A DNA stretch of 64,000 bases from Halobellus rarus (lineage in GTDB: Archaea > Halobacteriota > Halobacteria > Halobacteriales > Haloferacaceae): contig NZ_JANHDI010000011.1 of assembly GCF_024494595.1 (NCBI RefSeq), positions 1-64,000 on the forward strand, given 5' to 3'. The position numbers and the translations under genes are program-made. The notes under the pieces were generated by a model, which ran no database searches, had not been told where the DNA came from, and saw only the letters and a list, made by a program, of their open reading frames with translations. Of this stretch, positions 1 to 64,000 are shown piece by piece. Each line of letters opens with the position of its first letter. Position 1 is the first letter of the stretch.

Positions 1-267
1 GTCGAGACGCGCTCGAACGCTCCCGATGGGGATCCAGATGGTGATATCGAACTGCTCGTGACCGCCGGCGGTCGGCCGTGGGGGACGTACACGGCCTCGA
101 TCAGACAGGACGACGACCACACAGTCGTCGACGTCGACTGGACCTCGGATCGTCGGTTCGGCCTTCGACGGCTCCCACAGCAGTTCGTCGCCGAACGATA
201 CCGGGCTGACGCACTCGCTGCACAGGGCTATACGGTTGCCGAACGTGAGACCTCACTTCTGTTCTGA
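1..267 (+). CDS. hypothetical protein, C-terminal part (5' end outside window)
   Basis: Frame 1 is open from the first base to a TGA at 265-267, giving about 88 residues. An internal GTG at 58 could start a 69-aa protein, but the frame continues upstream with similar acidic composition, so I read this as the end of a longer gene. It has no cysteine motif or membrane segment. The composition is typical haloarchaeal. I do not recognise the family. Confidence 0.55.
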   Translation, partial: VETRSNAPDGDPDGDIELLVTAGGRPWGTYTASIRQDDDHTVVDVDWTSDRRFGLRRLPQQFVAERYRADALAAQGYTVAERETSLLF

Positions 268-322
268 CGTGTTGAAGATCGATCGGCGGTTGGTCGTGGT
301 GCCCCGACATCGAGAGTTCCTG

Positions 323-826
323 TCACCCCGTGTCGAATCCGCGCTCGCCGAAGGCGTCGAGTGCACGTTCGTACGCCGCCTTCCCGTCGGCCGTATAGAG
401 TGACGGCAGATTCACCCGGCGCTTGTAGGTCGACTCATCGTCCAGGTACGTGATAACGAGTCGTGGTCGTGTCAGTCCCTTCTCACCGCGTGTCGTCGAG
501 ACATCCTCGATATCGTCGAGCGGAATACGATCAGGAGACCGGAATCCTCGAGCGTAGTTCACTCCAACGAGGATAGTGAGAATGCCGAGCAGTCCTGCGA
601 GAAGCAGTCTGTCTCCAGCGCGAATCGCGCTCACGAGCCAACTGATGGCAAACAGCAGTCCAGATACGTACCCGAGGAAAATCGCCTTGCGCCATCGCTC
701 CTCGCTTTGCCAGTACCCCCGATAGAGCGAGCGGGCATACCCGACGGCAGACTCATCGAAGTGGACGGCATCGTCTGTGAGGCGTGCGACTCCGCGCTTC
801 GTTCTGAACGACTCGATGGAGGGCAC
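323..826 (-). CDS. two-TM membrane protein, PH-like cytoplasmic parts
   Basis: This is a 167-aa protein with a GTG start. Two adjacent hydrophobic segments (about residues 48-66 and 73-90) sit between soluble ends. The second half begins with IPLDDIEDV followed by basic and beta-rich sequence (RLVITYLDD), as in the PH-like domains of small haloarchaeal membrane proteins. It is convergent with the gene at the left edge. Function is unknown; the PH-like reading is an inference from pattern only. Confidence 0.6.
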   Translation of the reverse strand: MPSIESFRTKRGVARLTDDAVHFDESAVGYARSLYRGYWQSEERWRKAIFLGYVSGLLFAISWLVSAIRAGDRLLLAGLLGILTILVGVNYARGFRSPDRIPLDDIEDVSTTRGEKGLTRPRLVITYLDDESTYKRRVNLPSLYTADGKAAYERALDAFGERGFDTG

Positions 827-1015
827 GAGAGACTATCGATGCCGAACCGTGGTGTGTGTTGTGATATATTGGATTGAGTGAGTTCTTAGAATTTGACACG
901 GGTCATCTGATGAATATAGAGGGTGAATTCAGTAGGATAATCCCGCGTGGCTCACAGCATCAGTAGTCATCTAATAATCAGTCTTACTACTGTGAATTCA
1001 AAGACCGGTCTTCAA

Positions 1016-1318
1016 TCACCCAATGATGTACTCCGGAGCGAGGAACATAATGGCGAGAAAACAGATCAATACGAGGATGGCTGTGAGACGAAGTAGACCA
1101 GCCGCCCGCCGTCGATTTTTCGGAAGAGATTCAGCAATTCCGGACAGAGCAGTTCCGACGATAAAGAATAGTACCCATGGGACTACTGCTCCAGCCTCGC
1201 CGACACTCCAAGAATACACGAATATACACAAGAAAGAAAGCGACGCGCCAAACTGGATGAGTGAGTTGGGGCGGCCTTGTGGCTCGTTGAACAGAACGTC
1301 GCTAATATAGGGGACCAT
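1016..1318 (-). CDS. small three-TM membrane protein
   Basis: A 100-aa protein with an ATG start. Hydrophobic stretches at about residues 22-38, 44-60 and 75-95 predict three membrane helices; the loop between helices 2 and 3 is basic (KNRRRAAG). I do not recognise the family. A perfect 12-bp palindrome (AAGACCGGTCTT, 1001-1012) lies just past its stop codon. The flanking DNA (830-1015 and 1319-1466) is AT-rich compared with the rest of the window. Confidence 0.55.
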   Translation of the reverse strand: MVPYISDVLFNEPQGRPNSLIQFGASLSFLCIFVYSWSVGEAGAVVPWVLFFIVGTALSGIAESLPKNRRRAAGLLRLTAILVLICFLAIMFLAPEYIIG

Positions 1319-1466
1319 AGTCCATGTATTCCTGCTAAAGATACAAAATGATGACTTAATATGGTTCCATTGGAACGTCTTCTCCCGTGCTACGCGATTC
1401 CACTGCAGGAACTGGGAGGTATAGGTGGTTCTATTTAGCCCCTCAGAATCTCGTTTGACTCAGCGT

Positions 1467-1749
1467 ATGGTCTCTGAGAAAACGAAACTAATTGTGCTCG
1501 CTCTACTAGCAGGAGGTGCATTTAGAGCCGCTGACCTGCAAAAACCATTTTCACTACTCTGGTTCGTTCTTCTATTCGGTAGTTTACTTAGCGGTCTGAC
1601 TCTTGTCGAGGTTCTCAAGAGATATGAATCTGAGAGACAAGCACGAAGTCTCGAGCAGCTGTTTTACCGGTGTAGTATTTCACGAAACTTCGACGTCCAC
1701 TGGAAAGCACTGACCGGTATATCGTTCGGAGAGAGTGCGCGATGTCCCT
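1467..1749 (+). pseudogene. membrane protein gene cut by the TnpB element
   Basis: An ATG at 1467 (a GTG at 1425 is also possible) opens a frame encoding two hydrophobic segments (starting LIVLALLAGG and LLWFVLLFGS) and a basic cytoplasmic tail. From about 1750 the frame runs into the hairpin-rich right end of the neighbouring TnpB element and stops at 1772. The last 7-8 codons therefore come from the insertion sequence. I infer a gene truncated by insertion; the missing 3' part is not visible in this window. Confidence 0.5.
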
Positions 1750-1826
1750 TGACCTCCGCCACATCAGTTTGATGTGGAAAGCCCGCCACGGGATTTCACG
1801 CTGAGCGGTTGCTCAGCTCTACGGTT
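1750..1826 (-). ncRNA. probable omega/reRNA scaffold and IS right end
   Basis: Reading past the tnpB stop on the minus strand there are three stem-loops: CTGAGC/GCTCAG (1801-1816), a 4+4-bp stem with one mismatch (1777-1797), and a perfect 8-bp stem CCACATCA/TGATGTGG (1759-1777). GGAGGTCA follows. TnpB proteins use an RNA from this part of the element whose 3' extension into flanking DNA is the guide, and sense-overlapping RNAs of IS1341 elements are known in haloarchaea. The guide here would start at about 1749 and read leftward into the truncated membrane-protein gene. Confidence 0.6.
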
Positions 1827-3065
1827 TCAAGACGCATACGTTCCAAGCGTCGCCTGCTGGGTTTCAGCATCGGCTTGGCTGTCTTGTGGCCCGGTCAACG
1901 AGGCCCCATCCTCAGCCGAGTCATCGTCGTTCTCGTGTTCTCTGGAACGACTCTCTCCGCTGAGGTAGCGATCTGCGATGTTGAGTGCGGCGTTGATGTC
2001 TGCCTGGTACTCTTCGATCCAACAGGCGTCGTTGGAGCACCTGAACGTCGCCTGTTGAGGCCGGGTTCCCCCCTCACCGCACATATGGCACTCTTGAGAG
2101 GTATTCCGCGGGTCGACTGTCACAATGGGGATCCCTCTTTCTACAGCTTTGTACGTGATCTGTGCGTGGAGTTTTGCGAATCCCCAGCCGTGAAGCCGGC
2201 GATTCATGTAGTCCCCGTAGTCCATCGACTCCTGGATGTAGGTGAGGTCCTCGAGCACGAGAACCGGCGTCTCGACTGACTCAGCGTACTCCACCACTTC
2301 CCTGGTGACGGTGTGGAGGATATCGTCGATTTGCGCCCACAACTCGTCGCCAAAGGTGTCTGCAATCCGTTCGCTCTCACGACTTTGGAGTCGCCGCATC
2401 GTGGTGAAGTAGCGCTTACGGAGTCGACGAACAGTCTTCCCTTCATCTGTCCAGAGTTCAGGGTTTGTCGGGGACCCATGCTCGTCGCGGTGACACACCG
2501 TGACGAGACTTGCTTCCCCGATATCGACGCCAATGGGGGTGCGTTCTTCGGCGGGAACATCGGAGTTGAGCGGGATGTCACGGGTCGCGATGAGATGGAA
2601 ATACCACGTTCCCTCCTGCTTGAGCAAGCGACCTTCCCCCACGTCTGCGTCGCCAGCAATCACTGCTTCAAGCCAATCCCGTTGCTCAGGGTTCGGCTGT
2701 GCTGGTACCCAGAGGTGGTAGTCTTCGTGGTGTGGGATCTTGACGTACCACTCGATCGTGTTTTCGGGCTTGTGGTCGATCTTCACCCCCTCGTTCGTGA
2801 AGCGGACAGGGTGATCGTCACTGAGTTCATTTGCCCCATAGGTCGTTGTTAGCTGCGGGACGTACCGCTTCAGGGCGTTCTTCGCGTAACTGCTCAGCTG
2901 GTAGTCACCCACGATTTCGTTCGTTTCTCCCAAGGTGGTACAATGGGCGTCGAAGGCCTCTTGGAGCGCCTGCTGGTAGGCCGCCCGCGTCTCGCGGAAC
3001 TTCTCCCGTTTGTGAGCGTTTGGGTCTACCAGCTTCAGTTCCAGCGTTTTTGTGAGTTCAGTCAC
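1827..3065 (-). CDS. tnpB: RNA-guided endonuclease TnpB (IS1341 type)
   Basis: A 412-aa protein with a GTG start. The N-terminal part is the helical RNA/DNA-binding region. The RuvC-like part has all three acidic positions: Asp in GVDIGEAS, Glu in LVLEDLTY and Asp in QADINAALN. A zinc ribbon (CHMCG, then CSNDAC) sits between the second and third. The length is normal. It should cut DNA with a guide RNA from the element's right end. The start overlaps a 24-codon ORF by 4 nt (GTGA). Complete catalytic residues suggest it is active, unlike the second TnpB in the window. Confidence 0.9.
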   Translation of the reverse strand: MTELTKTLELKLVDPNAHKREKFRETRAAYQQALQEAFDAHCTTLGETNEIVGDYQLSSYAKNALKRYVPQLTTTYGANELSDDHPVRFTNEGVKIDHKPENTIEWYVKIPHHEDYHLWVPAQPNPEQRDWLEAVIAGDADVGEGRLLKQEGTWYFHLIATRDIPLNSDVPAEERTPIGVDIGEASLVTVCHRDEHGSPTNPELWTDEGKTVRRLRKRYFTTMRRLQSRESERIADTFGDELWAQIDDILHTVTREVVEYAESVETPVLVLEDLTYIQESMDYGDYMNRRLHGWGFAKLHAQITYKAVERGIPIVTVDPRNTSQECHMCGEGGTRPQQATFRCSNDACWIEEYQADINAALNIADRYLSGESRSREHENDDDSAEDGASLTGPQDSQADAETQQATLGTYAS

Positions 3066-3136
3066 GACTCATCACCCTCTGATACTGACTGGTCGTCTTG
3101 GAGGGCCAACCAGCGCGCTGTCGAACTCGCCCGCAT
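3062..3136 (-). CDS. possible 24-aa ORF coupled to tnpB
   Basis: A short ORF starting MRASSTARW and ending in a TGA that overlaps the tnpB GTG by 4 nt. It sits about 36 nt after one of the nine shared leader hairpins (3172-3201), which is the main reason to think it is read. The second TnpB element has a comparable coupled small gene (22880-23056), but the two sequences are unrelated. It may equally be only a leader. Confidence 0.3.
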   Translation of the reverse strand: MRASSTARWLALQDDQSVSEGDES

Positions 3137-3171
3137 CTGGTTTGCCCCACGGAGGCCGTCCACGACTGGTT

Positions 3172-3201
3172 CGCCCCGCACCCCTCTTGGGGCGATAAAC
3201 A
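3172..3201 (-). promoter_or_regulatory. shared leader element, copy before the tnpB unit
   Basis: In the minus direction: TGTTTATC (3201-3194), then a 6-bp stem CGCCCC/GGGGCG (3172-3177 with 3189-3194) whose loop holds a second CCCC run. This is one of nine copies that share the order box, GC-rich stem-loop, start codon. Confidence 0.6.
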
Positions 3202-3243
3202 CTCTCCGACCCGATCCACCCAAATTCCTCATTGCGACGCCGC

Positions 3244-3432
3244 TCAGGACTCGACCTGTGTATCGGCGTCCTCGCCGTGTTGTGGTTGGGTGAGTAGACT
3301 CACGTTCTGGAGGAGTGTCCTCGCTGCCTCGATCCGCTCCTGATCGGCGTCGTCGAGTCCGGCCGTCTCGATGCGCTTGAGATTGGTGAGTGAGCGATGA
3401 AGTCGATATCCGGGCGTGTTGCGTGGGTCCAT
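3244..3432 (-). CDS. small hypothetical haloarchaeal protein (62 aa)
   Basis: An ATG start and a charged, mostly helical sequence (RLHRSLTNLKRIE, then DDADQERIEAARTLL) with an acidic tail. No membrane segment or metal site. The codon use and composition are those of a real haloarchaeal gene. A shared leader hairpin begins only 6 nt upstream of the start and the 42-bp dyad lies behind it. Function unknown. Confidence 0.6.
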   Translation of the reverse strand: MDPRNTPGYRLHRSLTNLKRIETAGLDDADQERIEAARTLLQNVSLLTQPQHGEDADTQVES

Positions 3433-3437
3433 GTGAA

Positions 3438-3468
3438 GCGCCTCGCCGATTCACGGCGCAGAGAAACA
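3438..3468 (-). promoter_or_regulatory. shared leader element, copy before the 62-aa gene
   Basis: Minus direction: TGTTTCTC (3468-3461), then a stem CGCCG/CGGCG (3444-3448 with 3454-3458, loop of 5), or the longer pairing GCGCC/GGCGC. The ATG follows at 3432. Confidence 0.6.
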
Positions 3469-3506
3469 TCTCCGGCTGCGGGTAGCTGTCGGACTGGGTC
3501 TGCTCG

Positions 3507-3548
3507 TTAACCAACATTGGTGTATCTCTATGTCGCGATGTTGGTTAA
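3507..3548. repeat. 42-bp dyad, copy 1 (11-bp arms)
   Basis: TTAACCAACAT at 3507-3517 is the exact reverse complement of 3538-3548; the spacer is 20 bp. The right arm contains the stop codon of the truncated zinc-ribbon gene. A second copy with the same overall length is at 28697-28738. The arm centres are 31-32 bp apart, about three helical turns, which fits two protein dimers on one face of the DNA. A hairpin in RNA is the alternative. Confidence 0.7.
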
Positions 3549-4315
3549 GGCGAGTCCTGACCCGCTTTGCTGGGTCCGTAGCGAGTCGAGCCACACACCC
3601 GACACTCCCAGATCGGTTGCCCCGTCCACGCCGCATCCGGGATCGACTCGTGGGTCTTGAACCGATGGTCAGTCGCCCGTCCACAGGTTTGACAGTCGAG
3701 TTCCTGCGTCGTCGGTACCGACGACGCCTGCCGATCAGCCCCAGCTTCGCCAGTAGATTCGGTCAGCGCGATCGCTGGAACCAGCCACACCGCGTCGTCG
3801 GCGTCGTCGAGGACCGCGTCGAGACGCGACTTGTCGCGGATGCCGTCCCCACGCTGGTCGTAGAGCCGCGTCGGGCCCTGCTTCGGACGTTCCGAGGCTT
3901 CCTGCCCGTGCCACTCAGTCCGGTCACGGGCGGCACTGAGAAGCCGCTCTCCCTCCTCTGACGACACCTGTACCGCGTCGGGGAGTGAGGGCCATTGCTC
4001 GACCAGCTGGCGCGCTGGCGCCTCGTCGAGGTCGTAGATGAGTGTGTAGTCGTCGACGGCCGGCTCCGCCTCGTTGGCGGAGAGGAGGTTCGCCGCGGCG
4101 CCGCCCTTCGCCACGGCGCCGTAGAACGTGATCGACTCGACGACCAGGTGGACGATGCCGAGGACCGTCGTCGACGCTGCCTCGTTCGTGCTAGTGGCGT
4201 CACTTCCGAGATGGTTAGTGAGACAGAACCGGCATTTCGTCTGGCCGTCTGGGATTGACGCCCCACACGACTGGCACTCGCCGTCGATTACCGTCGGCGC
4301 ATCGGGGTAGCCACC
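3545..4315 (-). pseudogene. zinc-ribbon protein gene lacking its 5' end
   Basis: The frame encodes two zinc ribbons: CQSCGASIPD...CRFC near the start and CQTCG...CRVCG near the end, with an acidic middle. It resembles a family found on haloarchaeal accessory elements, often annotated as biosurfactant protein 1 (from memory, not searched). No plausible start codon lies before YPDAPTVIDG. Upstream the frame runs straight into the IS end at 4393-4421 and then the 3' end of the FAD oxidoreductase gene. I infer that the 5' end was lost in an IS-linked rearrangement. Confidence 0.55.
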
Positions 4316-4392
4316 AGCGCTCGTCGCGACGCGTTGCCGCCGGGGGGCACCCTCACAGCCGTCGTCCAGCCTCGCGTCCGGAATGTGGGACG

Positions 4393-4421
4393 CCTCGCCG
4401 TTTACGGCGAGGAGGATGTCA
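4393..4421 (+). mobile_element. orphan right end of an IS1341-type element
   Basis: A perfect 8-bp hairpin CCTCGCCG-TTTA-CGGCGAGG (4393-4412) is followed by AGGATGTCA. The same design, terminal hairpin then GGATGTC or GGAGGTCA, ends both TnpB elements in this window. No tnpB is attached, so this is a remnant; its scaffold would extend leftward to about 4320 on the plus strand. It lies exactly at the stop codon of the FAD oxidoreductase gene. Confidence 0.55.
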
Positions 4422-5831
4422 CTTGGACGGTTCGACGTTGTGATTGAGCTGGAACAGGTTCTCTTGGTCCCACTCGTTTTTGACTTCGACCAACCGCTCG
4501 TAGTTCTCGCCGTAGGCAGCCTGCTCGTCACCGTCTTCCTCGGGGACGAAGTTGGCGTAGACGCCGCCGGTCGCATAAGGAGCCATCGCCTCGTGTATCT
4601 CGCGAGTCCACGCGATACACTCCTCGTCCTGTTTGGGGTTCTCCCACTGCGTGTGGAGGACCATCGTGAACTCGAAGTTGCGGTGGGGGTAGGCAGTCGC
4701 GTCGACGGGTTTCTCGTTCATCGCGCCGCCGAGGTGTGGAATAGCGATCTCCGTCTCCGGGGTTGGGATCGTCTTCCCGTACTCTATGAACGTCTCTATC
4801 ATCCCATCGGTCATCTCGTCGAAGTTGTGGGACTTCCAGTAGTGCCGGTTGCCGGCCGGGGCCAGACCGTCGAATGCCTGTTGCCAGCCGGTGTAAGGGT
4901 GTGGACCGACCGCGTCGGCGATCGGATCACCGACGTCACGGATTGGCTGAAGTGCCTCCTCGCCCTCTTCCATATCGCCGGCGTAGAACGTCGCCAGGAT
5001 GACGACTTTCCGGCCGTGCCACTCCTCGGGGATGAACGGAAGTGGTGGCGCGTGCCGGATGACACACCAGACCGTCGCATCATTGGGAGCGTCCGCGGCG
5101 AACTTCCGGTAGCCCTCGAGAACCGTCTTGGCGTCGTCAAACGGATGAACAATTGGTCCGGACAACACGGTCGGACCGACCTCGTGCAGTTGGAACTCGA
5201 AAGACGTGACAATGCCGAAATTCCCGCTGCCACCTCTGAGACCCCAAAAGAGATCCTCGTTTTCGTCCTCGCTTGCGTGGACAAGTTCAGCGTCGGCAGT
5301 TACGACATCAGCCGAGATCAGGTTATCGACAGTTAGTCCGTGCTTCCGCGAGAGCCACCCCCACCCACCGCCAAGTGTAAGGCCGGCGATCCCCGTCGTC
5401 GAGTTGTATCCGACAGGCGTGGCGAGGCCGAACGCTTGGGTCTCGTGATCCAGTTCATTAAGTACGACACCTGGTTCGACACGGGCAGTTTTCGCGCTTG
5501 GATCGACGCGAACTGACTTCATTGGCGACAAGTCAATCATCAGGGCATCGTCTTCAACGGCCCTACCGGCTATGTTGTGACCACCACCTTTCACCGAAAT
5601 GAGGTAGTCTTGTTCTTTTGCGAACGCAACTGCACTCATGACATCTGCGGTGCCAGCACACCGAACAATCAGCGCCGGATATTCATCAATCATCCCGTTC
5701 CAGACCGTGCGTGCCTCATCGTACCCATCGTCACCCGCTTGGAGAACTGCCCCACGAATTCCGTCTGCGAATTCAGCGACGGTATCGTCGGTTTCTGTAG
5801 CTGTCACAGCAACCCTCGGGCGGGCGACCAC
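4419..5831 (-). CDS. FAD-binding oxidoreductase, berberine-bridge type
   Basis: A 470-aa protein with a GTG start. The FAD-binding PCMH-type domain is clear: GGGHNIAG near residue 84 holds the histidine that usually carries covalent FAD, and TGIAGLTLGGGWGWLSRKHG follows. The usual cysteine of bicovalent members is not at the expected place, so mono-covalent FAD is more likely. The C-terminal end (NLFQLNHNV) matches the BBE tail. Substrates in this family are sugars, alkaloids or other alcohols; the substrate here is unknown. The stop codon touches an orphan IS end, but the protein looks complete. Confidence 0.85.
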   Translation of the reverse strand: MVARPRVAVTATETDDTVAEFADGIRGAVLQAGDDGYDEARTVWNGMIDEYPALIVRCAGTADVMSAVAFAKEQDYLISVKGGGHNIAGRAVEDDALMIDLSPMKSVRVDPSAKTARVEPGVVLNELDHETQAFGLATPVGYNSTTGIAGLTLGGGWGWLSRKHGLTVDNLISADVVTADAELVHASEDENEDLFWGLRGGSGNFGIVTSFEFQLHEVGPTVLSGPIVHPFDDAKTVLEGYRKFAADAPNDATVWCVIRHAPPLPFIPEEWHGRKVVILATFYAGDMEEGEEALQPIRDVGDPIADAVGPHPYTGWQQAFDGLAPAGNRHYWKSHNFDEMTDGMIETFIEYGKTIPTPETEIAIPHLGGAMNEKPVDATAYPHRNFEFTMVLHTQWENPKQDEECIAWTREIHEAMAPYATGGVYANFVPEEDGDEQAAYGENYERLVEVKNEWDQENLFQLNHNVEPSK

Positions 5832-5832
5832 T

Positions 5833-5872
5833 TTGTAAGAAGGTAGATATTCATATTATGAATAGCTTACAA
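5833..5872. promoter_or_regulatory. nested dyad upstream of the FAD oxidoreductase
   Basis: Outer arms TTGTAAG (5833-5839) and CTTACAA (5866-5872) enclose inner arms TATTCAT (5848-5854) and ATGAATA (5858-5864). It begins 2 nt before the GTG start and is AT-rich, so it overlaps the likely promoter. A repressor site is probable. Confidence 0.5.
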
Positions 5873-5931
5873 GTGATGGCTCAGATATACTCATTCAGGC
5901 CTAAGAGAGTGAAAGCGTCAAGACTGACATT

Positions 5932-6429
5932 CTAAAAGTCAGCACGCCTACTTAATAACTCGTCTCTAATCCCGTCCCACGGCGGGTTTGAGGCGCTATT
6001 CACTTGCTCTATGTCGTCGTCCTCGTACGCTGCCCGCCACATCGCATGAACTGCACGCGTCACGAGTGACACCTCGGTCACGTCGATACAGGACGATTCG
6101 GCGCCCGTTGTTGCGGCTTCAGGCGGCCGGTGGAAATGGATTTCGGGAGAGTGTGTATTTGGGTGGCGATCGAAGCGCCAATTGACGTCGTCGCTATCGA
6201 CGTAATGGAACGAGTACATCCCCAATTCGCTCCATTGGATATCGAGTCGAGCGCTCTCGGCGTTGCCAAGCCCGTCGCTGAGACTGATCTGCAGTTCCGT
6301 GGGGGCGACGACGTCGTCGTACCCCGTGGCGTCGACGAGCGGTTCGAGTTCGAGCCAGCAGTCACGAATCCGCTGGAGCGCCGGGAGATAGATCGGCCCG
6401 AACTCGCCGGCTCGGTCGTCGTCGCTCAT
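5932..6429 (-). CDS. probable toxin, TumE/DUF6516-like
   Basis: A 165-aa protein whose ATG overlaps the stop of the upstream HTH gene by 4 nt. The middle has YSFHYVDSDDVNWRFDRHP followed by a histidine-rich HSPEIHFHRPPEA; this pattern of Arg/Asp then clustered histidines resembles TumE-type toxins. The gene order (HTH gene first, tightly coupled) is that of a toxin-antitoxin unit with its own operator. The family call is by pattern only. It could instead be an uncharacterised partner of the HTH protein. Confidence 0.5.
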   Translation of the reverse strand: MSDDDRAGEFGPIYLPALQRIRDCWLELEPLVDATGYDDVVAPTELQISLSDGLGNAESARLDIQWSELGMYSFHYVDSDDVNWRFDRHPNTHSPEIHFHRPPEAATTGAESSCIDVTEVSLVTRAVHAMWRAAYEDDDIEQVNSASNPPWDGIRDELLSRRADF

Positions 6430-6938
6430 ACCGCGAGCTGGTGGCTGGCCTCGTCATAGGCGAGTGCCGCTTGGGCGACGGCAAGGTTCTGTCGCGTCGT
6501 TCGCCACGCAGTGAGGTCATCCCAGCCGTCCGTCTCGTCGGCGTCAAGTTGCTGGGCGAGTTCTTCGGGAGAGACTACGTCGTATCGGTCCTCATAGCGC
6601 CGGATCTTGGCTTTCATCTCCTTGATACCCTCGAGCAACTCCGTCCGATTCGCCTCGTCACGCAGCTCACGGATCCGGGACATCAAAACCCGGTCGCTAT
6701 TGCGCTTATACAGCGTTGTTTGGCCGTCCTGTTCCGTCTCGGCGAACCCGGTGTTCACGAGCGCCTTGCAGTGGCGACGCGCCGTCGGCTCGCTCACGAG
6801 CGCTCGATCGGCGATCTCGGCGGCCGATTGCCCATCGTGGGTCTGTTCGACGATTTCGTACACCCGCTCGAACGGCGTGGTCTCCGCTTTCCAGTCCGCT
6901 TTGACTTGCTCGTTGACGTCGTCCCACGTCTCGGTCAT
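6426..6938 (-). CDS. winged-helix regulator, probable antitoxin
   Basis: I chose the ATG at 6938 (MTETWDDV); an upstream ATG at 6965 falls too close to the operator. The 170-aa protein has an N-terminal winged helix (QSAAEIADRALVSEPTARRHCKAL, then a wing at QDGQTTLYKR) and a long helical second half likely for dimerisation or toxin binding. It resembles the haloarchaeal DUF7342 group. It overlaps the downstream toxin-like gene by 4 nt. A perfect dyad at 6966-6986 suggests autoregulation. Confidence 0.65.
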   Translation of the reverse strand: MTETWDDVNEQVKADWKAETTPFERVYEIVEQTHDGQSAAEIADRALVSEPTARRHCKALVNTGFAETEQDGQTTLYKRNSDRVLMSRIRELRDEANRTELLEGIKEMKAKIRRYEDRYDVVSPEELAQQLDADETDGWDDLTAWRTTRQNLAVAQAALAYDEASHQLAV

Positions 6939-6965
6939 ACTGGGTGCTACACGGTCGAGAAACAA

Positions 6966-6986
6966 ATAGTTTCCTGAAAAAACTAT
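6966..6986. promoter_or_regulatory. operator-like dyad of the toxin-antitoxin unit
   Basis: ATAGTTT (6966-6972), a 7-bp spacer, then AAACTAT (6980-6986), 28-48 nt before the ATG at 6938. This is where the TATA/BRE region should lie, so a bound protein would block initiation. The encoded winged-helix protein is the obvious candidate. Confidence 0.55.
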
Positions 6987-7015
6987 CTAACGGTAGTAGT
7001 TGTACAGGTGCGTTG

Positions 7016-7939
7016 TCAGGCTACATACTCCTCTAACGTCTCGTGATGCGTCCGAACCGTGGTTGGCGTGACGTTCCCGGACTCGGCGACGTCACCTTGC
7101 GTCACCCACTTCTCCTGTTCCTGTCCCGCTTTGTAGAGGCAGGCCGCGGCGAACCCGGCCGGATGGACGCCCGTCGTCACGCCGCGCTCCTCGGCCTCTT
7201 CCGCGAGGGCTCGGGCCCGCTGTCGGATCCTGTCCGGACACTCGAGATCCGAGGCGAGGCGCGGCACGAATATGCTGGGGGAGACGGGCTCAGCGGGGAG
7301 GCCCAGCTCTTCGTTCAGCGTTTTGTACGCGTTCGTAACTCTCGACTCCGCCACGCGGGCCATCTCGCTGACGTCGTCCACTAACCGCGAGAGGCCGTTG
7401 CACCGGCAGGCCCCGTAGACGCTGGCCGCGGCGATGGCCTCGATGGATCTGCCACGAAGCTCCTCGTTCTGTGCGCTTCGGAAGAGCTGACACGCCTGGT
7501 CGCGGACCGAACCGGAGAGTTCGAGCGCACTCGCCAACCGGCGCACTTCGCCCAGTCCGTGGGCGAGATTCCGTTCTGCTTTCGACCGCCAGCGACCTCG
7601 GGTCTGCTCACGGCGCATCCGGGCGAGTCGCCGTCGCTTCTGTCCGGAGAGTTCGTTCCCGTTCGCGTCGGTGCCGTAACCGATTTCCGTCGACAGGCCG
7701 CGATCGTGGCGAGCGGCAGTGAGCGGCGCGCCCGTTCGTTCGCACTCCTCGTCGTCGTACGCCCGCCACTCCGGCCCGTGATCGATACGCTGTTCTTCGA
7801 TGACCAGGCCACAGTCCTCGCAGACCGTTTCGACCGCGTTCGTGGTGACTCGCCCCTCGCACTCGGGGCATTGGTTTGCACTCGATTCCGTTTGGACGTC
7901 TTCGTCGAATCCGCTCTCGTAGATGTCTCTGGTTGCCAT
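7016..7939 (-). CDS. tfb: transcription initiation factor IIB (TFB), accessory copy
   Basis: I chose the ATG at 7939 (MATRDIYESG), giving 307 aa, normal for TFB. An N-terminal zinc ribbon (CPEC...CEDCG) is followed by the B-finger/linker and two cyclin-like repeats (RSIEAIAAASVYGACR and GVHPAGFAAACLYKA). It recruits RNA polymerase to TBP-bound promoters. Haloarchaea carry many TFBs; this one lies on the accessory element and may direct its genes to their own promoters. A shared leader hairpin precedes it. Confidence 0.9.
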   Translation of the reverse strand: MATRDIYESGFDEDVQTESSANQCPECEGRVTTNAVETVCEDCGLVIEEQRIDHGPEWRAYDDEECERTGAPLTAARHDRGLSTEIGYGTDANGNELSGQKRRRLARMRREQTRGRWRSKAERNLAHGLGEVRRLASALELSGSVRDQACQLFRSAQNEELRGRSIEAIAAASVYGACRCNGLSRLVDDVSEMARVAESRVTNAYKTLNEELGLPAEPVSPSIFVPRLASDLECPDRIRQRARALAEEAEERGVTTGVHPAGFAAACLYKAGQEQEKWVTQGDVAESGNVTPTTVRTHHETLEEYVA

Positions 7940-7976
7940 CGTTCTCACCGTGTTTCGGGAACCCGCCAGTACAGCG

Positions 7977-8011
7977 AGCCCCTCACCCATCTATGGGGCT
8001 AAAAAACCAAC
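7977..8011 (-). promoter_or_regulatory. shared leader element, copy before tfb
   Basis: Minus direction: GTTGGTTTTTT (8011-8001), then a 6-bp stem AGCCCC/GGGGCT (7977-7982 with 7995-8000, loop of 12). It lies about 38 nt before the ATG. The T-rich box here is the most TATA-like of the nine copies. Confidence 0.55.
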
Positions 8012-8301
8012 TTGGACGCGCAACTAACCCAAGAGTGCCTAGACCCCGTTGATTGAATAGAGAAGATGATCTGCTGCGAATGGCTGAAAAACCCCATTCA
8101 TCGATGGTTTTTGTAACTACATCTTTAGCTAGTCTTCAATCCAAGAGGGGGCATCTTTGCTGGTTAATTTAGGGAGAATAAAATTTGCATAAATTTTTCG
8201 GGAATTGTTAGTGGCATGTTGGAAACTGATTTACACCTGACTGAGGTGGCTTCACACACGGCCGTCCTAATGATGACTGGGGCTCAGAGCAATCCGGTCT
8301 A
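8012..8301. other. non-coding gap between tfb and the four-gene operon
   Basis: About 290 bp with no convincing gene. AT-rich stretches (around 8160-8210) follow the stop codon of the last operon gene, so this is probably the 3' end of the operon plus upstream DNA of tfb. I see no repeat or hairpin that stands out. Confidence 0.4.
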
Positions 8302-10227
8302 TCATTTATCATTTGGACTGGTTACCTTGTCAATGATGGTCTTGAGAGGGAGCAGTCCGCCATTCTGGAAATCAAGGGTTTCGAATTCGATCAGTAGTTC
8401 GCCTTCCTCGTTTGTGCTATGGGCGTAGTGATGCTGTATGTTGCTGAGTTCGTCCAAGTGCCGGAGAAAGGTGAAGTTCTCTAAGACGATATGGATTTTA
8501 TCGACATTGACGCCGTTCTTGTCGTATTTGTTGATGGTGCGGTCAATTTTGTTGGTGGGATTCTGACCACCGCTGAACAGGGTCTCGACCTCGTACGCTT
8601 CCTTCCGTTGCCCAGAGAAGAACACGTCAGGGATTACACCCTCGCGTTCGGTTTCCGTCTCGATCCACCGTTCAAGGTCCTGTAACTCGTCGATGTCCTC
8701 GCCGCCGTCGCGGAGCTGTTGGACGAGATACCGGACGATGTAGACCTTGATGTTGTAATGAAGCGGTGATTCTCCGGTTTCGTAGTCAACCCGTTCCTTA
8801 CCTTGGACTTGGCCCTGGTTCTCCGTTGTGAATCGCTTGAACAAGCCGCGTTCTTCCGTTTTAATATCGTCCAAGTAGTCCTTGAACTCTGTCGGAGCGT
8901 AGCGGTTGAAGAGGTCATCAAAGACGCCAGGCCCAGTCGGGCGTTCAATAGTCGGCTCGTCAACCTTGATGTCACCCGTTGCGAGGTCGAGGTTGCCCCA
9001 ACACAACTCGGCCATCCGTTGTTCAACTTCGAATCCTGGCTGGCGTGGGGCGATCTCTACCACGTTCAACGGCGGATGCGGACTCTCAAGCTTGATTTCG
9101 TCTAAGATGTCGCGGTACTCGTCGACGACGTCAGGGTCGGTGGCTTTGAAGACGATGAAGCCGAACTTGCCAAGCGTTGCTTCCAGCTTTTCTCGCAGCT
9201 TTGCTTCATCGATCCGTTCCTCGCGGTCATCGAGGTCGATGAAAATGACTTTCCTATCCGCGTCGAGCCATTTCTCGATCTCGCGTTTATTGATCTCGTC
9301 AAGCTCGTTGATCGCTTGGAACTCCGGATGGCCACCGTTGGCCTCGCGGTGGATACGGCGGCACAGCGTGAGATAACTTCCGACGTAGCTGTTATCCTCC
9401 GCTTCATTGAAGAGCACGATAGTCGTTCCATCCGCGGTGGTCGCCGCGCCGCCACCACCGTAGATGATATCCTGGAACGTCGGAACCTCCTCCCCTGTAC
9501 CGCCAGTGTGACCGCCACTTCCCGTAGCAGCTGTACTTCCTGCCGCGGATGACCCGGCGTCACTGGCTGTACTGTCTTCCGTCTCATCGTCCTGTGTGTG
9601 GACTTCCTCGATCTCGTCCGATTCGAGTTGGTCGAGCGGGCGACGGATCTCTTCGTCTAATGTTTCGTCGAGAGCGGGCACAAAACGGATCTGTGGAGTG
9701 GACACTTGACGGTACAGCGGCACAGAGAGGGGTTGCCGACGTCGCTTCGGCGGTTCCCGGACCTCGGTATCAAACGACGACGGCTGGAACCGCACAGTCG
9801 ACGCGGATCCCAGCTGTACCAAGGGAATCTGCCACTCCTTGCCCGCTGCTGCGATATCAGGTGCTTCGGTCGCTACGTCCACCGATGTCGTCTCAACGTC
9901 TATGTCACGGAGCGATAGTTCCGGTACCGTGACGTCACGGCTTGTTTCTTCAATTGCTGGGATCGTAGCGGCGGGGTCAACCGACTCCGCCCCAGTCAGA
10001 TCGTCCAGTGGAACGTCTGGCACGGTGAGATCGCCCGGGGTGTAGTCAGGTTCCGGCTCATCTGTATTGCCTTCAAGTTCTTCCTCAGAGGGGTTGCTGC
10101 TGCCTTGGCTTGACGACGGTGGCTGTGTTTCCTGCTCCTCGTCTTGTTGGTCGTCTCGGCGTCGATGTCGTTCTTCCTCCGTGTCGTGGTGGTGGGAGTC
10201 GGCTTCTTGTTCGTGGTCGTCAGGCAT
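8302..10227 (-). CDS. large protein with C-terminal PD-(D/E)XK-like nuclease fold (system gene D)
   Basis: ATG at 10227 gives 641 aa; it overlaps the end of gene C by 8 nt, implying coupled translation. Residues 1-75 are a charged, His/Glu/Gln-rich disordered tail. Residues 75-200 hold several related VPxLxLxD-type segments. A glycine/serine linker leads to an alpha/beta domain (about 250-400) with strands such as TIVLF, VIFIDL and FIVFKA. The last part has ESPLHYNIK (486-494), IPDVFF with Asp534, and AYEVETL with Glu546 and Glu548. This matches the core of restriction-endonuclease-like folds, though the usual Lys is Glu. Likely the effector of the operon. No known family recognised. Confidence 0.6.
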   Translation of the reverse strand: MPDDHEQEADSHHHDTEEERHRRRDDQQDEEQETQPPSSSQGSSNPSEEELEGNTDEPEPDYTPGDLTVPDVPLDDLTGAESVDPAATIPAIEETSRDVTVPELSLRDIDVETTSVDVATEAPDIAAAGKEWQIPLVQLGSASTVRFQPSSFDTEVREPPKRRRQPLSVPLYRQVSTPQIRFVPALDETLDEEIRRPLDQLESDEIEEVHTQDDETEDSTASDAGSSAAGSTAATGSGGHTGGTGEEVPTFQDIIYGGGGAATTADGTTIVLFNEAEDNSYVGSYLTLCRRIHREANGGHPEFQAINELDEINKREIEKWLDADRKVIFIDLDDREERIDEAKLREKLEATLGKFGFIVFKATDPDVVDEYRDILDEIKLESPHPPLNVVEIAPRQPGFEVEQRMAELCWGNLDLATGDIKVDEPTIERPTGPGVFDDLFNRYAPTEFKDYLDDIKTEERGLFKRFTTENQGQVQGKERVDYETGESPLHYNIKVYIVRYLVQQLRDGGEDIDELQDLERWIETETEREGVIPDVFFSGQRKEAYEVETLFSGGQNPTNKIDRTINKYDKNGVNVDKIHIVLENFTFLRHLDELSNIQHHYAHSTNEEGELLIEFETLDFQNGGLLPLKTIIDKVTSPNDK

Positions 10228-11434
10228 GGTAGACGCGCACCCCGGTTGTCGGCGTATCCCTGGCTTGGTGCTCCACCGTTTCAAAGCTGTATGCGCCCAG
10301 GAAGACGCCTGGCATCACTTCGCCGAGGTATTGTAGAATTGACACCGGCTCTTCTAACTCCTGCCGTCGATGCACGACGGAACTCGTGTTGACTGCTGTG
10401 ATCACTTCCTGTGCAGTGATGGCCCCGTCCTCGACGATGAATGCCTTCGTCAAGTTTATGTTCTGGCGATAGCGGGAATCATTCGTGCTGCTGGCCGAGC
10501 GTGTCGGAACACGGTCTGGATGTGCGCACTTCGGGAGGTAGTCGGGGTATGTCCAGTTTTCGGCAGTGAGCTCTGTATCCACCTTTCGAGTGAACTCTTC
10601 CTGTGGATTGGGGATGTTTGCAAAGAACGGTGACAGTGTTGAGCGGGCTGTTTCATCACTGAATGTGGTCCAGACAGCCTGATTGAGGCGGGATAGCCGG
10701 TCGAGGACGCCGTCATCTGTGTGTCCCCAGACTGTGTAGGCGGCGTCCTGTTCGTCGTCCGCAAGTTCCGGGACGAACAACTTCCGCAACCCGAGTGAAC
10801 CGGCTATGTTATGTACCTCTCCGTGGAGTGGCGGATATGCTTCGGTGAGATAGCGTGCTGTGGCGGCCTGTGTCGTGTGGGCGAAAAACGTGAACGGACA
10901 GGTATTCGCGGTCAACTGCAGCAATCCGCTCAACAATTGCTGGATGATGTTAGCCACTGATTCCGGCTCGTCAAGTACGGTTTTGACGCGGTCGTCGACG
11001 ACCGGCGGTGCTTCGTCGAGTTGCTGTAGTATGGCGGTCAGCTGCTCGTCCACAGTTTGGAGGAAAGACCCGATCTCTGTTTCCGTCGTTATGATGGCAA
11101 CGTAGTCGTCGCCGGTGAGTCCTTCCCGTTCGGCGTTCACCCACTGGTTTGGATCATTCAGTGCGACACCGAGAAACTGGTTGGTGAGTTCCGCCAGGCT
11201 CCCGTCTGGGACTTCGCCCCCTTCCGTGAGTCCGCCAAGGAAGAACGGACGGACCCGGGATTCCTCGTCAACAACACCGCTTAAGATTGTCTCACCCGGT
11301 TCAGCTGGTTTTAACCGATTACGTAGTTGGATCAGGGTTCGGGCGGCTTCTGCGACAGGACGGACCTCGTCGTTAGCGAATACTGTCCACTCCTCTTGCT
11401 TCGTGATCCGTCGCACGATGTCGTCGTAACTCAT
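10220..11434 (-). CDS. hypothetical protein, paralogue of the upstream gene (system gene C)
   Basis: ATG at 11434 (MSYDDIVRR) gives 404 aa and lies 8 nt after gene B; a TTG at 11446 is the alternative. It has no membrane segment and no P-loop. Two blocks match gene B: CPFTFF...QAATARYLTEAYPPL (about 179-203) against YPTFYL...QTPRRFLQEAYPEF, and NQAVWTTFSD (251-260) against NELIWTYFSD. The same order and similar spacing show that B and C arose by duplication and then diverged. They may form a heteromer. Function is unknown. Confidence 0.6.
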   Translation of the reverse strand: MSYDDIVRRITKQEEWTVFANDEVRPVAEAARTLIQLRNRLKPAEPGETILSGVVDEESRVRPFFLGGLTEGGEVPDGSLAELTNQFLGVALNDPNQWVNAEREGLTGDDYVAIITTETEIGSFLQTVDEQLTAILQQLDEAPPVVDDRVKTVLDEPESVANIIQQLLSGLLQLTANTCPFTFFAHTTQAATARYLTEAYPPLHGEVHNIAGSLGLRKLFVPELADDEQDAAYTVWGHTDDGVLDRLSRLNQAVWTTFSDETARSTLSPFFANIPNPQEEFTRKVDTELTAENWTYPDYLPKCAHPDRVPTRSASSTNDSRYRQNINLTKAFIVEDGAITAQEVITAVNTSSVVHRRQELEEPVSILQYLGEVMPGVFLGAYSFETVEHQARDTPTTGVRVYHA

Positions 11435-11442
11435 AGGTGGAA

Positions 11443-12564
11443 TCAATCTCCGATTGGTTTGATTTTCAGATAGTCATCGGACACGTACGTGATTTTATTC
11501 AACCCGAGGAAAAGGAGCGGGGCGGCCTGATCAAACAAATCCATAATGCTTTCCTTACTATCTTCCACGTCGGAGCGGTCGGTTGCAGCTGAGAGCCCGT
11601 CGAAGTAGATACTGAATTGACGTCCAACCCACTGTTCCGGGACGTTCGCGATCCGGTTAGCCACGCGGTCCTCGTAGTCCTGCTTGAGATCGGAGACATT
11701 GTTGAAGTAGGTTGAAAGAGCGTCACGGAACGTCTGGGTTGAGTAGTCGCTGAAATAGGTCCAAATGAGTTCGTTGGTTTTGGCGATCGATCCGCCGAAC
11801 GACCGTCCCTGGTTGTTCGGATTGTATTCCGGGAAGCACAGGATCTCGTAGCTATCGTAGATCTCGGTGTCTGGCTTGATCGGATTCGTCCAGTCCAACG
11901 CTGTCAGGCCGAACTGGTCTCGTACCAACGGCTGCGTATCGTCGAACTCAGGATATGCTTCTTGAAGGAACCGACGCGGCGTCTGATTCAACGACCACAG
12001 ATAGAACGTCGGATACGAATGATTCACCACGTACTCCAGCACACCCTGATACAGGCGTTCAACGATGTCACGCACCTGATCAGGCGACGTAAGAAGAGCG
12101 TCGAAGTCAATCTCCGGTTCCTGCCACCGCTGATACAAGGTCTGGGACGACAAGGCCTGCGTCAACCGGTCGTGGACCTCATCGGCAAACTCAATGAACT
12201 GAGAGTCCTCCACTTCGACCGTGACCTCTGTCTGCACCTCACCGGCTTCCGACAACAGCCACGACTGCAGATCACTTACCTGAGCGCCGAAGAACGATTT
12301 GTAGAACTTCGCGACACTGTTCCGACGATAGACTTCATCCCTTCTCGGATCGATACCACCGAGACACACCTGCTGTTCACCTTCGGATAGCGTCTCCAAC
12401 CGGCGGCCGTTGAACTCGTGCTGCAGCTGCCTGTGATACTCCTTCAGCTGCCACGCCGCCTCCCACAACGGGACAACCGTCTCCCGGATGTACTCCTCCC
12501 ACACCTCCTGCTCCATGTAGTCGACAAAATCATCGACCTGGGCATAGGACCGAGTCCCACTCAT
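11443..12564 (-). CDS. hypothetical protein, paralogue of the downstream gene (system gene B)
   Basis: A 373-aa protein with an ATG start, 64 nt after gene A and 8 nt before gene C. It is soluble and rich in Trp, Tyr and acidic residues; the N-terminal 50 residues look helical (DDFVDYMEQEVWEEYIRE). It shares two motif blocks with gene C (about residues 184-206 and 264-273). No catalytic motif is evident. By position it could be an adaptor between the membrane protein A and the nuclease-like protein D; that is inference only. Confidence 0.6.
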   Translation of the reverse strand: MSGTRSYAQVDDFVDYMEQEVWEEYIRETVVPLWEAAWQLKEYHRQLQHEFNGRRLETLSEGEQQVCLGGIDPRRDEVYRRNSVAKFYKSFFGAQVSDLQSWLLSEAGEVQTEVTVEVEDSQFIEFADEVHDRLTQALSSQTLYQRWQEPEIDFDALLTSPDQVRDIVERLYQGVLEYVVNHSYPTFYLWSLNQTPRRFLQEAYPEFDDTQPLVRDQFGLTALDWTNPIKPDTEIYDSYEILCFPEYNPNNQGRSFGGSIAKTNELIWTYFSDYSTQTFRDALSTYFNNVSDLKQDYEDRVANRIANVPEQWVGRQFSIYFDGLSAATDRSDVEDSKESIMDLFDQAAPLLFLGLNKITYVSDDYLKIKPIGD

Positions 12565-12628
12565 TAGCTGATTAAAATGTATATCGCGTTCTCATAAAAA
12601 GCCAATCTCCCCTCCTGACCCGATAGCA

Positions 12629-15600
12629 TCACGATTCCTCAACTGTGATGCTGACACCGATGTCGTCTGCGACATCGACGGTGAGCCGGTGTTCGATCTG
12701 CATCCGGACGCATTGGAGAAGGTCACGTATTTCGTCGTTAGATAACTTCTCATACTCCTTGTCTCCCGTAACCTCACGGATGAGGTCACGATCGGCAGCA
12801 TTAATCTCGATATCAACGGGCGCGTCCGATTCACTTCGTTCAGTGAATTCGGGTTGGGTCGTTGGTTCCGTCAAGAGGAGCACGTCGGGTTCCATCTCCG
12901 GTTCGCTGTAAACAGGAACCGTGGGCTGATCGTCTGCGTACTGGAATCCGCCGATACAGTGGTCGAATTCAGCATAGTCCGGATCGAACGCGTCGCTATC
13001 ATGGATGGCACGCCGTGGCCGATACCGTCCAACAATCAGAGCGACCGGACCCCTTGCGGGACAGAGCGCGGCGACCCGATCAGGTACTGCATCATGTGAC
13101 GACACGGTCTCTGCCGCAAGATACGGATTGCACTCGTCCAGAATACGTTCGATGATCGCGGTGACGTGGGACGCGATATCGGCATCAAGATGCTGCACGT
13201 AGTCTTCGCGTTGGTCTTCAATGAAGGGGTGCTTCGGATACCACCGTCGGTAGCCCGATGGCGGTATCGCATCAGGATCGTCGAGTTCGTCTTGGATCCA
13301 CCAGTCGAGATCGATCAACGCTTGGCGAAGGGCGAAGCTTTCGACAAACTGGGAGACGTAGCTGTCTTTGTAGTTTTCGACCTTTTCCGGATCAAGGTCT
13401 GCTTCGATGATCCGGTCTTCCTCGCGTCGTTCTAAGACCCCTTGCATCTGTGTATCCAAGCTACGAAGCAATTCTTTGCGCTCCTCAAATTGATCAAGTT
13501 GCTCGTCTGCGACCGGGAGCCGCTTGAACACGTCTTCGTCAAGTTCGTCTAACGTTTCCTGGAACCCGGGGTATGCCTGCTTGGTTACATCGATTTCGGT
13601 CAAGGGGTTGTCATCGGGATCGATGTCATCGTCAGGGTAGTCGTCGGGATCCAAGAGTAGGAGACAAAGCACACAGTAAAACTCTTTGAGCCATGTATGG
13701 GTGGCTGGAAGACTCGTCTGGACGCCTTCAAAGACATCCGAATCCTCGGATTCCCATTTGAGCAAGCTCACGATTTGGGGATTTTGGTGGAGTCGGAAGT
13801 AGATTTCAGAGAGCTTGTTGATTGAGGCCAGACTATTACTGATCGATTCATCGAACATATCGGCGAAGTCTTCCTCGGGTAACTCTCCCTGTTTGAATGC
13901 GAGGAAGGCACGTGCAGCCGCGATGAACTGCATATGTTCAAATTCTTCTTGGAACAGGTCGATGACCCGTTCCTTCTCCTTGGCAGCATCTAACCGGGTT
14001 TGCAGCCGATCGCGTTCCTCGTCATCTTCCGCGTTTTCAACTTGGTATTGGAGTTCGTAGGTTGTAGGTGAGTTCCGCCTTGGATCCGCTAAGATGAACT
14101 CGTCCTCGCCCAGGGACCAGACATTATTGAAGGTCTTCGCATCACCAAGGTCGATGGAATGACGGAACACGTCTTCTAGCACTTGGTACCAGCTTTGGAT
14201 GTTCGCGGCAACTTCGTTGACTTCGTCTTCCGTCTCAGCTCTGCCAAGTTCAGCTGTCAACCGGGTTTGTAGGTTTTCGATCGAGACGAGGAATCCGTGT
14301 ACGAGGTCATCTGTATTGCTCCTCGTCTGCGACACCAAGACCTTGTAGTAGTTCGTGTAGAGTCCGAGGAATTTGTCGAACAGGGCTTTGTCTCCTTGGA
14401 TATGGTACCGCAGACAGATATGGAACGTCTGTGCTCGTATTGTGTTAATCAGTTCTGCGTTTCCTGTATCGGCTGCTGCATCGAAGATGTGATAGAATTC
14501 TCGATGGATGCGGTCGATGAGATCAGTTGAGGTGCTTGAGGAAGCGATCGGAGAACGCGTGACGTACTGCAGAATGTCGGTGTAGAACTCCATGTGGCGG
14601 CGTAACCCCGAGGAATTCAGGTTTTCTATCGCTTGCTTGCAGGAATCATTAATGTAATCCAGATTGCGGTCGATCTGGTTTTCCCCTGTATCGAAGGGGT
14701 GGGAGTCACTGCAGGTTATTGCCTGTTCAAGTACCTCACCGACCCGGCGAGGAACATCGATAGTTGCGCCGTTACGGGTGTTGACTGATAGCACCGGTGC
14801 GCCAGCGACTAACTTCTGTCCCAGTTCTACGTTGAGTAAGAGCCGGATATCTTTGGGATCAGTACCTTCGTCAAGTGAGGCTTCTACCTCGATGAACGCC
14901 TGTGCTAGCGTCGATAGATCCACATCTGCGATGTGACCGATGGTGTCGATTTCATCAGCGGTGAAGAGGTCGGTTCGCTGGCTTACCGAATGGGAGTCGC
15001 TCTGTAACTTGGCATAGTCGGGAAGTGTCTCTCTTAGAATATTGTTCGCAATGCGTTGACGGGTATCTGTATCCACCTTCCGGTCGATACCTCGCTCGAT
15101 TTCCTGTTGCATGAACTCGTCTTTTGGGTCGTGAAAGATGAGCCTTGCAACCCGGTAGTAGACATAGCCGATGCTGGTGATGGTTCCGACGAAGAGGAGG
15201 AAGATCACGTCAGTCGCAAAGGCGGTGGTCGTCTCCTGGGAGAGCTGGAAGTAGGCGTACGCCATGATACCGCCGGTGAACAGGGAGAAGTAGATGACTG
15301 GCATAGCGCGTGCAGCTGCAAGGAAGTCCTGCATAACGCCTTCTTGGTACTGGCTTCGGTAGATCTGGTCCAGAAGAAAGATGAGCACAATGAAGCTGAG
15401 GCTGGTAATTGTGAGTTGGGCCTGCCACGTGGTCTGCAGCTTGTCGAAGCTGCCAGCGGTCAAGGGGGCGAGGATGTGTGCAAGAGAGACTGCGATGAGG
15501 AATCCAGCGGGGATGACCCAAAGGAAGCTCCAGTGGGTGAGCCAGGATTTCCGTTCCGGAAGAATCTCCTTGAGTAACCATCGCCATCCTTCCTGTTGTT

Positions 15601-15796
15601 GTCGTCGCAAGAGTGTCTTCACACGAAGCGAATTCGACGGAAAACGCAGCCAGGGAGCGCGGTCAATTACTGCTTGCAACAGTGGCCAAACCACAAAATA
15701 AAGGAGAAGTACGGCTGCACCCAGCAGAACGACAACAGCACCGACATCGGAAAGAGGAGGAAATGACAAACCAATCATTAAGAGTTCAACTACCAT
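12629..15796 (-). CDS. 1055-aa membrane protein with five TM helices and a large cytoplasmic part (system gene A)
   Basis: I chose the ATG at 15796 (MVVELLMIG); a TTTATG box about 20 nt upstream would give a leaderless transcript. Five hydrophobic segments (about residues 19-43, 88-111, 128-145, 165-184, 194-216) are followed by some 830 residues of soluble, mostly helical sequence. This includes coiled-coil-like parts (NAEDDEERDRLQTRLDAAKEKERV) and an Asp-rich loop. There is no P-loop or obvious enzyme motif. The build, a membrane anchor plus a long helical scaffold, suits a sensor or assembly platform. It is the first of four tightly spaced genes. Family unknown. Confidence 0.65.
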   Translation of the reverse strand: MVVELLMIGLSFPPLSDVGAVVVLLGAAVLLLYFVVWPLLQAVIDRAPWLRFPSNSLRVKTLLRRQQQEGWRWLLKEILPERKSWLTHWSFLWVIPAGFLIAVSLAHILAPLTAGSFDKLQTTWQAQLTITSLSFIVLIFLLDQIYRSQYQEGVMQDFLAAARAMPVIYFSLFTGGIMAYAYFQLSQETTTAFATDVIFLLFVGTITSIGYVYYRVARLIFHDPKDEFMQQEIERGIDRKVDTDTRQRIANNILRETLPDYAKLQSDSHSVSQRTDLFTADEIDTIGHIADVDLSTLAQAFIEVEASLDEGTDPKDIRLLLNVELGQKLVAGAPVLSVNTRNGATIDVPRRVGEVLEQAITCSDSHPFDTGENQIDRNLDYINDSCKQAIENLNSSGLRRHMEFYTDILQYVTRSPIASSSTSTDLIDRIHREFYHIFDAAADTGNAELINTIRAQTFHICLRYHIQGDKALFDKFLGLYTNYYKVLVSQTRSNTDDLVHGFLVSIENLQTRLTAELGRAETEDEVNEVAANIQSWYQVLEDVFRHSIDLGDAKTFNNVWSLGEDEFILADPRRNSPTTYELQYQVENAEDDEERDRLQTRLDAAKEKERVIDLFQEEFEHMQFIAAARAFLAFKQGELPEEDFADMFDESISNSLASINKLSEIYFRLHQNPQIVSLLKWESEDSDVFEGVQTSLPATHTWLKEFYCVLCLLLLDPDDYPDDDIDPDDNPLTEIDVTKQAYPGFQETLDELDEDVFKRLPVADEQLDQFEERKELLRSLDTQMQGVLERREEDRIIEADLDPEKVENYKDSYVSQFVESFALRQALIDLDWWIQDELDDPDAIPPSGYRRWYPKHPFIEDQREDYVQHLDADIASHVTAIIERILDECNPYLAAETVSSHDAVPDRVAALCPARGPVALIVGRYRPRRAIHDSDAFDPDYAEFDHCIGGFQYADDQPTVPVYSEPEMEPDVLLLTEPTTQPEFTERSESDAPVDIEINAADRDLIREVTGDKEYEKLSNDEIRDLLQCVRMQIEHRLTVDVADDIGVSITVEES

Positions 15797-15857
15797 CTCC
15801 TTATGCGAGGTACATAAATCATCAGGCGCAGACCACACACTTCTCTCTGCCAGAGAG

Positions 15858-16322
15858 CTACTCGTATGAGATGAGGACTCCCTCTTCGGTGTCTACTTTC
15901 GTGCCCTCTTCTCGGAGTATGGCTGTATATGAGAGATTTGCAGTTCCATCGGTTGCCGTGCCTTCGGGAGCATCTGCTCGAAATCCGGTGATGCCGGGGT
16001 AGATTCCTTGCTGCCGTTGGATGATATGTGTTTCCGTCTTTGTCCCGGCGTCTGATTCCGTAACAAACCGGATTGAGTATCGTTTTGGTGTATCGAGATT
16101 GGCATAGTGGATGGTGACCATGAGCGGATTCAATCTGCCGTAGATACGGACCTGTGATGCGCTGACAGAGGTGAGTGTCGGCGAGTGTTCGGGCGTTGGT
16201 GTTGGTGTCGGCGAAGGGGACGGTGTGCTGGTCGTGGAGGTATTCGTTGAAGTTGTAGAGCAACCGGCTACTGGAAGCGTACCGAGAACGCTTAGCGTTG
16301 ATAGGAATGTCCGCCGTTTCAC
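15858..16322 (-). CDS. Tat-type lipoprotein
   Basis: A 154-aa protein whose N-terminus reads MKRRTFLSTLSVLG...VAGC: a twin-arginine signal and a lipobox with the lipidated Cys at about residue 21. A Ser/Thr/Pro linker (with TPTPTP) follows, as in many haloarchaeal surface lipoproteins, then a small beta-rich domain. It lies 61 nt upstream of the membrane protein of the four-gene operon on the same strand and could be its outer-face partner. A promoter box in the gap also allows separate transcription. Confidence 0.75.
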   Translation of the reverse strand: MKRRTFLSTLSVLGTLPVAGCSTTSTNTSTTSTPSPSPTPTPTPEHSPTLTSVSASQVRIYGRLNPLMVTIHYANLDTPKRYSIRFVTESDAGTKTETHIIQRQQGIYPGITGFRADAPEGTATDGTANLSYTAILREEGTKVDTEEGVLISYE

Positions 16323-16387
16323 AGTTCTGAAACGGTACGCAGATCCACAAATAGACTGGGGCCGCGGTCACGTCTCGTCCTCTTGTG

Positions 16388-16528
16388 TCATTCTAAGGAA
16401 GCCGTCTTCCAGGCGTCCAGAGTGGCCGCCAACTGTGCCTCGACGATTGGCGAGTTGGTCGCCCGTCGGGCATCGCGTAGATAGATCCGAAGCCGCTTAC
16501 GAGTCGTGAGAGTACACTACTCAGACAT
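16388..16528 (-). pseudogene. degenerate copy of the zinc-finger gene at 18486-18701
   Basis: The ATG at 16528 is followed by Ser, Glu and then TAG at codon 4. From there the frame matches the intact gene residue for residue in most positions (LTTRKRLRIYLRD against LTARERLRIHIRE; IVEAQLAATLDAW against IVEAQLEAALDAW). It stops before the zinc-finger part. Both the amber codon and the missing metal site make this a dead copy. Its upstream leader hairpin and repeat block are also duplicated. Confidence 0.75.
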
Positions 16529-16553
16529 TGTTGCGCGGGGGCAGGTTCTGGTG

Positions 16554-16583
16554 TACCCTCTACCTCCTGGGAGCAGATAAACA
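16554..16583 (-). promoter_or_regulatory. shared leader element, copy before the dead zinc-finger gene
   Basis: Minus direction: TGTTTATC (16583-16576), then a weakened stem CTCC/GGAG (16564-16567 with 16570-16573). The stem is shorter than in the other copies, in keeping with decay next to a pseudogene. Confidence 0.5.
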
Positions 16584-16635
16584 AACTCCGTCGCGACAGC
16601 GGCCTTGCCTCTCGCTACACACCTCTCAAAGCTGT

Positions 16636-16730
16636 GAGGATGGTTGTGGCTGCCGGCCGACCGTAGGGAGGCCGGGAGCGGAGGGTGGGGCGGTGAGGCT
16701 TGGGCTGGTCCGGCGCTTAGCAATAAAGAA
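16636..16730. repeat. non-coding repeat block P, copy 1
   Basis: About 95 bp that align with 20010-20108. Shared parts include TGTGGCTGC, CGACCGTAGGGAG, GGTGGGGCGGTG, GGCTTGGG and GGTCCGGC. In both copies the block lies just upstream (minus direction) of a leader hairpin and a small gene. It is GC-rich and has no open frame that looks coding. It is a homologous segment available for recombination. Confidence 0.65.
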
Positions 16731-16889
16731 CGGAGGTGTCCCCTGCTCTCACCTCCCGCGACGGTCCCCATTGTCGGAGATTGACACCTGATTTTCTTTG
16801 AAGCAAAATGAATAGGATAACCACTCGAGTTGGAGTCCTCGATAGATGGAAGATCAACTTGTCTTGAATATCGAAGTTGAGGACGACGT

Positions 16890-17645
16890 TTAGGAGAGAG
16901 CGAAGTAACTGTCACCGCCGGCTTCTGCCCCCACTGCGTACTTGACGTAGTCATAAGCGTAGTGTGATATAGTGATCCGATCATGCATTTCGACATCTCC
17001 TTCCATTGTCCAGATCTCAAAATCGTCTTCTCCCGGCTGAGGGATCATCTCTCTCTTATCCATGTCTGATTCGGCCGTATACCGCATCTGGCCATTCTCG
17101 AATTCTTGTGTTACCTCAAACTCGTCCTTGTATCTCTCGTACATCGACCGAAGGAACTGATGGTACTCGGTGTGCACTTGGGCTAGCACCTTCTCAATCC
17201 GCTCAAAAGCCAACTGCAGTGTGGGCGGATCAGTGCTTTCGACCTTGAGCTCAACCTTGAAATCCTCTGGACCCAACTCAACGAAGTTCATACCTTTCAC
17301 CAACGGATTACCCAGTTCCGTTGCTCTCTTCATATAGATCTGCAGGTAGTGGTACCGCATATCCGTCTCCAGCTGGAATAGGTCAGTTGGACGGTTTGGA
17401 TCATTTACCGATACGGTCAGGTACGTCAGTTTCTCGTCATCATCGAAGGCACAGTTGCGTAACTGTAGGTCGATTTCCTCACCAACCTCTGGCGTGAAAG
17501 AGATTTTTTGGCCGGCGACAGAGGCAAAAATCTTCCTGCGCCTCTCTGATGTTGACTCTTGCTCCGGAATCACGGATTGTGCCAATCTGAGCGATGAAAT
17601 GACCCCACTGATATCCATGTGATAGATCTCGAAGTCAGACCTCAT
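16890..17645 (-). CDS. hypothetical protein (251 aa)
   Basis: I chose the ATG at 17645 (MRSDFEIYHMDISG); a GTG at 17660 is possible. It is soluble, with beta-strand-like N-terminal sequence (KLTYLTVSVN), then a helical middle (LQLAFERIEKVLAQVHTEYHQFLRSMYERY) and an acidic end. No metal or nucleotide motif. GC content is lower than in neighbouring element genes. It is divergent from the rhomboid gene with a short shared promoter region, so the two probably moved together. Not recognised. Confidence 0.55.
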   Translation of the reverse strand: MRSDFEIYHMDISGVISSLRLAQSVIPEQESTSERRRKIFASVAGQKISFTPEVGEEIDLQLRNCAFDDDEKLTYLTVSVNDPNRPTDLFQLETDMRYHYLQIYMKRATELGNPLVKGMNFVELGPEDFKVELKVESTDPPTLQLAFERIEKVLAQVHTEYHQFLRSMYERYKDEFEVTQEFENGQMRYTAESDMDKREMIPQPGEDDFEIWTMEGDVEMHDRITISHYAYDYVKYAVGAEAGGDSYFALS

Positions 17646-17712
17646 TTTTCTAACTGTCACTCACCTCTGCCTAGCTGGGTATCATCTTCTCCCAGATGAC
17701 AGATGAAATCAA

Positions 17713-17720
17713 TTTATAAA
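17713..17720 (+). promoter_or_regulatory. TATA box of the rhomboid gene
   Basis: TTTATAAA at 17713-17720, 30 nt before the ATG at 17750, the usual spacing for a near-leaderless archaeal transcript. The box is nearly palindromic and lies between divergent genes, so it could serve both. Confidence 0.5.
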
Positions 17721-17749
17721 GTTGGCAAGAGGCTATGTGTAAAGACACA

Positions 17750-18460
17750 ATGTCTGGAGACCACGAAGAAACAAGATCTCATTCTAATAGTGCTCTACCG
17801 GCCCCTTTCGTTCGATTTCTCCATTCTGACAGCGTGCTCCGGAACGAAGTCGTCGGCACAATTACGCTAATCGCATTTCTTGTTGCTATCTTTCAAGCAG
17901 AGGTTCTCATAGCTACCGCCTTTAAGTACACCTCGTCGCAGGCATTGCTCAATTCTGTTCCCAGAGACGCCAAGATAATTATTGCCGCAACAATCGGTCC
18001 ATTCATCCATCAGGGTCCACGTCACCTGACCGATAACCTTGGCGTCTTACTCGTTGCCGGGGCTTACTTAGAATACCAATACAATCGCAGATTCCTCTAT
18101 CTCTTCTATCCTCTGGTCGGATATCTTGCGGCTTGGGTTCCATTATTGATGGGCTCAGTAGGATCTGTTGGAGCAAGTGGAGTCACATTCGGCCTCACAT
18201 CTTGGCTACTAGTTCACTCGATCAGCCGCTTACTCGAAATGGGGTATGAGGGCACACTAGACCTGAGAATACTCCATCTCACTGCCGTCTTCTTTGGACT
18301 TGTGAAGGCTCGAGAAGCGGTTGCTCTCCTTGGGATGATGGATGGTGCTGATGATGTCACGCACTTTTTCGGAGCTTTCCTGGGTTTATTCCTCGGCCTT
18401 CGGTTCGTGCTCGATTACTACGGTCTCTCAATAGGCGGTTGGATTCAACGTCTTGAGTGA
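17750..18460 (+). CDS. rhomboid-family intramembrane serine protease
   Basis: I chose the second ATG (17750) because of the TATA box spacing; the first is at 17735. The 236-aa protein has about six hydrophobic segments. Rhomboid signatures are in order: the HLTDN motif near residue 105 (from HQGPRHLTDN), GSVGASGVTFG with the catalytic Ser in GASG, and THFFGAFLGLFLG with the catalytic His in the last helices. It should cleave a membrane protein within the bilayer. It lies between two duplicated blocks (16.4-16.7 kb and 18.5-20.1 kb) beside an unknown divergent gene. Confidence 0.85.
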   Translation: MSGDHEETRSHSNSALPAPFVRFLHSDSVLRNEVVGTITLIAFLVAIFQAEVLIATAFKYTSSQALLNSVPRDAKIIIAATIGPFIHQGPRHLTDNLGVLLVAGAYLEYQYNRRFLYLFYPLVGYLAAWVPLLMGSVGSVGASGVTFGLTSWLLVHSISRLLEMGYEGTLDLRILHLTAVFFGLVKAREAVALLGMMDGADDVTHFFGAFLGLFLGLRFVLDYYGLSIGGWIQRLE

Positions 18461-18485
18461 AGTCATCCAACGCTTCTGTACCGAT

Positions 18486-18701
18486 TTATAACCGGTTGTA
18501 CTGATGCTGTAGAATCCGCTCCGGGAGGACAACCTTCCCACAGACGGGACACTCCTGTAGGGGTGTCGGTGGCAGGTCGTTCCAAGCGTCCAGTGCGGCC
18601 TCTAACTGTGCTTCCACGATTAGCGAGTCGCTCGTGTGGCGGGTTTCGCGAATATGGATGCGAAGCCGCTCTCGGGCCGTGAGTGTCGTGTCATCGGTCA
18701 T
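18486..18701 (-). CDS. small zinc-finger protein (71 aa)
   Basis: ATG at 18701 (MTDDTTLTARERL). The first 45 residues are helical and charged. The end has CPVCGKVVLPERILQH, a CxxC plus His arrangement that could bind zinc and nucleic acid or protein. The gene has a shared leader 22 nt upstream and a dead copy at 16388-16528. Small zinc-finger proteins like this are common on haloarchaeal plasmids; the role is unknown. Confidence 0.7.
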   Translation of the reverse strand: MTDDTTLTARERLRIHIRETRHTSDSLIVEAQLEAALDAWNDLPPTPLQECPVCGKVVLPERILQHQYNRL

Positions 18702-18722
18702 AGTGAGACGGGATAGCTGGTG

Positions 18723-18754
18723 GCCCCACCACCCATCGCCGGGGCAGAACAACA
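18723..18754 (-). promoter_or_regulatory. shared leader element, copy before the zinc-finger gene
   Basis: Minus direction: TGTTGTTCT (18754-18746), then a stem GCCCC/GGGGC (18723-18727 with 18741-18745, loop of 13). The ATG follows at 18701. Confidence 0.55.
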
Positions 18755-18767
18755 CCACCGGAGTCGG

Positions 18768-19901
18768 TTAGCGAATATCGGGCTGGAGCGGCGCGAATTC
18801 CTCCCATATCATATGGTGACGCTGACAGAGTGTGATCAGGTTTTCAAGCCGGTTCGACCGTTCGTAGTCCAGAACCCCGTTGGCGTCGATGAATGTGCCA
18901 AGCGGCGTAATGTGGTGGACGTTCAGGTCACGATCCCAGCGCTCGCGATGGGTCTCGCGGTCGATGGGACAGCCCGGCATCTGACACTCGAAGCCGTCCC
19001 GTTCCAGTGCGCGTTTGCGCTGTCTGTACCAGTTCGGTCCGTACGAAATGTCTCCGTAGCCGCCCTTCCAGAGCGGATGCTCTGGGCCGCTTGGACGTCC
19101 GGGATACTCGAACCCGGCCGCTTCGATGGCGTCTTGCCAAGTCCCATACCGGCGGGCATAGGATCCAACCGAGTAGCGACCAGAGTCACGTATCTCGATA
19201 GTTGATGGGACGTGGCCTAGCTCATCGACTAAGCGCTCGATCTCCTGATGGAGCTGTTCTTCACTGACACTCCATTGTTTGTGGGGTTCGAACCCTGCAC
19301 GGCGTAACGCACGATTCCAGCGGCCGAAGCATCGCTGGGCGACTTTCACCGACCACGCTCCGTGCTGTTCCATCTCTTGGGCCTTCGGTGGTCGTCCGAG
19401 GTCTGCGGCGAGGTTCTGAATCGCCTCGATGACATCCTCCTTTGTGGCGGTCTGCTGCGTGGTCGTCTCTAAGTCAGCTGCCCTGAGACCCTCGTTCCAC
19501 GACCCGAAATGAGTCTGGACTGCGTTGGCTGAGATACGCCCCAATTCTCGCCACTCATTTCGTGAGGGCGAATGGCCGATCTGGCTGGCGACTCGTTGTA
19601 GCTCCTCGATGATTTCTGCGTCGCTATATCCGTTTGTTCGAGGGTCAAGTCCGGCAGCCTCCAATCCCTGGTCCCAGCTCCCAAACGTTGAGCGCACTGC
19701 GCCTTTTGTGAATTCAGTCTCTTCTTCGATCTCCGATTGTTTTGGAACTCGACCTTTCTCTTCGGCTAGTCGCTGCAGTTCGTCGATGATCGTTTCAGCA
19801 GGAATCGATACCTGATGGGCACGCACATGGCCGGCAATCTCGACGTTAGTTTCGAACGATTCTCCGCAGATATCGCACGTGTAGTCTCCTTCGACTTTCA
19901 T
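18768..19901 (-). CDS. HNH endonuclease with four homing-endonuclease-associated repeats
   Basis: I chose the ATG at 19901 (MKVEGDYTCDICG), giving 377 aa. It starts with a C2H2 finger (CDIC...HVRAH). Four repeats of about 55 residues follow, each with a GxxPxxxE core and ending xFGxWxxxLxxAG-like (FGSWDQGLEAAG, FGSWNEGLRAAD, FGRWNRALRRAG, YGTWQDAIEAAG). The last 90 residues form an HNH domain (CQMPGC, VHHITPL, LITLCQRHHMIW). The repeats are the DNA-reading part of homing-type nucleases. It lies between the P block and the zinc-finger gene, so it may have inserted there. Confidence 0.85.
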   Translation of the reverse strand: MKVEGDYTCDICGESFETNVEIAGHVRAHQVSIPAETIIDELQRLAEEKGRVPKQSEIEEETEFTKGAVRSTFGSWDQGLEAAGLDPRTNGYSDAEIIEELQRVASQIGHSPSRNEWRELGRISANAVQTHFGSWNEGLRAADLETTTQQTATKEDVIEAIQNLAADLGRPPKAQEMEQHGAWSVKVAQRCFGRWNRALRRAGFEPHKQWSVSEEQLHQEIERLVDELGHVPSTIEIRDSGRYSVGSYARRYGTWQDAIEAAGFEYPGRPSGPEHPLWKGGYGDISYGPNWYRQRKRALERDGFECQMPGCPIDRETHRERWDRDLNVHHITPLGTFIDANGVLDYERSNRLENLITLCQRHHMIWEEFAPLQPDIR

Positions 19902-19922
19902 GCGTAGCTCCGAGCGTTGGCA

Positions 19923-19953
19923 CGCCCGCACCCCTCGTGGGGTCGGAGAAACA
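19923..19953 (-). promoter_or_regulatory. shared leader element, copy before the HNH gene
   Basis: Minus direction: TGTTTCTC (19953-19946), then CCCC/GGGG pairing (19931-19934 with 19939-19942) within a longer GC-rich arm. The ATG is at 19901. It closely resembles the copies at 3172 and 29212. Confidence 0.6.
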
Positions 19954-20009
19954 CGCCCGGTCGCGCACCGTTTCCCTCGATTTTAGTCATAAACCTCAGA
20001 CCCGATATC

Positions 20010-20108
20010 GAGGGTGTGGCTGCGCGCGCAGCGACCGTAGGGAGCGAGCACGGAGCGGTGGGTGGGGCGGTGGGGCTTGGGTCGGTCCGGCACCCAACAA
20101 AAAAAAGT
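20010..20108. repeat. non-coding repeat block P, copy 2
   Basis: Aligns with 16636-16730. It lies between the end of the RPA-like gene and the leader of the HNH gene. It includes the near-palindrome TGCGCGCGCA (20021-20030). See copy 1 for shared parts. Confidence 0.65.
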
Positions 20109-20121
20109 CTGCGTCAATTGG

Positions 20122-21021
20122 TTATGCTTCCCACCAGCGGCCGCGCTCAGGGAAGTTGATGGTGGTCCAGCCGGTGACGGCCAAGGAGACGCGACCCTCG
20201 TACCAATTCCGGGCTGCACCGTGAATGCGAACACGTTCACCTTCCGCGATCCACGGTGCTTCTGAAGCTTTCCAGATGGTCACTCGGGTTTGGCCACTCT
20301 CGTCGGCAATGAGTCCAACTTGAGCGATACTTGGATGAGATGGATCCCAGAGGGTCTTGACACGACCCTCAATGCTCACCTCCTTGCGATCGACGTCCTC
20401 GAGCTTCCCGATTGGAACCACCTGTCCTGGGGCCGTCTGCAACTCCTCGAACACCCGCACGACCGCACTCGTCATGTCCGTGTCGTCGACGACCGCGTCG
20501 GCCAGGCGTCGACTGATCGCCGCGCGCGACCAGCCATCCACCCGCGTCGCGAGTCGGTCTGCCTCCGTGTTCACTGTCGCCAGTTCATCCTGGGAGAGCT
20601 CCGCTCGGGGATCATCTCGTTCGGGGTCGGCCATCGGGTCCACGCTCGCAGCCCGCTTCTGGAACTCCCGCCGGCGCTGCGTGCTCCCTTGCGCGGCGAC
20701 CGCTCGCGTGCGCTGCTCACGACCATCCTGCGTTCCCAGCTCGGCCTGGGCACGGATGCGCTCCAGTTCGGCTTCCCGCGCCCGAATGCGCTCTTCCTGT
20801 TCGAGGGTGACACCGTGAATCCGGTCCTCGCTCGTGTCCGCGATCCCGTCCGGGTGGTTCGCATCCACCTTCGCCTGCGTCTCCTGCTCGACCGCGGCCT
20901 CGAACTCCGGCGTCTCGTCGACGACTGGGAAGCCGTCTTCATCGACCGCCTGACCGCCCGCTTTCTCGAATGCCTGTTCATCGACCGTAACGACCTTTCC
21001 GCTAGCGTTGTTACTAGACAT
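20122..21021 (-). CDS. RPA-like single-stranded DNA-binding protein of the mobile element
   Basis: ATG at 21021 (MSSNNASGK) gives 299 aa. The N-terminal half is acidic and coiled-coil-like (VTLEQEERIRAREAELERIRAQ). The C-terminal 100 residues form an OB fold: VVPIGKLEDVDRKEVSIEGRVKTLW, then VTIWKASEAPWIAEGERVRIHGAAR. This resembles archaeal RPA-type proteins. It should coat single-stranded DNA in replication or transfer. Upstream lie two very strong inverted repeats, a combination suggestive of an origin. Confidence 0.75.
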   Translation of the reverse strand: MSSNNASGKVVTVDEQAFEKAGGQAVDEDGFPVVDETPEFEAAVEQETQAKVDANHPDGIADTSEDRIHGVTLEQEERIRAREAELERIRAQAELGTQDGREQRTRAVAAQGSTQRRREFQKRAASVDPMADPERDDPRAELSQDELATVNTEADRLATRVDGWSRAAISRRLADAVVDDTDMTSAVVRVFEELQTAPGQVVPIGKLEDVDRKEVSIEGRVKTLWDPSHPSIAQVGLIADESGQTRVTIWKASEAPWIAEGERVRIHGAARNWYEGRVSLAVTGWTTINFPERGRWWEA

Positions 21022-21060
21022 TGGAATCGACCTGATTCCGAAGGCGCTCACGCGCCGACT

Positions 21061-21097
21061 CCGCGATGCTCCTACATCGCGGTTTTCCGACAACAAC
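21061..21097 (-). promoter_or_regulatory. shared leader element, copy before the RPA-like gene
   Basis: Minus direction: GTTGTTGTCGG (21097-21087), four A, then a perfect 8-bp stem CCGCGATG/CATCGCGG (21061-21068 with 21075-21082, loop of 6). It is the longest perfect stem among the nine copies and lies 40 nt before the ATG. Confidence 0.6.
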
Positions 21098-21114
21098 GAC
21101 CGACAGAACCATCT

Positions 21115-21170
21115 GCGCGCTCTCGCTCGCGCCTTCGCGAGCGCCCTACCGGGCGCGAGCGAGAGCGCGC
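21115..21170. repeat. perfect 19-bp inverted repeat, candidate origin or transfer site
   Basis: The arms at 21115-21133 and 21152-21170 are exact reverse complements, 19 bp of GCGCGCTCTCGCTCGCGCC, with an 18-bp spacer. This is the longest perfect hairpin found in the window. It is just upstream of the RPA-like gene in DNA without coding potential. A role as replication or transfer origin fits the neighbour; a strong transcription terminator is the main alternative. Confidence 0.6.
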
Positions 21171-21233
21171 CTGCATGAGGTGGCCCCAACCAGCACCGCG
21201 CGCCGACCCGCCCGGAGCGAGCGACCAGCGGAG

Positions 21234-21279
21234 AAAGCGTGGGGGGTGAGCAGCCACGCCGCGCAACCCCCCGCGCTTT
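21234..21279. repeat. second inverted repeat (13 bp, one mismatch) in the same region
   Basis: AAAGCGTGGGGGG at 21234-21246 pairs with CCCCCCGCGCTTT at 21267-21279 apart from one position. Its right half overlaps the long direct repeat R1. With the 19-bp repeat it makes this 170-bp stretch highly structured. Confidence 0.5.
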
Positions 21280-21428
21280 CCCGCTGGCGTCGAGGGCACA
21301 TCCACTTTAGCCCGGCAGGACCCGCACCTACTGGAGCGGAAGCCCGCCCGGAATGGTCGGTCGCGAGCGACGCGGAGGGCGGAATGCGGCGAGCGGTGCG
21401 AGCCGTAGAGTACCACACCAGCCAGCCG
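21245..21428. repeat. direct repeat R, copy 1 (left flank of TnpB/STAND island)
   Basis: About 180 bp alignable with 25441-25625. Shared words include GGTGAGCA, GTCGAGGGCACAT, TTTAGCCCGGCAG, CCGCCCGGAATGGTCGGT, CGCGAGC and ACGGAGGGCGG (CGGAGGGCGG here). There is no convincing coding frame. It lies directly upstream of the RPA leader region, which is probably its original place. Confidence 0.7.
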
Positions 21429-21562
21429 AGAGAGACTAATGCCGGCTCAATAAACCGCAGCTGAGTCGTTCGGTCAACTGGTGAATTCAGGCGGCCAAAC
21501 AACGCCCAAGAAGAGCGGTACTGAATGCGCTAGCAGCTGGAAAAGCGAGCGACCAGCGGATC

Positions 21563-21641
21563 GACATCCACTCCGCGTTCACGGAGCGTCCGCTCGCTGG
21601 TGTCACGGTGACACCACGGCGGCACCTTGCGGGTCTGTGCG
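21563..21641 (-). ncRNA. right end and probable omega RNA scaffold of the second TnpB
   Basis: Past the tnpB stop on the minus strand there is a near-perfect hairpin GGTGTCAC-G-GTGACACC (21599-21615), then CTCCG/CGGAG (21571-21586), then TGGATGTCGA. This ending matches the other IS ends in the window (GGATGTC core). The guide would begin near 21562. Its first bases repeat as a 17-bp word, in opposite orientation on the plus strand, at both 21545-21561 and 21214-21230. Confidence 0.5.
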
Positions 21642-22883
21642 CTATTCGTTGAGAGCCACTGTGGCTTCCTCGACAGGGAACCACTGGTGGTCGTCCCACT
21701 GGAACCGCACGGGCCGTGCCGTCGGCCTGACGTCGGTGTTCGTCGCCTGTTCGAGCAACGTTCGCGACGCGACGAGGTCGGCGTGCCCCTCAAAGCCACA
21801 CGGACACCGCAGGGTCTCGCGATGTCGGCGCGTCCGCTCGCGTTCGCCACACTCCGGACACGTCTGGGAGGTCCACGCCTCGGAGAGTGAAGCCACCTCG
21901 ATGCCGTACTCCTCACAGACGTTCGCGAGCTGGTCGAGACACTGCCGATGCGCCCAGAAGGTACGCGCTTTGAGATTGGCCTCGACGGACCAGTACTCGC
22001 CGAGAACGCCGGTGAGATCGCCGTGGTAGATGGTTTCGACGCCGTCGTCGTGGAGTCGCTCGACCAGATCACGAAGGAGCGCGTTCACGGCGTGATCGCG
22101 CCGGCGGGACCGTTTCCGATAGAGCCGCTGAATTCGATTGCTGGTCTGCTGTCCATCCGGCAGCTTCGCTTTGGCGTCGGCGATGCGTTCGGTGGTTTCG
22201 CGGAACTGCCGAAACGGCTCCTGACCGCTGTACCAGTACTGTTGGCCCGCAGTCGTCGTACACGCCACGAGGACGTTCGCGCCGATATCGAGCGCGGCGA
22301 CGTCCGTCCCCGTCGGCGTCGCCTGTTCCGCCTCGGAGACGGTCACCGGCTGGTGGGCCCGATACGTCTCGTCGACGTCATCGTAGGTGAGGTGGAGGCG
22401 GCCCTGCTCGCCCTGCCAGTGCGGTTCACCGTGGACGGCAATCCGGAGCCGTTCGAACTGACCGAAGCCGTACTCGTCTTTGAGCTGGCTGCCGATGGGG
22501 ACCTCAAGCCGGGAGCACTCGCCCCAGCTGATCGTGTAGGCGTCGTTGCGGATGTAGGTCCGCAGGTCGCGCCCGTCGGCTTGGTTCCCCCAGTAGCCCG
22601 GCGGGCTGACCTCCTGGCCGGCCTCCTCAACCATTTCGAAGAACGACCGCCAAGCGGCGTCGTTGATGCGGGTGACCTGCTGGGTCGTCGCCGACCCCAA
22701 CACATCGACGTACTCGTCGTAGTAGCCATCACGGTCCCAGACGCTTTCGCCGGCGAAGAACCGCTGTCTGCGATCATACGTCAACTGGTTCCAGAGGCTC
22801 GCCGACGCATCGAGGAGGCGTCGCAGGACGATGTCTGCCTGCTCCGATTGTGGGACGACCTCGAAGGAGTTGGTTCGTCTCAT
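21642..22883 (-). CDS. tnpB: TnpB-like protein lacking the usual second catalytic residue
   Basis: ATG at 22883 (MRRTNSFEV), 413 aa. The RuvC-I Asp is in AALDIGANV, a zinc ribbon (CPEC...CPCG) is present, and the third Asp is in HADLVASRT. At RuvC-II, where the first TnpB has LEDL, this one reads IYHGDL: the Glu is replaced by Gly. Either the active site is rearranged, as in some TnpB groups, with another Glu (for example in VLGEYW) taking over, or the protein is nuclease-dead. The start overlaps a 58-aa gene by 4 nt (ATGA). It lies inside an island flanked by direct repeats. Confidence 0.85.
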
Positions 22884-23056
22884 CGCTCTGACCCACCCCA
22901 CATTCGCGGCACGTAGCCGAGGTGTTCGATGTCGTCCGCGTAGTCCCGAAGGAGTCCGATCAGGACGATTTCCGGAACACCGTTCTCGGACTGTTCGACT
23001 AGCCATTCCTCCAGTTCGACTTCGGCCTCTTCGATCTCATTCAGTTCAACCGCCAT
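22880..23056 (-). CDS. small acidic protein coupled to the second tnpB (58 aa)
   Basis: An ATG at 23056 opens [18 protein letters not shown] and ends in a TGA that overlaps the tnpB start (ATGA). The sequence is strongly acidic with one predicted amphipathic helix ([21 protein letters not shown]). The coupling shows that it is translated with tnpB. It may be an accessory factor or a translational leader. No family recognised. Confidence 0.6.
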
Positions 23057-23127
23057 CGGTCATCGTGCCTCTGTCTGTCGGTACACCTGTCGCTGGTGGG
23101 GGTATCGCATTTCGAATCACCTGTGAT

Positions 23128-23168
23128 GTGCAGGCACGACCGACCGCGCCTGCACCCTTTGCAGGCGC
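23128..23168 (+). promoter_or_regulatory. two mutually exclusive hairpins between tnpB unit and STAND gene
   Basis: GTGCAGGC (23128-23135) can pair with GCCTGCAC (23148-23155), or GCGCCTGCA (23146-23154) can pair with TGCAGGCGC (23160-23168); the two share bases and exclude each other. It could be the folded left end of the TnpB element or a switch-like structure. The likely STAND promoter (TATA at 23244) is downstream, so a left-end role is more probable. Confidence 0.4.
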
Positions 23169-23243
23169 ACAAAAATCGCCATCCGCAGATGTTCTCTGTA
23201 ATGGCTGTCCATACAACTTGAAGCCAGAATATGGAGAGAAAAA

Positions 23244-23251
23244 CCTATAAT
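23244..23251 (+). promoter_or_regulatory. TATA box of the STAND ATPase gene
   Basis: CCTATAAT at 23244-23251, about 30 nt before the ATG at 23277, fits a leaderless or very short-leader transcript. Confidence 0.4.
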
Positions 23252-23276
23252 CTAGCCCTGTTTGTAGCACGATTGA

Positions 23277-25316
23277 ATGGTTCAGGTTCGGGACGAACAG
23301 CTCCAGCGTGCCGTCAGCAAGATTGTCGATGACGGGCGAGACATCCACATCTCCGGTGAACCCGGCATTGGCAAAACCGAATTCCTGGAACACGTTCAGA
23401 CCAGCCTCCCAGCAGAGTACACCATCGAAGAGACCACCGTTCGCATCCATCACGATATCCCAGATATAGAGCGTGACCTCCTGCATATCGCGCGTCGCGC
23501 TGCTGTAGAACGAGATTCGAAACCCAATCAGGTGACCAGCGCCTCTGGAAGCGCCTTCGGATTCTCTGGCGGGGCCACGGTCGACGACCGTGTTCGTGAT
23601 CTCTACAAATTGGAGGACTTGACCACAAACTGGTCGAGCGATCCCCTGGTGCTCTGCATCGATGACGTCCATAAGATTGCGGACGATGAGCAGACGGTTC
23701 GTGGGGTTGTTAGTGAGATTGCTGATGTGTTTGGTGATGAGATCCACCTCATTACGGTCGGCCAGATTTCCGCCATCAAAGGCGTCGAGGAACTCCACTT
23801 GAACCTGTACACGCTCAAAGAAACCAGGAAGTTTCTAGAGGCGGAGTACGGCGACATACCGGAGGGGACCATCAAGGAGGTGCATTCAAAGGTGGAAGGC
23901 CACCCGCTCTACCTGAGCTTGTTGACGGAGTCCACTGAGGATGCAGCGGATTTCGAGTTGCCTGAGGATGCTGTATTCGATACGATTGAGAAACGCTACA
24001 TTGAGTCTCTCCCTGCAGAAACAGAACAGTTCCTCCGGCAAGTGGCAGTGTTACCTGAACTGAGCGAACGAACCTGTAGCGGGATCATCGACGACCGTTC
24101 TGCAACGGAAATCGATCGGATGCTGAGACGGCTCAACCGCCAAGTGATCGTCCAAGAGGTGAACCGCAGTGATGCCGGCGATAAAATCTATAAAATCCAC
24201 GAGCGGTTTCGCAGGTTCCTGATACAGAAGCACCCGAATCCGACGCGCGATCATCGAACCGCCCTGGAGCACCATTTCGAGGAACTCCTGCAGAAAATCG
24301 GCGAGGAGTCGGATGAGACGTGGAAGGAGATTCTCCCACACTCCTTCCATCTCCGGTTCCATCTTACAAGTCTCCACGACGAGGTCACGCCAGAATATTT
24401 CCTCAAGGAACTCGACCAGTGTGGAATTACGTACCCGGAACGCGGCATACTGGTGTTCTTTGGCGGTGTGGGCGTGTTTCCAGCACGAGCGATCGAACTC
24501 TTTCAGACGGAACATGAGGCGTTCAGCGAGTGGCTACTGGAGAACGCAGAAAACGAACCCACGGCAAATCTCTTGGTGCAAATCACCGACTGGGCGCTGA
24601 GTCAGGTTGGGGATGATGACCCAATCGAGCTCTCTGAGGTCCGCGTGGAGGGGAGTATGGATGATCTCCCAATCGAGTCGCAGCCCTTCGATGAACTGGA
24701 CGTCAGTGAGGCGCAAGCCCGGCACTTGGAGAACTCGTTCAAGAATATTCTGAGCTACTTCTTGATTGAGGAGCCCTATCGGAGTAGTACCCACAGACGG
24801 CAAGCACACAAGCAAATTGAGTCCTACGGCATCTCATACGAGCTACTCTCTGAATTCCGGGCGGAAGTGAAACAGACACTTGTGGAGAGCCAGCTCGGGG
24901 ACGAGTTCGAATCGTTGGTCGAGCAGTATGTTGAGACGGTTGGCCAGGAGCTCGAGGGGAGCTTGACCAGTAGTCTGGATTTCCATAGCCTGCGAGACCA
25001 GATGATGGAGCTCGGGCGGCATACGTTCGATGATGTGCACGAGGATCTATTCGTCGACACAGGGGTGCTTGAGGAGATTACGATCAACGGCGGGGATGTT
25101 TTGGAGCGAGCTGAGAATCCGGCGTTCGCGATGTTATGGTATCATTTCTATATTGCTTATCTGGGCGAACAACCGTCGGCGGAGGTCCCCGAGGAGATTC
25201 GGGAACGGTGTCTTAGGATGGTGAAGGCGCGGAAAGCGTATGAGGCGGCTCTTGATAAGCCGATGTTCACAGCTGAGGATACTGAGGATTTACTGGCGCT
25301 TGATACTGAAGATTAG
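23277..25316 (+). CDS. STAND-type AAA ATPase, possible defence protein
   Basis: A 679-aa protein with an ATG start. A Walker A motif GEPGIGKTEF lies at residues 25-34. Walker B is LVLCIDDVHK near 125-134, followed by an LYTLKETRKFL / VEGHPLYLSLL region and a winged-helix-like part (RLNRQVIVQEV...KIYKIHERFRRFL). This is the layout of STAND NTPases. The last 300 residues are helical and match nothing I know. STAND ATPases are common in archaeal and bacterial antiviral systems. It sits in an island with a TnpB-like gene between two direct repeats, which supports a mobile cargo role. Confidence 0.7.
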   Translation: MVQVRDEQLQRAVSKIVDDGRDIHISGEPGIGKTEFLEHVQTSLPAEYTIEETTVRIHHDIPDIERDLLHIARRAAVERDSKPNQVTSASGSAFGFSGGATVDDRVRDLYKLEDLTTNWSSDPLVLCIDDVHKIADDEQTVRGVVSEIADVFGDEIHLITVGQISAIKGVEELHLNLYTLKETRKFLEAEYGDIPEGTIKEVHSKVEGHPLYLSLLTESTEDAADFELPEDAVFDTIEKRYIESLPAETEQFLRQVAVLPELSERTCSGIIDDRSATEIDRMLRRLNRQVIVQEVNRSDAGDKIYKIHERFRRFLIQKHPNPTRDHRTALEHHFEELLQKIGEESDETWKEILPHSFHLRFHLTSLHDEVTPEYFLKELDQCGITYPERGILVFFGGVGVFPARAIELFQTEHEAFSEWLLENAENEPTANLLVQITDWALSQVGDDDPIELSEVRVEGSMDDLPIESQPFDELDVSEAQARHLENSFKNILSYFLIEEPYRSSTHRRQAHKQIESYGISYELLSEFRAEVKQTLVESQLGDEFESLVEQYVETVGQELEGSLTSSLDFHSLRDQMMELGRHTFDDVHEDLFVDTGVLEEITINGGDVLERAENPAFAMLWYHFYIAYLGEQPSAEVPEEIRERCLRMVKARKAYEAALDKPMFTAEDTEDLLALDTED

Positions 25317-25440
25317 GCTAACATGTCTCTGTTGGAATATCAGAAAGGAATCAAATATTGCGCTCTCAATTCCTAAGTGCGAATATCTACTTCTCAGGAG
25401 ATTCGTCCAATACTACGGTGAATAATAACCATCAGTCAAG

Positions 25441-25625
25441 GGTGAGCACCCACTGGAGCGCAACCCCCTGCACTTACTCGCTGGGGTCGAGGGCACATTC
25501 ATTTTAGCCCGGCAGTCCGCCCGCTACTGCGGGCAGACCGCCCGGAATGGTCGGTCGCGAGCAACACGGAGGGCGGCAGCGGCGAGAGGGGCGGGCCGTC
25601 ACGTACGCACCTGTTCAGCCGGCTA
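25441..25625. repeat. direct repeat R, copy 2 (right flank of TnpB/STAND island)
   Basis: Aligns with 21245-21428 over about 180 bp, including an exact run of 20 or more bases around the GGAATGGTCGGTCGCGAGC word. It abuts the 5' end of a truncated membrane-protein gene, which suggests the junction formed by recombination. The preceding bases 25317-25440 hold no gene. Confidence 0.7.
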
Positions 25626-25740
25626 CGTCGCTCGGTGAACCATCTACAGTCCTGGCGGACTCAGAAAGGGCGAGGCCGCCTCGGCCGTCCCCCGACCCCG
25701 CAAGCACCGCAGGTACGAGGCGCGCAGCGGCGGTCGCGGG

Positions 25741-25932
25741 CGTCGAGCGGCCGAGGGCGCTATCGCGCTAGTGTGCGGGGGATTCATTTTCCTCCTGTTC
25801 GGAAGCGCGCTGGGGACGACGGGGCTGATCGATCTCAGCTTCTGGGGGATCGTCTACGTCCTCGTCGGTATCGTTGTCCTCGTAACGGCCGCTGCAGCTG
25901 CAGCCGGTGCCGTCATCTCGGAGGTTGTATGA
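25741..25932 (+). pseudogene. small two-TM membrane protein, 5' end lost
   Basis: An open frame ends in TGA at 25930-25932, overlapping the next gene's ATG (ATGA). It encodes two hydrophobic stretches (IALVCGGFIFLLFGSALG and FWGIVYVLVGIVVLV) and ends GAVISEVV. No ATG is present; GTG at 25771 would remove half of the first helix. Upstream the frame runs into the direct repeat R2. I infer a gene whose start was removed when the repeat arrived. It may still be translated from the GTG. Confidence 0.5.
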
Positions 25933-26711
25933 CACTACGCTCACTTCTCGTCGACCTCGTCTCGACGAATGACCGGAAGGAGGTTCCAGATGAGCAGATC
26001 CTGAACGTCCTCCGTGAGAACGACCGTATCGCGGTGGGAACGCAGGATATCGCCGATGCAGTAGATATGTCTCGACAGGGCGTCGAGAACCGATTAGACG
26101 AGCTCGAACTCAAGAATCGAGTCCAGTCACAGAAAATCGGCAGCGTTCTCGTTTGGGATCTGCATCCAGATGAACGGCGAGACGTAGTTCCGCCTGAAAT
26201 CGACCGCCTTGTTCACGCCTTTGACCTAATCCGAGACCAGTTTGCAATGACCCGCCGACTGGGAATGTACATCCTCCTCACCGGGTTTGCCCTCATCTTC
26301 ACGAGTTTGAGTACAGCACTCGCAGCAACGCCGGTGGATCCCTTTGCGGATGTACTGCTCGTGTGGGGATACGCCATCGCGGGTGGTGGTGGAGCAGCGT
26401 GGTTCGTCGGAGGTGGAACACAGCTTGCTACGATTGTTGCGGAACACGTCGTCTATTGGCGGTTGACTGGAGAATTACTACGTACATGGAAAGAGAACGA
26501 TGCTGCAGCATCTAGTCAACGCGGTCAGATCGATGTTCGCCTCATCGTTGGCCTTTTTGTACTCGTGCTCATCGGCGGCGCACTCGTTGGTGCTGCAAGT
26601 GACCTTCAAGCGGGATTAGCTACATCTTCTGCTTTTTCGTGGTTCGAAGCGACGGTTGTCGCTGGTCTATTTCTGGTCGCTCTTGTAGCGATGGTACTTG
26701 GAATCGAATAA
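25929..26711 (+). CDS. membrane-anchored HTH protein
   Basis: ATG at 25929 (MTLRSLLVDLVS) gives 260 aa. The N-terminal 75 residues are a winged helix (EQILNVLREN, then VGTQDIADAVDMSRQGVENRLDEL). Two pairs of hydrophobic segments follow (GMYILLTGFALIF, VWGYAIAGGGGAAWF, LIVGLFVLVLIGGAL, VVAGLFLVALVAMV). A DNA-binding domain tied to the membrane suggests signal-dependent regulation. It is translationally coupled to the preceding small membrane-protein gene. Target unknown. Confidence 0.7.
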   Translation: MTLRSLLVDLVSTNDRKEVPDEQILNVLRENDRIAVGTQDIADAVDMSRQGVENRLDELELKNRVQSQKIGSVLVWDLHPDERRDVVPPEIDRLVHAFDLIRDQFAMTRRLGMYILLTGFALIFTSLSTALAATPVDPFADVLLVWGYAIAGGGGAAWFVGGGTQLATIVAEHVVYWRLTGELLRTWKENDAAASSQRGQIDVRLIVGLFVLVLIGGALVGAASDLQAGLATSSAFSWFEATVVAGLFLVALVAMVLGIE

Positions 26712-26763
26712 GGGGGAATGCTGAGCGACCACAAATCCTCGTAAGATGCGTCTCCTTCCGTCC

Positions 26764-27264
26764 CTATCCCTCTCCACGACCCGAAACCAGGTCGTCGATG
26801 AACCGGAAGCCGTTCACGAACGTCACCGAGTCACCGTACCCCTCACTCGCGAGCACGGTTTCGGCTCCCTCGCCGGCCGCGATGTCGGTCGTGTAGATGT
26901 ACACCTCGGTCGCCGCCCCCACGCTGAGATGCTGGGCCACCTCGGCGAGGGTTTCGCGCTGGCTGCCCTCGGCGTCGTCGGCGTTCGCGATGTACCGCTG
27001 GACGCCATCCATCACCCGCGAGACGACCGACTCGGAGAACTCCAACGGTGACGCAACCGTCGCCCAGCCCTCGTCGATCGCGGCGTCGACGGGCGGCGCC
27101 TCGACATCCGGATCGTCGACGGTCAGCTCCTCGTACACCCGTTCGGACAGGACGACGGTGACGTCGTTTCGGCGAGCGAACCGCCGAACAGCCTGATAGC
27201 GGCTGTTCGACGGCTGCCCCCTCGCGACGAACAGGCCGGTATCGGCGATGTGGAGCCGGCTCAC
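26764..27264 (-). CDS. PIN-like toxin of a toxin-antitoxin pair
   Basis: A 166-aa protein with a GTG start overlapping the stop of the upstream gene by 4 nt. Features of a PIN-type nuclease: IADTGLFVARG with an N-terminal Asp, VVLSERVYEEL with a Glu, and later TTDIAAGEGAE followed by VTFVNGFRFIDD. PIN toxins cut RNA using a cluster of acidic residues. The upstream gene encodes a winged-helix protein, so this looks like a type II pair. Confidence 0.65.
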   Translation of the reverse strand: MSRLHIADTGLFVARGQPSNSRYQAVRRFARRNDVTVVLSERVYEELTVDDPDVEAPPVDAAIDEGWATVASPLEFSESVVSRVMDGVQRYIANADDAEGSQRETLAEVAQHLSVGAATEVYIYTTDIAAGEGAETVLASEGYGDSVTFVNGFRFIDDLVSGRGEG

Positions 27265-27854
27265 GCGTCGTCAGCCGCGTCGCCGACGTCCAACTCGTTG
27301 AGTCCTGCCCCAGCCTCCTCGATGTCGTAATATTCGTGGACGACGGGACGGAGCGCTTGGAGGATCATCTCCGCAGCCAGCGGCGAGATATCGAGATCCT
27401 CGGCCATCAGGCGGTGGGTCACCTCGCCGCGCTCCCGAGCAACCGCGTAGGTGAGCGCTGTTGCGAGGCCGGCGACGCCGTGGCGGTCGATGTAGGTGTC
27501 GATGTCGGCGTCCGTCTCGCGGCGGCCGACGGCGTCGATCAGCGCCGGCGTGATCGTATACTCGCGGTCGCCCGCGGCGGTCGTCACGGTTAGGTCGATC
27601 TCACGGGCGGCGTACCGGCGTGGCTGCTCATCGTCGGTGACGTCGACGACGCCGGCGTCGACGAGCCGGTTGACGTAGCTGTAGGCCGTTCCCTGTGCGA
27701 GCTCGAGGTCCTCCATCACGTCCTGGACGGTCGCTTCCCCCTCCCGAGCGAGGTACGCGTACAGCTGGGCGAGCTGTGGCTCCTCGAGAAGGTCAGCGAC
27801 CGAGAGAAAGTCCTGGACGATGTCGCCGTCGGCGCGATTTAAAGTGCGTGACAC
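27261..27854 (-). CDS. winged-helix antitoxin partner of the PIN-like toxin
   Basis: A 197-aa protein with a GTG start. An N-terminal winged helix (ATVQDVMEDLELAQGTAYSYVNRLVDAG) is followed by a beta-wing with DDEQPRRYAAR. The C-terminal half is helical and probably binds the toxin; it resembles the haloarchaeal DUF7437 group (from memory). It overlaps the toxin gene by 4 nt. Upstream there is a tandem GATTACA pair inside a short dyad, a likely autoregulatory site. Confidence 0.65.
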   Translation of the reverse strand: MSRTLNRADGDIVQDFLSVADLLEEPQLAQLYAYLAREGEATVQDVMEDLELAQGTAYSYVNRLVDAGVVDVTDDEQPRRYAAREIDLTVTTAAGDREYTITPALIDAVGRRETDADIDTYIDRHGVAGLATALTYAVARERGEVTHRLMAEDLDISPLAAEMILQALRPVVHEYYDIEEAGAGLNELDVGDAADDA

Positions 27855-27886
27855 GATTCGTTCTTGATTACAGATTACAGCGAATC
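27854..27886. promoter_or_regulatory. operator-like site of the PIN toxin-antitoxin pair
   Basis: CGATTCG (27854-27860) and CGAATC (27881-27886) flank two perfect tandem copies of GATTACA (27866-27872, 27873-27879). The site touches the GTG start and covers the expected promoter. Confidence 0.45.
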
Positions 27887-27903
27887 AGTAAAGAGTGTTG
27901 GGG

Positions 27904-28239
27904 TCACTCTGCCGGCGTCGCGACGAGATGCTCCTCGAGGTCGCGGGTCCAGTACGTCGCGAGCCCGCCCCGACTACAGCGGGCGCACAGCTGCAACGGG
28001 CCTTCCAGATGCCCGAGTTCGACCCGGAATCGCGTGAGCGCTGCGAGCGTGTCGACGACCAGCCCACAGCCGTCACAGGCGACGTGATCGCGCTCGTCGG
28101 GATCCGGCTCCGTCTGAATCGCGCAGTCGACACAGATTGGGTGGGTGACCCGCTCGTCCTGCCCCCAGGTATGGGCCTCGCCAGTCTCGGTACCGGGCGG
28201 CGCGTCGCAAAACGCACAGCCGACAAGGGTCTGCTGCAT
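27904..28239 (-). CDS. small zinc-binding protein with three CxxC-type sites
   Basis: A 111-aa protein with an ATG at 28239 that overlaps the upstream stop. Cysteine pairs occur as CAFC, CVDC, CDGC and CARC, enough for two zinc sites, arranged like small haloarchaeal zinc-ribbon proteins (a DUF7558-like pattern from memory). It is second in a two-gene unit with the 96-aa gene. Likely role in nucleic-acid or protein binding; unknown. Confidence 0.65.
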   Translation of the reverse strand: MQQTLVGCAFCDAPPGTETGEAHTWGQDERVTHPICVDCAIQTEPDPDERDHVACDGCGLVVDTLAALTRFRVELGHLEGPLQLCARCSRGGLATYWTRDLEEHLVATPAE

Positions 28240-28529
28240 CACTCGCCCTCCGCGTCGGCGTCGCGGCCGGCCGTCCAGCCGCGATGGAAGACGGCCAGCT
28301 GCGTCGATGAGCCGAACGTGGTGCCGCTCGGCTCGTGAACCAGAACGTGGTCTTCAGGAACCGGAGTGACGATGTCCGCGTCGACGAGGTCGTTGATCAG
28401 GTTCTGGGCCGTCCTGTCGTCGACGTCCGCCGTGTCGCCGCCGGCGGCGTCGCGGTCTTGGGCGAGCAGTTCTTTCTCGAACTGTTCGTAGTCGCGACTC
28501 GTGTCGTCGTGAGGATCGGGACCAGGCAT
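28239..28529 (-). CDS. hypothetical acidic protein (96 aa)
   Basis: ATG at 28529 (MPGPDPHDD). The N-terminus is charged and helical (RDYEQFEKELLAQDRD). The C-terminal half could be a small winged helix (TAQNLINDLVDADIVTPVPEDHVLVHEPSG). It is coupled to the zinc protein by a TGATG overlap. A shared leader element lies 14 nt upstream. No known function. Confidence 0.6.
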   Translation of the reverse strand: MPGPDPHDDTSRDYEQFEKELLAQDRDAAGGDTADVDDRTAQNLINDLVDADIVTPVPEDHVLVHEPSGTTFGSSTQLAVFHRGWTAGRDADAEGE

Positions 28530-28542
28530 GGTGAGTCACGCA

Positions 28543-28587
28543 GCGCACGCTGTTGCGCGCTGCACGCCTTCCGGCGCCGACAAACAA
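28543..28587 (-). promoter_or_regulatory. shared leader element, copy before the 96-aa gene
   Basis: Minus direction: TTGTTTGTCGG (28587-28577), then stem CGCC/GGCG (28565-28568 with 28573-28576), then a second stem GCGCA/TGCGC (28543-28547 with 28554-28558). The ATG follows at 28529. Confidence 0.55.
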
Positions 28588-28696
28588 CTCATAGCGTACA
28601 GATTCGGTACCTCCTCGGATCGCCCGGCCGCCAGGATACACTAACTCGAGGAGTCGGGCGGAGGGTGGGGGCAAGGGAGTGGATCCACCCCCAGCT

Positions 28697-28738
28697 TTAA
28701 CCAACACCGTGTCGGTATCGACCGAGAATGTTGGTTAA
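28697..28738. repeat. 42-bp dyad, copy 2 (10-bp arms plus inner stem)
   Basis: TTAACCAACA (28697-28706) and TGTTGGTTAA (28729-28738) enclose an inner stem TCGGT/ACCGA. The end-to-end length equals copy 1 (3507-3548) exactly, and the arms are identical over 10 bases. It lies 10 nt after the stop of the 146-aa gene and about 110 nt upstream of the leader of the 96-aa gene. Confidence 0.7.
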
Positions 28739-28747
28739 GTCTAGCTG

Positions 28748-29188
28748 CTACGGCGTTCGGAGCTCTCGAACTGGCTTCACGACGAAGATGTCTGGGCCGC
28801 TGGCTGCTCCTTCACCTGACCGCTCCGCCGCCGTCGACGCCGACCGCGAGAGCTGGGTGATGAGCTCGTCGCGAACGGCTCGTCGAGGGATGGTGGTCTC
28901 GTGCCAGCCCAGCCGGTCGTCGAAGTGCCGTTTCTGGAACTGCTCGCCGACGTCGCCGGCGGCGACGTACTGTGTCCGCGTCGACCGCCCGACCTGCCGT
29001 GAGACGAAGACGGCGCCCACGGCCTCGTGTGTGAGCTCGACGAGAGCACACTCCACGAGCGCGACGACCGATGCGTGATCCCGGTCGGTCGGAACCGTCA
29101 TCTCGAGATTCGCCCACGGCGCCTCACCGTCGGGAGTGGTTACTGCGTGATGCGCTGCTCGTGTCTTGCTGCGTCGTTCCGAAGCCAT
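28748..29188 (-). CDS. hypothetical haloarchaeal protein (146 aa)
   Basis: ATG at 29188 (MASERRSKTR). Soluble, with beta-rich central sequence (ASVVALVECALVELTHEAVGAVFVSRQVG) and RRAVRDELITQLSRSAS later. No metal or nucleotide motif. It has a shared leader upstream and a 42-bp dyad downstream, linking it to the other small element genes. I do not recognise it. Confidence 0.6.
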   Translation of the reverse strand: MASERRSKTRAAHHAVTTPDGEAPWANLEMTVPTDRDHASVVALVECALVELTHEAVGAVFVSRQVGRSTRTQYVAAGDVGEQFQKRHFDDRLGWHETTIPRRAVRDELITQLSRSASTAAERSGEGAASGPDIFVVKPVRELRTP

Positions 29189-29211
29189 CGTCTATCGGGG
29201 GCGCGTGTTGC

Positions 29212-29244
29212 GCCCCGCCACCCCTCGCGGGGGCAACAGACACC
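29212..29244 (-). promoter_or_regulatory. shared leader element, copy before the 146-aa gene
   Basis: Minus direction: TGTCTGTTGC (29244-29235), then stem GCCCC/GGGGC (29212-29216 with 29232-29236) with an inner CCCC/GGGG option. The ATG is at 29188. Confidence 0.6.
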
Positions 29245-29249
29245 ACCGA

Positions 29250-29878
29250 AACGCACCCGCCCAACCTATACTCTAAATCTGATACTTCCGTGGATCCGCT
29301 ACCCCTGTGACGGCCCCTCGGCCTGAGAGAGCCGGCGGCCTTCGCACACTGCATATCGCCTCTTTCTTTGGACGAAAACCGCGATATGCAAGGCGATATA
29401 ACGCCCTCAAATCGCAGAAGAACCCCGTCGGGCCGATTTGAGCGCATAGAAAGTACCTCGACGAGTTCCGTGATAATACTGTAGTTTCAGAAATTGCTCG
29501 ACGGCGGGGTAACGAAGGTGATATCGGCCGTATCTGGATTCCTTAGGGTCGCTGCTTCATCTATTCTGAGTCCCTCGAGGTCCTCCGTCCCGGCACTTGG
29601 AGCCGTGAAACACCCCGATTCCCTCGATCCTGGTCGTATTAGCCGTTGAAAATTGCTCGACGGGGATTTCATGCGACCTGTTTCTACTTTTGAGCGGAAT
29701 TGTTGTAATTCTCTAGTTTTGATATGTTGTGGGTGCCATGCTGAACACACCGAAACTACAACCTTCCCAACACCTGTTTCACTGAGATTAATTGCGGTCA
29801 AGTAGAATCTCAAGGGGCCAGGATTTTAACGCCACAACGGTGGCTAGGCGCTGCTGGAGAACCAGACTTCAAATCGGC
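29250..29878. other. 630-bp non-coding region with dyads and iteron-like repeats
   Basis: No convincing gene; the 108-aa frame at 29487-29813 has unlikely composition and is probably chance. Contents: TGCATATCGC/GCGATATGCA (29350-29359, 29381-29390) with a third GCGATAT at 29393-29399; CTCAAATCG/CGATTTGAG (29406-29414, 29434-29442); and a 14-bp direct repeat AAATTGCTCGACGG at 29491-29504 and 29650-29663. Spacers of 19-21 bp recur. A replication or control region is plausible next to the primase operon. Confidence 0.45.
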
Positions 29879-30385
29879 TCAGGGACCAATCTGGTCTTCG
29901 GGCGGCAGTTCGACGTCGACTTCCCCAGTATCGATGTCGTCCCTCAGTTGTCGCCAGGTTTCCTCGGACATCTTCACTGCGACTTCGTCGTCTACCTCGC
30001 CTAATTTCTCGATGTTGTACTCGGTAGAACTGTCGATGAACGTGAAGTCGTTATCGGAGAAAAGCTTGATCCGGGAGTTGCCCTGCATCGTGAGGCCCAT
30101 CGTCAGGCCAGGGATGTCTTTCGCCCATTTAATGAACTGGATGACTCCGTTGGGGTTTGAGATAACCAGGATGGCGATGCTGGTCCACCAGATATCTGAC
30201 TGCCTGGTGTAGCCGCGGATCTCTTTGTTGATGACGTCGCCTTCCTCGTCGACTTGCTTAGTGTATTCGGGTTTTATGCCGTCTCCAGCTTCTTCGAGGA
30301 ACTGCCTCACCTGCTCTCGTGCTTCCTCCTTTGTGCCATCGTATTCTTTGTTGATCGTTACGGCTTCAAGCCGAATCTCTTCCAT
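29879..30385 (-). CDS. hypothetical protein (168 aa)
   Basis: ATG at 30385 (MEEIRLEAVTIN); a TTG at 30412 is less likely. The first 60 residues are charged (KEEAREQVRQFLEEAGD). A central part WWTSIAILVISNPNGVIQFIKWAKD is moderately hydrophobic but not a clear membrane helix. The end is acidic. It is divergent from the 138-aa gene, sharing a 76-nt intergenic region, so the two are likely co-regulated. Not recognised. Confidence 0.55.
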   Translation of the reverse strand: MEEIRLEAVTINKEYDGTKEEAREQVRQFLEEAGDGIKPEYTKQVDEEGDVINKEIRGYTRQSDIWWTSIAILVISNPNGVIQFIKWAKDIPGLTMGLTMQGNSRIKLFSDNDFTFIDSSTEYNIEKLGEVDDEVAVKMSEETWRQLRDDIDTGEVDVELPPEDQIGP

Positions 30386-30461
30386 AAGTAAGAGATTGGT
30401 TGTTGCTGACAAAGTGTTTGGTCCGGTATTTCTTTCCAGCTGGCTGGGTTACAGCTCTGAA

Positions 30462-30878
30462 ATGACTGAGGTAGAGCTCCCGCCGGAACGGGTGGAGGAT
30501 AAGTTTAAGAAGTGGGAGGAGACCTACGCTGTCGAAAATCTGGAGGAGCTGCCGGAGAACAAGCTTCAGTCGCAGAAGCACCTATTTGAGGCCGAGGTCA
30601 AGGAGTTCAAGGCTGAATACAATCCTGGACGATTGGTGACGCCGGAAATGGCGCAAATAGCTGGGAAGGAACCATTGACCCAGAATCAGTTCCGAAGGGT
30701 TCGCCGCATGATTGATGACGAGGCCGACAAAGTCAGAATGAATTTTGAGCGGGCTATCGGCCGTCGAAGAGAGAAGGAGACAGAGCGCCGGAATAGTTTC
30801 TTCGTCGACTTGGCTGGCCGGGTATCCGACTCTTTGACGAACGTGTCTGTGTCTTTCGAACTCCCGAAACTGAGGTGA
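30462..30878 (+). CDS. hypothetical helical, charged protein (138 aa)
   Basis: ATG at 30462 (MTEVELPPERVEDKF). Very rich in Glu, Lys and Arg with long predicted helices (KLQSQKHLFEAEVKEFKAEY; RRVRRMIDDEADKVRMNFERAIGRRREKETERR). This could be a coiled coil or an RNA/DNA-binding helical bundle. It is divergently paired with the 168-aa gene and convergent with the primase/conjugation operon. Not recognised. Confidence 0.55.
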   Translation: MTEVELPPERVEDKFKKWEETYAVENLEELPENKLQSQKHLFEAEVKEFKAEYNPGRLVTPEMAQIAGKEPLTQNQFRRVRRMIDDEADKVRMNFERAIGRRREKETERRNSFFVDLAGRVSDSLTNVSVSFELPKLR

Positions 30879-30930
30879 TTAATATCAAGACCTCTCTGCC
30901 CTGTTCTCGAAAACAAAAGGAACTCGTAGT

Positions 30931-32454
30931 TCAGAATTGCTCAGTAGGCCCAGCTGATTCCTCCTCGACCTGCTCGTACATCTCATCCGGGAACGGGAGG
31001 CTGCCCCAGATCGAGTAGGGACACTGGTCCTGACCGATGCAGTAGCGCTGCAGATCGTCGTTATCGCAGTTCATCGGCAACGGCGTGTCGCCGTCGATCG
31101 TGTTCGAGAATTCGTAGCGAACTTGGTACTCGGTCTCTTGCTCGTCGTACCACGGCCACCGGGAGAAAACGTCCTTGAGGTCCGCAACGATCTCGTCGAG
31201 GCTGCTGTCTTGGTACTGCGGGAGCCACATCACCATCCGCGCGAAGTTGTAGAGATCCTTCCGAACCGGCTTCTTCTCGTGGAGTCGCTCCTCCATATTC
31301 GCCATACAGGGAAGTTCGAAGAGATCCTTAATTTCCCGCACCTCGATCTGTTCGGCCCCGGTTCCGGCCCGCCCGATTCGATAGGTGTTGACGCGCCCGT
31401 CGCGGTCGATCGTGACCGCCGAATGTGACTCGTGGTCGGCCAACGTTTTGGCGAGACTGCTCGGACTCGAGATCCAATCCGTCACGGATGATTCCCAGTC
31501 GTCCTCGGCGTCGTACGCGGTGACCGCTCGATAGAGCTCTTTCGCCGTGTGGAACTCGCCCGTTTGCGCCACGTCGTCGGGGGAATCACTCAGGGCCCGC
31601 CGGAGGACGCGAATCGTCCGTTCCCCACGGTCCCAGTTCCGCCAGATACGCTCGTGATGGCCGGTCTCGAGGAAGCGATCGATTCGCTCCGTGATCGCCG
31701 ACTCGTTCGTGGTCAGCCACGTCAGCTGGTCGTCGGAGAGCCCGTCTTCTTGCACCCGCAGGAGCTTCTTGAACGCCCGCTCAGCGTAGTCCCGATACTT
31801 GCTGTCGAAATCACCGACCGGGACGTACAGGTTGTTGTCCTTCACTTGCGTCAGTATCTCTCCGCCATCGTCACTCCCCGTCGATGACTTGCCCTCCCGA
31901 ACGAGGCATTTGCGTGACGCCGCCGCCATCGGGATTTCGAGGTACAGGCCATCACCGAACTCCGGCATCTCCGTGATGCCCGTACAGACCCGACCCGGAT
32001 GTGGGCCATCCTCACCGGGCTCCTTGCTGTACAGCACGTCGGCGATGTCCTGCTGGAGTGACCCATCGCCGTGGGCGCGGATGAGGGAGGCGAGATTGTT
32101 GACGTACAGCTCCCGGATATCGTAGAGTACCTGGATGTTCCGGGGCGACGCGTGCTCGAACTTCGGGTGCGCTTTCACACAGATCGCACTCAGCGTCGCG
32201 AGCACAGCAAGCGTCCCCGGTTCGTCGACGAACGGCTCCTCGGCAGCATCGGCACGAACCTGCTCTTTGAACGCCGCCGTCCCGAACCGCTCGACGTCGT
32301 TCACGAGGTCCTCGGGTTGGTCCTCGCCGTCGACGACGTATCGGTTGTAGCCACGCGTAAACAGCTGGTTGATGCGGGTCTCACCGTACTCCAGCGGGAG
32401 TGCCGCAACCCGATACGCTATGTCCTCGTCGTCGGTGGGGGTACTCGGACTCAT
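30931..32454 (-). CDS. primase large-subunit-like (primase-associated) protein
   Basis: A 507-aa protein with an ATG overlapping the primase small-subunit stop by 4 nt. The C-terminal region carries four spaced cysteines (LPCMAN, MNCDN, RYCIG, QCPYS), like the 4Fe-4S domain of archaeal PriL. The N-terminal part is helical with a PriL-like start. It probably works with the AEP-type primase encoded just before it to start DNA synthesis on the transferred or replicating element. Last gene of the 14-kb operon. Confidence 0.7.
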   Translation of the reverse strand: MSPSTPTDDEDIAYRVAALPLEYGETRINQLFTRGYNRYVVDGEDQPEDLVNDVERFGTAAFKEQVRADAAEEPFVDEPGTLAVLATLSAICVKAHPKFEHASPRNIQVLYDIRELYVNNLASLIRAHGDGSLQQDIADVLYSKEPGEDGPHPGRVCTGITEMPEFGDGLYLEIPMAAASRKCLVREGKSSTGSDDGGEILTQVKDNNLYVPVGDFDSKYRDYAERAFKKLLRVQEDGLSDDQLTWLTTNESAITERIDRFLETGHHERIWRNWDRGERTIRVLRRALSDSPDDVAQTGEFHTAKELYRAVTAYDAEDDWESSVTDWISSPSSLAKTLADHESHSAVTIDRDGRVNTYRIGRAGTGAEQIEVREIKDLFELPCMANMEERLHEKKPVRKDLYNFARMVMWLPQYQDSSLDEIVADLKDVFSRWPWYDEQETEYQVRYEFSNTIDGDTPLPMNCDNDDLQRYCIGQDQCPYSIWGSLPFPDEMYEQVEEESAGPTEQF

Positions 32455-33335
32455 TCGTCGATCACCTCGGGTGTCGCCGACCGAACGTCGAACGCCGGGC
32501 TCTCGATGGGTTGAACGATGCTACAGACGTCGGCGTGAAGTGAATAGGGCAGGCGAGCGACACGCCGCCGGTCGGCCGTCACGACGGGATCGATCGGGAT
32601 GTCGTACGTCTCGAGAAGGAGGTCGTTCAACACCTCGCGACTCTGCTCGTCGTATCGGTGCGCCGGGTCGGAATCCAGCAGGTAGACGTGGACCCCCTGC
32701 CCGCTGTAGACGACCATCGTCTCCTCGGCGTCGAAATCGTCCTCGAAGATGTCCCTCAGCTCGAACCCGTACTCGATGGCGCGGTCGACGTCTTCGAAGG
32801 CGTACGGATACCCCTCGGGAGCGGCGTCGAGGATACCCGCAGCGTCGCGGAGCGCATCGTCGTCCCGACTGTCGACGTCCGCCGACACCATCTCGTCCGC
32901 TCGGTCTCGGGCGATCTCTTTCGCGTCGATGTCGACGAGGAGGACCCACGGTCGTTCCCAGTGATCCAGCGCGTAGTAGACGGCGTCGGGCCGTGGGTCC
33001 GGTTCCTTCAGCACCTCCGGATCAGCAAGCGCGAACTCGCTCCGCCCCAGCGGGTCGTTGCGAGCGGGGTGTCGAATGAAGTCGACGACGTCCTCGAAGT
33101 CGTTGAACTCGGATGTCGTTCGGTCCCCCGACGGATCTGTCTGCCACGTATCCCGCCGGATGAAGTCCTTGGCTGGCACCTCGTCTTTGCGAACCGGGTG
33201 GGACTCTCGGAAGGCGATGGCGTACTGTTTCGGACCGTTAGCCGTGATGAATTCCGGCAGGTCGTCCAGATAGCGGGGGAACTCCTCGGCGTAGTAGGCG
33301 TAAATCTCCTCGCGGGTCGCCTGTCGCCAGGTCAT
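32451..33335 (-). CDS. divergent archaeo-eukaryotic primase, small-subunit-like
   Basis: A 294-aa protein with an ATG overlapping the coupling-protein stop by 4 nt. AEP signatures are visible: WVLLVDIDAKEIA (hhhDhD metal site), MVVYSGQGVHVYLLD (the SGxxxHxY-type motif) and RRVARLPYSLHADVCSIVQPI near the end, as in archaeal PriS. It is shorter than cellular PriS and lies in a conjugation operon, so it is likely the mobile element's own primase, making the complementary strand or starting replication. Confidence 0.8.
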   Translation of the reverse strand: MTWRQATREEIYAYYAEEFPRYLDDLPEFITANGPKQYAIAFRESHPVRKDEVPAKDFIRRDTWQTDPSGDRTTSEFNDFEDVVDFIRHPARNDPLGRSEFALADPEVLKEPDPRPDAVYYALDHWERPWVLLVDIDAKEIARDRADEMVSADVDSRDDDALRDAAGILDAAPEGYPYAFEDVDRAIEYGFELRDIFEDDFDAEETMVVYSGQGVHVYLLDSDPAHRYDEQSREVLNDLLLETYDIPIDPVVTADRRRVARLPYSLHADVCSIVQPIESPAFDVRSATPEVIDE

Positions 33336-36300
33336 TGGTTGAGTTCTTGGTCGAGATTTTTGAAGCCCCGAACGGTGGTCAGGCCCGCAGCATCGAACTC
33401 GTCGACGGCGTCTCTGATGGTCGCGAACGACCGTGCCGCCCGCCCGCTGACCCGCTCGCCAATCCGATCGGCGTCGGCAAGGCTATCCAGGACGTCGAGC
33501 GCCGTCTCGCGATTGTTGAAGGCCCAGATTGCGTCGGCGTCCACCGCGCTGAGTTTGTCGTAATCCTCGACCGGGGCGTGCCGGTTGTTACTCGCGAGCT
33601 CTGTTTCGCCGGCCCAGACGAGATCGCTGTCCGTGTTGAAGCCGGCCACATCCAGTACCGTGCCGTCGTCGGTTTCGTAGTACGGTTCCACGCGGACGAC
33701 GTCGTCCCGCTGCTGGAGCCAGAGCTCGAGGAGCCGGACGCCAACCTTGTGTGGCGTTTTCTCGCCGAGGTCGCCCGCTCCTGGCCCCGCCTTCAATTCT
33801 CTCCTGAGGAGGTCTCGACCGTCCGGGAGGACGGTGTAGTACTTGCGCCCGGCAGCGGAGTCCGCCTCCAAGAGATCCTGCTCTGTGAGCCGCTCTATAT
33901 GGAGGTCGTCGTATTCGTCCCGGAGCTGGCTCATCCTGTCCAGTAGCGTGTACTCGTCGTCCTCCCGGTTCATCACGTCGAGGACCCGATTCAGGAACCG
34001 GACGTCGTCACGGCTGAGCCCGCGTTGTCGGAGTTCGTCATCGGGGACGGGTACACTGCTTTCCTGGACGGGCGTTGCCCCGTTCTCCGGCTGCGCTGCT
34101 TGGTCACCAGCTGGGTCCTCGTCCGTTTCGGTGGCCTGCCCGAACAGGGAGCTCATCTCTGACTCGTCTGCATCTGGGTCGCTGTCCGTCTCGGTCGGCG
34201 TGGTCGACGTCGACGCATCTTCGGTCGTCGATTTGCTGACGAACGCGGATTGCGTCGGGTCCGTTCCTGAGTCGCCGTCGGTAGCCGAGCCCGTCGTCTC
34301 GGCCCCCGAACTCCCCCAGCCAGTCTCTTCCGGAGCAGTACTCGACTCAGTCGGCTCTGTTAGCCCGTGCTGGGCCTGTGTCCGCTCGACCATCCGTGGC
34401 CGGGACACGGACTCGAAATGGTCTTCCTGGGGCTCTGTGAGCGGCTGGTCGCTTTCTGGATGCCCCGGCGCAATCGGGAGCGGCTTCAACGAAAACGGCG
34501 GCGGCCCAGTCTCGCCGAACGATGGACTGGGGAGTTGGGCGATCCACTCGCCACTTGGGAGCGTGTTGATTCGGTTGCGGAGTTCGGTCGGGCTGAGGTC
34601 CTCGTGGGCCAGCGACTCCGCGAGGTCGCGCTCGATCGAGATATTGCCGATGAGCTTCGTCTTGATGTTGTTCAGCACCTCGTCGTAGGCCCGCTCGTTC
34701 CGATTTCGTACCTGTTCAGGGAACTGCATCACGAGCCCCATACTCAGCCCGAACGATCGGCCCTGCGGCAGTAGCTGCTCGGAGACGAGCTTCGTCGACG
34801 CAACCGGCGCCGCCTCTTCGATGATGAGGTTCGTGAGCTTCTCGTAGTCGGTCTGGCCATCGCGCCGGCGCACCTGCACGGCGTCCCAAAGGTTGCTCAA
34901 CAGCAGGAGTGTGATCGCTCGCTGTGCCTCCGGTCGGAGGTCACCGAGGTCGAAGATGATGGTGGCGTCTTCATCGAGGAACTCCCGAAAGTCGAAGCGG
35001 TTGTCGACGTACTCGCCGGCGTCATTCTGCTCGGGGACGTGGCTGAAGATCCGCCGAAGATGCGCGTCCTCTTTGAGCTTGTCGAGGCGGTTCCCGACGG
35101 CGTCCATCGACACCTGGAACTGGTGGTTGTCCTTCGCGAAGTGACGCGTCAGCGATTCCTCGATGTTCTGGTTGTCCGCCGAGACCGGGGGAATCGTCTG
35201 GTCGCGCTGCATCCGGAGCGCGGCGGCGAAGAGGTCGTCCAGCCCGAACACGTCGCTCCCGTACTCCTCGTCGAACAGCGCCTTGATCAGGTAGCTCAGA
35301 ATCTCGTTCGCGACGAACGCCTGGCCGTACTGCTCGCGGCCCATAATCATCCGGAGGATGTCGTGGAAGTGGTCGACTTTGTCCTGAATCGCGTCCTCAC
35401 GGTTGCGACCCGCTTCGAGCGCGGGACGGATATCGAAAAACGAGAACGCGGGGATGGTCTCCGGGACGCGGAAGTGGTAGACGTCGTCGAGGCCACCGAA
35501 CCGCTCGTAGTGGCAGCGCAGGTAGTTCTCACACATCCCGTCACCCTTCGGGTCGACAAGGACGACGGGGCCACCAGTCGTCTCGCGGAGCGAGAGGGCG
35601 TCGTTGATGATGGCCTTCGACTTCCCGCCACCCGTCGACGCGAACCGCCCGTAATGCGTTGGTAACAGGTCCGGCGGGATCCTAATGGGGTCTGGTCGTG
35701 GCTCACCGTTTTCGTCGAGCGCGTAGCCGATGGCCATCCCGTCCTGGAACTGCTGGATCAGATCTGGGTTGGGCCACGGGAGCGGGTTCCGACTCTTTTG
35801 TTCGGCTCTGGTTCCCCGCGTCCCTTCGACGGTCAACTGTTCGGAGGAAGGGACGAGGACGAAGTTCGCGAGCTCTGTTCCACAGAGAGTCAGTTCGGGG
35901 CGGGTCTTCCCCCGACCCGTCGTCAACTCGCGATTGAGGAGGCGCTGGAGAGCGGCCCGTGCCTTCTTTTCCTTGGTTTTCTCACGGAAGCCGCTGTCCC
36001 GGAGGCGTTGCCCCTCGACCTCATAGAACGGCCCATCAAGGGGGTCGAACACGGGGAGGAGCGAGTCCATCCGGCCATCGAGGTCCTCGCGGGTGTCGTC
36101 GGTGGGGACGCCGACGGCGCGGATGTTGACCGTGAACGACCGTTTGGCGTTCTTCGCGTCGATGTACTCGATCCGCTTCTCGACGGCCTCGCTGAGCTGC
36201 CGGTCGTCCTGGTCGCTCCGCTGGTCCTCGACCTCGAGCAACGACCCGACGACCTCCTGGAAGAACGTGTCCCGACCGTCGACGAGGTCCTCCTTCCGCA

Positions 36301-37156
36301 CCTCCGCATCGGACTGCCAGCTGGCGCGCCGTTGGAAGACGACCTGGAACGCGGTCGGGGCTGTCGCCTCCATCAGATGGTCGATCAGCGACGCCAGCGC
36401 CGCACCCGGTTCGTCGACGGATGAGAGATCGCCGCTCGTTTCCTCTGTCGTGAACGGCGTCAGCGAGGTCATCCAGTCCTGCTTCCGCGACGCGGAGCCA
36501 CACCACCGAACCCCGAGCGGCGAGACAGCGTCTTGGGCCGGGCGGGCCAGAATCGTTCCCGCCGGTGTCATCGTCGGCTTCTCGATGGCCCGTCGCTCTT
36601 CCTCGTCGTCTGGAAGTGCATCGGGCGGCGCTAGTTCGAGGGCTGAGTCCCCGACAGTAACGTGATGATCGGGGACGCTCGTGGCTGCTGTACCGCCGTC
36701 GACAACGGGGTCGGCTTCGGCTGGCTCGGAGTCCGCTGATTCCTCGTCGACGATGTCGTACTGTTCTGCCGGGCCAAACTCGTACTGCAACCGCCCGGCC
36801 TCGTAGTGGTCGACGAATTCCTGGGGTGTGAGATCGATTGGCTGAATGAGCCGAGCGGCGACGTCGACGTCGACGCGCTCGATGTCGAACGTGGCCGGAT
36901 AGATGGAGCGGAGGCGCTTCTCGAGCGTATCGAGATGGGCATCGGCCCCGTAGAAGAACTCTACTGGGTCATCCGGGCCGTCACTGATCGCGAGGAACTC
37001 GAATCGGGGTGGTGTCTCACTGTGGAGTGGGTTCAGCTTCGCCCCGAGGCCCGACGAGCCGGGCGTGGTCAGCTTGTGGAGGCTGTCGAGGACTCGGGGG
37101 ATGCTCTCCGGGTCAAGCCGCTCGGATGTCGGCGTGACGCGCAGGTACTCAGCCAT
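33332..37156 (-). CDS. VirD4-like coupling ATPase with C-terminal winged-helix and nuclease-like domain
   Basis: ATG at 37156 (MAEYLRVTP) gives 1274 aa and overlaps the VirB4 gene by 8 nt. After about 500 residues comes Walker A in GRFASTGGGKSKAI (near 504-514), then VVLVDPKGDGM and a Walker B-like LTNLIIEEAAPVAS. This is the HerA/FtsK-type layout of conjugative coupling proteins. A long acidic Ser/Thr linker (near 880-1010) leads to a winged helix (LSRDDVRFLNRVLDVM...LTEQDLLE) and a domain with LDVAGFNTDSDLVWAGETELAS. The last part resembles replication-relaxation/nuclease-like domains. No separate relaxase is seen, so this extension may fill that role. Confidence 0.75.
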   Translation of the reverse strand: MAEYLRVTPTSERLDPESIPRVLDSLHKLTTPGSSGLGAKLNPLHSETPPRFEFLAISDGPDDPVEFFYGADAHLDTLEKRLRSIYPATFDIERVDVDVAARLIQPIDLTPQEFVDHYEAGRLQYEFGPAEQYDIVDEESADSEPAEADPVVDGGTAATSVPDHHVTVGDSALELAPPDALPDDEEERRAIEKPTMTPAGTILARPAQDAVSPLGVRWCGSASRKQDWMTSLTPFTTEETSGDLSSVDEPGAALASLIDHLMEATAPTAFQVVFQRRASWQSDAEVRKEDLVDGRDTFFQEVVGSLLEVEDQRSDQDDRQLSEAVEKRIEYIDAKNAKRSFTVNIRAVGVPTDDTREDLDGRMDSLLPVFDPLDGPFYEVEGQRLRDSGFREKTKEKKARAALQRLLNRELTTGRGKTRPELTLCGTELANFVLVPSSEQLTVEGTRGTRAEQKSRNPLPWPNPDLIQQFQDGMAIGYALDENGEPRPDPIRIPPDLLPTHYGRFASTGGGKSKAIINDALSLRETTGGPVVLVDPKGDGMCENYLRCHYERFGGLDDVYHFRVPETIPAFSFFDIRPALEAGRNREDAIQDKVDHFHDILRMIMGREQYGQAFVANEILSYLIKALFDEEYGSDVFGLDDLFAAALRMQRDQTIPPVSADNQNIEESLTRHFAKDNHQFQVSMDAVGNRLDKLKEDAHLRRIFSHVPEQNDAGEYVDNRFDFREFLDEDATIIFDLGDLRPEAQRAITLLLLSNLWDAVQVRRRDGQTDYEKLTNLIIEEAAPVASTKLVSEQLLPQGRSFGLSMGLVMQFPEQVRNRNERAYDEVLNNIKTKLIGNISIERDLAESLAHEDLSPTELRNRINTLPSGEWIAQLPSPSFGETGPPPFSLKPLPIAPGHPESDQPLTEPQEDHFESVSRPRMVERTQAQHGLTEPTESSTAPEETGWGSSGAETTGSATDGDSGTDPTQSAFVSKSTTEDASTSTTPTETDSDPDADESEMSSLFGQATETDEDPAGDQAAQPENGATPVQESSVPVPDDELRQRGLSRDDVRFLNRVLDVMNREDDEYTLLDRMSQLRDEYDDLHIERLTEQDLLEADSAAGRKYYTVLPDGRDLLRRELKAGPGAGDLGEKTPHKVGVRLLELWLQQRDDVVRVEPYYETDDGTVLDVAGFNTDSDLVWAGETELASNNRHAPVEDYDKLSAVDADAIWAFNNRETALDVLDSLADADRIGERVSGRAARSFATIRDAVDEFDAAGLTTVRGFKNLDQELNQ

Positions 37157-39383
37157 CGTTGGTGTCCTCCGTAGTCCCGCCATCTAGCTCAGCTTCGACG
37201 GCGTCTGATTCCTCGTTCAGTTCGCTCGTTTCGTTCGTTCCGTTCGTTGCTCGGTGTTCGAGCTCTTCCTGGAACTCCTCCATCTCGGTATCGACGGCTT
37301 CGTCGCCGGCGCCGGGCAGTGAGGATCGGACCTGTGAGGTCGGGTCGAAGTCGATGACCTGCTTCTCCTTGGGCATCGCTTTGACCTGGATGCCGCGCCA
37401 CTCGCCGTCGACGCCCACGAGTGCCTCGGAGAAGCCGGCGTCCTCGTTGCCGGGCACGGCGTCCTGGACGAACCGCATCTGCGCGTAGTTCAGCCCGAAC
37501 TCGTCGGCCCATTCCTCGTCCATCCCGTCGAGGCGGTGGAACTGCTTGACCGCGCACTGATCCAGGATGGCCTCGCTTTCGGCGTGTTCGAAGAACTCGT
37601 CGACGGTCTGCGTGACCAGCCGGATCGAGAGGTCGTGGTGACGGTGGTGGCGGAACACCGTCTCGAGGAACGCCAGGCTCGCGGCGTCCTGCATGATGTA
37701 GCGCGCCTCGTCGATGTAGAACACGACCTCCTTCTCCGAGACTTTCGCCCGCTCGTACACCAGCGAGATGAGTAGCTGCATCGTCAGCGCCGTGCTGCTG
37801 TCGACGCTGCCCTCCTGCTGGGCGAGGTCGAGGTAGATGACCTTCTCGTCCCGGATGTCGAAGTCCGATTCTTGGCCGAGGTTGGCGTGCCGACCGTCGT
37901 TCTCGAAGGGACGGAGCTGGTCGAGGAGCCACGTCGCGTCCTCCTTGATCTTCCCCGCCTCCTCGTCGGACCGGACGACGAACTCCTCGGGCTCGTCGAC
38001 CATGTCCTCGAAGACGTCCATCATATCCTGAATCGTCGGACTCGGGTTGCCGTGCGTGGAGATGTCGTCGGTGATGCCGTTTCGCTTGTACGCCCGTTTG
38101 AGCCCGAGTTCCAGCGTCGTCCGGCGGTCGCCCAGCGAGATGCCGCGGAGGGCGAAGAAGTTGGTGAGGAAGCTCATCGCGTCGTCGAGCTTCTCGTTGA
38201 ACGGACTCGCGTCCTCGCCCATCGCCCGCTGGACGTGCTCGGGTGTCTCCCGGATTTCCAAGGGGTTCAGCCCGAGCGTCCCGCCGACCGTGATCCGCTT
38301 GGCGTCGAGCGCTTCCGCGACGCCGGCCCAGTTATTCAACGGCTCGAGGATGATGCCGATACGGTCCTTGCTCTGCTCGATGGAGCGGATGAAGTTCTGC
38401 TTCGAACTGAACGACTTCCCCGAGCCGGTGTCGCCGACGGTGAACATCGCGTACCCATTGTCCCGGGCGAACGGGTCGATGACGACCGGGCTCTGGTTGT
38501 CCTTGTGAATCCCGAACTCGACGCCACCTTCCTCGAGGATCGTCGCGTTGTGCGGTGAGGACAGCAAGGCGCCGACGGCGCCGCCGAGCGCAATCGACGT
38601 CCGGCCGAACTCATTGTCACCGATGGGCGCGGCGGACTGGAGAGTGAGATCCTGGCGGCAGATCGCCGTCTTCGGCGTGAGGTTCGCCGGGTCGTCACGG
38701 AGCGCGCTCTTGACCTTCTGGACGGCGTCGCGGAGTTCCTCCTTCTCGTCGGCCCGGACCGTGATGAACATCCCCTGGTCGAAGACGTTCGCGCCGTTCT
38801 CGACGGCCTTGTACGTCGCTGCGGCCTCGTTGGCGCGTTCCTGCAGGTAGGCACTCCGGACGCTCTGTTCGAGGTCAGCGTCGACCTGGAGGTCGTCAGC
38901 GATGTCCTGTAGTTCGTTCCGCGCCCGCTCCTGGTTCTTCGGCGTGATGTGGGCCGTCAGGTCGAACTGCACGTCGGTCATCTCGAAGAGTTCGGAGAGG
39001 TAGCCGTCGTTGGGGTAGTCCGGGTAATCAGCGATGTACAGCGTCGTCGTCCACTGTTCGCCAACCCGTGCCGCGCGCGTCTCCCACTCGATCGCCGCCG
39101 GCGCCGTCACCGTCTTGTGTGACTCGGCGATATCGTCGAGAAGCTGGCGTTCGGCCGCGCCCTGTTCGATGGTCTCCTCGTCGAGGAGGTCCGAGAACTC
39201 GACCTCTTCCTCATCGTCTTCGGTGTACCAGTCCCAGAGGAGTTTCCCGCCGATGCCGACCAGTACCGCGAGCAGGATGTAGAGGGCCGCCCCTTCAGCT
39301 GAGGTTGGGTTCGTGAGCCACTCTGTGAGCTGGCCGACGGCTCCGCTGCCCGTCTGGAGGGCGAGGTTACGCATCGTGGTCAT
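37149..39383 (-). CDS. VirB4-like type IV secretion ATPase
   Basis: ATG at 39383 (MTTMRNLALQ) overlaps the end of the preceding gene; 744 aa. One N-terminal membrane helix (GAALYILLAVLVGIGG) is followed by the VirB4 N-domain (WTTTLYIADYPDYP). The ATPase core has Walker A in MFTVGDTGSGKSF (about 317-324), Walker B in VVFYIDEARYIM, and HRHHDLSIRLVTQTVDEFF. It powers assembly of the transfer apparatus. The C-terminus is acidic and probably disordered. Confidence 0.85.
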   Translation of the reverse strand: MTTMRNLALQTGSGAVGQLTEWLTNPTSAEGAALYILLAVLVGIGGKLLWDWYTEDDEEEVEFSDLLDEETIEQGAAERQLLDDIAESHKTVTAPAAIEWETRAARVGEQWTTTLYIADYPDYPNDGYLSELFEMTDVQFDLTAHITPKNQERARNELQDIADDLQVDADLEQSVRSAYLQERANEAAATYKAVENGANVFDQGMFITVRADEKEELRDAVQKVKSALRDDPANLTPKTAICRQDLTLQSAAPIGDNEFGRTSIALGGAVGALLSSPHNATILEEGGVEFGIHKDNQSPVVIDPFARDNGYAMFTVGDTGSGKSFSSKQNFIRSIEQSKDRIGIILEPLNNWAGVAEALDAKRITVGGTLGLNPLEIRETPEHVQRAMGEDASPFNEKLDDAMSFLTNFFALRGISLGDRRTTLELGLKRAYKRNGITDDISTHGNPSPTIQDMMDVFEDMVDEPEEFVVRSDEEAGKIKEDATWLLDQLRPFENDGRHANLGQESDFDIRDEKVIYLDLAQQEGSVDSSTALTMQLLISLVYERAKVSEKEVVFYIDEARYIMQDAASLAFLETVFRHHRHHDLSIRLVTQTVDEFFEHAESEAILDQCAVKQFHRLDGMDEEWADEFGLNYAQMRFVQDAVPGNEDAGFSEALVGVDGEWRGIQVKAMPKEKQVIDFDPTSQVRSSLPGAGDEAVDTEMEEFQEELEHRATNGTNETSELNEESDAVEAELDGGTTEDTNDG

Positions 39384-40488
39384 CCTCCCGGCGCGAATGG
39401 CCGATGATGGGTTGGTCGCGAACGACACTCTCTGCGTCGTCGTACTCGTGTTCGCGGCCGTTCCAGAAGTCCATATTCAACACGAAGAGTTCGACCGTGC
39501 TGAGCCGCCGAGCGGACCACCCGGAGGCCTGCTGGATGAACTCCGACCGCACGTCGTTGACCCGGCTATCCAGCTTCTCGAACATCTGTGCGCGGCGCTC
39601 GACGTCGGTGAGGTCCTCGCGGCGGGTCACAAACGGGTTGAACAGGAACCCGATGACGGGGAACTGCGTCAGCTTCTCGGCTGGTGTCCCCTCATCCCGG
39701 AAGCGGTCGTAGACTTCCAGCGGCGTGACCTCGACGCCGATGTAGTACCGTACCTGCTGGATGCCCCGTTCGCGCATCTCCTTCGGCCGCGTCTCCCGAT
39801 ACTCCTCGAGAAGCTCCCGGAAGATCGGATTTTCTTTGACGTCCTCGTCGTTCAGGCGGTCTTCGATGTTCTCGGTGATCTGTTCGACCGGGAACGAGCG
39901 GGTCGTCGCGTGGAGTTTGAGCTTTGAGTCCAGTTCCTTATTGGCGAACTCCTCGCCGGCGTCCTGGAGCTGTGCCCAGTCGTCGGACATTGCGAAGTCC
40001 ATGTTGCCGGGGTCGACCTCGATGAACGCCTCCATCGTGCCGTCGGCGCGCTGGATCGCGCCGGCCCCCGGCCACGCCCGTTCGATGTTCGTGAGGTCCT
40101 GCGTCCGCTCATCGGGCTTGAACGGCGTGTAGTTCGCGAGCCCGCCCTCGTTGCGCTCTGTCTCGTTGGTACTACTGTCGGCCTCTTCCGGGGCGCTGAA
40201 CGTAATCTGGGGGCGCTTGACGTAGCGGTAGACATCCTTCGCCCACGTCCACGCATTCAGGTGGTCGGGCGAGACGTAGACGATCGCGACGCCGAACCCG
40301 AAGCCACCCGCGACGAACGGCAGGGCGAGTGATTCGATGCCGGTGAGGCCGGCGATGAACAGGCCGACGATCGGGAAGGCGATCAGGACGCCGACGTCGC
40401 CTTCCTCGATGTTGAGGTAGGGAATGCGACTCTCCTCACCGAACTGGTCCATGATGCGCCGTGCGGCTGCGTCTTGGTCGATGGACAT
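39367..40488 (-). CDS. VirB3/PrgI-like membrane protein with extra cytoplasmic domain
   Basis: A 373-aa protein with an ATG start. Two adjacent membrane helices (VGVLIAFPIVGLFIAGL and LALPFVAGGFGFGVAIV) form a PrgI/VirB3-like hairpin. The following 280 residues, including IERAWPGAGAIQRADGTMEAFIEVDPGN and LKLHATTRSFPVEQI, resemble the non-ATPase N-domain that accompanies VirB4. It overlaps the VirB4 gene, as expected for VirB3-VirB4 partners. Confidence 0.65.
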   Translation of the reverse strand: MSIDQDAAARRIMDQFGEESRIPYLNIEEGDVGVLIAFPIVGLFIAGLTGIESLALPFVAGGFGFGVAIVYVSPDHLNAWTWAKDVYRYVKRPQITFSAPEEADSSTNETERNEGGLANYTPFKPDERTQDLTNIERAWPGAGAIQRADGTMEAFIEVDPGNMDFAMSDDWAQLQDAGEEFANKELDSKLKLHATTRSFPVEQITENIEDRLNDEDVKENPIFRELLEEYRETRPKEMRERGIQQVRYYIGVEVTPLEVYDRFRDEGTPAEKLTQFPVIGFLFNPFVTRREDLTDVERRAQMFEKLDSRVNDVRSEFIQQASGWSARRLSTVELFVLNMDFWNGREHEYDDAESVVRDQPIIGHSRREDDHDA

Positions 40489-40494
40489 GGATTG

Positions 40495-41556
40495 TTAGTA
40501 GCTTCCAGGATCGTTCTCGGTTCGCCGGTAGGACGGCGTCCCGCTGTCTTCGTCGCTGTTCGCCCCCCGGGCTGCAGCTTTCTGCGCCACAGCGTGTCCG
40601 GCAGCGGCCTTCGGTCCCCATCGGGCCGCGGTCGTCGCGACGCCGGCGCCGCCGATGTAGGCCCCAGCGGCAACACCGCCGATGAGGGCCGCTCCCTTCG
40701 TCGCACCACCGAGAACCTTCGCCGTCAGCGGGGTCGCGTACTTGAACGTCTTCCAGGTCAGGTAGAGTGCGATCAGCGGAAGCGATGCCGCGACTAGATA
40801 CCGCAAAAACGGACTACTCGGAGCGATGGCGTTCTGAGAGTACAGCAAGTCGTATCCTTTGAACACCACCGCTGCAGGCAGAGGTAGGACCGCTAACGGG
40901 ACGAATTTCTTACTGAACCCCATCGCGATATCCGAGAGCACGGGGACGTTTCCGTAGGCCAGCGCGAACGCAATCGGCATACCATACACGTAGACGTAGA
41001 GCAAGACTTCGCGAATGTAGTAGAGTGCCTCCAAAGCCCACATTGAGAGTCCTCCAATCAGTGCGAATACGAGTGAAAGCCCAGGGTTTGTGATTGAGAC
41101 TTCGAGCAAGTTGAGCATCGCATCGCCCAGAGAACCCAGACTCGGCATCAGGGCGATAGTGAACCCGTCCACTATGTAGAGTCCAAGAATACTGACCCAG
41201 TACCAGCTGATAATCAGAAACGCGCCGACCCAAGCTGTTTTGTTGGTGCGCCTGGCCTCGTATGCACTTCCAATATTGAATATACGGATCGTGTGACGCC
41301 CCTGAACGCACATCACGAGGAGCAGCAGCGAGATCAACATGATCTCTCCACCTACAAGCGCGTCCTGAATTGACGGCCACGGGGCATTGCTGGGCTCTCC
41401 GAAGACGAATGCACCATCCGTCTCCGGCGTTGGTGTCCCGAACATCTCCTCGGTGAGGGTCTCATAGCCGGAACGCAGGCCGTCCATAAAGAGGCCGACA
41501 ATCCAATCGACGACCTCTTTGAATCCCTCAAGGACGACGTCGATTAGATCAACCAT
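40495..41556 (-). CDS. VirB6/TrbL-like polytopic membrane protein
   Basis: A 353-aa protein with an ATG start. About seven hydrophobic segments (for example IMLISLLLLVMCV, TAWVGAFLIISWYWVSILGLYI, LSLVFALIGGLSMW, VLLYVYVYGMPIAFALAYG, LVAASLPLIALYLTW) are followed by a Gly/Ala-rich tail. This is the inner-membrane channel component expected between VirB3/VirB4 and the surface proteins in a type IV secretion operon. The assignment rests on topology and position, not on a sequence motif. Confidence 0.65.
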   Translation of the reverse strand: MVDLIDVVLEGFKEVVDWIVGLFMDGLRSGYETLTEEMFGTPTPETDGAFVFGEPSNAPWPSIQDALVGGEIMLISLLLLVMCVQGRHTIRIFNIGSAYEARRTNKTAWVGAFLIISWYWVSILGLYIVDGFTIALMPSLGSLGDAMLNLLEVSITNPGLSLVFALIGGLSMWALEALYYIREVLLYVYVYGMPIAFALAYGNVPVLSDIAMGFSKKFVPLAVLPLPAAVVFKGYDLLYSQNAIAPSSPFLRYLVAASLPLIALYLTWKTFKYATPLTAKVLGGATKGAALIGGVAAGAYIGGAGVATTAARWGPKAAAGHAVAQKAAARGANSDEDSGTPSYRRTENDPGSY

Positions 41557-41558
41557 GG

Positions 41559-42416
41559 TTAAGCCTCACTGATGGAAATTTCGCAGTTATCGGGTTCTTG
41601 GGACGCTGAATATTGGATACGGTACGTTTTGGTGACTCGGTCCCCGCCAACTCGCGTCTCGAGTATTAGTTCAAACTCACCGGTCTTCGACTCCTCCGAA
41701 CAGGACGTGCCTGCCCCAGGAACGAAGGCGAACGGCGAGCGTGAACTATAGAGCGTAATTTGCTCCCCGGGCGCGATAATGACCTGCTCGACCTCGGAGT
41801 CGGACTCCGGGTCGTAAATCCCGCTTACGTCTTCATCATCGACATAGTTCGTCCCCTCTTCGTCGGACGGATAGGGGACATCACCGATGAAGAGCAATTT
41901 TGTAACTGCATCGGGGCCAGTCCCCTGGTTTTCGAGGGTGACGAAGGCCTCCTCTTCGGTTTCGCTTTCTGATCCATCCCACATCTCTTCAGGCTGGTTT
42001 CTACCGATGCCCATCTCGACGATCCCGAGGTTTGGCTGGACAGAAAGCGAGCTTTCACCAACTGTTTCCTCACCACTGAGGGCTACTATTTCGTACTCGC
42101 CAGGAGCGTACGTTGTGCCGAGATCAAATGAGACTTGTTGGGAACCTGCAGCGACCTCCCGCTGTCCGAACAGTTCGCCGTCTGGTTGGATGAGGTTGAT
42201 CTGGTCGAACTCCGAATCCGAATCGAACTGGACTATGAGTTCTGTTCCTTCAACAGTTACCTGCTGGAACACACCAGATTCGCCTTCTGGACTTGACTTA
42301 CCGTTAGGACCGGTGCTTCCGTTGCCATCCAGACAGCCGGCCATGCTCACGAGAGCGGCGCCGGCGACTGTTCGGAGGGCGGTCCGTCTACTGAGGTGGG
42401 GATTGTCCTGAGTCAT
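41559..42416 (-). CDS. Tat lipoprotein of the transfer operon
   Basis: A 285-aa protein whose N-terminus reads SRRTALRTVAGAALVSMAGC: twin arginine, hydrophobic core and lipobox Cys. The mature part is beta-rich with two Ig/adhesin-like halves (VTVEGTELIVQF, ...FVTLENQGTGPDAVTKLLF...ITLYSSRSPFAF). It should sit on the outer face of the membrane as part of the transfer machinery or surface contact. It overlaps the next upstream gene by 4 nt (ATGA). Confidence 0.75.
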   Translation of the reverse strand: MTQDNPHLSRRTALRTVAGAALVSMAGCLDGNGSTGPNGKSSPEGESGVFQQVTVEGTELIVQFDSDSEFDQINLIQPDGELFGQREVAAGSQQVSFDLGTTYAPGEYEIVALSGEETVGESSLSVQPNLGIVEMGIGRNQPEEMWDGSESETEEEAFVTLENQGTGPDAVTKLLFIGDVPYPSDEEGTNYVDDEDVSGIYDPESDSEVEQVIIAPGEQITLYSSRSPFAFVPGAGTSCSEESKTGEFELILETRVGGDRVTKTYRIQYSASQEPDNCEISISEA

Positions 42417-44155
42417 GGTTTCTGTCCGAAGATGTCTTCTGGGCCGAGCATCCGCAGGAGGCGCTTGCCAGCGTAGAACATCACGAAGAACGGCAGGAGC
42501 TGCCAGCCGACCTCGAACACCAGCGCAAACCAGCCGTCGATCGTCACCAGCGGATGCCAGCGGACTGTAGCAGTGTCACTCACATAGGCCGGCTCGTGGC
42601 CGAGCCACGAGCCCGGCTGATACTGTGCTGTGTAGATCCCCGGCTCGTCGACAGTGACCATCGCAACCCCTGATTCGTTTGTTTCGATCTGCTGATCAGC
42701 GATCGTGATGGTGCCACTTCGCGACTCAACACCGAGCGGATACATCCGAGACTCATTGAGGCCGATCGGGGCGTTCGTTCGATTGTCCCGTAATTCGATA
42801 CGGAGTGTCGCAGCGGAATGGTTCTGATCGACGACCTCCACGGAGAGATTGCTTGCTCGCAGTTGCCGTGGAGATTTATCTGCCGGCTCAACGATCCGAG
42901 CTGTCTCCCCACGAACGATCCCGTTGATTTGGATGTCCTCTGGATCAACCTCGTTGGCCCGCACTGCGAGCCCATATGTCGACATATACGATCGATTAAC
43001 GATATCGATATTGACGGTCTCTGGAATCGTCTCTGTTGGCGCGGGGTTTTCTGTTCCCCACGTGCGGATAATTTCGGGCCCATCCCGAACCGGTTCCGTC
43101 CGGGGGCCGATATGTGACGGGTAAGCGTGGACGAACACCGGACGAGAATCCGACTTGACCGTGGTATCTCCCGTTCGCGTCGATCGGACAAGCTGATCCC
43201 AGTTGGGGTTCCGAGCGGTATAAAACCGCCAGACGCCGCGGACGCGAGCGTCACCATCGGCCGTCAAGGTGTATCCCTGCCACGGTCGTGATTGATACAC
43301 TGCCACACCAGCATCGCCGTTCGGATAGGTCGCATAATATGGCGAGGCTGTGAGGTCATACACCTCGACATCGATCGAATCACTCACCGTGAGCGTATCC
43401 GTCCGGTAGGTCACCTCCTCGTCGGAACTGTTTCCCTTGTCGGGTACAACCGTCCCCTTGACTCGGACCCGAATGTCGGCTTCGAGCGTGAGCGTCGTCT
43501 CCCAACTCTCCTCAAGGTGATACTGAATCACCGGTGTCTGCGTACCCTCACTCGTGGCGACAGTCTCGGTATCGCTCATCAATCGGACCTCCGTGACCTC
43601 ATCCTCGATTACTGTCCACTCGGTAGCGGTCGTGTTCGAGGCGTTCTCATCCGGAAGGCGAACACGATAGTCGACGAGTCCACGGACGGTTCCGTTCGGC
43701 GCGATATACAGTGGGGTACGGCCGGATTCGAGATGCCCACGCGTTGACGGATGAACCCCGAAGAAGGTCGCGTGTGCATCGGCGATGAGAGTGCTGTTCT
43801 GCAGCTGTGCGTGTGGGGGATGGATCGATATGTTGGAAGCACCAGCATCGAGATCACGGAAATCGTTTCGCGACCACGTGGCGGCAGTATCTGGCGGTCG
43901 TTTGAACGTGACATCCGTGCCGTTCGCGACCTGCTGGCCTGCGGAGCGTGTCTCCCCGTAGCGCTGCCGATACTCTCGTTGTGAGATGTAGCTATCCGAA
44001 TCCCGTGACCACAGCGTCGATGATTCGTTTTCGGAGAGGCCATTATTTTCAGTGCCTGGCCGTGGGGGATCGGCTATAACAACGCCAGTGATGCCGCTGG
44101 TCGAGAGTAATGCGACCAACGCGATTGCGCACGCTTGCTGGCGGGGTTCCGTCAC
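42413..44155 (-). CDS. large exported surface protein with C-terminal membrane anchor
   Basis: A 580-aa protein. The N-terminus (ACAIALVALLSTSGITGVVIA) is a secretion signal and the C-terminus (FALVFEVGWQLLPFFVMFYAGKRLLR) is a membrane helix with a positive tail. In between is a long beta-rich extracellular region with several Ig-like stretches (TIADQQIETNESGVAMVTVDEPGIYTAQY). It probably contacts the recipient cell or forms the outer part of the channel. Archaeal conjugation operons often carry such lineage-specific surface proteins. Confidence 0.65.
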   Translation of the reverse strand: MTEPRQQACAIALVALLSTSGITGVVIADPPRPGTENNGLSENESSTLWSRDSDSYISQREYRQRYGETRSAGQQVANGTDVTFKRPPDTAATWSRNDFRDLDAGASNISIHPPHAQLQNSTLIADAHATFFGVHPSTRGHLESGRTPLYIAPNGTVRGLVDYRVRLPDENASNTTATEWTVIEDEVTEVRLMSDTETVATSEGTQTPVIQYHLEESWETTLTLEADIRVRVKGTVVPDKGNSSDEEVTYRTDTLTVSDSIDVEVYDLTASPYYATYPNGDAGVAVYQSRPWQGYTLTADGDARVRGVWRFYTARNPNWDQLVRSTRTGDTTVKSDSRPVFVHAYPSHIGPRTEPVRDGPEIIRTWGTENPAPTETIPETVNIDIVNRSYMSTYGLAVRANEVDPEDIQINGIVRGETARIVEPADKSPRQLRASNLSVEVVDQNHSAATLRIELRDNRTNAPIGLNESRMYPLGVESRSGTITIADQQIETNESGVAMVTVDEPGIYTAQYQPGSWLGHEPAYVSDTATVRWHPLVTIDGWFALVFEVGWQLLPFFVMFYAGKRLLRMLGPEDIFGQKP

Positions 44156-44170
44156 GGTGGGAGATGGGGC

Positions 44171-44590
44171 TTACCAGGGGACGAGGTCAACACACTCTGC
44201 CAGCGGGAGGCCCATCATCGAGCCGGCGACCGTGTACAGCGGGCCGAGGACGACGAGGATGACGGCAGATTTCATCGCCGAGCGCTTGTGGCGCTTGAGG
44301 CCCTTCTTTTGATCGGGGGTGATGGTGAACATCTCGATGAGGGAATCTGCTTGCCAGACGACGGCAAGGCCGACAATGCCGAGGCCAGTGGTCAACTGGA
44401 AAAACCCCTCAATCATACTCGGGAGGTTATCAGCGCTACAGACGGCGTTGTCTTGGGCGGCAACTGGCTCGACAGCGACCAGGCTAAGAAAGACGACCAT
44501 CAGGGCGGCCTGTCGAGGAATCCGGCCCGCCAATACTGACTCAATGTCGGTGCGACGTTCAGCGTCGGAGGGAGTGGTGTCCTGTGCCAT
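44171..44590 (-). CDS. VirB2/TrbC-like small membrane protein
   Basis: A 139-aa protein with an ATG start. The order is a signal-like helix ending AVEPVAAQD, two cysteines (AVCSAD and AECVD), then two further membrane helices (LGIVGLAVVWQ and AVILVVLGPLYTVAGSMMG) with a basic loop KKGLKRHKRS between them. Size, topology and first position in a T4SS operon fit a VirB2-type pilin-like subunit; sequence support is weak. Confidence 0.5.
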   Translation of the reverse strand: MAQDTTPSDAERRTDIESVLAGRIPRQAALMVVFLSLVAVEPVAAQDNAVCSADNLPSMIEGFFQLTTGLGIVGLAVVWQADSLIEMFTITPDQKKGLKRHKRSAMKSAVILVVLGPLYTVAGSMMGLPLAECVDLVPW

Positions 44591-44596
44591 AGCGGG

Positions 44597-44875
44597 TCAA
44601 TCATCAGTGGCGTCGCCAGCGGGTGGCTGGCGCTGCTGGTTTTCGACGAGCAATTGGAGGTCGTCGAACCGGTTCGTGTCTTCTGCGATTTCGTCGAGCG
44701 TGTAACCCTGCTTTTGGGCCCGGTCGAGGAGGTTCCGGAGTTCATCGGGGTCAACACCGCGGAGTTCCATTTCCTCGCGGAGTGAACGACGATAGAGGAC
44801 GGAGGCGTCGATGTAGTCGTTCCATCGCAGAGACAGGTTGTCGATCTCTTCGATGGTAACTGTCTTCGATATCAT
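44597..44875 (-). CDS. hypothetical protein, first gene of the transfer operon (92 aa)
   Basis: ATG at 44875 (MISKTVTIEEIDNLSLRW). Soluble and charged, with helical regions (LRWNDYIDASVLYRRSLREEME, DPDELRNLLDRAQKQGYTLDEIAED). No motif recognised. It opens the 14-kb operon and its stop is 6 nt before the VirB2-like gene, so a regulatory or structural role in transfer is likely. Confidence 0.55.
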   Translation of the reverse strand: MISKTVTIEEIDNLSLRWNDYIDASVLYRRSLREEMELRGVDPDELRNLLDRAQKQGYTLDEIAEDTNRFDDLQLLVENQQRQPPAGDATDD

Positions 44876-44879
44876 ACGT

Positions 44880-45306
44880 GCGAGTATGGGCTTGCACCAA
44901 CTGGACTATGGTACACAGTGGCCGAATATTATGATTGAGATTAAATATTTTCTGGATTTGGCAACACCATTACCCTTCTGCGTATCACAGAATGTCATAA
45001 AACAATAAATATATCTAAATAAATAATATGTTGTAACTCATATAGAGGGATCTAATAGGTTCTTTTGTATTTTCTAGACGGATTTGATACCCATATATAA
45101 ATGTTCCATCTACATTCTATATTATATATAAAATAAAATTTATACCAAAAATAATATTTTATTCGGTTCCACTGAAGCCATTCTATAAAAATAGTCATTC
45201 GGCAGTTGATCTTCGTGAAATTTAGAAGTAGCTCAATACTTCCATTTAATTTGAACTTTCGGGGTTGATCCGAATTATTTTGTAGTTGTGACTTACATAC
45301 GAGACA
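44880..45306. other. very AT-rich intergenic region, possible element boundary
   Basis: About 430 bp with no gene and clearly the most AT-rich stretch of the window (for example 44985-45035 and 45105-45160). It holds divergent promoters for the transfer operon (minus) and the SMC-related gene (plus). It lies at the change from element-type genes to ordinary chromosomal genes. I see no clear direct repeat matching another place in the window, so an attachment site is not proven. Confidence 0.5.
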
Positions 45307-47250
45307 ATGGCTACATCAGGCCAACTGACTGACTCCGCTCATTTCTCTGTCGAGAACATCGGTGGTATCGACGACACTGAGGTAAACATTCCACCCGGCG
45401 TGACGGTCCTCACAGGCAAGAACGCGACCAACCGCACCTCATTCCTTCGCTCCATTATGGGCTCGATGGGCAGCCAACGCGTCTCACTGAAGGGCGACGC
45501 CGACACCGGCCGGATCGAACTCACGCTCGACGGTACGACATACGAGCGTACGCTCACCCGCGCGGGCGACGGCGTCACTTTCGAGGGCGACGCCTACCTT
45601 GACGACCCCGAAGTCGCCGATCTGTTCGCCTTCGTCTTAGAGACGAACGACGCCCGCCAGGCCGCCGCCCGTGGCGAACAGTTGCGGGACGTCATTATGC
45701 GTCCCGTCGACGTCGACGCCATCCGCTCGGAGATCCGCCGTCTCGAAGATCAGAAGGGCGACATCAACGACGAACTCGCCCGCATCGAATCCGAAAAGCG
45801 CGAATTGCCAGAACTCGAACAGCGCCGCACCCAACTCCGCGAGAAGATCGAAAACAAACGCGAGGAACTCGCCGACCTCGAAGACGACATCGACGACAGC
45901 AGCCGCGACGTCGAAGAAGGACGCAAAGAGCAAGCAGAACTCGAAGAGAAACTCCAGGAACTCCGCTCGACCCGCTCGGAGTTGGAATCGATCCGCCGGA
46001 AGATCGAACGCCAACAGGAGAGCATCGCCTCTTTGAAACGCGAACGTAGCGACCTCGAAGACGACTTAGAGGAACTGCCCGAGACGCCGATGGGCGACCA
46101 CCGCGACCTCGATACCGAAATCGAACGGCTCCGCTCGGAGCGCCAGGAGCTGAACACCGAAATCAACGAACTCCGCAGCCTCATCCAGTACAACGAGGAA
46201 CGACTCGAAGCCGAGGACTACGAACTGCTCGAAGACGGCGGCGCCGCCGAAGGTAGTGAGAGATCGGTTACCGACCAGCTTGTCAGCGACGATTCCGAGA
46301 CCGTCATCTGCTGGACCTGCGGCTCCTCGGTCGAACGCGAGCAGATCAAATCGACCATCGACCGCCTGAAAGACCTCCGCACGGAGAAGGTCGAAGAGCT
46401 GAATGACGTCAAGAGCCGGCTGAAAAATAAGAAGGAGGAACAGCGCGAGGCGACCCAAAAGCAGCGCCGCCGCGAGGAGATCGAGCGGAAACTCGACGAC
46501 ATCGAATCGGAACTGGACCGCCGCGACGAACAGATCGATGCGCTGAAAAAGAACCGCGAATCGCTCACCGATGAGGTCGAGTCCTTGGAGTCGGAGGTCG
46601 AGAACCTCGAGTCGGCGGACTTCGAGCAGATCCTCTCGCTGCACAAGGAGGCCAACCAGCTCGAATTCGAGATCGATAGTCTGGAGTCGGATCTCGAGGA
46701 GGTGACCGAGAAGATCGAGGAGATCGAGGCCGACGTCGAGCGGGCGGACGACCTCCGGGAGGAACGCTCGGAGTTGGTCGAGGAACTCACCGACCAGCGG
46801 ACGAAGATCGACCAGATCGAAGCGGAAGCCGTTGACTCATTCAACGAGCATATGGAGTCGATTCTCGATCTCCTGGGCTACGAGAACATCGAGCGGATCT
46901 GGATCGAGCGGATTGAGGGCACTGGCGCGAGCGAGGGCCAGACGCGCTTTGATCTCCACATCGTGCGGACGACCGAAAACGGGGCCGCCTACGAGGATAC
47001 GATTGATCACCTCTCGGAGAGCGAACGCGAGGTTACGGGACTGATCTTCGCGCTGGCGGGGTATCTGGTTCACGACCTCCACGAGACGGTGCCGTTCATG
47101 CTGTTGGACTCACTGGAAGCGATCGACTCCGACCGGATCGCGGCGCTGGTGGAGTACTTCGGGGACTACGCGGACTTCCTTGTGGTGGCGCTGTTGCCCG
47201 AAGACGCCCAAGCGCTCGATGGCGAGTTCACCCGCGTCACCTCGATTTAG
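45307..47250 (+). CDS. archaea-specific SMC-related protein (Sph-like)
   Basis: A 647-aa protein with an ATG start. Walker A is VTVLTGKNATNRTSF near residue 35-48. Long coiled coils run from about 140 to 530, interrupted near 330-345 by a zinc-hook-like CWTCGSSVE. The signature is HLSESEREVTGL and Walker B is VPFMLLDSLEAID. It is shorter than true SMC. Such proteins take part in chromosome or cell-shape related processes in haloarchaea, often beside RdfA; no rdfA is visible next to this one. Confidence 0.85.
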   Translation: MATSGQLTDSAHFSVENIGGIDDTEVNIPPGVTVLTGKNATNRTSFLRSIMGSMGSQRVSLKGDADTGRIELTLDGTTYERTLTRAGDGVTFEGDAYLDDPEVADLFAFVLETNDARQAAARGEQLRDVIMRPVDVDAIRSEIRRLEDQKGDINDELARIESEKRELPELEQRRTQLREKIENKREELADLEDDIDDSSRDVEEGRKEQAELEEKLQELRSTRSELESIRRKIERQQESIASLKRERSDLEDDLEELPETPMGDHRDLDTEIERLRSERQELNTEINELRSLIQYNEERLEAEDYELLEDGGAAEGSERSVTDQLVSDDSETVICWTCGSSVEREQIKSTIDRLKDLRTEKVEELNDVKSRLKNKKEEQREATQKQRRREEIERKLDDIESELDRRDEQIDALKKNRESLTDEVESLESEVENLESADFEQILSLHKEANQLEFEIDSLESDLEEVTEKIEEIEADVERADDLREERSELVEELTDQRTKIDQIEAEAVDSFNEHMESILDLLGYENIERIWIERIEGTGASEGQTRFDLHIVRTTENGAAYEDTIDHLSESEREVTGLIFALAGYLVHDLHETVPFMLLDSLEAIDSDRIAALVEYFGDYADFLVVALLPEDAQALDGEFTRVTSI

Positions 47251-47449
47251 TTATGACGAACTAATAGTCAGCAATATGGATATACCTATTACTGCTGTCG
47301 ATCTACTTCTCCGACGTCGTTTATGTGATGATTGAGTAGAAAACACTTATATGTCACTACCACACAGCCGGTAAGTGAGGGATCGAAAAAATTCCCAATC
47401 CCATTGATTGTCGTGTCGATCCCTCCCCCCTTAGAAGTCTAACTCACTA

Positions 47450-50143
47450 TTACCCGGTGTTCTTCATTCCGGCGGCGATGCCCTTGACCGTCAGCCGCAG
47501 CGTCTGCTCCTCGTCGTCGGTCCGGTGCTCCTGCCCGAGCAGGTGCGTCTGCAGCAGGTTCAGCGGATCCACGTAGGGATTGCGTCGGCGGAGGCTCTCC
47601 TCGAGCCACTCGCGCTTCAGCAGCGAGTTCCGGTCGGTCACGTCGAGGACGACCTCGCGGGCGCGCTCGTACTCCTCGGAGAGGTGCGGGAAGAACTCCT
47701 CGCGGAGGTCCTCGTCGGCGAGGTCCGCATAGTACGCCGCGATCTCGAAGTCGGTGCGGGCGAGCGCCAGCGACGCGTTGTCGAGGGTCGTCCGGAAGAA
47801 CGGCCACTCCTCGTACATCTCCCGTAGCGTCTCGAGGTCGCCGCCGTCGTCGAGGTACGCCTCGATTCCCGTGCCCAGAGCGTACCATCCGGTGATGATA
47901 CAGCGCGACTGCGTCCAGGAGAACACCCACGGGATCGCCCGCAGGTCCTCGACGGTGCGTTCGCCCGACCGCGAGGCCGGTCGCGACCCCAGGTTCAGGT
48001 TCTCGATGACGCCGATCGGCGTCGCCTGCCCGAAGTACGTCACGAAGCCGTCGGACTCCAGGAGGTCGCGGTACTGCGCGCGCGCCGTGGGAGCCATCTC
48101 GTCCATCGCGTCGAGCCACTCGTCTCGGACGTCCTCTTCGGGTTCGCGGATCGCCCGAAGCCGCGAGCGAACCTGCGCGTTCAACATCTGCTCGACGTTG
48201 CGCTCGGCGATCTGGGGGTTCGCGTACTTCTCGGCGATCGCCTCGCCCTGCTCGGTGAACTTGATCTGGCCCGTCACCGTCTCGTTCGGCAGCGCGAGCA
48301 TCGCCTCGTTCATCGGGCCGCCGCCGCGGGAGATCGATCCGCCGCGGCCGTGGAACAGCCGCATCGTCACGTCGAAGTCGTCACAGATCGTCGCGAGACG
48401 TCGCTGGTTCTTGTAGAGGTCCCAGTTGGCGGCCAAAAACCCGTTCTCCTTGTTCGAGTCCGAGTACCCGAGCATAATCTCCTGGACGTTATCGCGGGCG
48501 TCGAGCGCCGTCGCGTACGCCTCGTTCTCGAAGAGCGTGCCCATAATGCGCCGCGCGCCGTTGAGTGCGGACTCCGTCTCGAGCAGGGGAACCACGTCGA
48601 GCCCGCAGTGGTCGGGAAGGGAGACGACGCCCGCCTGGTCGGCGAGGAAGAGGACCTCCAGCACGTGGCTCGGCTCTTCGGTCATCGAGATGCAGTAGGT
48701 GTCGATGGCGCTAACGCCGAACTCCCGCTGCCACTCGCCGAGCATCTCGAAGCGCTCGAGGACGCGCGCGGCCGTTTCGGAGATCTCCCCGGGGTCCTCG
48801 AGGTCGACGACCCGTTCTTGTTGAAGGATCGACTCGGTCAGGACCTCGATCCGGCCGTCCTCGTCGAGGGCGGCGTAGTCGATTCCCTCGTTCGCGAGCG
48901 CCTCGTGGACGGCTTCCGTATGGTTCTCCTGGTGGTCGCGCAGGTCCAGGCTCGCGAGCGTGAAGCCGAACGTGTCGACCTGCCGCATCAGCGGTTCGAC
49001 GTACTCGTCCGCGACGACGTCGGCTCCGATCGAGCGGAGGCTCTGGTCGATGACTCCCAGGTCCGCCAGGAGTTCGCTCTCGTCGGCGTAGCCGTCCGGT
49101 CGAACGTCTTCGATCCGGCGGAGGCGCTCGCGCATCAGTTTGAGCTTCTGGCGGTAGGGCTCGCCCGGATAGCGCGCTTCGGCCTCGGCGGCGACGCCGG
49201 GGAGTCGATCCCGGTCGGCCTTCAGCGACCGTTCGAGGCCCGCGCCGACCTCGACGCGGCGGCCGTCCTGACTCAGCACGCCCGAGAGCCGTTTGAGCGC
49301 TTGGCTGTACTTCTCGAGGACGACCGAGCGTTGCCGCTCCAGCGTGTCGGTGGTCACCTCGGGCGTGACGAAGGGGTTGCCGTCGCGGTCGGAACCGGCC
49401 CACGAGCGGAACTCGAAGAGCTTCGGGACGTCGACCTCGGGGTACTCGTCGGCCAGGAGGTCTTCCAGTTCGGCGTAGACCTCGCCGACGACGTCGAAGA
49501 GGATCGACTCGAGATACCACTGGACGTTCCGGGCCTCGTCCTGCGGTTCGGGGCGTCGCTCCCGCACCTGGGAGGTCTGCCAGAGGCTCGTGACCTCGGC
49601 GTCGACCTTCCGCCACAGCTGGTCGTGCTCGCGGTCGGTGAGTCGACGCTCGTCGAGTTCTTCGAGCCGGCTCGCGATGGAGCGGAGTTTCGCCTTCACC
49701 GTCTTCCGGCGGGCTTCCGTCGGGTGGGCGGTGAACGTCGGCTCGATGAGGACGTCGTCGAGGACCTGCTGGACCGTCTCGGGATCGGTGTCGGATTCGA
49801 GGAGCGCTTCGACGGTGGCGACGAGGCCGTCTTCGAGTTCGCCCGCCTGCGACGCCTCGCGGACGACGCGGGCGCGCTCGCGTTCCTCGGCGAGGTTGAT
49901 GAGCTCGAAGTAGGTGGTGAACGCGCGGGCGACGACGCTCTCGTCGTCGGGAGAGAGCCCGTCGAGGCGATCGTCCAGTTCGGTCCGCGAGTTGCGTTCG
50001 CCTTTCCGGTAGTCGATGGCGGTGGTTCGGATGTCTTCGACAGTCTCGAAGGCGTCCCGAGAGGTCTGTTCGGCCAACACGTCGCCGAGGAGGGCACCGA
50101 GTTCGTGGACGTCCTGCTTGACGTCCCTGCTGTGCAAGTCCAT
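47450..50143 (-). CDS. ppc: phosphoenolpyruvate carboxylase
   Basis: I chose the ATG at 50143 (MDLHSRDVKQDV), 897 aa; the longer frame to 50245 starts in sequence unlike a PEPC N-terminus. Catalytic motifs are all present: FTAHPTEARRKT, GYSDSNKENGF, FHGRGGSISRGGGP, and GSRPASR. The C-terminus ends MKNTG as in other PEPCs. It makes oxaloacetate from PEP and bicarbonate to refill the TCA cycle. Length and motifs are those of the bacterial-type enzyme common in haloarchaea. Confidence 0.97.
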   Translation of the reverse strand: MDLHSRDVKQDVHELGALLGDVLAEQTSRDAFETVEDIRTTAIDYRKGERNSRTELDDRLDGLSPDDESVVARAFTTYFELINLAEERERARVVREASQAGELEDGLVATVEALLESDTDPETVQQVLDDVLIEPTFTAHPTEARRKTVKAKLRSIASRLEELDERRLTDREHDQLWRKVDAEVTSLWQTSQVRERRPEPQDEARNVQWYLESILFDVVGEVYAELEDLLADEYPEVDVPKLFEFRSWAGSDRDGNPFVTPEVTTDTLERQRSVVLEKYSQALKRLSGVLSQDGRRVEVGAGLERSLKADRDRLPGVAAEAEARYPGEPYRQKLKLMRERLRRIEDVRPDGYADESELLADLGVIDQSLRSIGADVVADEYVEPLMRQVDTFGFTLASLDLRDHQENHTEAVHEALANEGIDYAALDEDGRIEVLTESILQQERVVDLEDPGEISETAARVLERFEMLGEWQREFGVSAIDTYCISMTEEPSHVLEVLFLADQAGVVSLPDHCGLDVVPLLETESALNGARRIMGTLFENEAYATALDARDNVQEIMLGYSDSNKENGFLAANWDLYKNQRRLATICDDFDVTMRLFHGRGGSISRGGGPMNEAMLALPNETVTGQIKFTEQGEAIAEKYANPQIAERNVEQMLNAQVRSRLRAIREPEEDVRDEWLDAMDEMAPTARAQYRDLLESDGFVTYFGQATPIGVIENLNLGSRPASRSGERTVEDLRAIPWVFSWTQSRCIITGWYALGTGIEAYLDDGGDLETLREMYEEWPFFRTTLDNASLALARTDFEIAAYYADLADEDLREEFFPHLSEEYERAREVVLDVTDRNSLLKREWLEESLRRRNPYVDPLNLLQTHLLGQEHRTDDEEQTLRLTVKGIAAGMKNTG

Positions 50144-50280
50144 ACCGTGCGGTATACTTCCTACCGTGTAAAATCCGTGATTAGTAGAAAATTCCATATA
50201 ATTTGAGTATAGAATTAACCCCTGATTCGATAAATCGGAAGTCACTCTAAGAAATCTCGAAGAGGCGTTCGGAGTATTAC

Positions 50281-50949
50281 TTAGAAGATTGTTTTTGGGA
50301 TTCTATTCGCAGACGGGGAATGAATATCTGCATCAATCATATATCGACGTACGGTCTCATCCGAAACAGCCATATTGATTTTCTCACTCATTTCTGCGAA
50401 CGTCTCACAGGAATCGTACAAACACTGAAGATACTCCGTATCCTCGAATGGAGGCACTGATTCATCCCGAGCGGCTTCTAGATTTGTTAGAATACTAGAT
50501 TCACTCTCTGATTTTGGCGAGTCTGAATTAGAAGACGTTGTACTACTGCAATGAGTATCCTGTATCTTCTGAGTAAGATCCACTATTTTTAGTGAGACCA
50601 GTAGTGCACCATTCTCAAAGCGTGTCTCAGTGGGAGTAATAGTCACAGTCTCGTTACCGGGTTGATCAGTATCGCACTCTGTTGCTGTGAATCCCGAAAA
50701 CGTTGGTATCCGGAACGTGAGTGATAATTCCTGCTTGTCTATCGATGCTGAAATTAGTTCCAGGGTTGAGTCATTACTGACCGAGGGTAAATTATGGAAT
50801 GGTGTTGAGATCTCTATTATACCTACTAACGGTTCTGTATCGCTCTTTTTTGCAACGACATCCACTTGGCGGACAGACCAGCCATCCGAATCTAACTGCT
50901 TGAGAACGTATGCAAGCGTTTCGAACGATGAGGACAACTGTGCCGGCAT
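50281..50949 (-). CDS. hypothetical protein with C-terminal HTH-like part
   Basis: A 222-aa protein with an ATG start. The N-terminal 125 residues are beta-rich. A Ser-rich linker (HCSSTTSSNSDSP) follows, then a helical end: LYDSCETFAEMSEKINMAVSDETVRRYMIDADIH, a good helix-turn-helix match. Codon use is more AT-rich than the neighbours. It is divergent from ilvA across a short region that contains a MITE-like element. Possibly a regulator; family not named. Confidence 0.6.
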   Translation of the reverse strand: MPAQLSSSFETLAYVLKQLDSDGWSVRQVDVVAKKSDTEPLVGIIEISTPFHNLPSVSNDSTLELISASIDKQELSLTFRIPTFSGFTATECDTDQPGNETVTITPTETRFENGALLVSLKIVDLTQKIQDTHCSSTTSSNSDSPKSESESSILTNLEAARDESVPPFEDTEYLQCLYDSCETFAEMSEKINMAVSDETVRRYMIDADIHSPSANRIPKTIF

Positions 50950-51051
50950 ATCACTGATTACATTCGATACGTTGAGGTCAGTTACTCGTACGTCCGGAAT
51001 ACTGAATGAATTTAAATATTCGAATGTGACTATATCGTCATATCCTGTCTA

Positions 51052-51130
51052 TAGTAGCGTTTGCAAGCTTTCACTCACTCGATCTACGACAGCGTGCGAT
51101 CGGATGAGAAATTAGTTGCAAACGCTACTA
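51052..51130. mobile_element. MITE-like element with perfect 15-bp inverted ends
   Basis: TAGTAGCGTTTGCAA (51052-51066) and its exact reverse complement (51116-51130) enclose 49 bp of unique sequence; total 79 bp. No reading frame. The size and perfect terminal repeats fit a miniature inverted-repeat element moved by some haloarchaeal transposase in trans; the parent family is not assigned. It lies 22 nt before the likely TATA box of ilvA. Confidence 0.6.
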
Positions 51131-51151
51131 CAGTCCGAGTTCAACGGTACG

Positions 51152-51159
51152 TTTATATT
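51152..51159 (+). promoter_or_regulatory. TATA box of ilvA
   Basis: TTTATATT at 51152-51159 lies 36-43 nt before the ATG at 51195, predicting a short leader of about 10 nt. Confidence 0.45.
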
Positions 51160-51194
51160 TGATATGTAATCAATCCAAGTATACGAGGCGTAGG

Positions 51195-52463
51195 ATGAAC
51201 ACAGATAATCCAAACAGAAATGCGGCAGAGACCGACCAGGTAGTCCAGTATAGCAATATCGAACGCGCTCGCGAACGCCTTGACGACGACACCGTCGTCA
51301 AACAGACGCCGGTCGAAAAGAGCACGTCGCTCGGCAAACTCGTCGACGCGGAGGTGTACCTGAAGATGGAGCACCTCCAGTGGACGGGCTCGTTCAAGAC
51401 CCGCGGCGCCTACAACAAGATCAGCCAGGACGTCGCCGATGGTATAACGGAGTTCGTTGCCGCCAGCGCCGGCAACCACGCTCAGGGCGTCGCTCTCGCC
51501 GCCACCAGGTGCGGCGCCGACTCGACCATCTACATGCCCGAGGACGCCCCGCAGGCGAAGGTCGACGCCACCCGGAGTTACGGCGCGACGGTCGAACTGA
51601 AGGGCAAGGACTTCCAGGAGACGATGAGCCACGCCCAGGCCGCCGTCGAGGACAGCGACGCGGAGTTCGTCCACGCCTACGACGACGTCGACATCATCGC
51701 CGGGCAGGGGACGCTCGGATCGGAGATGTACCACGACTGCCCCGACGCCGACACCGTGATCGTCCCCATCGGCGGCGGCGGCCTCATCAGCGGCGTCTCG
51801 ACGGCGATGAAGCACCTCTCGCCGGAGACGCGCGTCGTCGGCGTCCAAGCCACCGGCGCGGAAACGGTCCACGAGAGCCTCGACAAGGGCATCCCGGTCA
51901 CGTTAGACGAGGTCGACACCATCGCCGACGGCATCGCCACCGGCGGCATCTCCGAGGCAACGCTGTCGATCATCCAGGCCAACGTCGACGAGGTCGTCAC
52001 CGTCACAGACACCGAGATCGCCCAGGCGATCCTCTTCCTGATGGAGCGCGCCAAACAGGTCGTCGAGGGCGCGGGCGCGGCGTCGGTCGCGGCGCTCCTG
52101 AGCGACGACCTCGACGTGTCGGGCGAGACGGTGATGCCGCTACTCTGCGGCGGCAATCTCGATATGACGCAGTTGCAGACGGTCGTCGTCCACGCGCTGA
52201 CCCAGCGGAAACAGCGCATCCGCCTGCGCGTCCGGATCGACGATCGCCCGGGGAAGATGCACGAACTCTCCGGCATCATCGCCGACCAGGAGGCGAACAT
52301 CCACGACGTCCGCCACGACCGCTCGGTCGAGGACCTCGAAGTCGGCGAGGCCTACCTCGTGTTCACCGTCGAGACCAGCGGCGCCGAACACGCCGCGTCG
52401 ATCGTCGACGCCATCGAAGCCGCCGACTACACCGTCGAGGACGTCACTAGAGAAAAAAAGTAA
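51195..52463 (+). CDS. ilvA: threonine ammonia-lyase with ACT domain
   Basis: I chose the ATG at 51195 (MNTDNPNRN) rather than the TTG at 51159; 422 aa. The PLP lysine is in SFKTRGAYNKI, the Asn motif in AASAGNHAQGV, and the glycine-rich phosphate loop in GGGGLISGV. The C-terminal 80 residues form an ACT domain (VRIDDRPGKMHELSGIIADQEANIHDV). It deaminates threonine to 2-oxobutanoate, either for isoleucine synthesis or threonine breakdown; one ACT domain is typical of the shorter class. Confidence 0.95.
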   Translation: MNTDNPNRNAAETDQVVQYSNIERARERLDDDTVVKQTPVEKSTSLGKLVDAEVYLKMEHLQWTGSFKTRGAYNKISQDVADGITEFVAASAGNHAQGVALAATRCGADSTIYMPEDAPQAKVDATRSYGATVELKGKDFQETMSHAQAAVEDSDAEFVHAYDDVDIIAGQGTLGSEMYHDCPDADTVIVPIGGGGLISGVSTAMKHLSPETRVVGVQATGAETVHESLDKGIPVTLDEVDTIADGIATGGISEATLSIIQANVDEVVTVTDTEIAQAILFLMERAKQVVEGAGAASVAALLSDDLDVSGETVMPLLCGGNLDMTQLQTVVVHALTQRKQRIRLRVRIDDRPGKMHELSGIIADQEANIHDVRHDRSVEDLEVGEAYLVFTVETSGAEHAASIVDAIEAADYTVEDVTREKK

Positions 52464-52573
52464 AAAACGAAACGTGACGGCTCCACGCGGATCAAACGTA
52501 GATTCGCTCGACGAAAGGATCGAGTCCGAGAACAGATTCCGAAAGCCGAATCCGGGAACCGAACACGCCGGCG

Positions 52574-53545
52574 TTACTCGGAGTGGCCGCGGGCTTCGAG
52601 TTCGTCCGCGATCGCCGGGGCCACCTCGTGGAGGTCCGCGATCACCGCCCAGTCGGCCTTCTGGATGATCGCCGCTTCCGGATCCGTGTTGATCGCGAGG
52701 ATGTTCTCCGCGCCCTTACACCCGACCATGTGCTGGACCGCCCCGCTGATTCCGCACGGGATGTAGATTTCGGGCGCGATCTTCGCACCCGTCTGCCCGA
52801 TCTGATCGTCGTGCGGCCGCCAGCCCTCGTTGACCGCCGCGCGTGAGGACCCCAGCGCGGCGTTCGGAACGTTCTCGACCAGCGCTTCGAGTTCCGAGAA
52901 GTCCCCGTCGGTCCCGCGGCCGCCGGAGACGACCACCCGGGCCTCCCCCAGCGGCACGCCCTCGACGTCGGACTCCTCGACCGCCGTGAGTTGCACGCGG
53001 AGGTCGCCCTCCTGGACGTCCGGCGCGAACGCCTCGACCGCGGCCGCGTCGCCGCCAGTCGCCGAAACCGAGACCTCGTTGGCCGCCACCGTCAACAGGT
53101 TCGTCTCCGCGCTGAGCCGCGAGTGTTCGATCAGCGTCCCGCCCCAGCGCTGCCGGGTGAGTTCGTAGGAATCGCCCACTTCGACGTCCGTGACCTCCGC
53201 GGCCATCGTCACGTCGAGCTTCGAAGCCGCGTGCGCGAGCGTCTCCGCTCCCCGGTCCGTCCCGGGCCCGATCACGGCTTCCGTGCCGACCTCCTCGGCG
53301 CACTGCACGACCGCCCGCCCGTACGCTTCCGGCGCGTAATCGTCGAGCGCGTCGTCCTCGACGGCGTGCAGCGTTTCGACGCCGTGGTTGCCGGCCTCGC
53401 CAGCGACGTCTGCGGCTCCGGCCCCGAACGCTATCGCTTCCAGGGACTCGTCGGCCTGTTCCGCGACGTCCCGCGCGAGCGTCAGCGCCTGCAGCGACAC
53501 GTCGTCGAGTCCCTCCTCGTCGTATTCGACGAGCGTGAGTACCAT
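52574..53545 (-). CDS. etfA: electron transfer flavoprotein alpha subunit
   Basis: A 323-aa protein. The C-terminal FAD-binding part is typical: VVVSGGRGTDGDFSELEALVE, GSSRAAVNEGWRPHDDQIGQTGAKIAPEIYIPCGISGAVQHMVGCKGAENILAINTDPEA. It pairs with EtfB (stop to start spacing 1 nt). It takes electrons from the dehydrogenase encoded first in this three-gene operon and passes them to the quinone pool through ETF dehydrogenase, which is not in the window. Confidence 0.95.
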   Translation of the reverse strand: MVLTLVEYDEEGLDDVSLQALTLARDVAEQADESLEAIAFGAGAADVAGEAGNHGVETLHAVEDDALDDYAPEAYGRAVVQCAEEVGTEAVIGPGTDRGAETLAHAASKLDVTMAAEVTDVEVGDSYELTRQRWGGTLIEHSRLSAETNLLTVAANEVSVSATGGDAAAVEAFAPDVQEGDLRVQLTAVEESDVEGVPLGEARVVVSGGRGTDGDFSELEALVENVPNAALGSSRAAVNEGWRPHDDQIGQTGAKIAPEIYIPCGISGAVQHMVGCKGAENILAINTDPEAAIIQKADWAVIADLHEVAPAIADELEARGHSE

Positions 53546-53546
53546 C

Positions 53547-54302
53547 TCAGACCACCTCCAGTTCTTCGAGCACGTCGACGACCTCCTCGGCCGCCTCGGG
53601 GCTCTCCCCGATGATCTCGGCGGGACTGTCGTCCGTCTCCGGCACCTCGAGTTCGACCAGTTCCAGGTCGTCCTCGCGCGGTTCGGGTTCGGTCTGTTCG
53701 ACGGAGGCCTTCCGCGCCTGCATCTTCGCGCGCATCGAGGGGTACCGCGGCTCGTTCAGCCCCTCCTTGACCGTGACGACCGCCGGCAGGTCGACCTCGT
53801 AGACTTCCGAACCGCCGGGGATCTCCCGCTTGGCCGTCGCGACGCCCTCCCCGACGTCGAGGTCTTTGATGCCCGTCACGCAGGGCAAGCCGAGTTCTTC
53901 GGCCACCCGAACGCCGACCTGGTGGTTCGCCGCGTCGGCGGACTCGTTACCGAACAGCAGCAGGTCGAAGTCCGTGTCGCTCGCCTCGACCGCCTCGGCG
54001 ACGGCCGTCGCGGTCGCGGCGGGGCCCCACTCGTCGTCGCCGCCATCGAGGAGCATACCGTCGTCTGCACCCATCGCGATGGCCGAGCGAAGCTGTTCCG
54101 TGGCATCCTCCTCGCCGAGGGTCAGGACGGTCACGTTGCCGCCGTGCTCCTCAACCAACTGGACGCCCTCCTCGACCGCGCACTCCTCGTGCGGGCTGAA
54201 CGTGAAGCCCAGCGACGTCGTGTCGATGTCGAGCTTGTCGTCAGTGAGCGATACCTTCGCGCCCGTCTCCGGCACGCGCTTGATTGCTGTGAGTATCTCC
54301 AT
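53547..54302 (-). CDS. etfB: electron transfer flavoprotein beta subunit
   Basis: A 251-aa protein with an ATG start. It has the EtfB beginning (AIKRVPETGAKVSL, HEECAVEEGVQLVEEHGG) and middle (LLLFGNESADAANHQVGVRVAEELGLPCVTG), with a C-terminal extension of about 30 acidic residues. It lies between the dehydrogenase gene (24 nt upstream) and etfA, forming a dedicated electron-transfer unit. Confidence 0.95.
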   Translation of the reverse strand: MEILTAIKRVPETGAKVSLTDDKLDIDTTSLGFTFSPHEECAVEEGVQLVEEHGGNVTVLTLGEEDATEQLRSAIAMGADDGMLLDGGDDEWGPAATATAVAEAVEASDTDFDLLLFGNESADAANHQVGVRVAEELGLPCVTGIKDLDVGEGVATAKREIPGGSEVYEVDLPAVVTVKEGLNEPRYPSMRAKMQARKASVEQTEPEPREDDLELVELEVPETDDSPAEIIGESPEAAEEVVDVLEELEVV

Positions 54303-54326
54303 AGGTGTGTGCTCCGTTTCCTCCCG

Positions 54327-56864
54327 TTAGTACTCCTTGCGGAACAGCCGGTCGTTCTCGGGGTCGAAGACGCCGCCGTTGCCCGCGACCTCGACTTCCA
54401 CCGGGTAGTGCTGGCCGAAGTACTCGACCTGCAGTTCCTGACCCTCTTCAGCGTACTCCTGCGGCAGATAGGAGAGCAGCAGGTGCTTGCCGATCGACGG
54501 GCCCGTCCCCGCCGACGTGACGTAGGAGCGACGGCCCTCGTCGTCGATGAGTACCTCACCATCCTGATCGAGAATGGGCTCGCCGCCGGTCATAAACCGG
54601 GGCTCGCCGCCGTCGGGCGCGTGGTCCGTGACCGACAGCGTACAGAGCGTCGCGGTGTTCTCCTCGTCGATCGCCTCCGCGTACGCGTCTTTCCCGATGA
54701 AGTCCGCGTCCTTCACCCCGTGGAACGTCAACCCGGCTTCCGCGGGGTTGTAGTCGATCTCCAGTTCCGCGCCCATCAGGCGGTAGCCCTTCTCCATCCG
54801 ACCCGTCTCGCCGTAGACGCCCGTTCCGACCGGGCGGATGTTGTGCTCCTGGCCCGCCTCGTAGATCGTGTCCCAGAGGCGCTGGCCGCGGTCCATCGGC
54901 GCGTAGATCTCCCACCCGAACTCCCCGACGTAGGAGATCCGCAACGCCTTCGCCGTGACGCCGTTGATCGTGACCTCCTTCATCTCCGCGAAGTCGAAGG
55001 AATCGGCCGTCATCGGTTCCTCGCTGATGGAGTCCATCAGCGCTTCCGCGTTCGGCCCCCACACGCCGAGCGTGCACAGCTCCGAGGAGCGGCCGATGAG
55101 TTCGGCGTCGCCTTCCAGATGGTTGCCGAACCACGTGCGGTCCTGACCCGCGTGGGCGCCGCCGGTGATCACACGGTAGTGGTTCTTTCCTAAGCGCGCG
55201 ACCGTCAGGTCGGCGACGAACCCGGCGTTCGGCGCGAGGATCGGCGTGTACGCCGCATCCCCGACGTCGATGTCCATCGAGGCGACGCAGAGCCGCTCCA
55301 TGTTCTCGTAGGCGTCGCTGCCGATGATGTCGAAGATGCCGAAGCCCGTGTCGCCGATCATCCCCGCGTTGTTCCGCAGGTGGAGGTGCTCGCCGAGGAT
55401 GATGTCCGACCACCAGCGGCTGTCCCACTCGTTGGGGCGCTGAAGGTCTTCGATCTGATCTTCGTATTTGTCGACGAGGTCGGCGTTGGACTCGAACCAG
55501 CGCGGGCGCTCCCAGCCGCCGGCCTCGAAGAACTCCGCGTCGAGGTCCTCCTGGCGGTTGTAGAAGGCGCTCGTTCGCAGCGGGCGGGTGGACTGCCACT
55601 GCTCACGCGGGTGAACGATGTCGTAGATCTTCTGGAACCCCTCGTGAGCGCGGCTCTTGACGAACTCGTCGGTCTCGCCGTACTCGTCGAAGCGGGCGAT
55701 GTGGTCGTGGGCGACGATGTCGATGTCGGGGTGACCCTTCGTCATCCACTTCGAGACTTCCCGAGCGATCGCGGGCGCTTCCTTGATCCAGATGGCCGCG
55801 CACGACCAGAGCCCGTCAACCTCGGGGATCGGGCCGAGCAGCGGGTGGCCGTCCGGCGTAACGGAAAGCAGCCCGTCGATGGAGTGTCGAATACCGGCGT
55901 CCGGGTCGTCGAGGACGTCCGGGATGATCTCGAGAGCGTGCTCCATCGACTTCTCGAAAGCGTCCTCAGTGAGCGGCGGTTGAGTGGGCGACAGCGGCGA
56001 CTCCTCGATCGAGGGAACGTCCTCGACGTCCCAGAGGATAGGTCGGTGCTCGTAGGAACCGACCTCGATGTCGTTGCCGTGCTGCCGCTCGTACATCTGG
56101 GTGTCCATATCCCGGACGACCGGGTAGTTGATCTCACCTTCGGGCCCCTCTTCGAAGCGCTCGACGGGACCCACGGAAACCATCTGGTGAACGGCGGGCG
56201 TGAGCGGAATGTCGACGCCGGCCATGTCCGCGATCTTGGGGCTCCACAGGCCCGCGGCGATGACGACCTCGTCGGCCTCGACGGTGCCCTTGTCGGTCTC
56301 GACGGCGGTGATCTCGCCGTCCTCGACGTGGAGGTCGGTGACCTCCGTGTTCGGCGCCGTTCGGAGCGCGTTCTTCTCCTCGGCCTGCTGACGGTAGAGT
56401 TCGCCGGCGCGGAGCGGGTCACAAGTGCCGGCATCCGTGCTGTGGAAGCCGCCTTTGATGATGTCGGTGTTGACGTAGGGGACGAGTTCCTCGACTTCTT
56501 CGGGCGTGAGGAGTTCGGCGTCTTCACCGAAGGCCTTCGCGGAGACGACGCGGCGCTTGAGTTCCTCCATCCGCTCCTCGGTGCGAGCGAGCTCGATCCC
56601 GCCGGAGTTGGTAAACACCCCGAACTCCCGGTAGATGTCCCGGCTGTCAGAGGTGATCTTGGTCATATCCTTGCTGTGTTCGACTGGGAAGATGAAGTTC
56701 GAGGCGTGGCCGGTCGAGCCGCCAGGGTCCGACAGGGGTCCCTTGTCGATCAAGAGGATGTCTTCTCTGCCGCGTTCGGCGAGTTCGCCTACAAGGGAAC
56801 TGCCGACGATGCCAGCTCCGATCACTACGGTACCTGTCGTCGATGGAAAGTCGGTACGACTCAT
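54327..56864 (-). CDS. dimethylglycine/sarcosine dehydrogenase-like FAD protein with GcvT domain
   Basis: An 845-aa protein with an ATG start. The N-terminal FAD domain has TVVIGAGIVGSSLVGELAERG and LLIDKG; GGSTGHASNF is the likely covalent-FAD histidine region of DMGDH-type enzymes. The last 380 residues are a folate-binding GcvT domain (PMDRGQRLWDTIYEAG, MEKGYRLMGAELEIDYNPAEAG). Length and two-domain layout fit oxidative N-demethylation of dimethylglycine or sarcosine with electrons to ETF, encoded downstream. Exact substrate not proven. Confidence 0.85.
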   Translation of the reverse strand: MSRTDFPSTTGTVVIGAGIVGSSLVGELAERGREDILLIDKGPLSDPGGSTGHASNFIFPVEHSKDMTKITSDSRDIYREFGVFTNSGGIELARTEERMEELKRRVVSAKAFGEDAELLTPEEVEELVPYVNTDIIKGGFHSTDAGTCDPLRAGELYRQQAEEKNALRTAPNTEVTDLHVEDGEITAVETDKGTVEADEVVIAAGLWSPKIADMAGVDIPLTPAVHQMVSVGPVERFEEGPEGEINYPVVRDMDTQMYERQHGNDIEVGSYEHRPILWDVEDVPSIEESPLSPTQPPLTEDAFEKSMEHALEIIPDVLDDPDAGIRHSIDGLLSVTPDGHPLLGPIPEVDGLWSCAAIWIKEAPAIAREVSKWMTKGHPDIDIVAHDHIARFDEYGETDEFVKSRAHEGFQKIYDIVHPREQWQSTRPLRTSAFYNRQEDLDAEFFEAGGWERPRWFESNADLVDKYEDQIEDLQRPNEWDSRWWSDIILGEHLHLRNNAGMIGDTGFGIFDIIGSDAYENMERLCVASMDIDVGDAAYTPILAPNAGFVADLTVARLGKNHYRVITGGAHAGQDRTWFGNHLEGDAELIGRSSELCTLGVWGPNAEALMDSISEEPMTADSFDFAEMKEVTINGVTAKALRISYVGEFGWEIYAPMDRGQRLWDTIYEAGQEHNIRPVGTGVYGETGRMEKGYRLMGAELEIDYNPAEAGLTFHGVKDADFIGKDAYAEAIDEENTATLCTLSVTDHAPDGGEPRFMTGGEPILDQDGEVLIDDEGRRSYVTSAGTGPSIGKHLLLSYLPQEYAEEGQELQVEYFGQHYPVEVEVAGNGGVFDPENDRLFRKEY

Positions 56865-56990
56865 TTGGATGCACCGCTTCGGAGAGTTTGTCTGTGAGAA
56901 CCGTTGCTATCCGACAAGAAACCGCTATTGCCGGCCGAGGATCGACCGTCCGATGTATTGAGTGCCATACGCTGATGAGTATCGTGTTCA

Positions 56991-57272
56991 TCAGTAACTA
57001 ACATCACCCTCAATGCTGAAGAAGTATATATACTGTGACGGTGACGACGAATGGCAATCGGATTGGCTACCAAGATGGGGCAGTGAAATTCGGTACTGAC
57101 TACGATTTGGGGATTGATGGTCTGTGGGCATAGCCCGAACGCACGATCCGTCCGCTAGCACCGGATAATGTTCGCATATTCCAAACAGCATTTGAAGAAC
57201 GGCGACCACGAGGGTGAAAACTGCGACGAAGAGGACATAATAATTCACCTGGAGGCGGTCCGTTAGTTCCAT
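56991..57272 (-). CDS. possible small one-TM protein
   Basis: ATG at 57272; the first 30 residues (MELTDRLQVNYYVLFVAVFTLVVAVLQMLFG) look like a genuine membrane helix with a charged start. AATAAATTA about 15 nt upstream could be its TATA box. The rest of the frame has unlikely composition, so either only the first half is conserved or the ORF is chance. Confidence 0.3.
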   Translation of the reverse strand: MELTDRLQVNYYVLFVAVFTLVVAVLQMLFGICEHYPVLADGSCVRAMPTDHQSPNRSQYRISLPHLGSQSDCHSSSPSQYIYFFSIEGDVSY

Positions 57273-57684
57273 TACAAACCTAGTCTTGTAATTTATTGAG
57301 TGAGAATGACGTATCGAACCGAGACAATCACGAACGACCGCGACTCAGTCGACAACGTACGGACACGGTTCGGATGGTGGTGCCTTTTGATTCGGATATT
57401 CCAAACACCAACCGAAGGATCAAACGGTTCTCTGGATCGTAGAGGCACAAGAGCCTACAAACTCATAATATGGATAATATTCGTTTTTGTATAGTTCTGG
57501 AGACGAATAGCGAACGAAAATCGACGGCACCCAGGAGGCGATGGGGTATAAATTGATATCGTGCGTTTTGATAATACAAACGAATGTAAGTGCCTGTATT
57601 TTGTTCGTGATCCTGATTCCCAGTAGTAATATGAGCGGGAAACTGTCCAATCTGGTACGTGTTGGATCTGTACTACACCATACA

Positions 57685-57692
57685 TTTAAATA
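57685..57692 (+). promoter_or_regulatory. TATA box of the hydantoinase B gene
   Basis: TTTAAATA at 57685-57692, 26 nt before the ATG at 57718, the classical distance for a leaderless haloarchaeal transcript. Confidence 0.55.
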
Positions 57693-57717
57693 TGGTTAGA
57701 GAGTAACAAGCTCCTGT

Positions 57718-59499
57718 ATGACAATGGATGCCGAAGAAGTAATACAGGAACGACAGATCGATCCGGTTACGCTGCAGGTTATTGGTGGCGAACTCGATAC
57801 GATCGCCCAGGAGATGGGACATAAACTGATTCGGTCAGCGTACTCGTCGATCATCCGGGAGAGCGAGGACATTGGGTCCGGGATCCTGACCGCCGAAGGT
57901 AAGCAGATCGCGGAGGGCGATTTTACACCGATGCAGGTGGGAACGCTCATCGCGTCCGTCGAGGGGATGTTCGAGACCTTCGAGGAACGCGGACAGGATC
58001 CCGACGAGGTCATCAACGAGGGCGACGTGTTCATTCACAACCACCCACACTACGGTGCGGCCCACTCGCCCGATATCGCGGTCATTACGCCGGTGTTCTA
58101 CGAAGGAGAGCACATCGCGTGGACGGCAACGAACGCACACCACCTCGATATCGGGGCAGCGACGCCCGGTCTAGCGGTCGACCTCGAGGACGTCTATGCC
58201 GAAGGGACACTGTTCAAGGCGACGAAGGTCTACGATCAGGGCGAACGAGTCGACGAGATCTGGAACCTGATCGAAGAGAACGTGCGGACACCGCGCGTGG
58301 TTTTGGGTGACCTCCAGGCACAGATTTCCTCGTGTGAGGTCGGCAAAGAACGGTTCCTCGGGCTGGTAGAAGAACACGGGTACGAGCACATCCTCCAGGC
58401 CAGCGAGGATCTGATGCATTACGGCGAATCGTTGATGCGGAAAGAAATCGAGAAGGTCCCCGACGGGACGTACCACGAGACGGCGTACCTCGACGACGAC
58501 GGTCGAAACCGCGACGAACGTCTGAAGGTGGACGTAGAACTCACCGTCGACGGCGGTGATCTCACGATAGACCTCAGTGGGTCTGAAGACGAGGTTATGA
58601 CCGGGTACAACGTCCCGTTCAGGGGCTCCGCCGAGCCAGCCTCGTACTTCATCGTTCGGGCGATTTTGACTGATACGGCCACGCACGACGAGTACATCCC
58701 ACAGAACTCGGGGACGTTCGCACCGATAAACGTCGAAGCAAGAGAGGGGAGTCTGTTCAACCCGAGTATGCCTCGGTCGGCTTTCGCTCGAATCAATCAG
58801 GTGGACTTGTTGGGTGACCTCATTCTGAAGGCATTCAGCAACGCTATTCCAGAGAAGACTTCGGCGGGGTCGGGACCGCACTGTTACTTTATCAGTTACT
58901 CCGGCGTGGACGAAAACGACGAATACTGGGTATACATCGAGGTCAACGAGAGCGCATACGGTGGACGCCCCGAATCCGACGGGCTTGATGCCGTCGACGC
59001 CTTGGTTCACAACACCCAAAACCGGCCGGTCGAAGACATCGAACTCTCCCATCCTCTCCGAATCGAACATTACCGCCTCCGCGAAGAAACGGCCGGTGCC
59101 GGCGAGCATCGTGGCGGCCACGGTCACGAGCGAATGGTGAAGTTCCTGAGTGACTCGACGATCACAATCGAGGGAGACGGAAATAAATACGGCTCTTGGG
59201 GATTCGACGGCGGCAAGGGGGCCCCTTCCGGAGAACTCAAACACATCAAGTCCGACGGGGAGGAGATCACTTTGCCGTCGAAGGTTTCCGGATACAAGTT
59301 CGAATCTGGAGACAAGTTCTCGATCAAGAGCATCAGCGGCGGTGGCTACGGCGATCCGCAGGATCGACCCGAACAGAAGGTTTACGAGGACTATCTTGAC
59401 GGATACATCACGAAGGAGTCCGCGCGTGAGGAGTACGGCGTGGTCATCGGAGACGGAGGGGTTGACTCCGAAGCGACCCAGCGCCTGCGAGACGTCTGA
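57718..59499 (+). CDS. hyuB: hydantoinase/oxoprolinase family protein, subunit B
   Basis: A 593-aa protein. Family marks: DPVTLQVIGGELDTIAQEMGHKLIRSAYS at the start, EGDVFIHNHPHYGAAHSPDI, and C-terminal REETAGAGEHRGGHG and SISGGGYGDPQDR. With subunit A (62256 onward) it forms the ATP-dependent ring-opening enzyme for hydantoins, N-methylhydantoin or 5-oxoproline. A and B are usually adjacent; here an amidohydrolase and an ABC permease gene lie between them. The substrate cannot be fixed from sequence. Confidence 0.92.
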   Translation: MTMDAEEVIQERQIDPVTLQVIGGELDTIAQEMGHKLIRSAYSSIIRESEDIGSGILTAEGKQIAEGDFTPMQVGTLIASVEGMFETFEERGQDPDEVINEGDVFIHNHPHYGAAHSPDIAVITPVFYEGEHIAWTATNAHHLDIGAATPGLAVDLEDVYAEGTLFKATKVYDQGERVDEIWNLIEENVRTPRVVLGDLQAQISSCEVGKERFLGLVEEHGYEHILQASEDLMHYGESLMRKEIEKVPDGTYHETAYLDDDGRNRDERLKVDVELTVDGGDLTIDLSGSEDEVMTGYNVPFRGSAEPASYFIVRAILTDTATHDEYIPQNSGTFAPINVEAREGSLFNPSMPRSAFARINQVDLLGDLILKAFSNAIPEKTSAGSGPHCYFISYSGVDENDEYWVYIEVNESAYGGRPESDGLDAVDALVHNTQNRPVEDIELSHPLRIEHYRLREETAGAGEHRGGHGHERMVKFLSDSTITIEGDGNKYGSWGFDGGKGAPSGELKHIKSDGEEITLPSKVSGYKFESGDKFSIKSISGGGYGDPQDRPEQKVYEDYLDGYITKESAREEYGVVIGDGGVDSEATQRLRDV

Positions 59500-59851
59500 G
59501 GGACGCAGATAGGGATTCTTCATCGGTGAGCCGCTAATGATAGAACGAGGTGGCCAAATATCGGGGCCACAGCCGACGACGACGCTTCGGAGGACCGGAC
59601 GTGACTCGATTCCGAATCGGGAGCGTGACGCCGTTTCAATGAGTACGCGTGGTGTCGAGACGTCGACGCACCGCCGTTCGTTCCCGGGGACGTCAGCCGT
59701 CGGCTTTCGTGTCTCCCCTGTAGACGACGGACGGGCGTTTCCAGCGAAAAATTAATATAATTAGATAAATTATGTCACAGCGTATGCCAGTGAATAGCTG
59801 CGTATGTCGAACGACCAGTGCTGAAGAATTGATAGTCAACGGAGCAATATA
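59500..59851. other. non-coding gap before the amidohydrolase
   Basis: 350 bp; the only frame (59537-59755) looks like chance. AATTAATATAATTAG around 59750-59765 is a likely promoter, leaving a leader of some 70 nt. Nothing else stands out. Confidence 0.4.
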
Positions 59852-61024
59852 ATGAGCGAATACGAGCTGCTACTGTTCGGTGACGTGTGGGACGCAAAGC
59901 GTGGTCGACAACGGGGCAAGTGGGTCGCCGTCGAGGACGACGAGATCGAAGGAGTGTACGACGAGAAGCCGGGGCCTGCGGCGGACGTCAAGGAGGTCGA
60001 ACTCATCACACCGGGTCTCATCGATCTCCACGTCCACCTGGTGTGGGACGGTACGGGCGATCCAGTCGCCACCCTCAGACGGCAGTCCGAACAGGAACAG
60101 ACCATTCACGCGGTCGCGATGGCTCGCGAACAGGTCGAAGGCGGCGTGACGACCGTCAGGGACATCGGAAGCACACACGACATCGCCATCAGCGTCGCCG
60201 ACGCCTCCCGCCAGGGGAATATTACGGGGCCGAGGATCTACGCGAGCGGTCAGACGATCATCATCAGCGGCGGTCACGACCCGTTCTGGGGGATGGAAAG
60301 CGACGGGGTCGACGCCGTTCGCTCCAGCGTTCGAAAGCAGCGAGACAAGGGCGCGCGTGTGATCAAAATCAGCGCGACCGGTGGCGTCTACGGGCAGGCC
60401 GTGGGCGAGGATCCAGGGATGTCGGAACTCTCTCGGGAAGAGGTAATCGCTGCTGTAGATGAGGCCCATCGGTTCGATATCCCTGTCGCCGTCCACGCTG
60501 TCGGGACGGAGGGGATCGAGAACTCCATAGAGGCGGGGGTGGATACCCTGGAACACGGGAACTTGATGACGAGCGAGAGTCTGGAGGAGATGGTCGAGAA
60601 GGACATCGCCTACGAACCGACGCTCTATATCTACAAGACCGTGGCCGAAGGGGAAGGCGACATCCCACAGTACGCCTACGAGAACGCGCAGAGAGTATCC
60701 GATCGCCACTGGGAGGTCTTCGAAGAGGCGATCGAAAGCGACGTTCGCATCTTGGCGGGAAGCGACGCCGGATCGCCAAACATTCCCCATCCGGCGCTGC
60801 ACCACGAACTCCGCTGCCTGGTGGATGGTGGAATGACCGAAGAAGAGGCGCTCACGGCCGCGACGAGCACACCTGCGGAGGAGCTCGGCCGCCCCGAACT
60901 GGGCGTCATAGAGGAAGGGACGCCGGCGGACATCGTCGGATTCGCCGACGATCCTCTCGCCGACATCGACGTCACCGGCTCGCCCTCGGTAGTCGTCGCA
61001 GACGGCGACTTGGTAACCGAATAG
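59852..61024 (+). CDS. metal-dependent amidohydrolase family protein
   Basis: A 390-aa protein with an ATG start. It has the metal site LITPGLIDLHVHLVWDG (HxH), the carboxylated or bridging lysine region RVIKISATGGVYG, histidines in IPVAVHAVGTEG and TLEHGN, and the final Asp in ILAGSDAGSPNIPHPALHHEL. This is the imidazolonepropionase/prolidase-like branch. In this cluster it may hydrolyse a cyclic amide or carbamoyl compound made or used by the hydantoinase-type enzyme. Confidence 0.85.
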   Translation: MSEYELLLFGDVWDAKRGRQRGKWVAVEDDEIEGVYDEKPGPAADVKEVELITPGLIDLHVHLVWDGTGDPVATLRRQSEQEQTIHAVAMAREQVEGGVTTVRDIGSTHDIAISVADASRQGNITGPRIYASGQTIIISGGHDPFWGMESDGVDAVRSSVRKQRDKGARVIKISATGGVYGQAVGEDPGMSELSREEVIAAVDEAHRFDIPVAVHAVGTEGIENSIEAGVDTLEHGNLMTSESLEEMVEKDIAYEPTLYIYKTVAEGEGDIPQYAYENAQRVSDRHWEVFEEAIESDVRILAGSDAGSPNIPHPALHHELRCLVDGGMTEEEALTAATSTPAEELGRPELGVIEEGTPADIVGFADDPLADIDVTGSPSVVVADGDLVTE

Positions 61025-61264
61025 GATATATCGGGAACGCCGGAGCGAGAGGCCAACGTTTTTCTGTACGTCGGAAACGCCGATCGAGATCCCGCCACAC
61101 GGAGGAGACCGGAGGGCGCTCCGAACGGGCGCGCTTCTAGAGATCTGAAAGGCGACCTCAGCGGCAAAAATCAGTGAAACCGTGTAGTCGTCCGAGTCGT
61201 TCCCGCTGATCGTGCGTACGAGAGGCATAGACTTATTATCCTTGATGTGTCTTATCATCACAAG

Positions 61265-62128
61265 ATGGCGAGCGCATCCTACGCGGAGACAGCAAGTGAT
61301 TCGTCCACAGGTGGGGCCCTCAGAAACGGCTTCCAGAAGGTATCGGCAGCAGTCTCGTTGCGAACCGTTCTGATCGCCTACGCGATACTGATCGCGGCGT
61401 ATATCTACGTCCCGATCATCTCACTCATCGCGTTCTCGTTCAACGAAGGTGGTCTAACGTTCCCGTTCGTCGCGGTCACGACCTCGTGGTACGCCGAACT
61501 GTTCGCTAACGAGGCGGTGACGTCCTCCATCGTACGCTCACTCAAGGTGGCACTCGTCGTGACGGTGATCACGACCGCATTGAGCACTGCGGCCGCCCTC
61601 GCCTACCGTTACGAGTTCCGAGGGCGGAAGACGATTCTCTACATACTGCTGCTGGGGATCATCACCCCCGGTATCACGTACGGAGTCGGAGCGACGCTGT
61701 TTTTCAACGAGTTGCTCGGATTGAACAAGAGTCTGTGGCTCGCGATTCCGGTGCACGTGGTCTGGGCGCTCCCGTTCGCCGTCATCGTACTCTTGGCGGG
61801 TATTCCGCCACACTTGGCCCGTAACGAACAGGCGGCGCGTGTGATGGGGGCGTCGAACTGGACGGTGTTCCGGGAAGTGATTCTTCCACAGATCGGGCCG
61901 ACCGTGCTCGGCGCAGCCGTCTTCGCGTTCACGCTATCGTACAACGAGGCCACCCGAAGCCTCCTCGTGGTCGGACAAGCGAACACGATGCCGATCCAGA
62001 TCTTCAGCATTGCGGCATCGAAAAGAGCAACCCCCGAGCTTTTCGCACTCGGGAGCTTCACCACCGTGATGTCGACATTTTTGCTCGTCGGAGCTAGCCT
62101 CCTGATATTCTACGGAGGCCGCAAGTGA
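61265..62128 (+). CDS. ABC transporter permease, PotC-like
   Basis: I chose the ATG at 61265 (MASASYAETASD) over the GTG at 61247; 287 aa. Six membrane segments, and the permease signature EQAARVMGASNWTVFREVILPQIGP (EAA loop that contacts the ATPase). It resembles the inner-membrane permease C of spermidine/putrescine-type importers. The partner permease, binding protein and ATPase genes are not in this window, so it either works with components encoded elsewhere or lies in a cluster that continues to the right. Confidence 0.88.
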   Translation: MASASYAETASDSSTGGALRNGFQKVSAAVSLRTVLIAYAILIAAYIYVPIISLIAFSFNEGGLTFPFVAVTTSWYAELFANEAVTSSIVRSLKVALVVTVITTALSTAAALAYRYEFRGRKTILYILLLGIITPGITYGVGATLFFNELLGLNKSLWLAIPVHVVWALPFAVIVLLAGIPPHLARNEQAARVMGASNWTVFREVILPQIGPTVLGAAVFAFTLSYNEATRSLLVVGQANTMPIQIFSIAASKRATPELFALGSFTTVMSTFLLVGASLLIFYGGRK

Positions 62129-62255
62129 GGATCCGATAATAGGCCGGCGCAGCCCGTTGCATCGTCGTGCGCGACTGCCCCAGCCGACCCGCCTTGTCCG
62201 GTAAATTTATTATGTAGGTCTCTGTGACATAGAATGTCGAACATATTGAGAGACT

Positions 62256-64000
62256 ATGACAGAGAGTACTATTCGCGTTGGCGCAGACGTCGGTGGAACG
62301 AATACCGACATCATCCTGGTTGACGGCACTGAAGAGCACACGTACAAACTCCCGACGACTGACGATCCCTCGAAGTCGACCGCGGACGGAGTCCTCGAAG
62401 TCTGTGAACGGGCTGGTATCGCTCCGGGAGAGGTCGACACCGTTCTACACGGGACCACGGTCGGGACGAACGCCGTGATCGAACACGAGGGTGCGAAGAC
62501 CGGGATGATAACCACGGAGGGGTTCCGGGACACGATTCACATCGGACGACACCGGAAGTCGCACACGTTCTCGGTACAACACGAGATAAAACATCAGAAG
62601 GAGCCGCTCGTCGAACGTCGCTACCGTCAAACGGTCAACGAGCGGATCTACCCTCCGGGGAAGATCGTCGAGCCGTTAGACGAGTCCGAGGTACGTGAGG
62701 CGGCGGCGGAACTAGTCGAGGAAGGTGTCGAGTCGATCGCCGTCTGTTACCTCCACTCGTACCTGGACACGACGCACGAAGACCGCACGAAAGAGATCAT
62801 CCAAGAGGAGTTCCCGGACGTCTTCGTCTCGACGTCGAACGAAGTCGTGGCGCAGTTCCGCGAATACGAACGCTTCTCGACGACGGCGATAAACGCACGT
62901 ATCGCGCCCGTGATGTCGAGTTACCTGAACCGGTTACAGGAGCGGCTCAACGACTACGGGTTCGAGGACGCAGACGTGCTCATTATGCAGTCCAACGGCG
63001 GCGTGGCGAGTATCAGAGAAGCCAGTCAGCGGCCGGTGACGACCCTCCTCTCCGGACCCGCGGCCGGTGTACTTTCGGGACAGTACACTGGTCGATCAGC
63101 CGACGAAGAAAAGGTGATCACGTTCGATATGGGTGGGACGAGTGCGGACATTTCGGTCCTGCCGGGACGCCTCCTGGAGCGGGACCCGCGCGACAGCGAA
63201 ATCGGCGAGTACCCCGCCATCACACCGATGCTGGACATCGAAGCCATCGGGAGCGGGGGCGGATCCATCGCGTGGTTCGACCAGGCACAGGGCTTCAACG
63301 TCGGACCGAAGAGCGCCGGTGCCAACCCAGGGCCCGCGTGTTACGGGCGGGGTAACGACGAGCCCACAATCGCCGACGCACAGGTCGTGCTCGGACGCAT
63401 CGATCCGGAGACCTTCCTCGGTGGCGAACTCGACATCGATCCCAGTCTCTCGGAAAAAGCGATCGAGGACAAGCTAGTCGATGCGGTCGATCAGGAACGG
63501 TTCAGTACCGTCGAGAAAGCGGCACTGGCCGTCCTCGACGTCGCAAACAGCAATATGTACCAGTCGGTACGCGAGCAGACGATGCAGCGGGGGTACGATC
63601 CCCGCGATTACTCGCTTGTCGGGTTCGGTGGAGCAGGGCCGATGCACACGGTCGACCTCGCCGAATCCCTCGAAAGTTCCAAAGTTCTGATTCCGCCGTC
63701 GCCCGGTATCGGCTCCGCACGGGGCCTTATGACCGGCGATATTCAGTACGACAACCAGGTCACCCTGAGCAAGCGACTGAAGAACGTCGAAGCGGACGAA
63801 CTTGAGGACCGCATCGAGTCGTTGACTCAGCGCGGGGCCGATCAGTTACGCTCCGACGGAATCGATGTCGACGAGGACGCGGTCTTCCGAAAGTCGATCG
63901 ACTGCCTGTACGAGGGACAGGGGTACGAACTCAACATCGAATACACGGGGACCGACGGCGACTGGCGCTCCCGGATCCGAGAGCAGTTCGAAGAGAAGCA
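62256..64000 (+). CDS. hyuA: hydantoinase/oxoprolinase family protein, subunit A (3' end outside window)
   Basis: ATG at 62256; the frame stays open to the edge (about 581 codons, of a usual 680-700). An actin-like ATP site GADVGGTNTDIILVDG starts the protein. VLHGTTVGTNAVIE, FDMGGTSADISVL and GGGGSIAWFD...GPKSAGANPGPACYGRG are standard for the family. It is the ATP-binding subunit of the hydantoinase/oxoprolinase and the partner of hyuB at 57718. Confidence 0.92.
   Translation, partial: MTESTIRVGADVGGTNTDIILVDGTEEHTYKLPTTDDPSKSTADGVLEVCERAGIAPGEVDTVLHGTTVGTNAVIEHEGAKTGMITTEGFRDTIHIGRHRKSHTFSVQHEIKHQKEPLVERRYRQTVNERIYPPGKIVEPLDESEVREAAAELVEEGVESIAVCYLHSYLDTTHEDRTKEIIQEEFPDVFVSTSNEVVAQFREYERFSTTAINARIAPVMSSYLNRLQERLNDYGFEDADVLIMQSNGGVASIREASQRPVTTLLSGPAAGVLSGQYTGRSADEEKVITFDMGGTSADISVLPGRLLERDPRDSEIGEYPAITPMLDIEAIGSGGGSIAWFDQAQGFNVGPKSAGANPGPACYGRGNDEPTIADAQVVLGRIDPETFLGGELDIDPSLSEKAIEDKLVDAVDQERFSTVEKAALAVLDVANSNMYQSVREQTMQRGYDPRDYSLVGFGGAGPMHTVDLAESLESSKVLIPPSPGIGSARGLMTGDIQYDNQVTLSKRLKNVEADELEDRIESLTQRGADQLRSDGIDVDEDAVFRKSIDCLYEGQGYELNIEYTGTDGDWRSRIREQFEEK

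What the first reader, a model, noticed from the sequence alone, without database searches (positions are those of the whole stretch)
21642..22883. TnpB-like protein with Gly in place of the RuvC-II Glu
The first TnpB here has LVLEDLTY; the second has TIYHGDLTG at the same place, while both Asp residues and the zinc ribbon remain. It may be a rearranged active site or a nuclease-dead RNA-guided binder like the TnpB-derived repressors known elsewhere. Its position beside a STAND gene and its coupled 58-aa partner make a regulatory role worth testing.
Basis: partly seen in the sequence, partly recalled or inferred. Interest (0 to 1): 0.65.

Follow-up and report, generated by a model that had tools for sequence, protein, structure and literature searches.

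The report
TnpB nuclease with relocated catalytic glutamate
This archaeal transposon protein looked like a dead RNA-guided nuclease because one catalytic acid is missing from its usual place, but the acid has moved to a second, strictly conserved position known from other TnpB and Fanzor enzymes, so it is most likely an ordinary working nuclease; the unusual part is a small, unstudied protein that travels with it.

Summary
The TnpB at 21642-22883 (-) has Gly288 (YHGDLTG) where the first TnpB in the window has Glu (LVLEDLTY), while D199, D369 and the zinc ribbon remain. The 'nuclease-dead' reading is not supported. Glu335 (SEAWTSQTC) lies exactly six residues before the first zinc-ribbon Cys, the published alternative Glu position (E-alt) of Fanzors and some TnpBs. 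Among the window protein and 80 named haloarchaeal relatives, Gly288 is 81/81 and Glu335 80/81; the one exception is a frameshifted copy. tnpB is under purifying selection (dN/dS 0.14; RuvC half 0.11). The gene lies in a 1,624-bp element (21545-23168) with conserved ends, covarying 3' hairpins typical of a TnpB guide RNA, and guide-position sequences that differ between copies. A STAND gene is next to none of 37 other loci. Forty of 80 relatives have a Y1 TnpA upstream of tnpB. In this clade a conserved 58-aa two-helix protein takes that place, and no TnpA is present. That TnpA-less, partner-coupled form is the only apparently new part. Cleavage itself was not testable here.

The parts
21545..23168 (-). 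whole mobile element (1,624 bp): left-end hairpin, 58-aa partner, tnpB, 3' guide-RNA scaffold, right end
   Evidence: BLAST of the whole 1,624-bp unit end to end at 86-91% identity to copies in other genomes, with different left flanks; same length in 9 of the 14 other copies where both ends were found
23146..23168 (-). left-end inverted repeat GCGCCTGCaaagGGTGCAGGCGC, preceded by a T-run (TTTTT) in nearly all copies
22880..23056 (-). 58-aa acidic two-helix partner protein; stop codon overlaps tnpB start (ATGA)
   Evidence: dN/dS 0.13; AF2 pLDDT 86, helices 3-24, 29-46, 51-54; no Pfam, NCBIfam, PHROG or PADLOC match
21642..22883 (-). TnpB, 413 aa (DIG RuvC-I, E-alt RuvC-II)
   Evidence: full TnpB/Cas12f fold
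22287..22289 (-). codon of D199, RuvC-I catalytic Asp (end of strand 194-199)
   Evidence: 80/81 conserved
22020..22022 (-). codon of G288, canonical RuvC-II Glu position
   Evidence: Gly in 81/81
   Evidence: Glu in 22/81 only; pLDDT<50 loop
21879..21881 (-). codon of E335, alternative catalytic Glu (E-x6-C)
   Evidence: Glu in 80/81, exception a frameshifted copy; GAG and GAA both used
21798..21860 (-). zinc ribbon C342-x2-C345 ... C360-x-C362
21777..21779 (-). codon of D369, RuvC-III catalytic Asp (helix N-terminus)
   Evidence: 81/81
21590..21622 (-). 3' hairpin 1 of the predicted guide-RNA (omegaRNA) scaffold
   Evidence: 98.8% of cells paired, two pairs with compensatory change
21569..21588 (-). 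3' hairpin 2 of the predicted scaffold, variable loop
   Evidence: 100% paired, one compensatory pair
21525..21544 (-). predicted guide position (TTTTCCAGCTGCTAGCGCAT), directly after the right end; exact first guide base not determined
   Evidence: no second site in the host genome

Best explanation
It is a catalytically competent TnpB with a rearranged RuvC active site (D199-E335-D369). The metal-binding Glu has moved from the end of one core strand (now Gly288) to the end of the next strand, just before the zinc ribbon, as in the D-hydrophobic-G / E-alt TnpB clade and in Fanzors. It is encoded in a 1.6-kb TnpA-less transposon of haloarchaeal plasmids together with a 58-aa partner. Shown: conservation, selection, fold, element ends, covarying 3' hairpins, different guide-position sequences. 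Inferred: TnpB binds the RNA made from its own 3' end and cleaves sites matching the flank 3' of the element beside a T-rich motif, so that an empty donor or sister site is cut and the element is copied back or retained. The 58-aa protein is inferred to be an accessory subunit or regulator of TnpB.
For: E335 is in 30/30, 34/35 (exception a degenerate copy) and 80/81 relatives, down to 38% identity, together with G288 in all. Spacing E-x6-C is exactly the published E-alt definition. dN/dS is 0.14 overall and 0.11 for residues 191-380, and codon 335 varies only synonymously. The AF2 model (pLDDT 81.9) puts D199, G288, E335 and D369 at strand or helix ends of the RuvC core, in blocks of pLDDT 81-89. 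Structure matches: Cas12f Z about 20, ISDra2 TnpB Z 16.9, mimivirus Fanzor2 Z 16.0. Half of the 80 relatives sit behind a Y1 TnpA, a normal transposon setting for the same active site.
Against: TnpA is absent from this clade and mobility in trans is unproven. No clean empty site was found. One recurrent flank class (TTTTCMAGCTGCTAGCGCTTTCAGTA) was always found next to the element (9/9), which would also fit a fixed, domesticated locus on one plasmid lineage. The Rfam haloarchaeal TnpB RNA families (sot) do not match here.
Confidence: 0.8

Rival explanations
1. Nuclease-dead, RNA-guided DNA binder (TldR-like) that represses genes, for example the neighbouring STAND gene, with the 58-aa protein as its domesticated partner.
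For: Canonical Glu lost; TnpA lost; a non-transposon gene coupled to the whole clade, as described for TldRs; one guide-position sequence recurs with few changes in several plasmids.
Against: Complete alternative triad conserved under strong purifying selection. At least eight unrelated guide-position sequences among about 30 copies. No second guide match in the host genome at 16 nt with up to 2, or 20 nt with up to 3, mismatches. STAND absent from 37 other loci. Element ends intact.
Confidence: 0.1
2. The substitute Glu is E296 in VLGEYW.
For: Close in sequence to the canonical site; present in this subclade.
Against: Glu in only 22/81 (Thr in 48); low-confidence loop 292-309.
Confidence: 0.02
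3. Decaying transposon gene in which the Glu was lost by drift.
For: Some relatives are frameshifted or fragmentary, and a broken relative exists elsewhere in this genome.
Against: Gly288 fixed in 81/81 and E335 in 80/81; dN/dS 0.14; intact ORF, partner and ends in this copy.
Confidence: 0.02
4. Active E-alt nuclease exapted by the plasmids as a retention or plasmid-competition system, the 58-aa protein being a regulator such as an antitoxin-like restraint; transposition no longer matters. (Shares the active-site claim with the best explanation, so the confidences overlap.)
For: No TnpA in the clade; several copies at one plasmid-backbone site with the flank always occupied; partner under purifying selection.
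Against: Different flanks and 72-94% identical copies in many genera imply continued movement.
Confidence: 0.25

Closest known systems
E-alt TnpB clade with D-hydrophobic-G RuvC-I motif (Yoon et al., NAR 2023, PMC10711439)
   Same: DIG at RuvC-I; Glu exactly six residues before the first zinc-ribbon Cys; no Glu at the canonical place; TnpB fold
   Different: Second zinc-ribbon half is C-x-C, so the published RegEx as written does not match this protein; TnpA replaced by a 58-aa partner in this clade
Fanzor / pro-Fanzor (PMC10711439, PMC10432273, PMC11423790)
   Same: Same relocated Glu; fold match to mimivirus Fanzor2 9b0l (Z 16.0; sequence profile E=1.1e-8)
   Different: DIG and not DPG; no IS607 resolvase; archaeal; no eukaryotic-type extensions
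Haloarchaeal IS200/IS605 elements with Y1 TnpA and TnpB (40 relatives here)
   Same: Same TnpB family at 55-61% identity with the same G288/E335 pattern; in many the upstream gene's stop also overlaps the tnpB start
   Different: This clade (19 rows, support 100) carries the 58-aa partner in that place and no TnpA
ISDra2 TnpB and Cas12f
   Same: Fold and domain order (Z 16.9 and about 20)
   Different: Canonical RuvC-II Glu there; Gly plus E-alt here
TldR nuclease-dead repressors (PMC13418256)
   Same: TnpB-derived, TnpA-less, coupled to a non-transposon gene
   Different: Active-site residues conserved here; varied guide-position sequences; intact ends

Membership tests
E-alt TnpB (D-hydrophobic-G) | RuvC-I D followed by a hydrophobic residue and G | tested here: met
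   DIG at 199-201
E-alt TnpB (D-hydrophobic-G) | Glu six residues before first zinc-finger Cys, conserved in relatives | tested here: met
   E335-x6-C342; 80/81
E-alt TnpB (D-hydrophobic-G) | No Glu at the canonical RuvC-II place | tested here: met
   Gly288 in 81/81
E-alt TnpB (D-hydrophobic-G) | CxxC ... CxxC zinc ribbon as written in the published search RegEx (a search-pattern detail, not a biological definition) | tested here: not met
   CxxC ... CxC here; strict RegEx gives no match, the relaxed one matches. Four Cys are conserved in 80/81
E-alt TnpB (D-hydrophobic-G) | TnpB/RuvC fold | tested here: met
E-alt TnpB (D-hydrophobic-G) | Guide RNA encoded at the 3' end of tnpB running into the flank | tested here: inconclusive
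   Conserved, covarying hairpins ending at the right end; transcript not seen; no Rfam match
E-alt TnpB (D-hydrophobic-G) | RNA-guided DNA cleavage | not testable with these tools
   needs biochemistry
Fanzor / pro-Fanzor | DPG motif at RuvC-I | tested here: not met
   DIG; hydrophobic residue (I, V or L) in nearly all relatives aligned
Fanzor / pro-Fanzor | E-alt | tested here: met
TldR | Loss of RuvC catalytic residues | tested here: not met
   D199, E335, D369 conserved
TldR | Guide retained for a fixed host target outside the locus | tested here: not met
   Guide-position sequences differ; no second site in the host genome
TldR | Stable association with a non-transposon gene | tested here: inconclusive
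   58-aa partner in the whole clade, but inside the mobile unit
IS200/IS605 transposon | Y1 (HUH) TnpA in the element | tested here: not met
   None in 21545-23168; present in 40 of 80 relatives
IS200/IS605 transposon | Hairpin ends and insertion beside a short fixed motif | tested here: inconclusive
   Left inverted repeat after a T-run and 3' hairpins; no clean empty site

The most novel reading that the evidence does not exclude
In this haloarchaeal lineage TnpA was lost and a 58-aa host-type two-helix protein became an obligatory, translationally coupled partner of an E-alt TnpB. The partner would modulate RNA binding or cleavage, so that the element persists on plasmids by guided cleavage alone.
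Probability: 0.2. Interest if true: 0.65.

Novelty: new variant of a known kind. Interest (0 to 1): 0.33.

Why it matters
It shows that absence of the usual RuvC-II Glu is not evidence for a dead nuclease: a check of the E-x6-C position should come before any TldR-like call. It adds a large archaeal set of E-alt TnpBs, half of them with a Y1 TnpA, useful for asking why Fanzor-type active sites evolved. The TnpA-less clade with a conserved small partner is a concrete, testable lead.

Tried and rejected
Rfam scan for the haloarchaeal sot guide RNAs: no match in this region. Partner protein against Pfam, NCBIfam, PHROGs and PADLOC: none. E296 as substitute Glu: rejected. STAND link: rejected, 0 of 37 loci. 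Flanks as a general inverted-repeat target: only one copy clearly above shuffles, so dropped. Empty-site search: a right-flank pattern gave 9 hits, all beside an element end; a left-flank pattern gave 7 hits, 6 beside the element and one (L218) without it, in which upstream similarity is short, so not counted as proof. The PNAS TnpB census is not in the paper library. The first extraction of relatives used wrong strands and was redone. The careful tree did not finish; the quick tree is used. Exact first guide base and TAM were not settled: TTTTC follows the right end in most copies and may belong to the element.

Full report
Observation. The protein at 21642-22883 (-) is a 413-aa TnpB. Its RuvC-II motif reads TIYHGDLTG, with Gly288 where the other TnpB of the window (1827-3065) has Glu in LVLEDLTY. 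D199, D369 and four zinc-ribbon Cys remain.

Where the Glu went. E335 in SEAWTSQTC lies exactly six residues before the first zinc-ribbon Cys. Yoon et al. (NAR 2023, PMC10711439) define this as the alternative Glu (E-alt) of Fanzors and of one clade of TnpBs, split by DPG versus D-hydrophobic-G at RuvC-I. The window protein is D-I-G plus E-alt. In three alignments G288 is invariant (30/30; 35/35; 81/81). E335 is 30/30, 34/35 and 80/81; the two departures are a degenerate copy (L095) and a frameshifted copy (L144).

Fold. AlphaFold2 on 35 sequences gives pLDDT 81.9. D199 ends strand 194-199, G288 is at the end of strand 282-289, E335 directly follows strand 329-334, and D369 starts helix 368-381. 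So the Glu has moved to the end of the next strand, as reported for E-alt models (PMC10711439). Matches cover the whole fold: Cas12f Z about 20, ISDra2 TnpB Z 16.9, mimivirus Fanzor2 Z 16.0.

Selection. Among 18 complete copies the median pairwise dN/dS is 0.14 for tnpB, 0.11 for residues 191-380 and 0.13 for the 58-aa gene; codon 335 is GAG or GAA but always Glu. This is the pattern of a used active site, not of decay.

Element. Copies in other genomes match the window end to end over 1,624 bp (21545-23168) at 86-91% and then diverge, always on the left and in many copies on the right. The left end is an inverted repeat preceded by a T-run. The right end closes a block of two hairpins with compensatory changes (99.2% of cells paired, slid controls at most 49%), the place and shape expected of a TnpB guide-RNA scaffold. 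What follows is different in different copies: at least eight unrelated sequences. The window's guide-position sequence has no second site in its own genome. Some copies in several genera share one plasmid-backbone right flank.

Neighbours. The STAND gene (23277-25316) has no homologue beside any of 37 other loci tested, which include the copies of this element, so its position is incidental. The 58-aa protein is not incidental. Of 80 relatives, 40 have a Y1 TnpA just upstream of tnpB, 20 have the 58-aa protein, 20 neither. The window's clade of 19 rows (support 100) carries the partner throughout (quick tree). The partner is a two-helix protein (pLDDT 86) with an invariant GY-x-PR-x-W tail. 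Its family also occurs away from TnpB (L083, L085-L088) and once in front of a TnpB with the canonical Glu (L082). No family library names it.

Mechanism. Shown: a complete D-E-D set, fold, selection, ends, RNA-like structure, varied guide-position sequences. Inferred from established TnpB biology: TnpB processes its own mRNA (PMC10278001 is the published case, not read in full here), binds the 3' RNA and cleaves matching sites next to the insertion motif, which favours retention or re-copying of the element. How it moves without TnpA is unknown; the genome has two Y1 TnpA genes, each followed by a TnpB with the canonical Glu, and mobilisation in trans is untested. The role of the 58-aa protein is a guess.

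Verdict. The rearranged-active-site alternative is right, with a different Glu from the one proposed; the dead-regulator alternative is not supported. The active-site type is known. What appears undescribed in the library searched is the TnpA-less haloarchaeal element with its coupled 58-aa partner.

Noticed in passing
1827-3065 (-): First TnpB of the window has the canonical Glu (LVLEDLTY) and no 58-aa partner upstream.
   Followed up: partly
own genome C25:145436-146686 (L105:1937-3178): Broken relative of the same E-alt TnpB; reading frame lost near the zinc ribbon.
   Followed up: partly
L207, L208 (own genome C22 and C23): Two Y1 TnpA genes, each followed by a TnpB with canonical Glu (VEDLNV): possible trans source of transposase.
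   Followed up: partly
L082-L088: The 58-aa partner family also occurs without this TnpB: before a canonical-Glu TnpB (L082), near TFB-type transcription factor genes (L083-L085) and before RAMP/CRISPR-like genes (L087, L088).
   Followed up: partly
21519-21544 and L209-L217: The 26-mer TTTTCMAGCTGCTAGCGCTTTCAGTA was found in 9 of 292 genomes, every time directly after the element's right end, even where the element is decayed; no empty site seen.
   Followed up: partly
L010, L012, L070, L071, L074, L128, L132, L218: A recurrent left flank (..CTGACTGCGTAGTGCGGTGGTG TTTTT) precedes several copies and exists once without the element (L218).
   Followed up: partly
21109-21173: Strong long inverted repeat (GCGCGCTCTCGCTCGCG ... 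CGCGAGCGAGAGCGCGC) upstream of an OB-fold gene on the right-flank side.
   Followed up: no
18768-19931 (-): Protein with four HNH_repeat homing-endonuclease repeats, a C2H2 finger and an HNH-like C-terminus.
   Followed up: no
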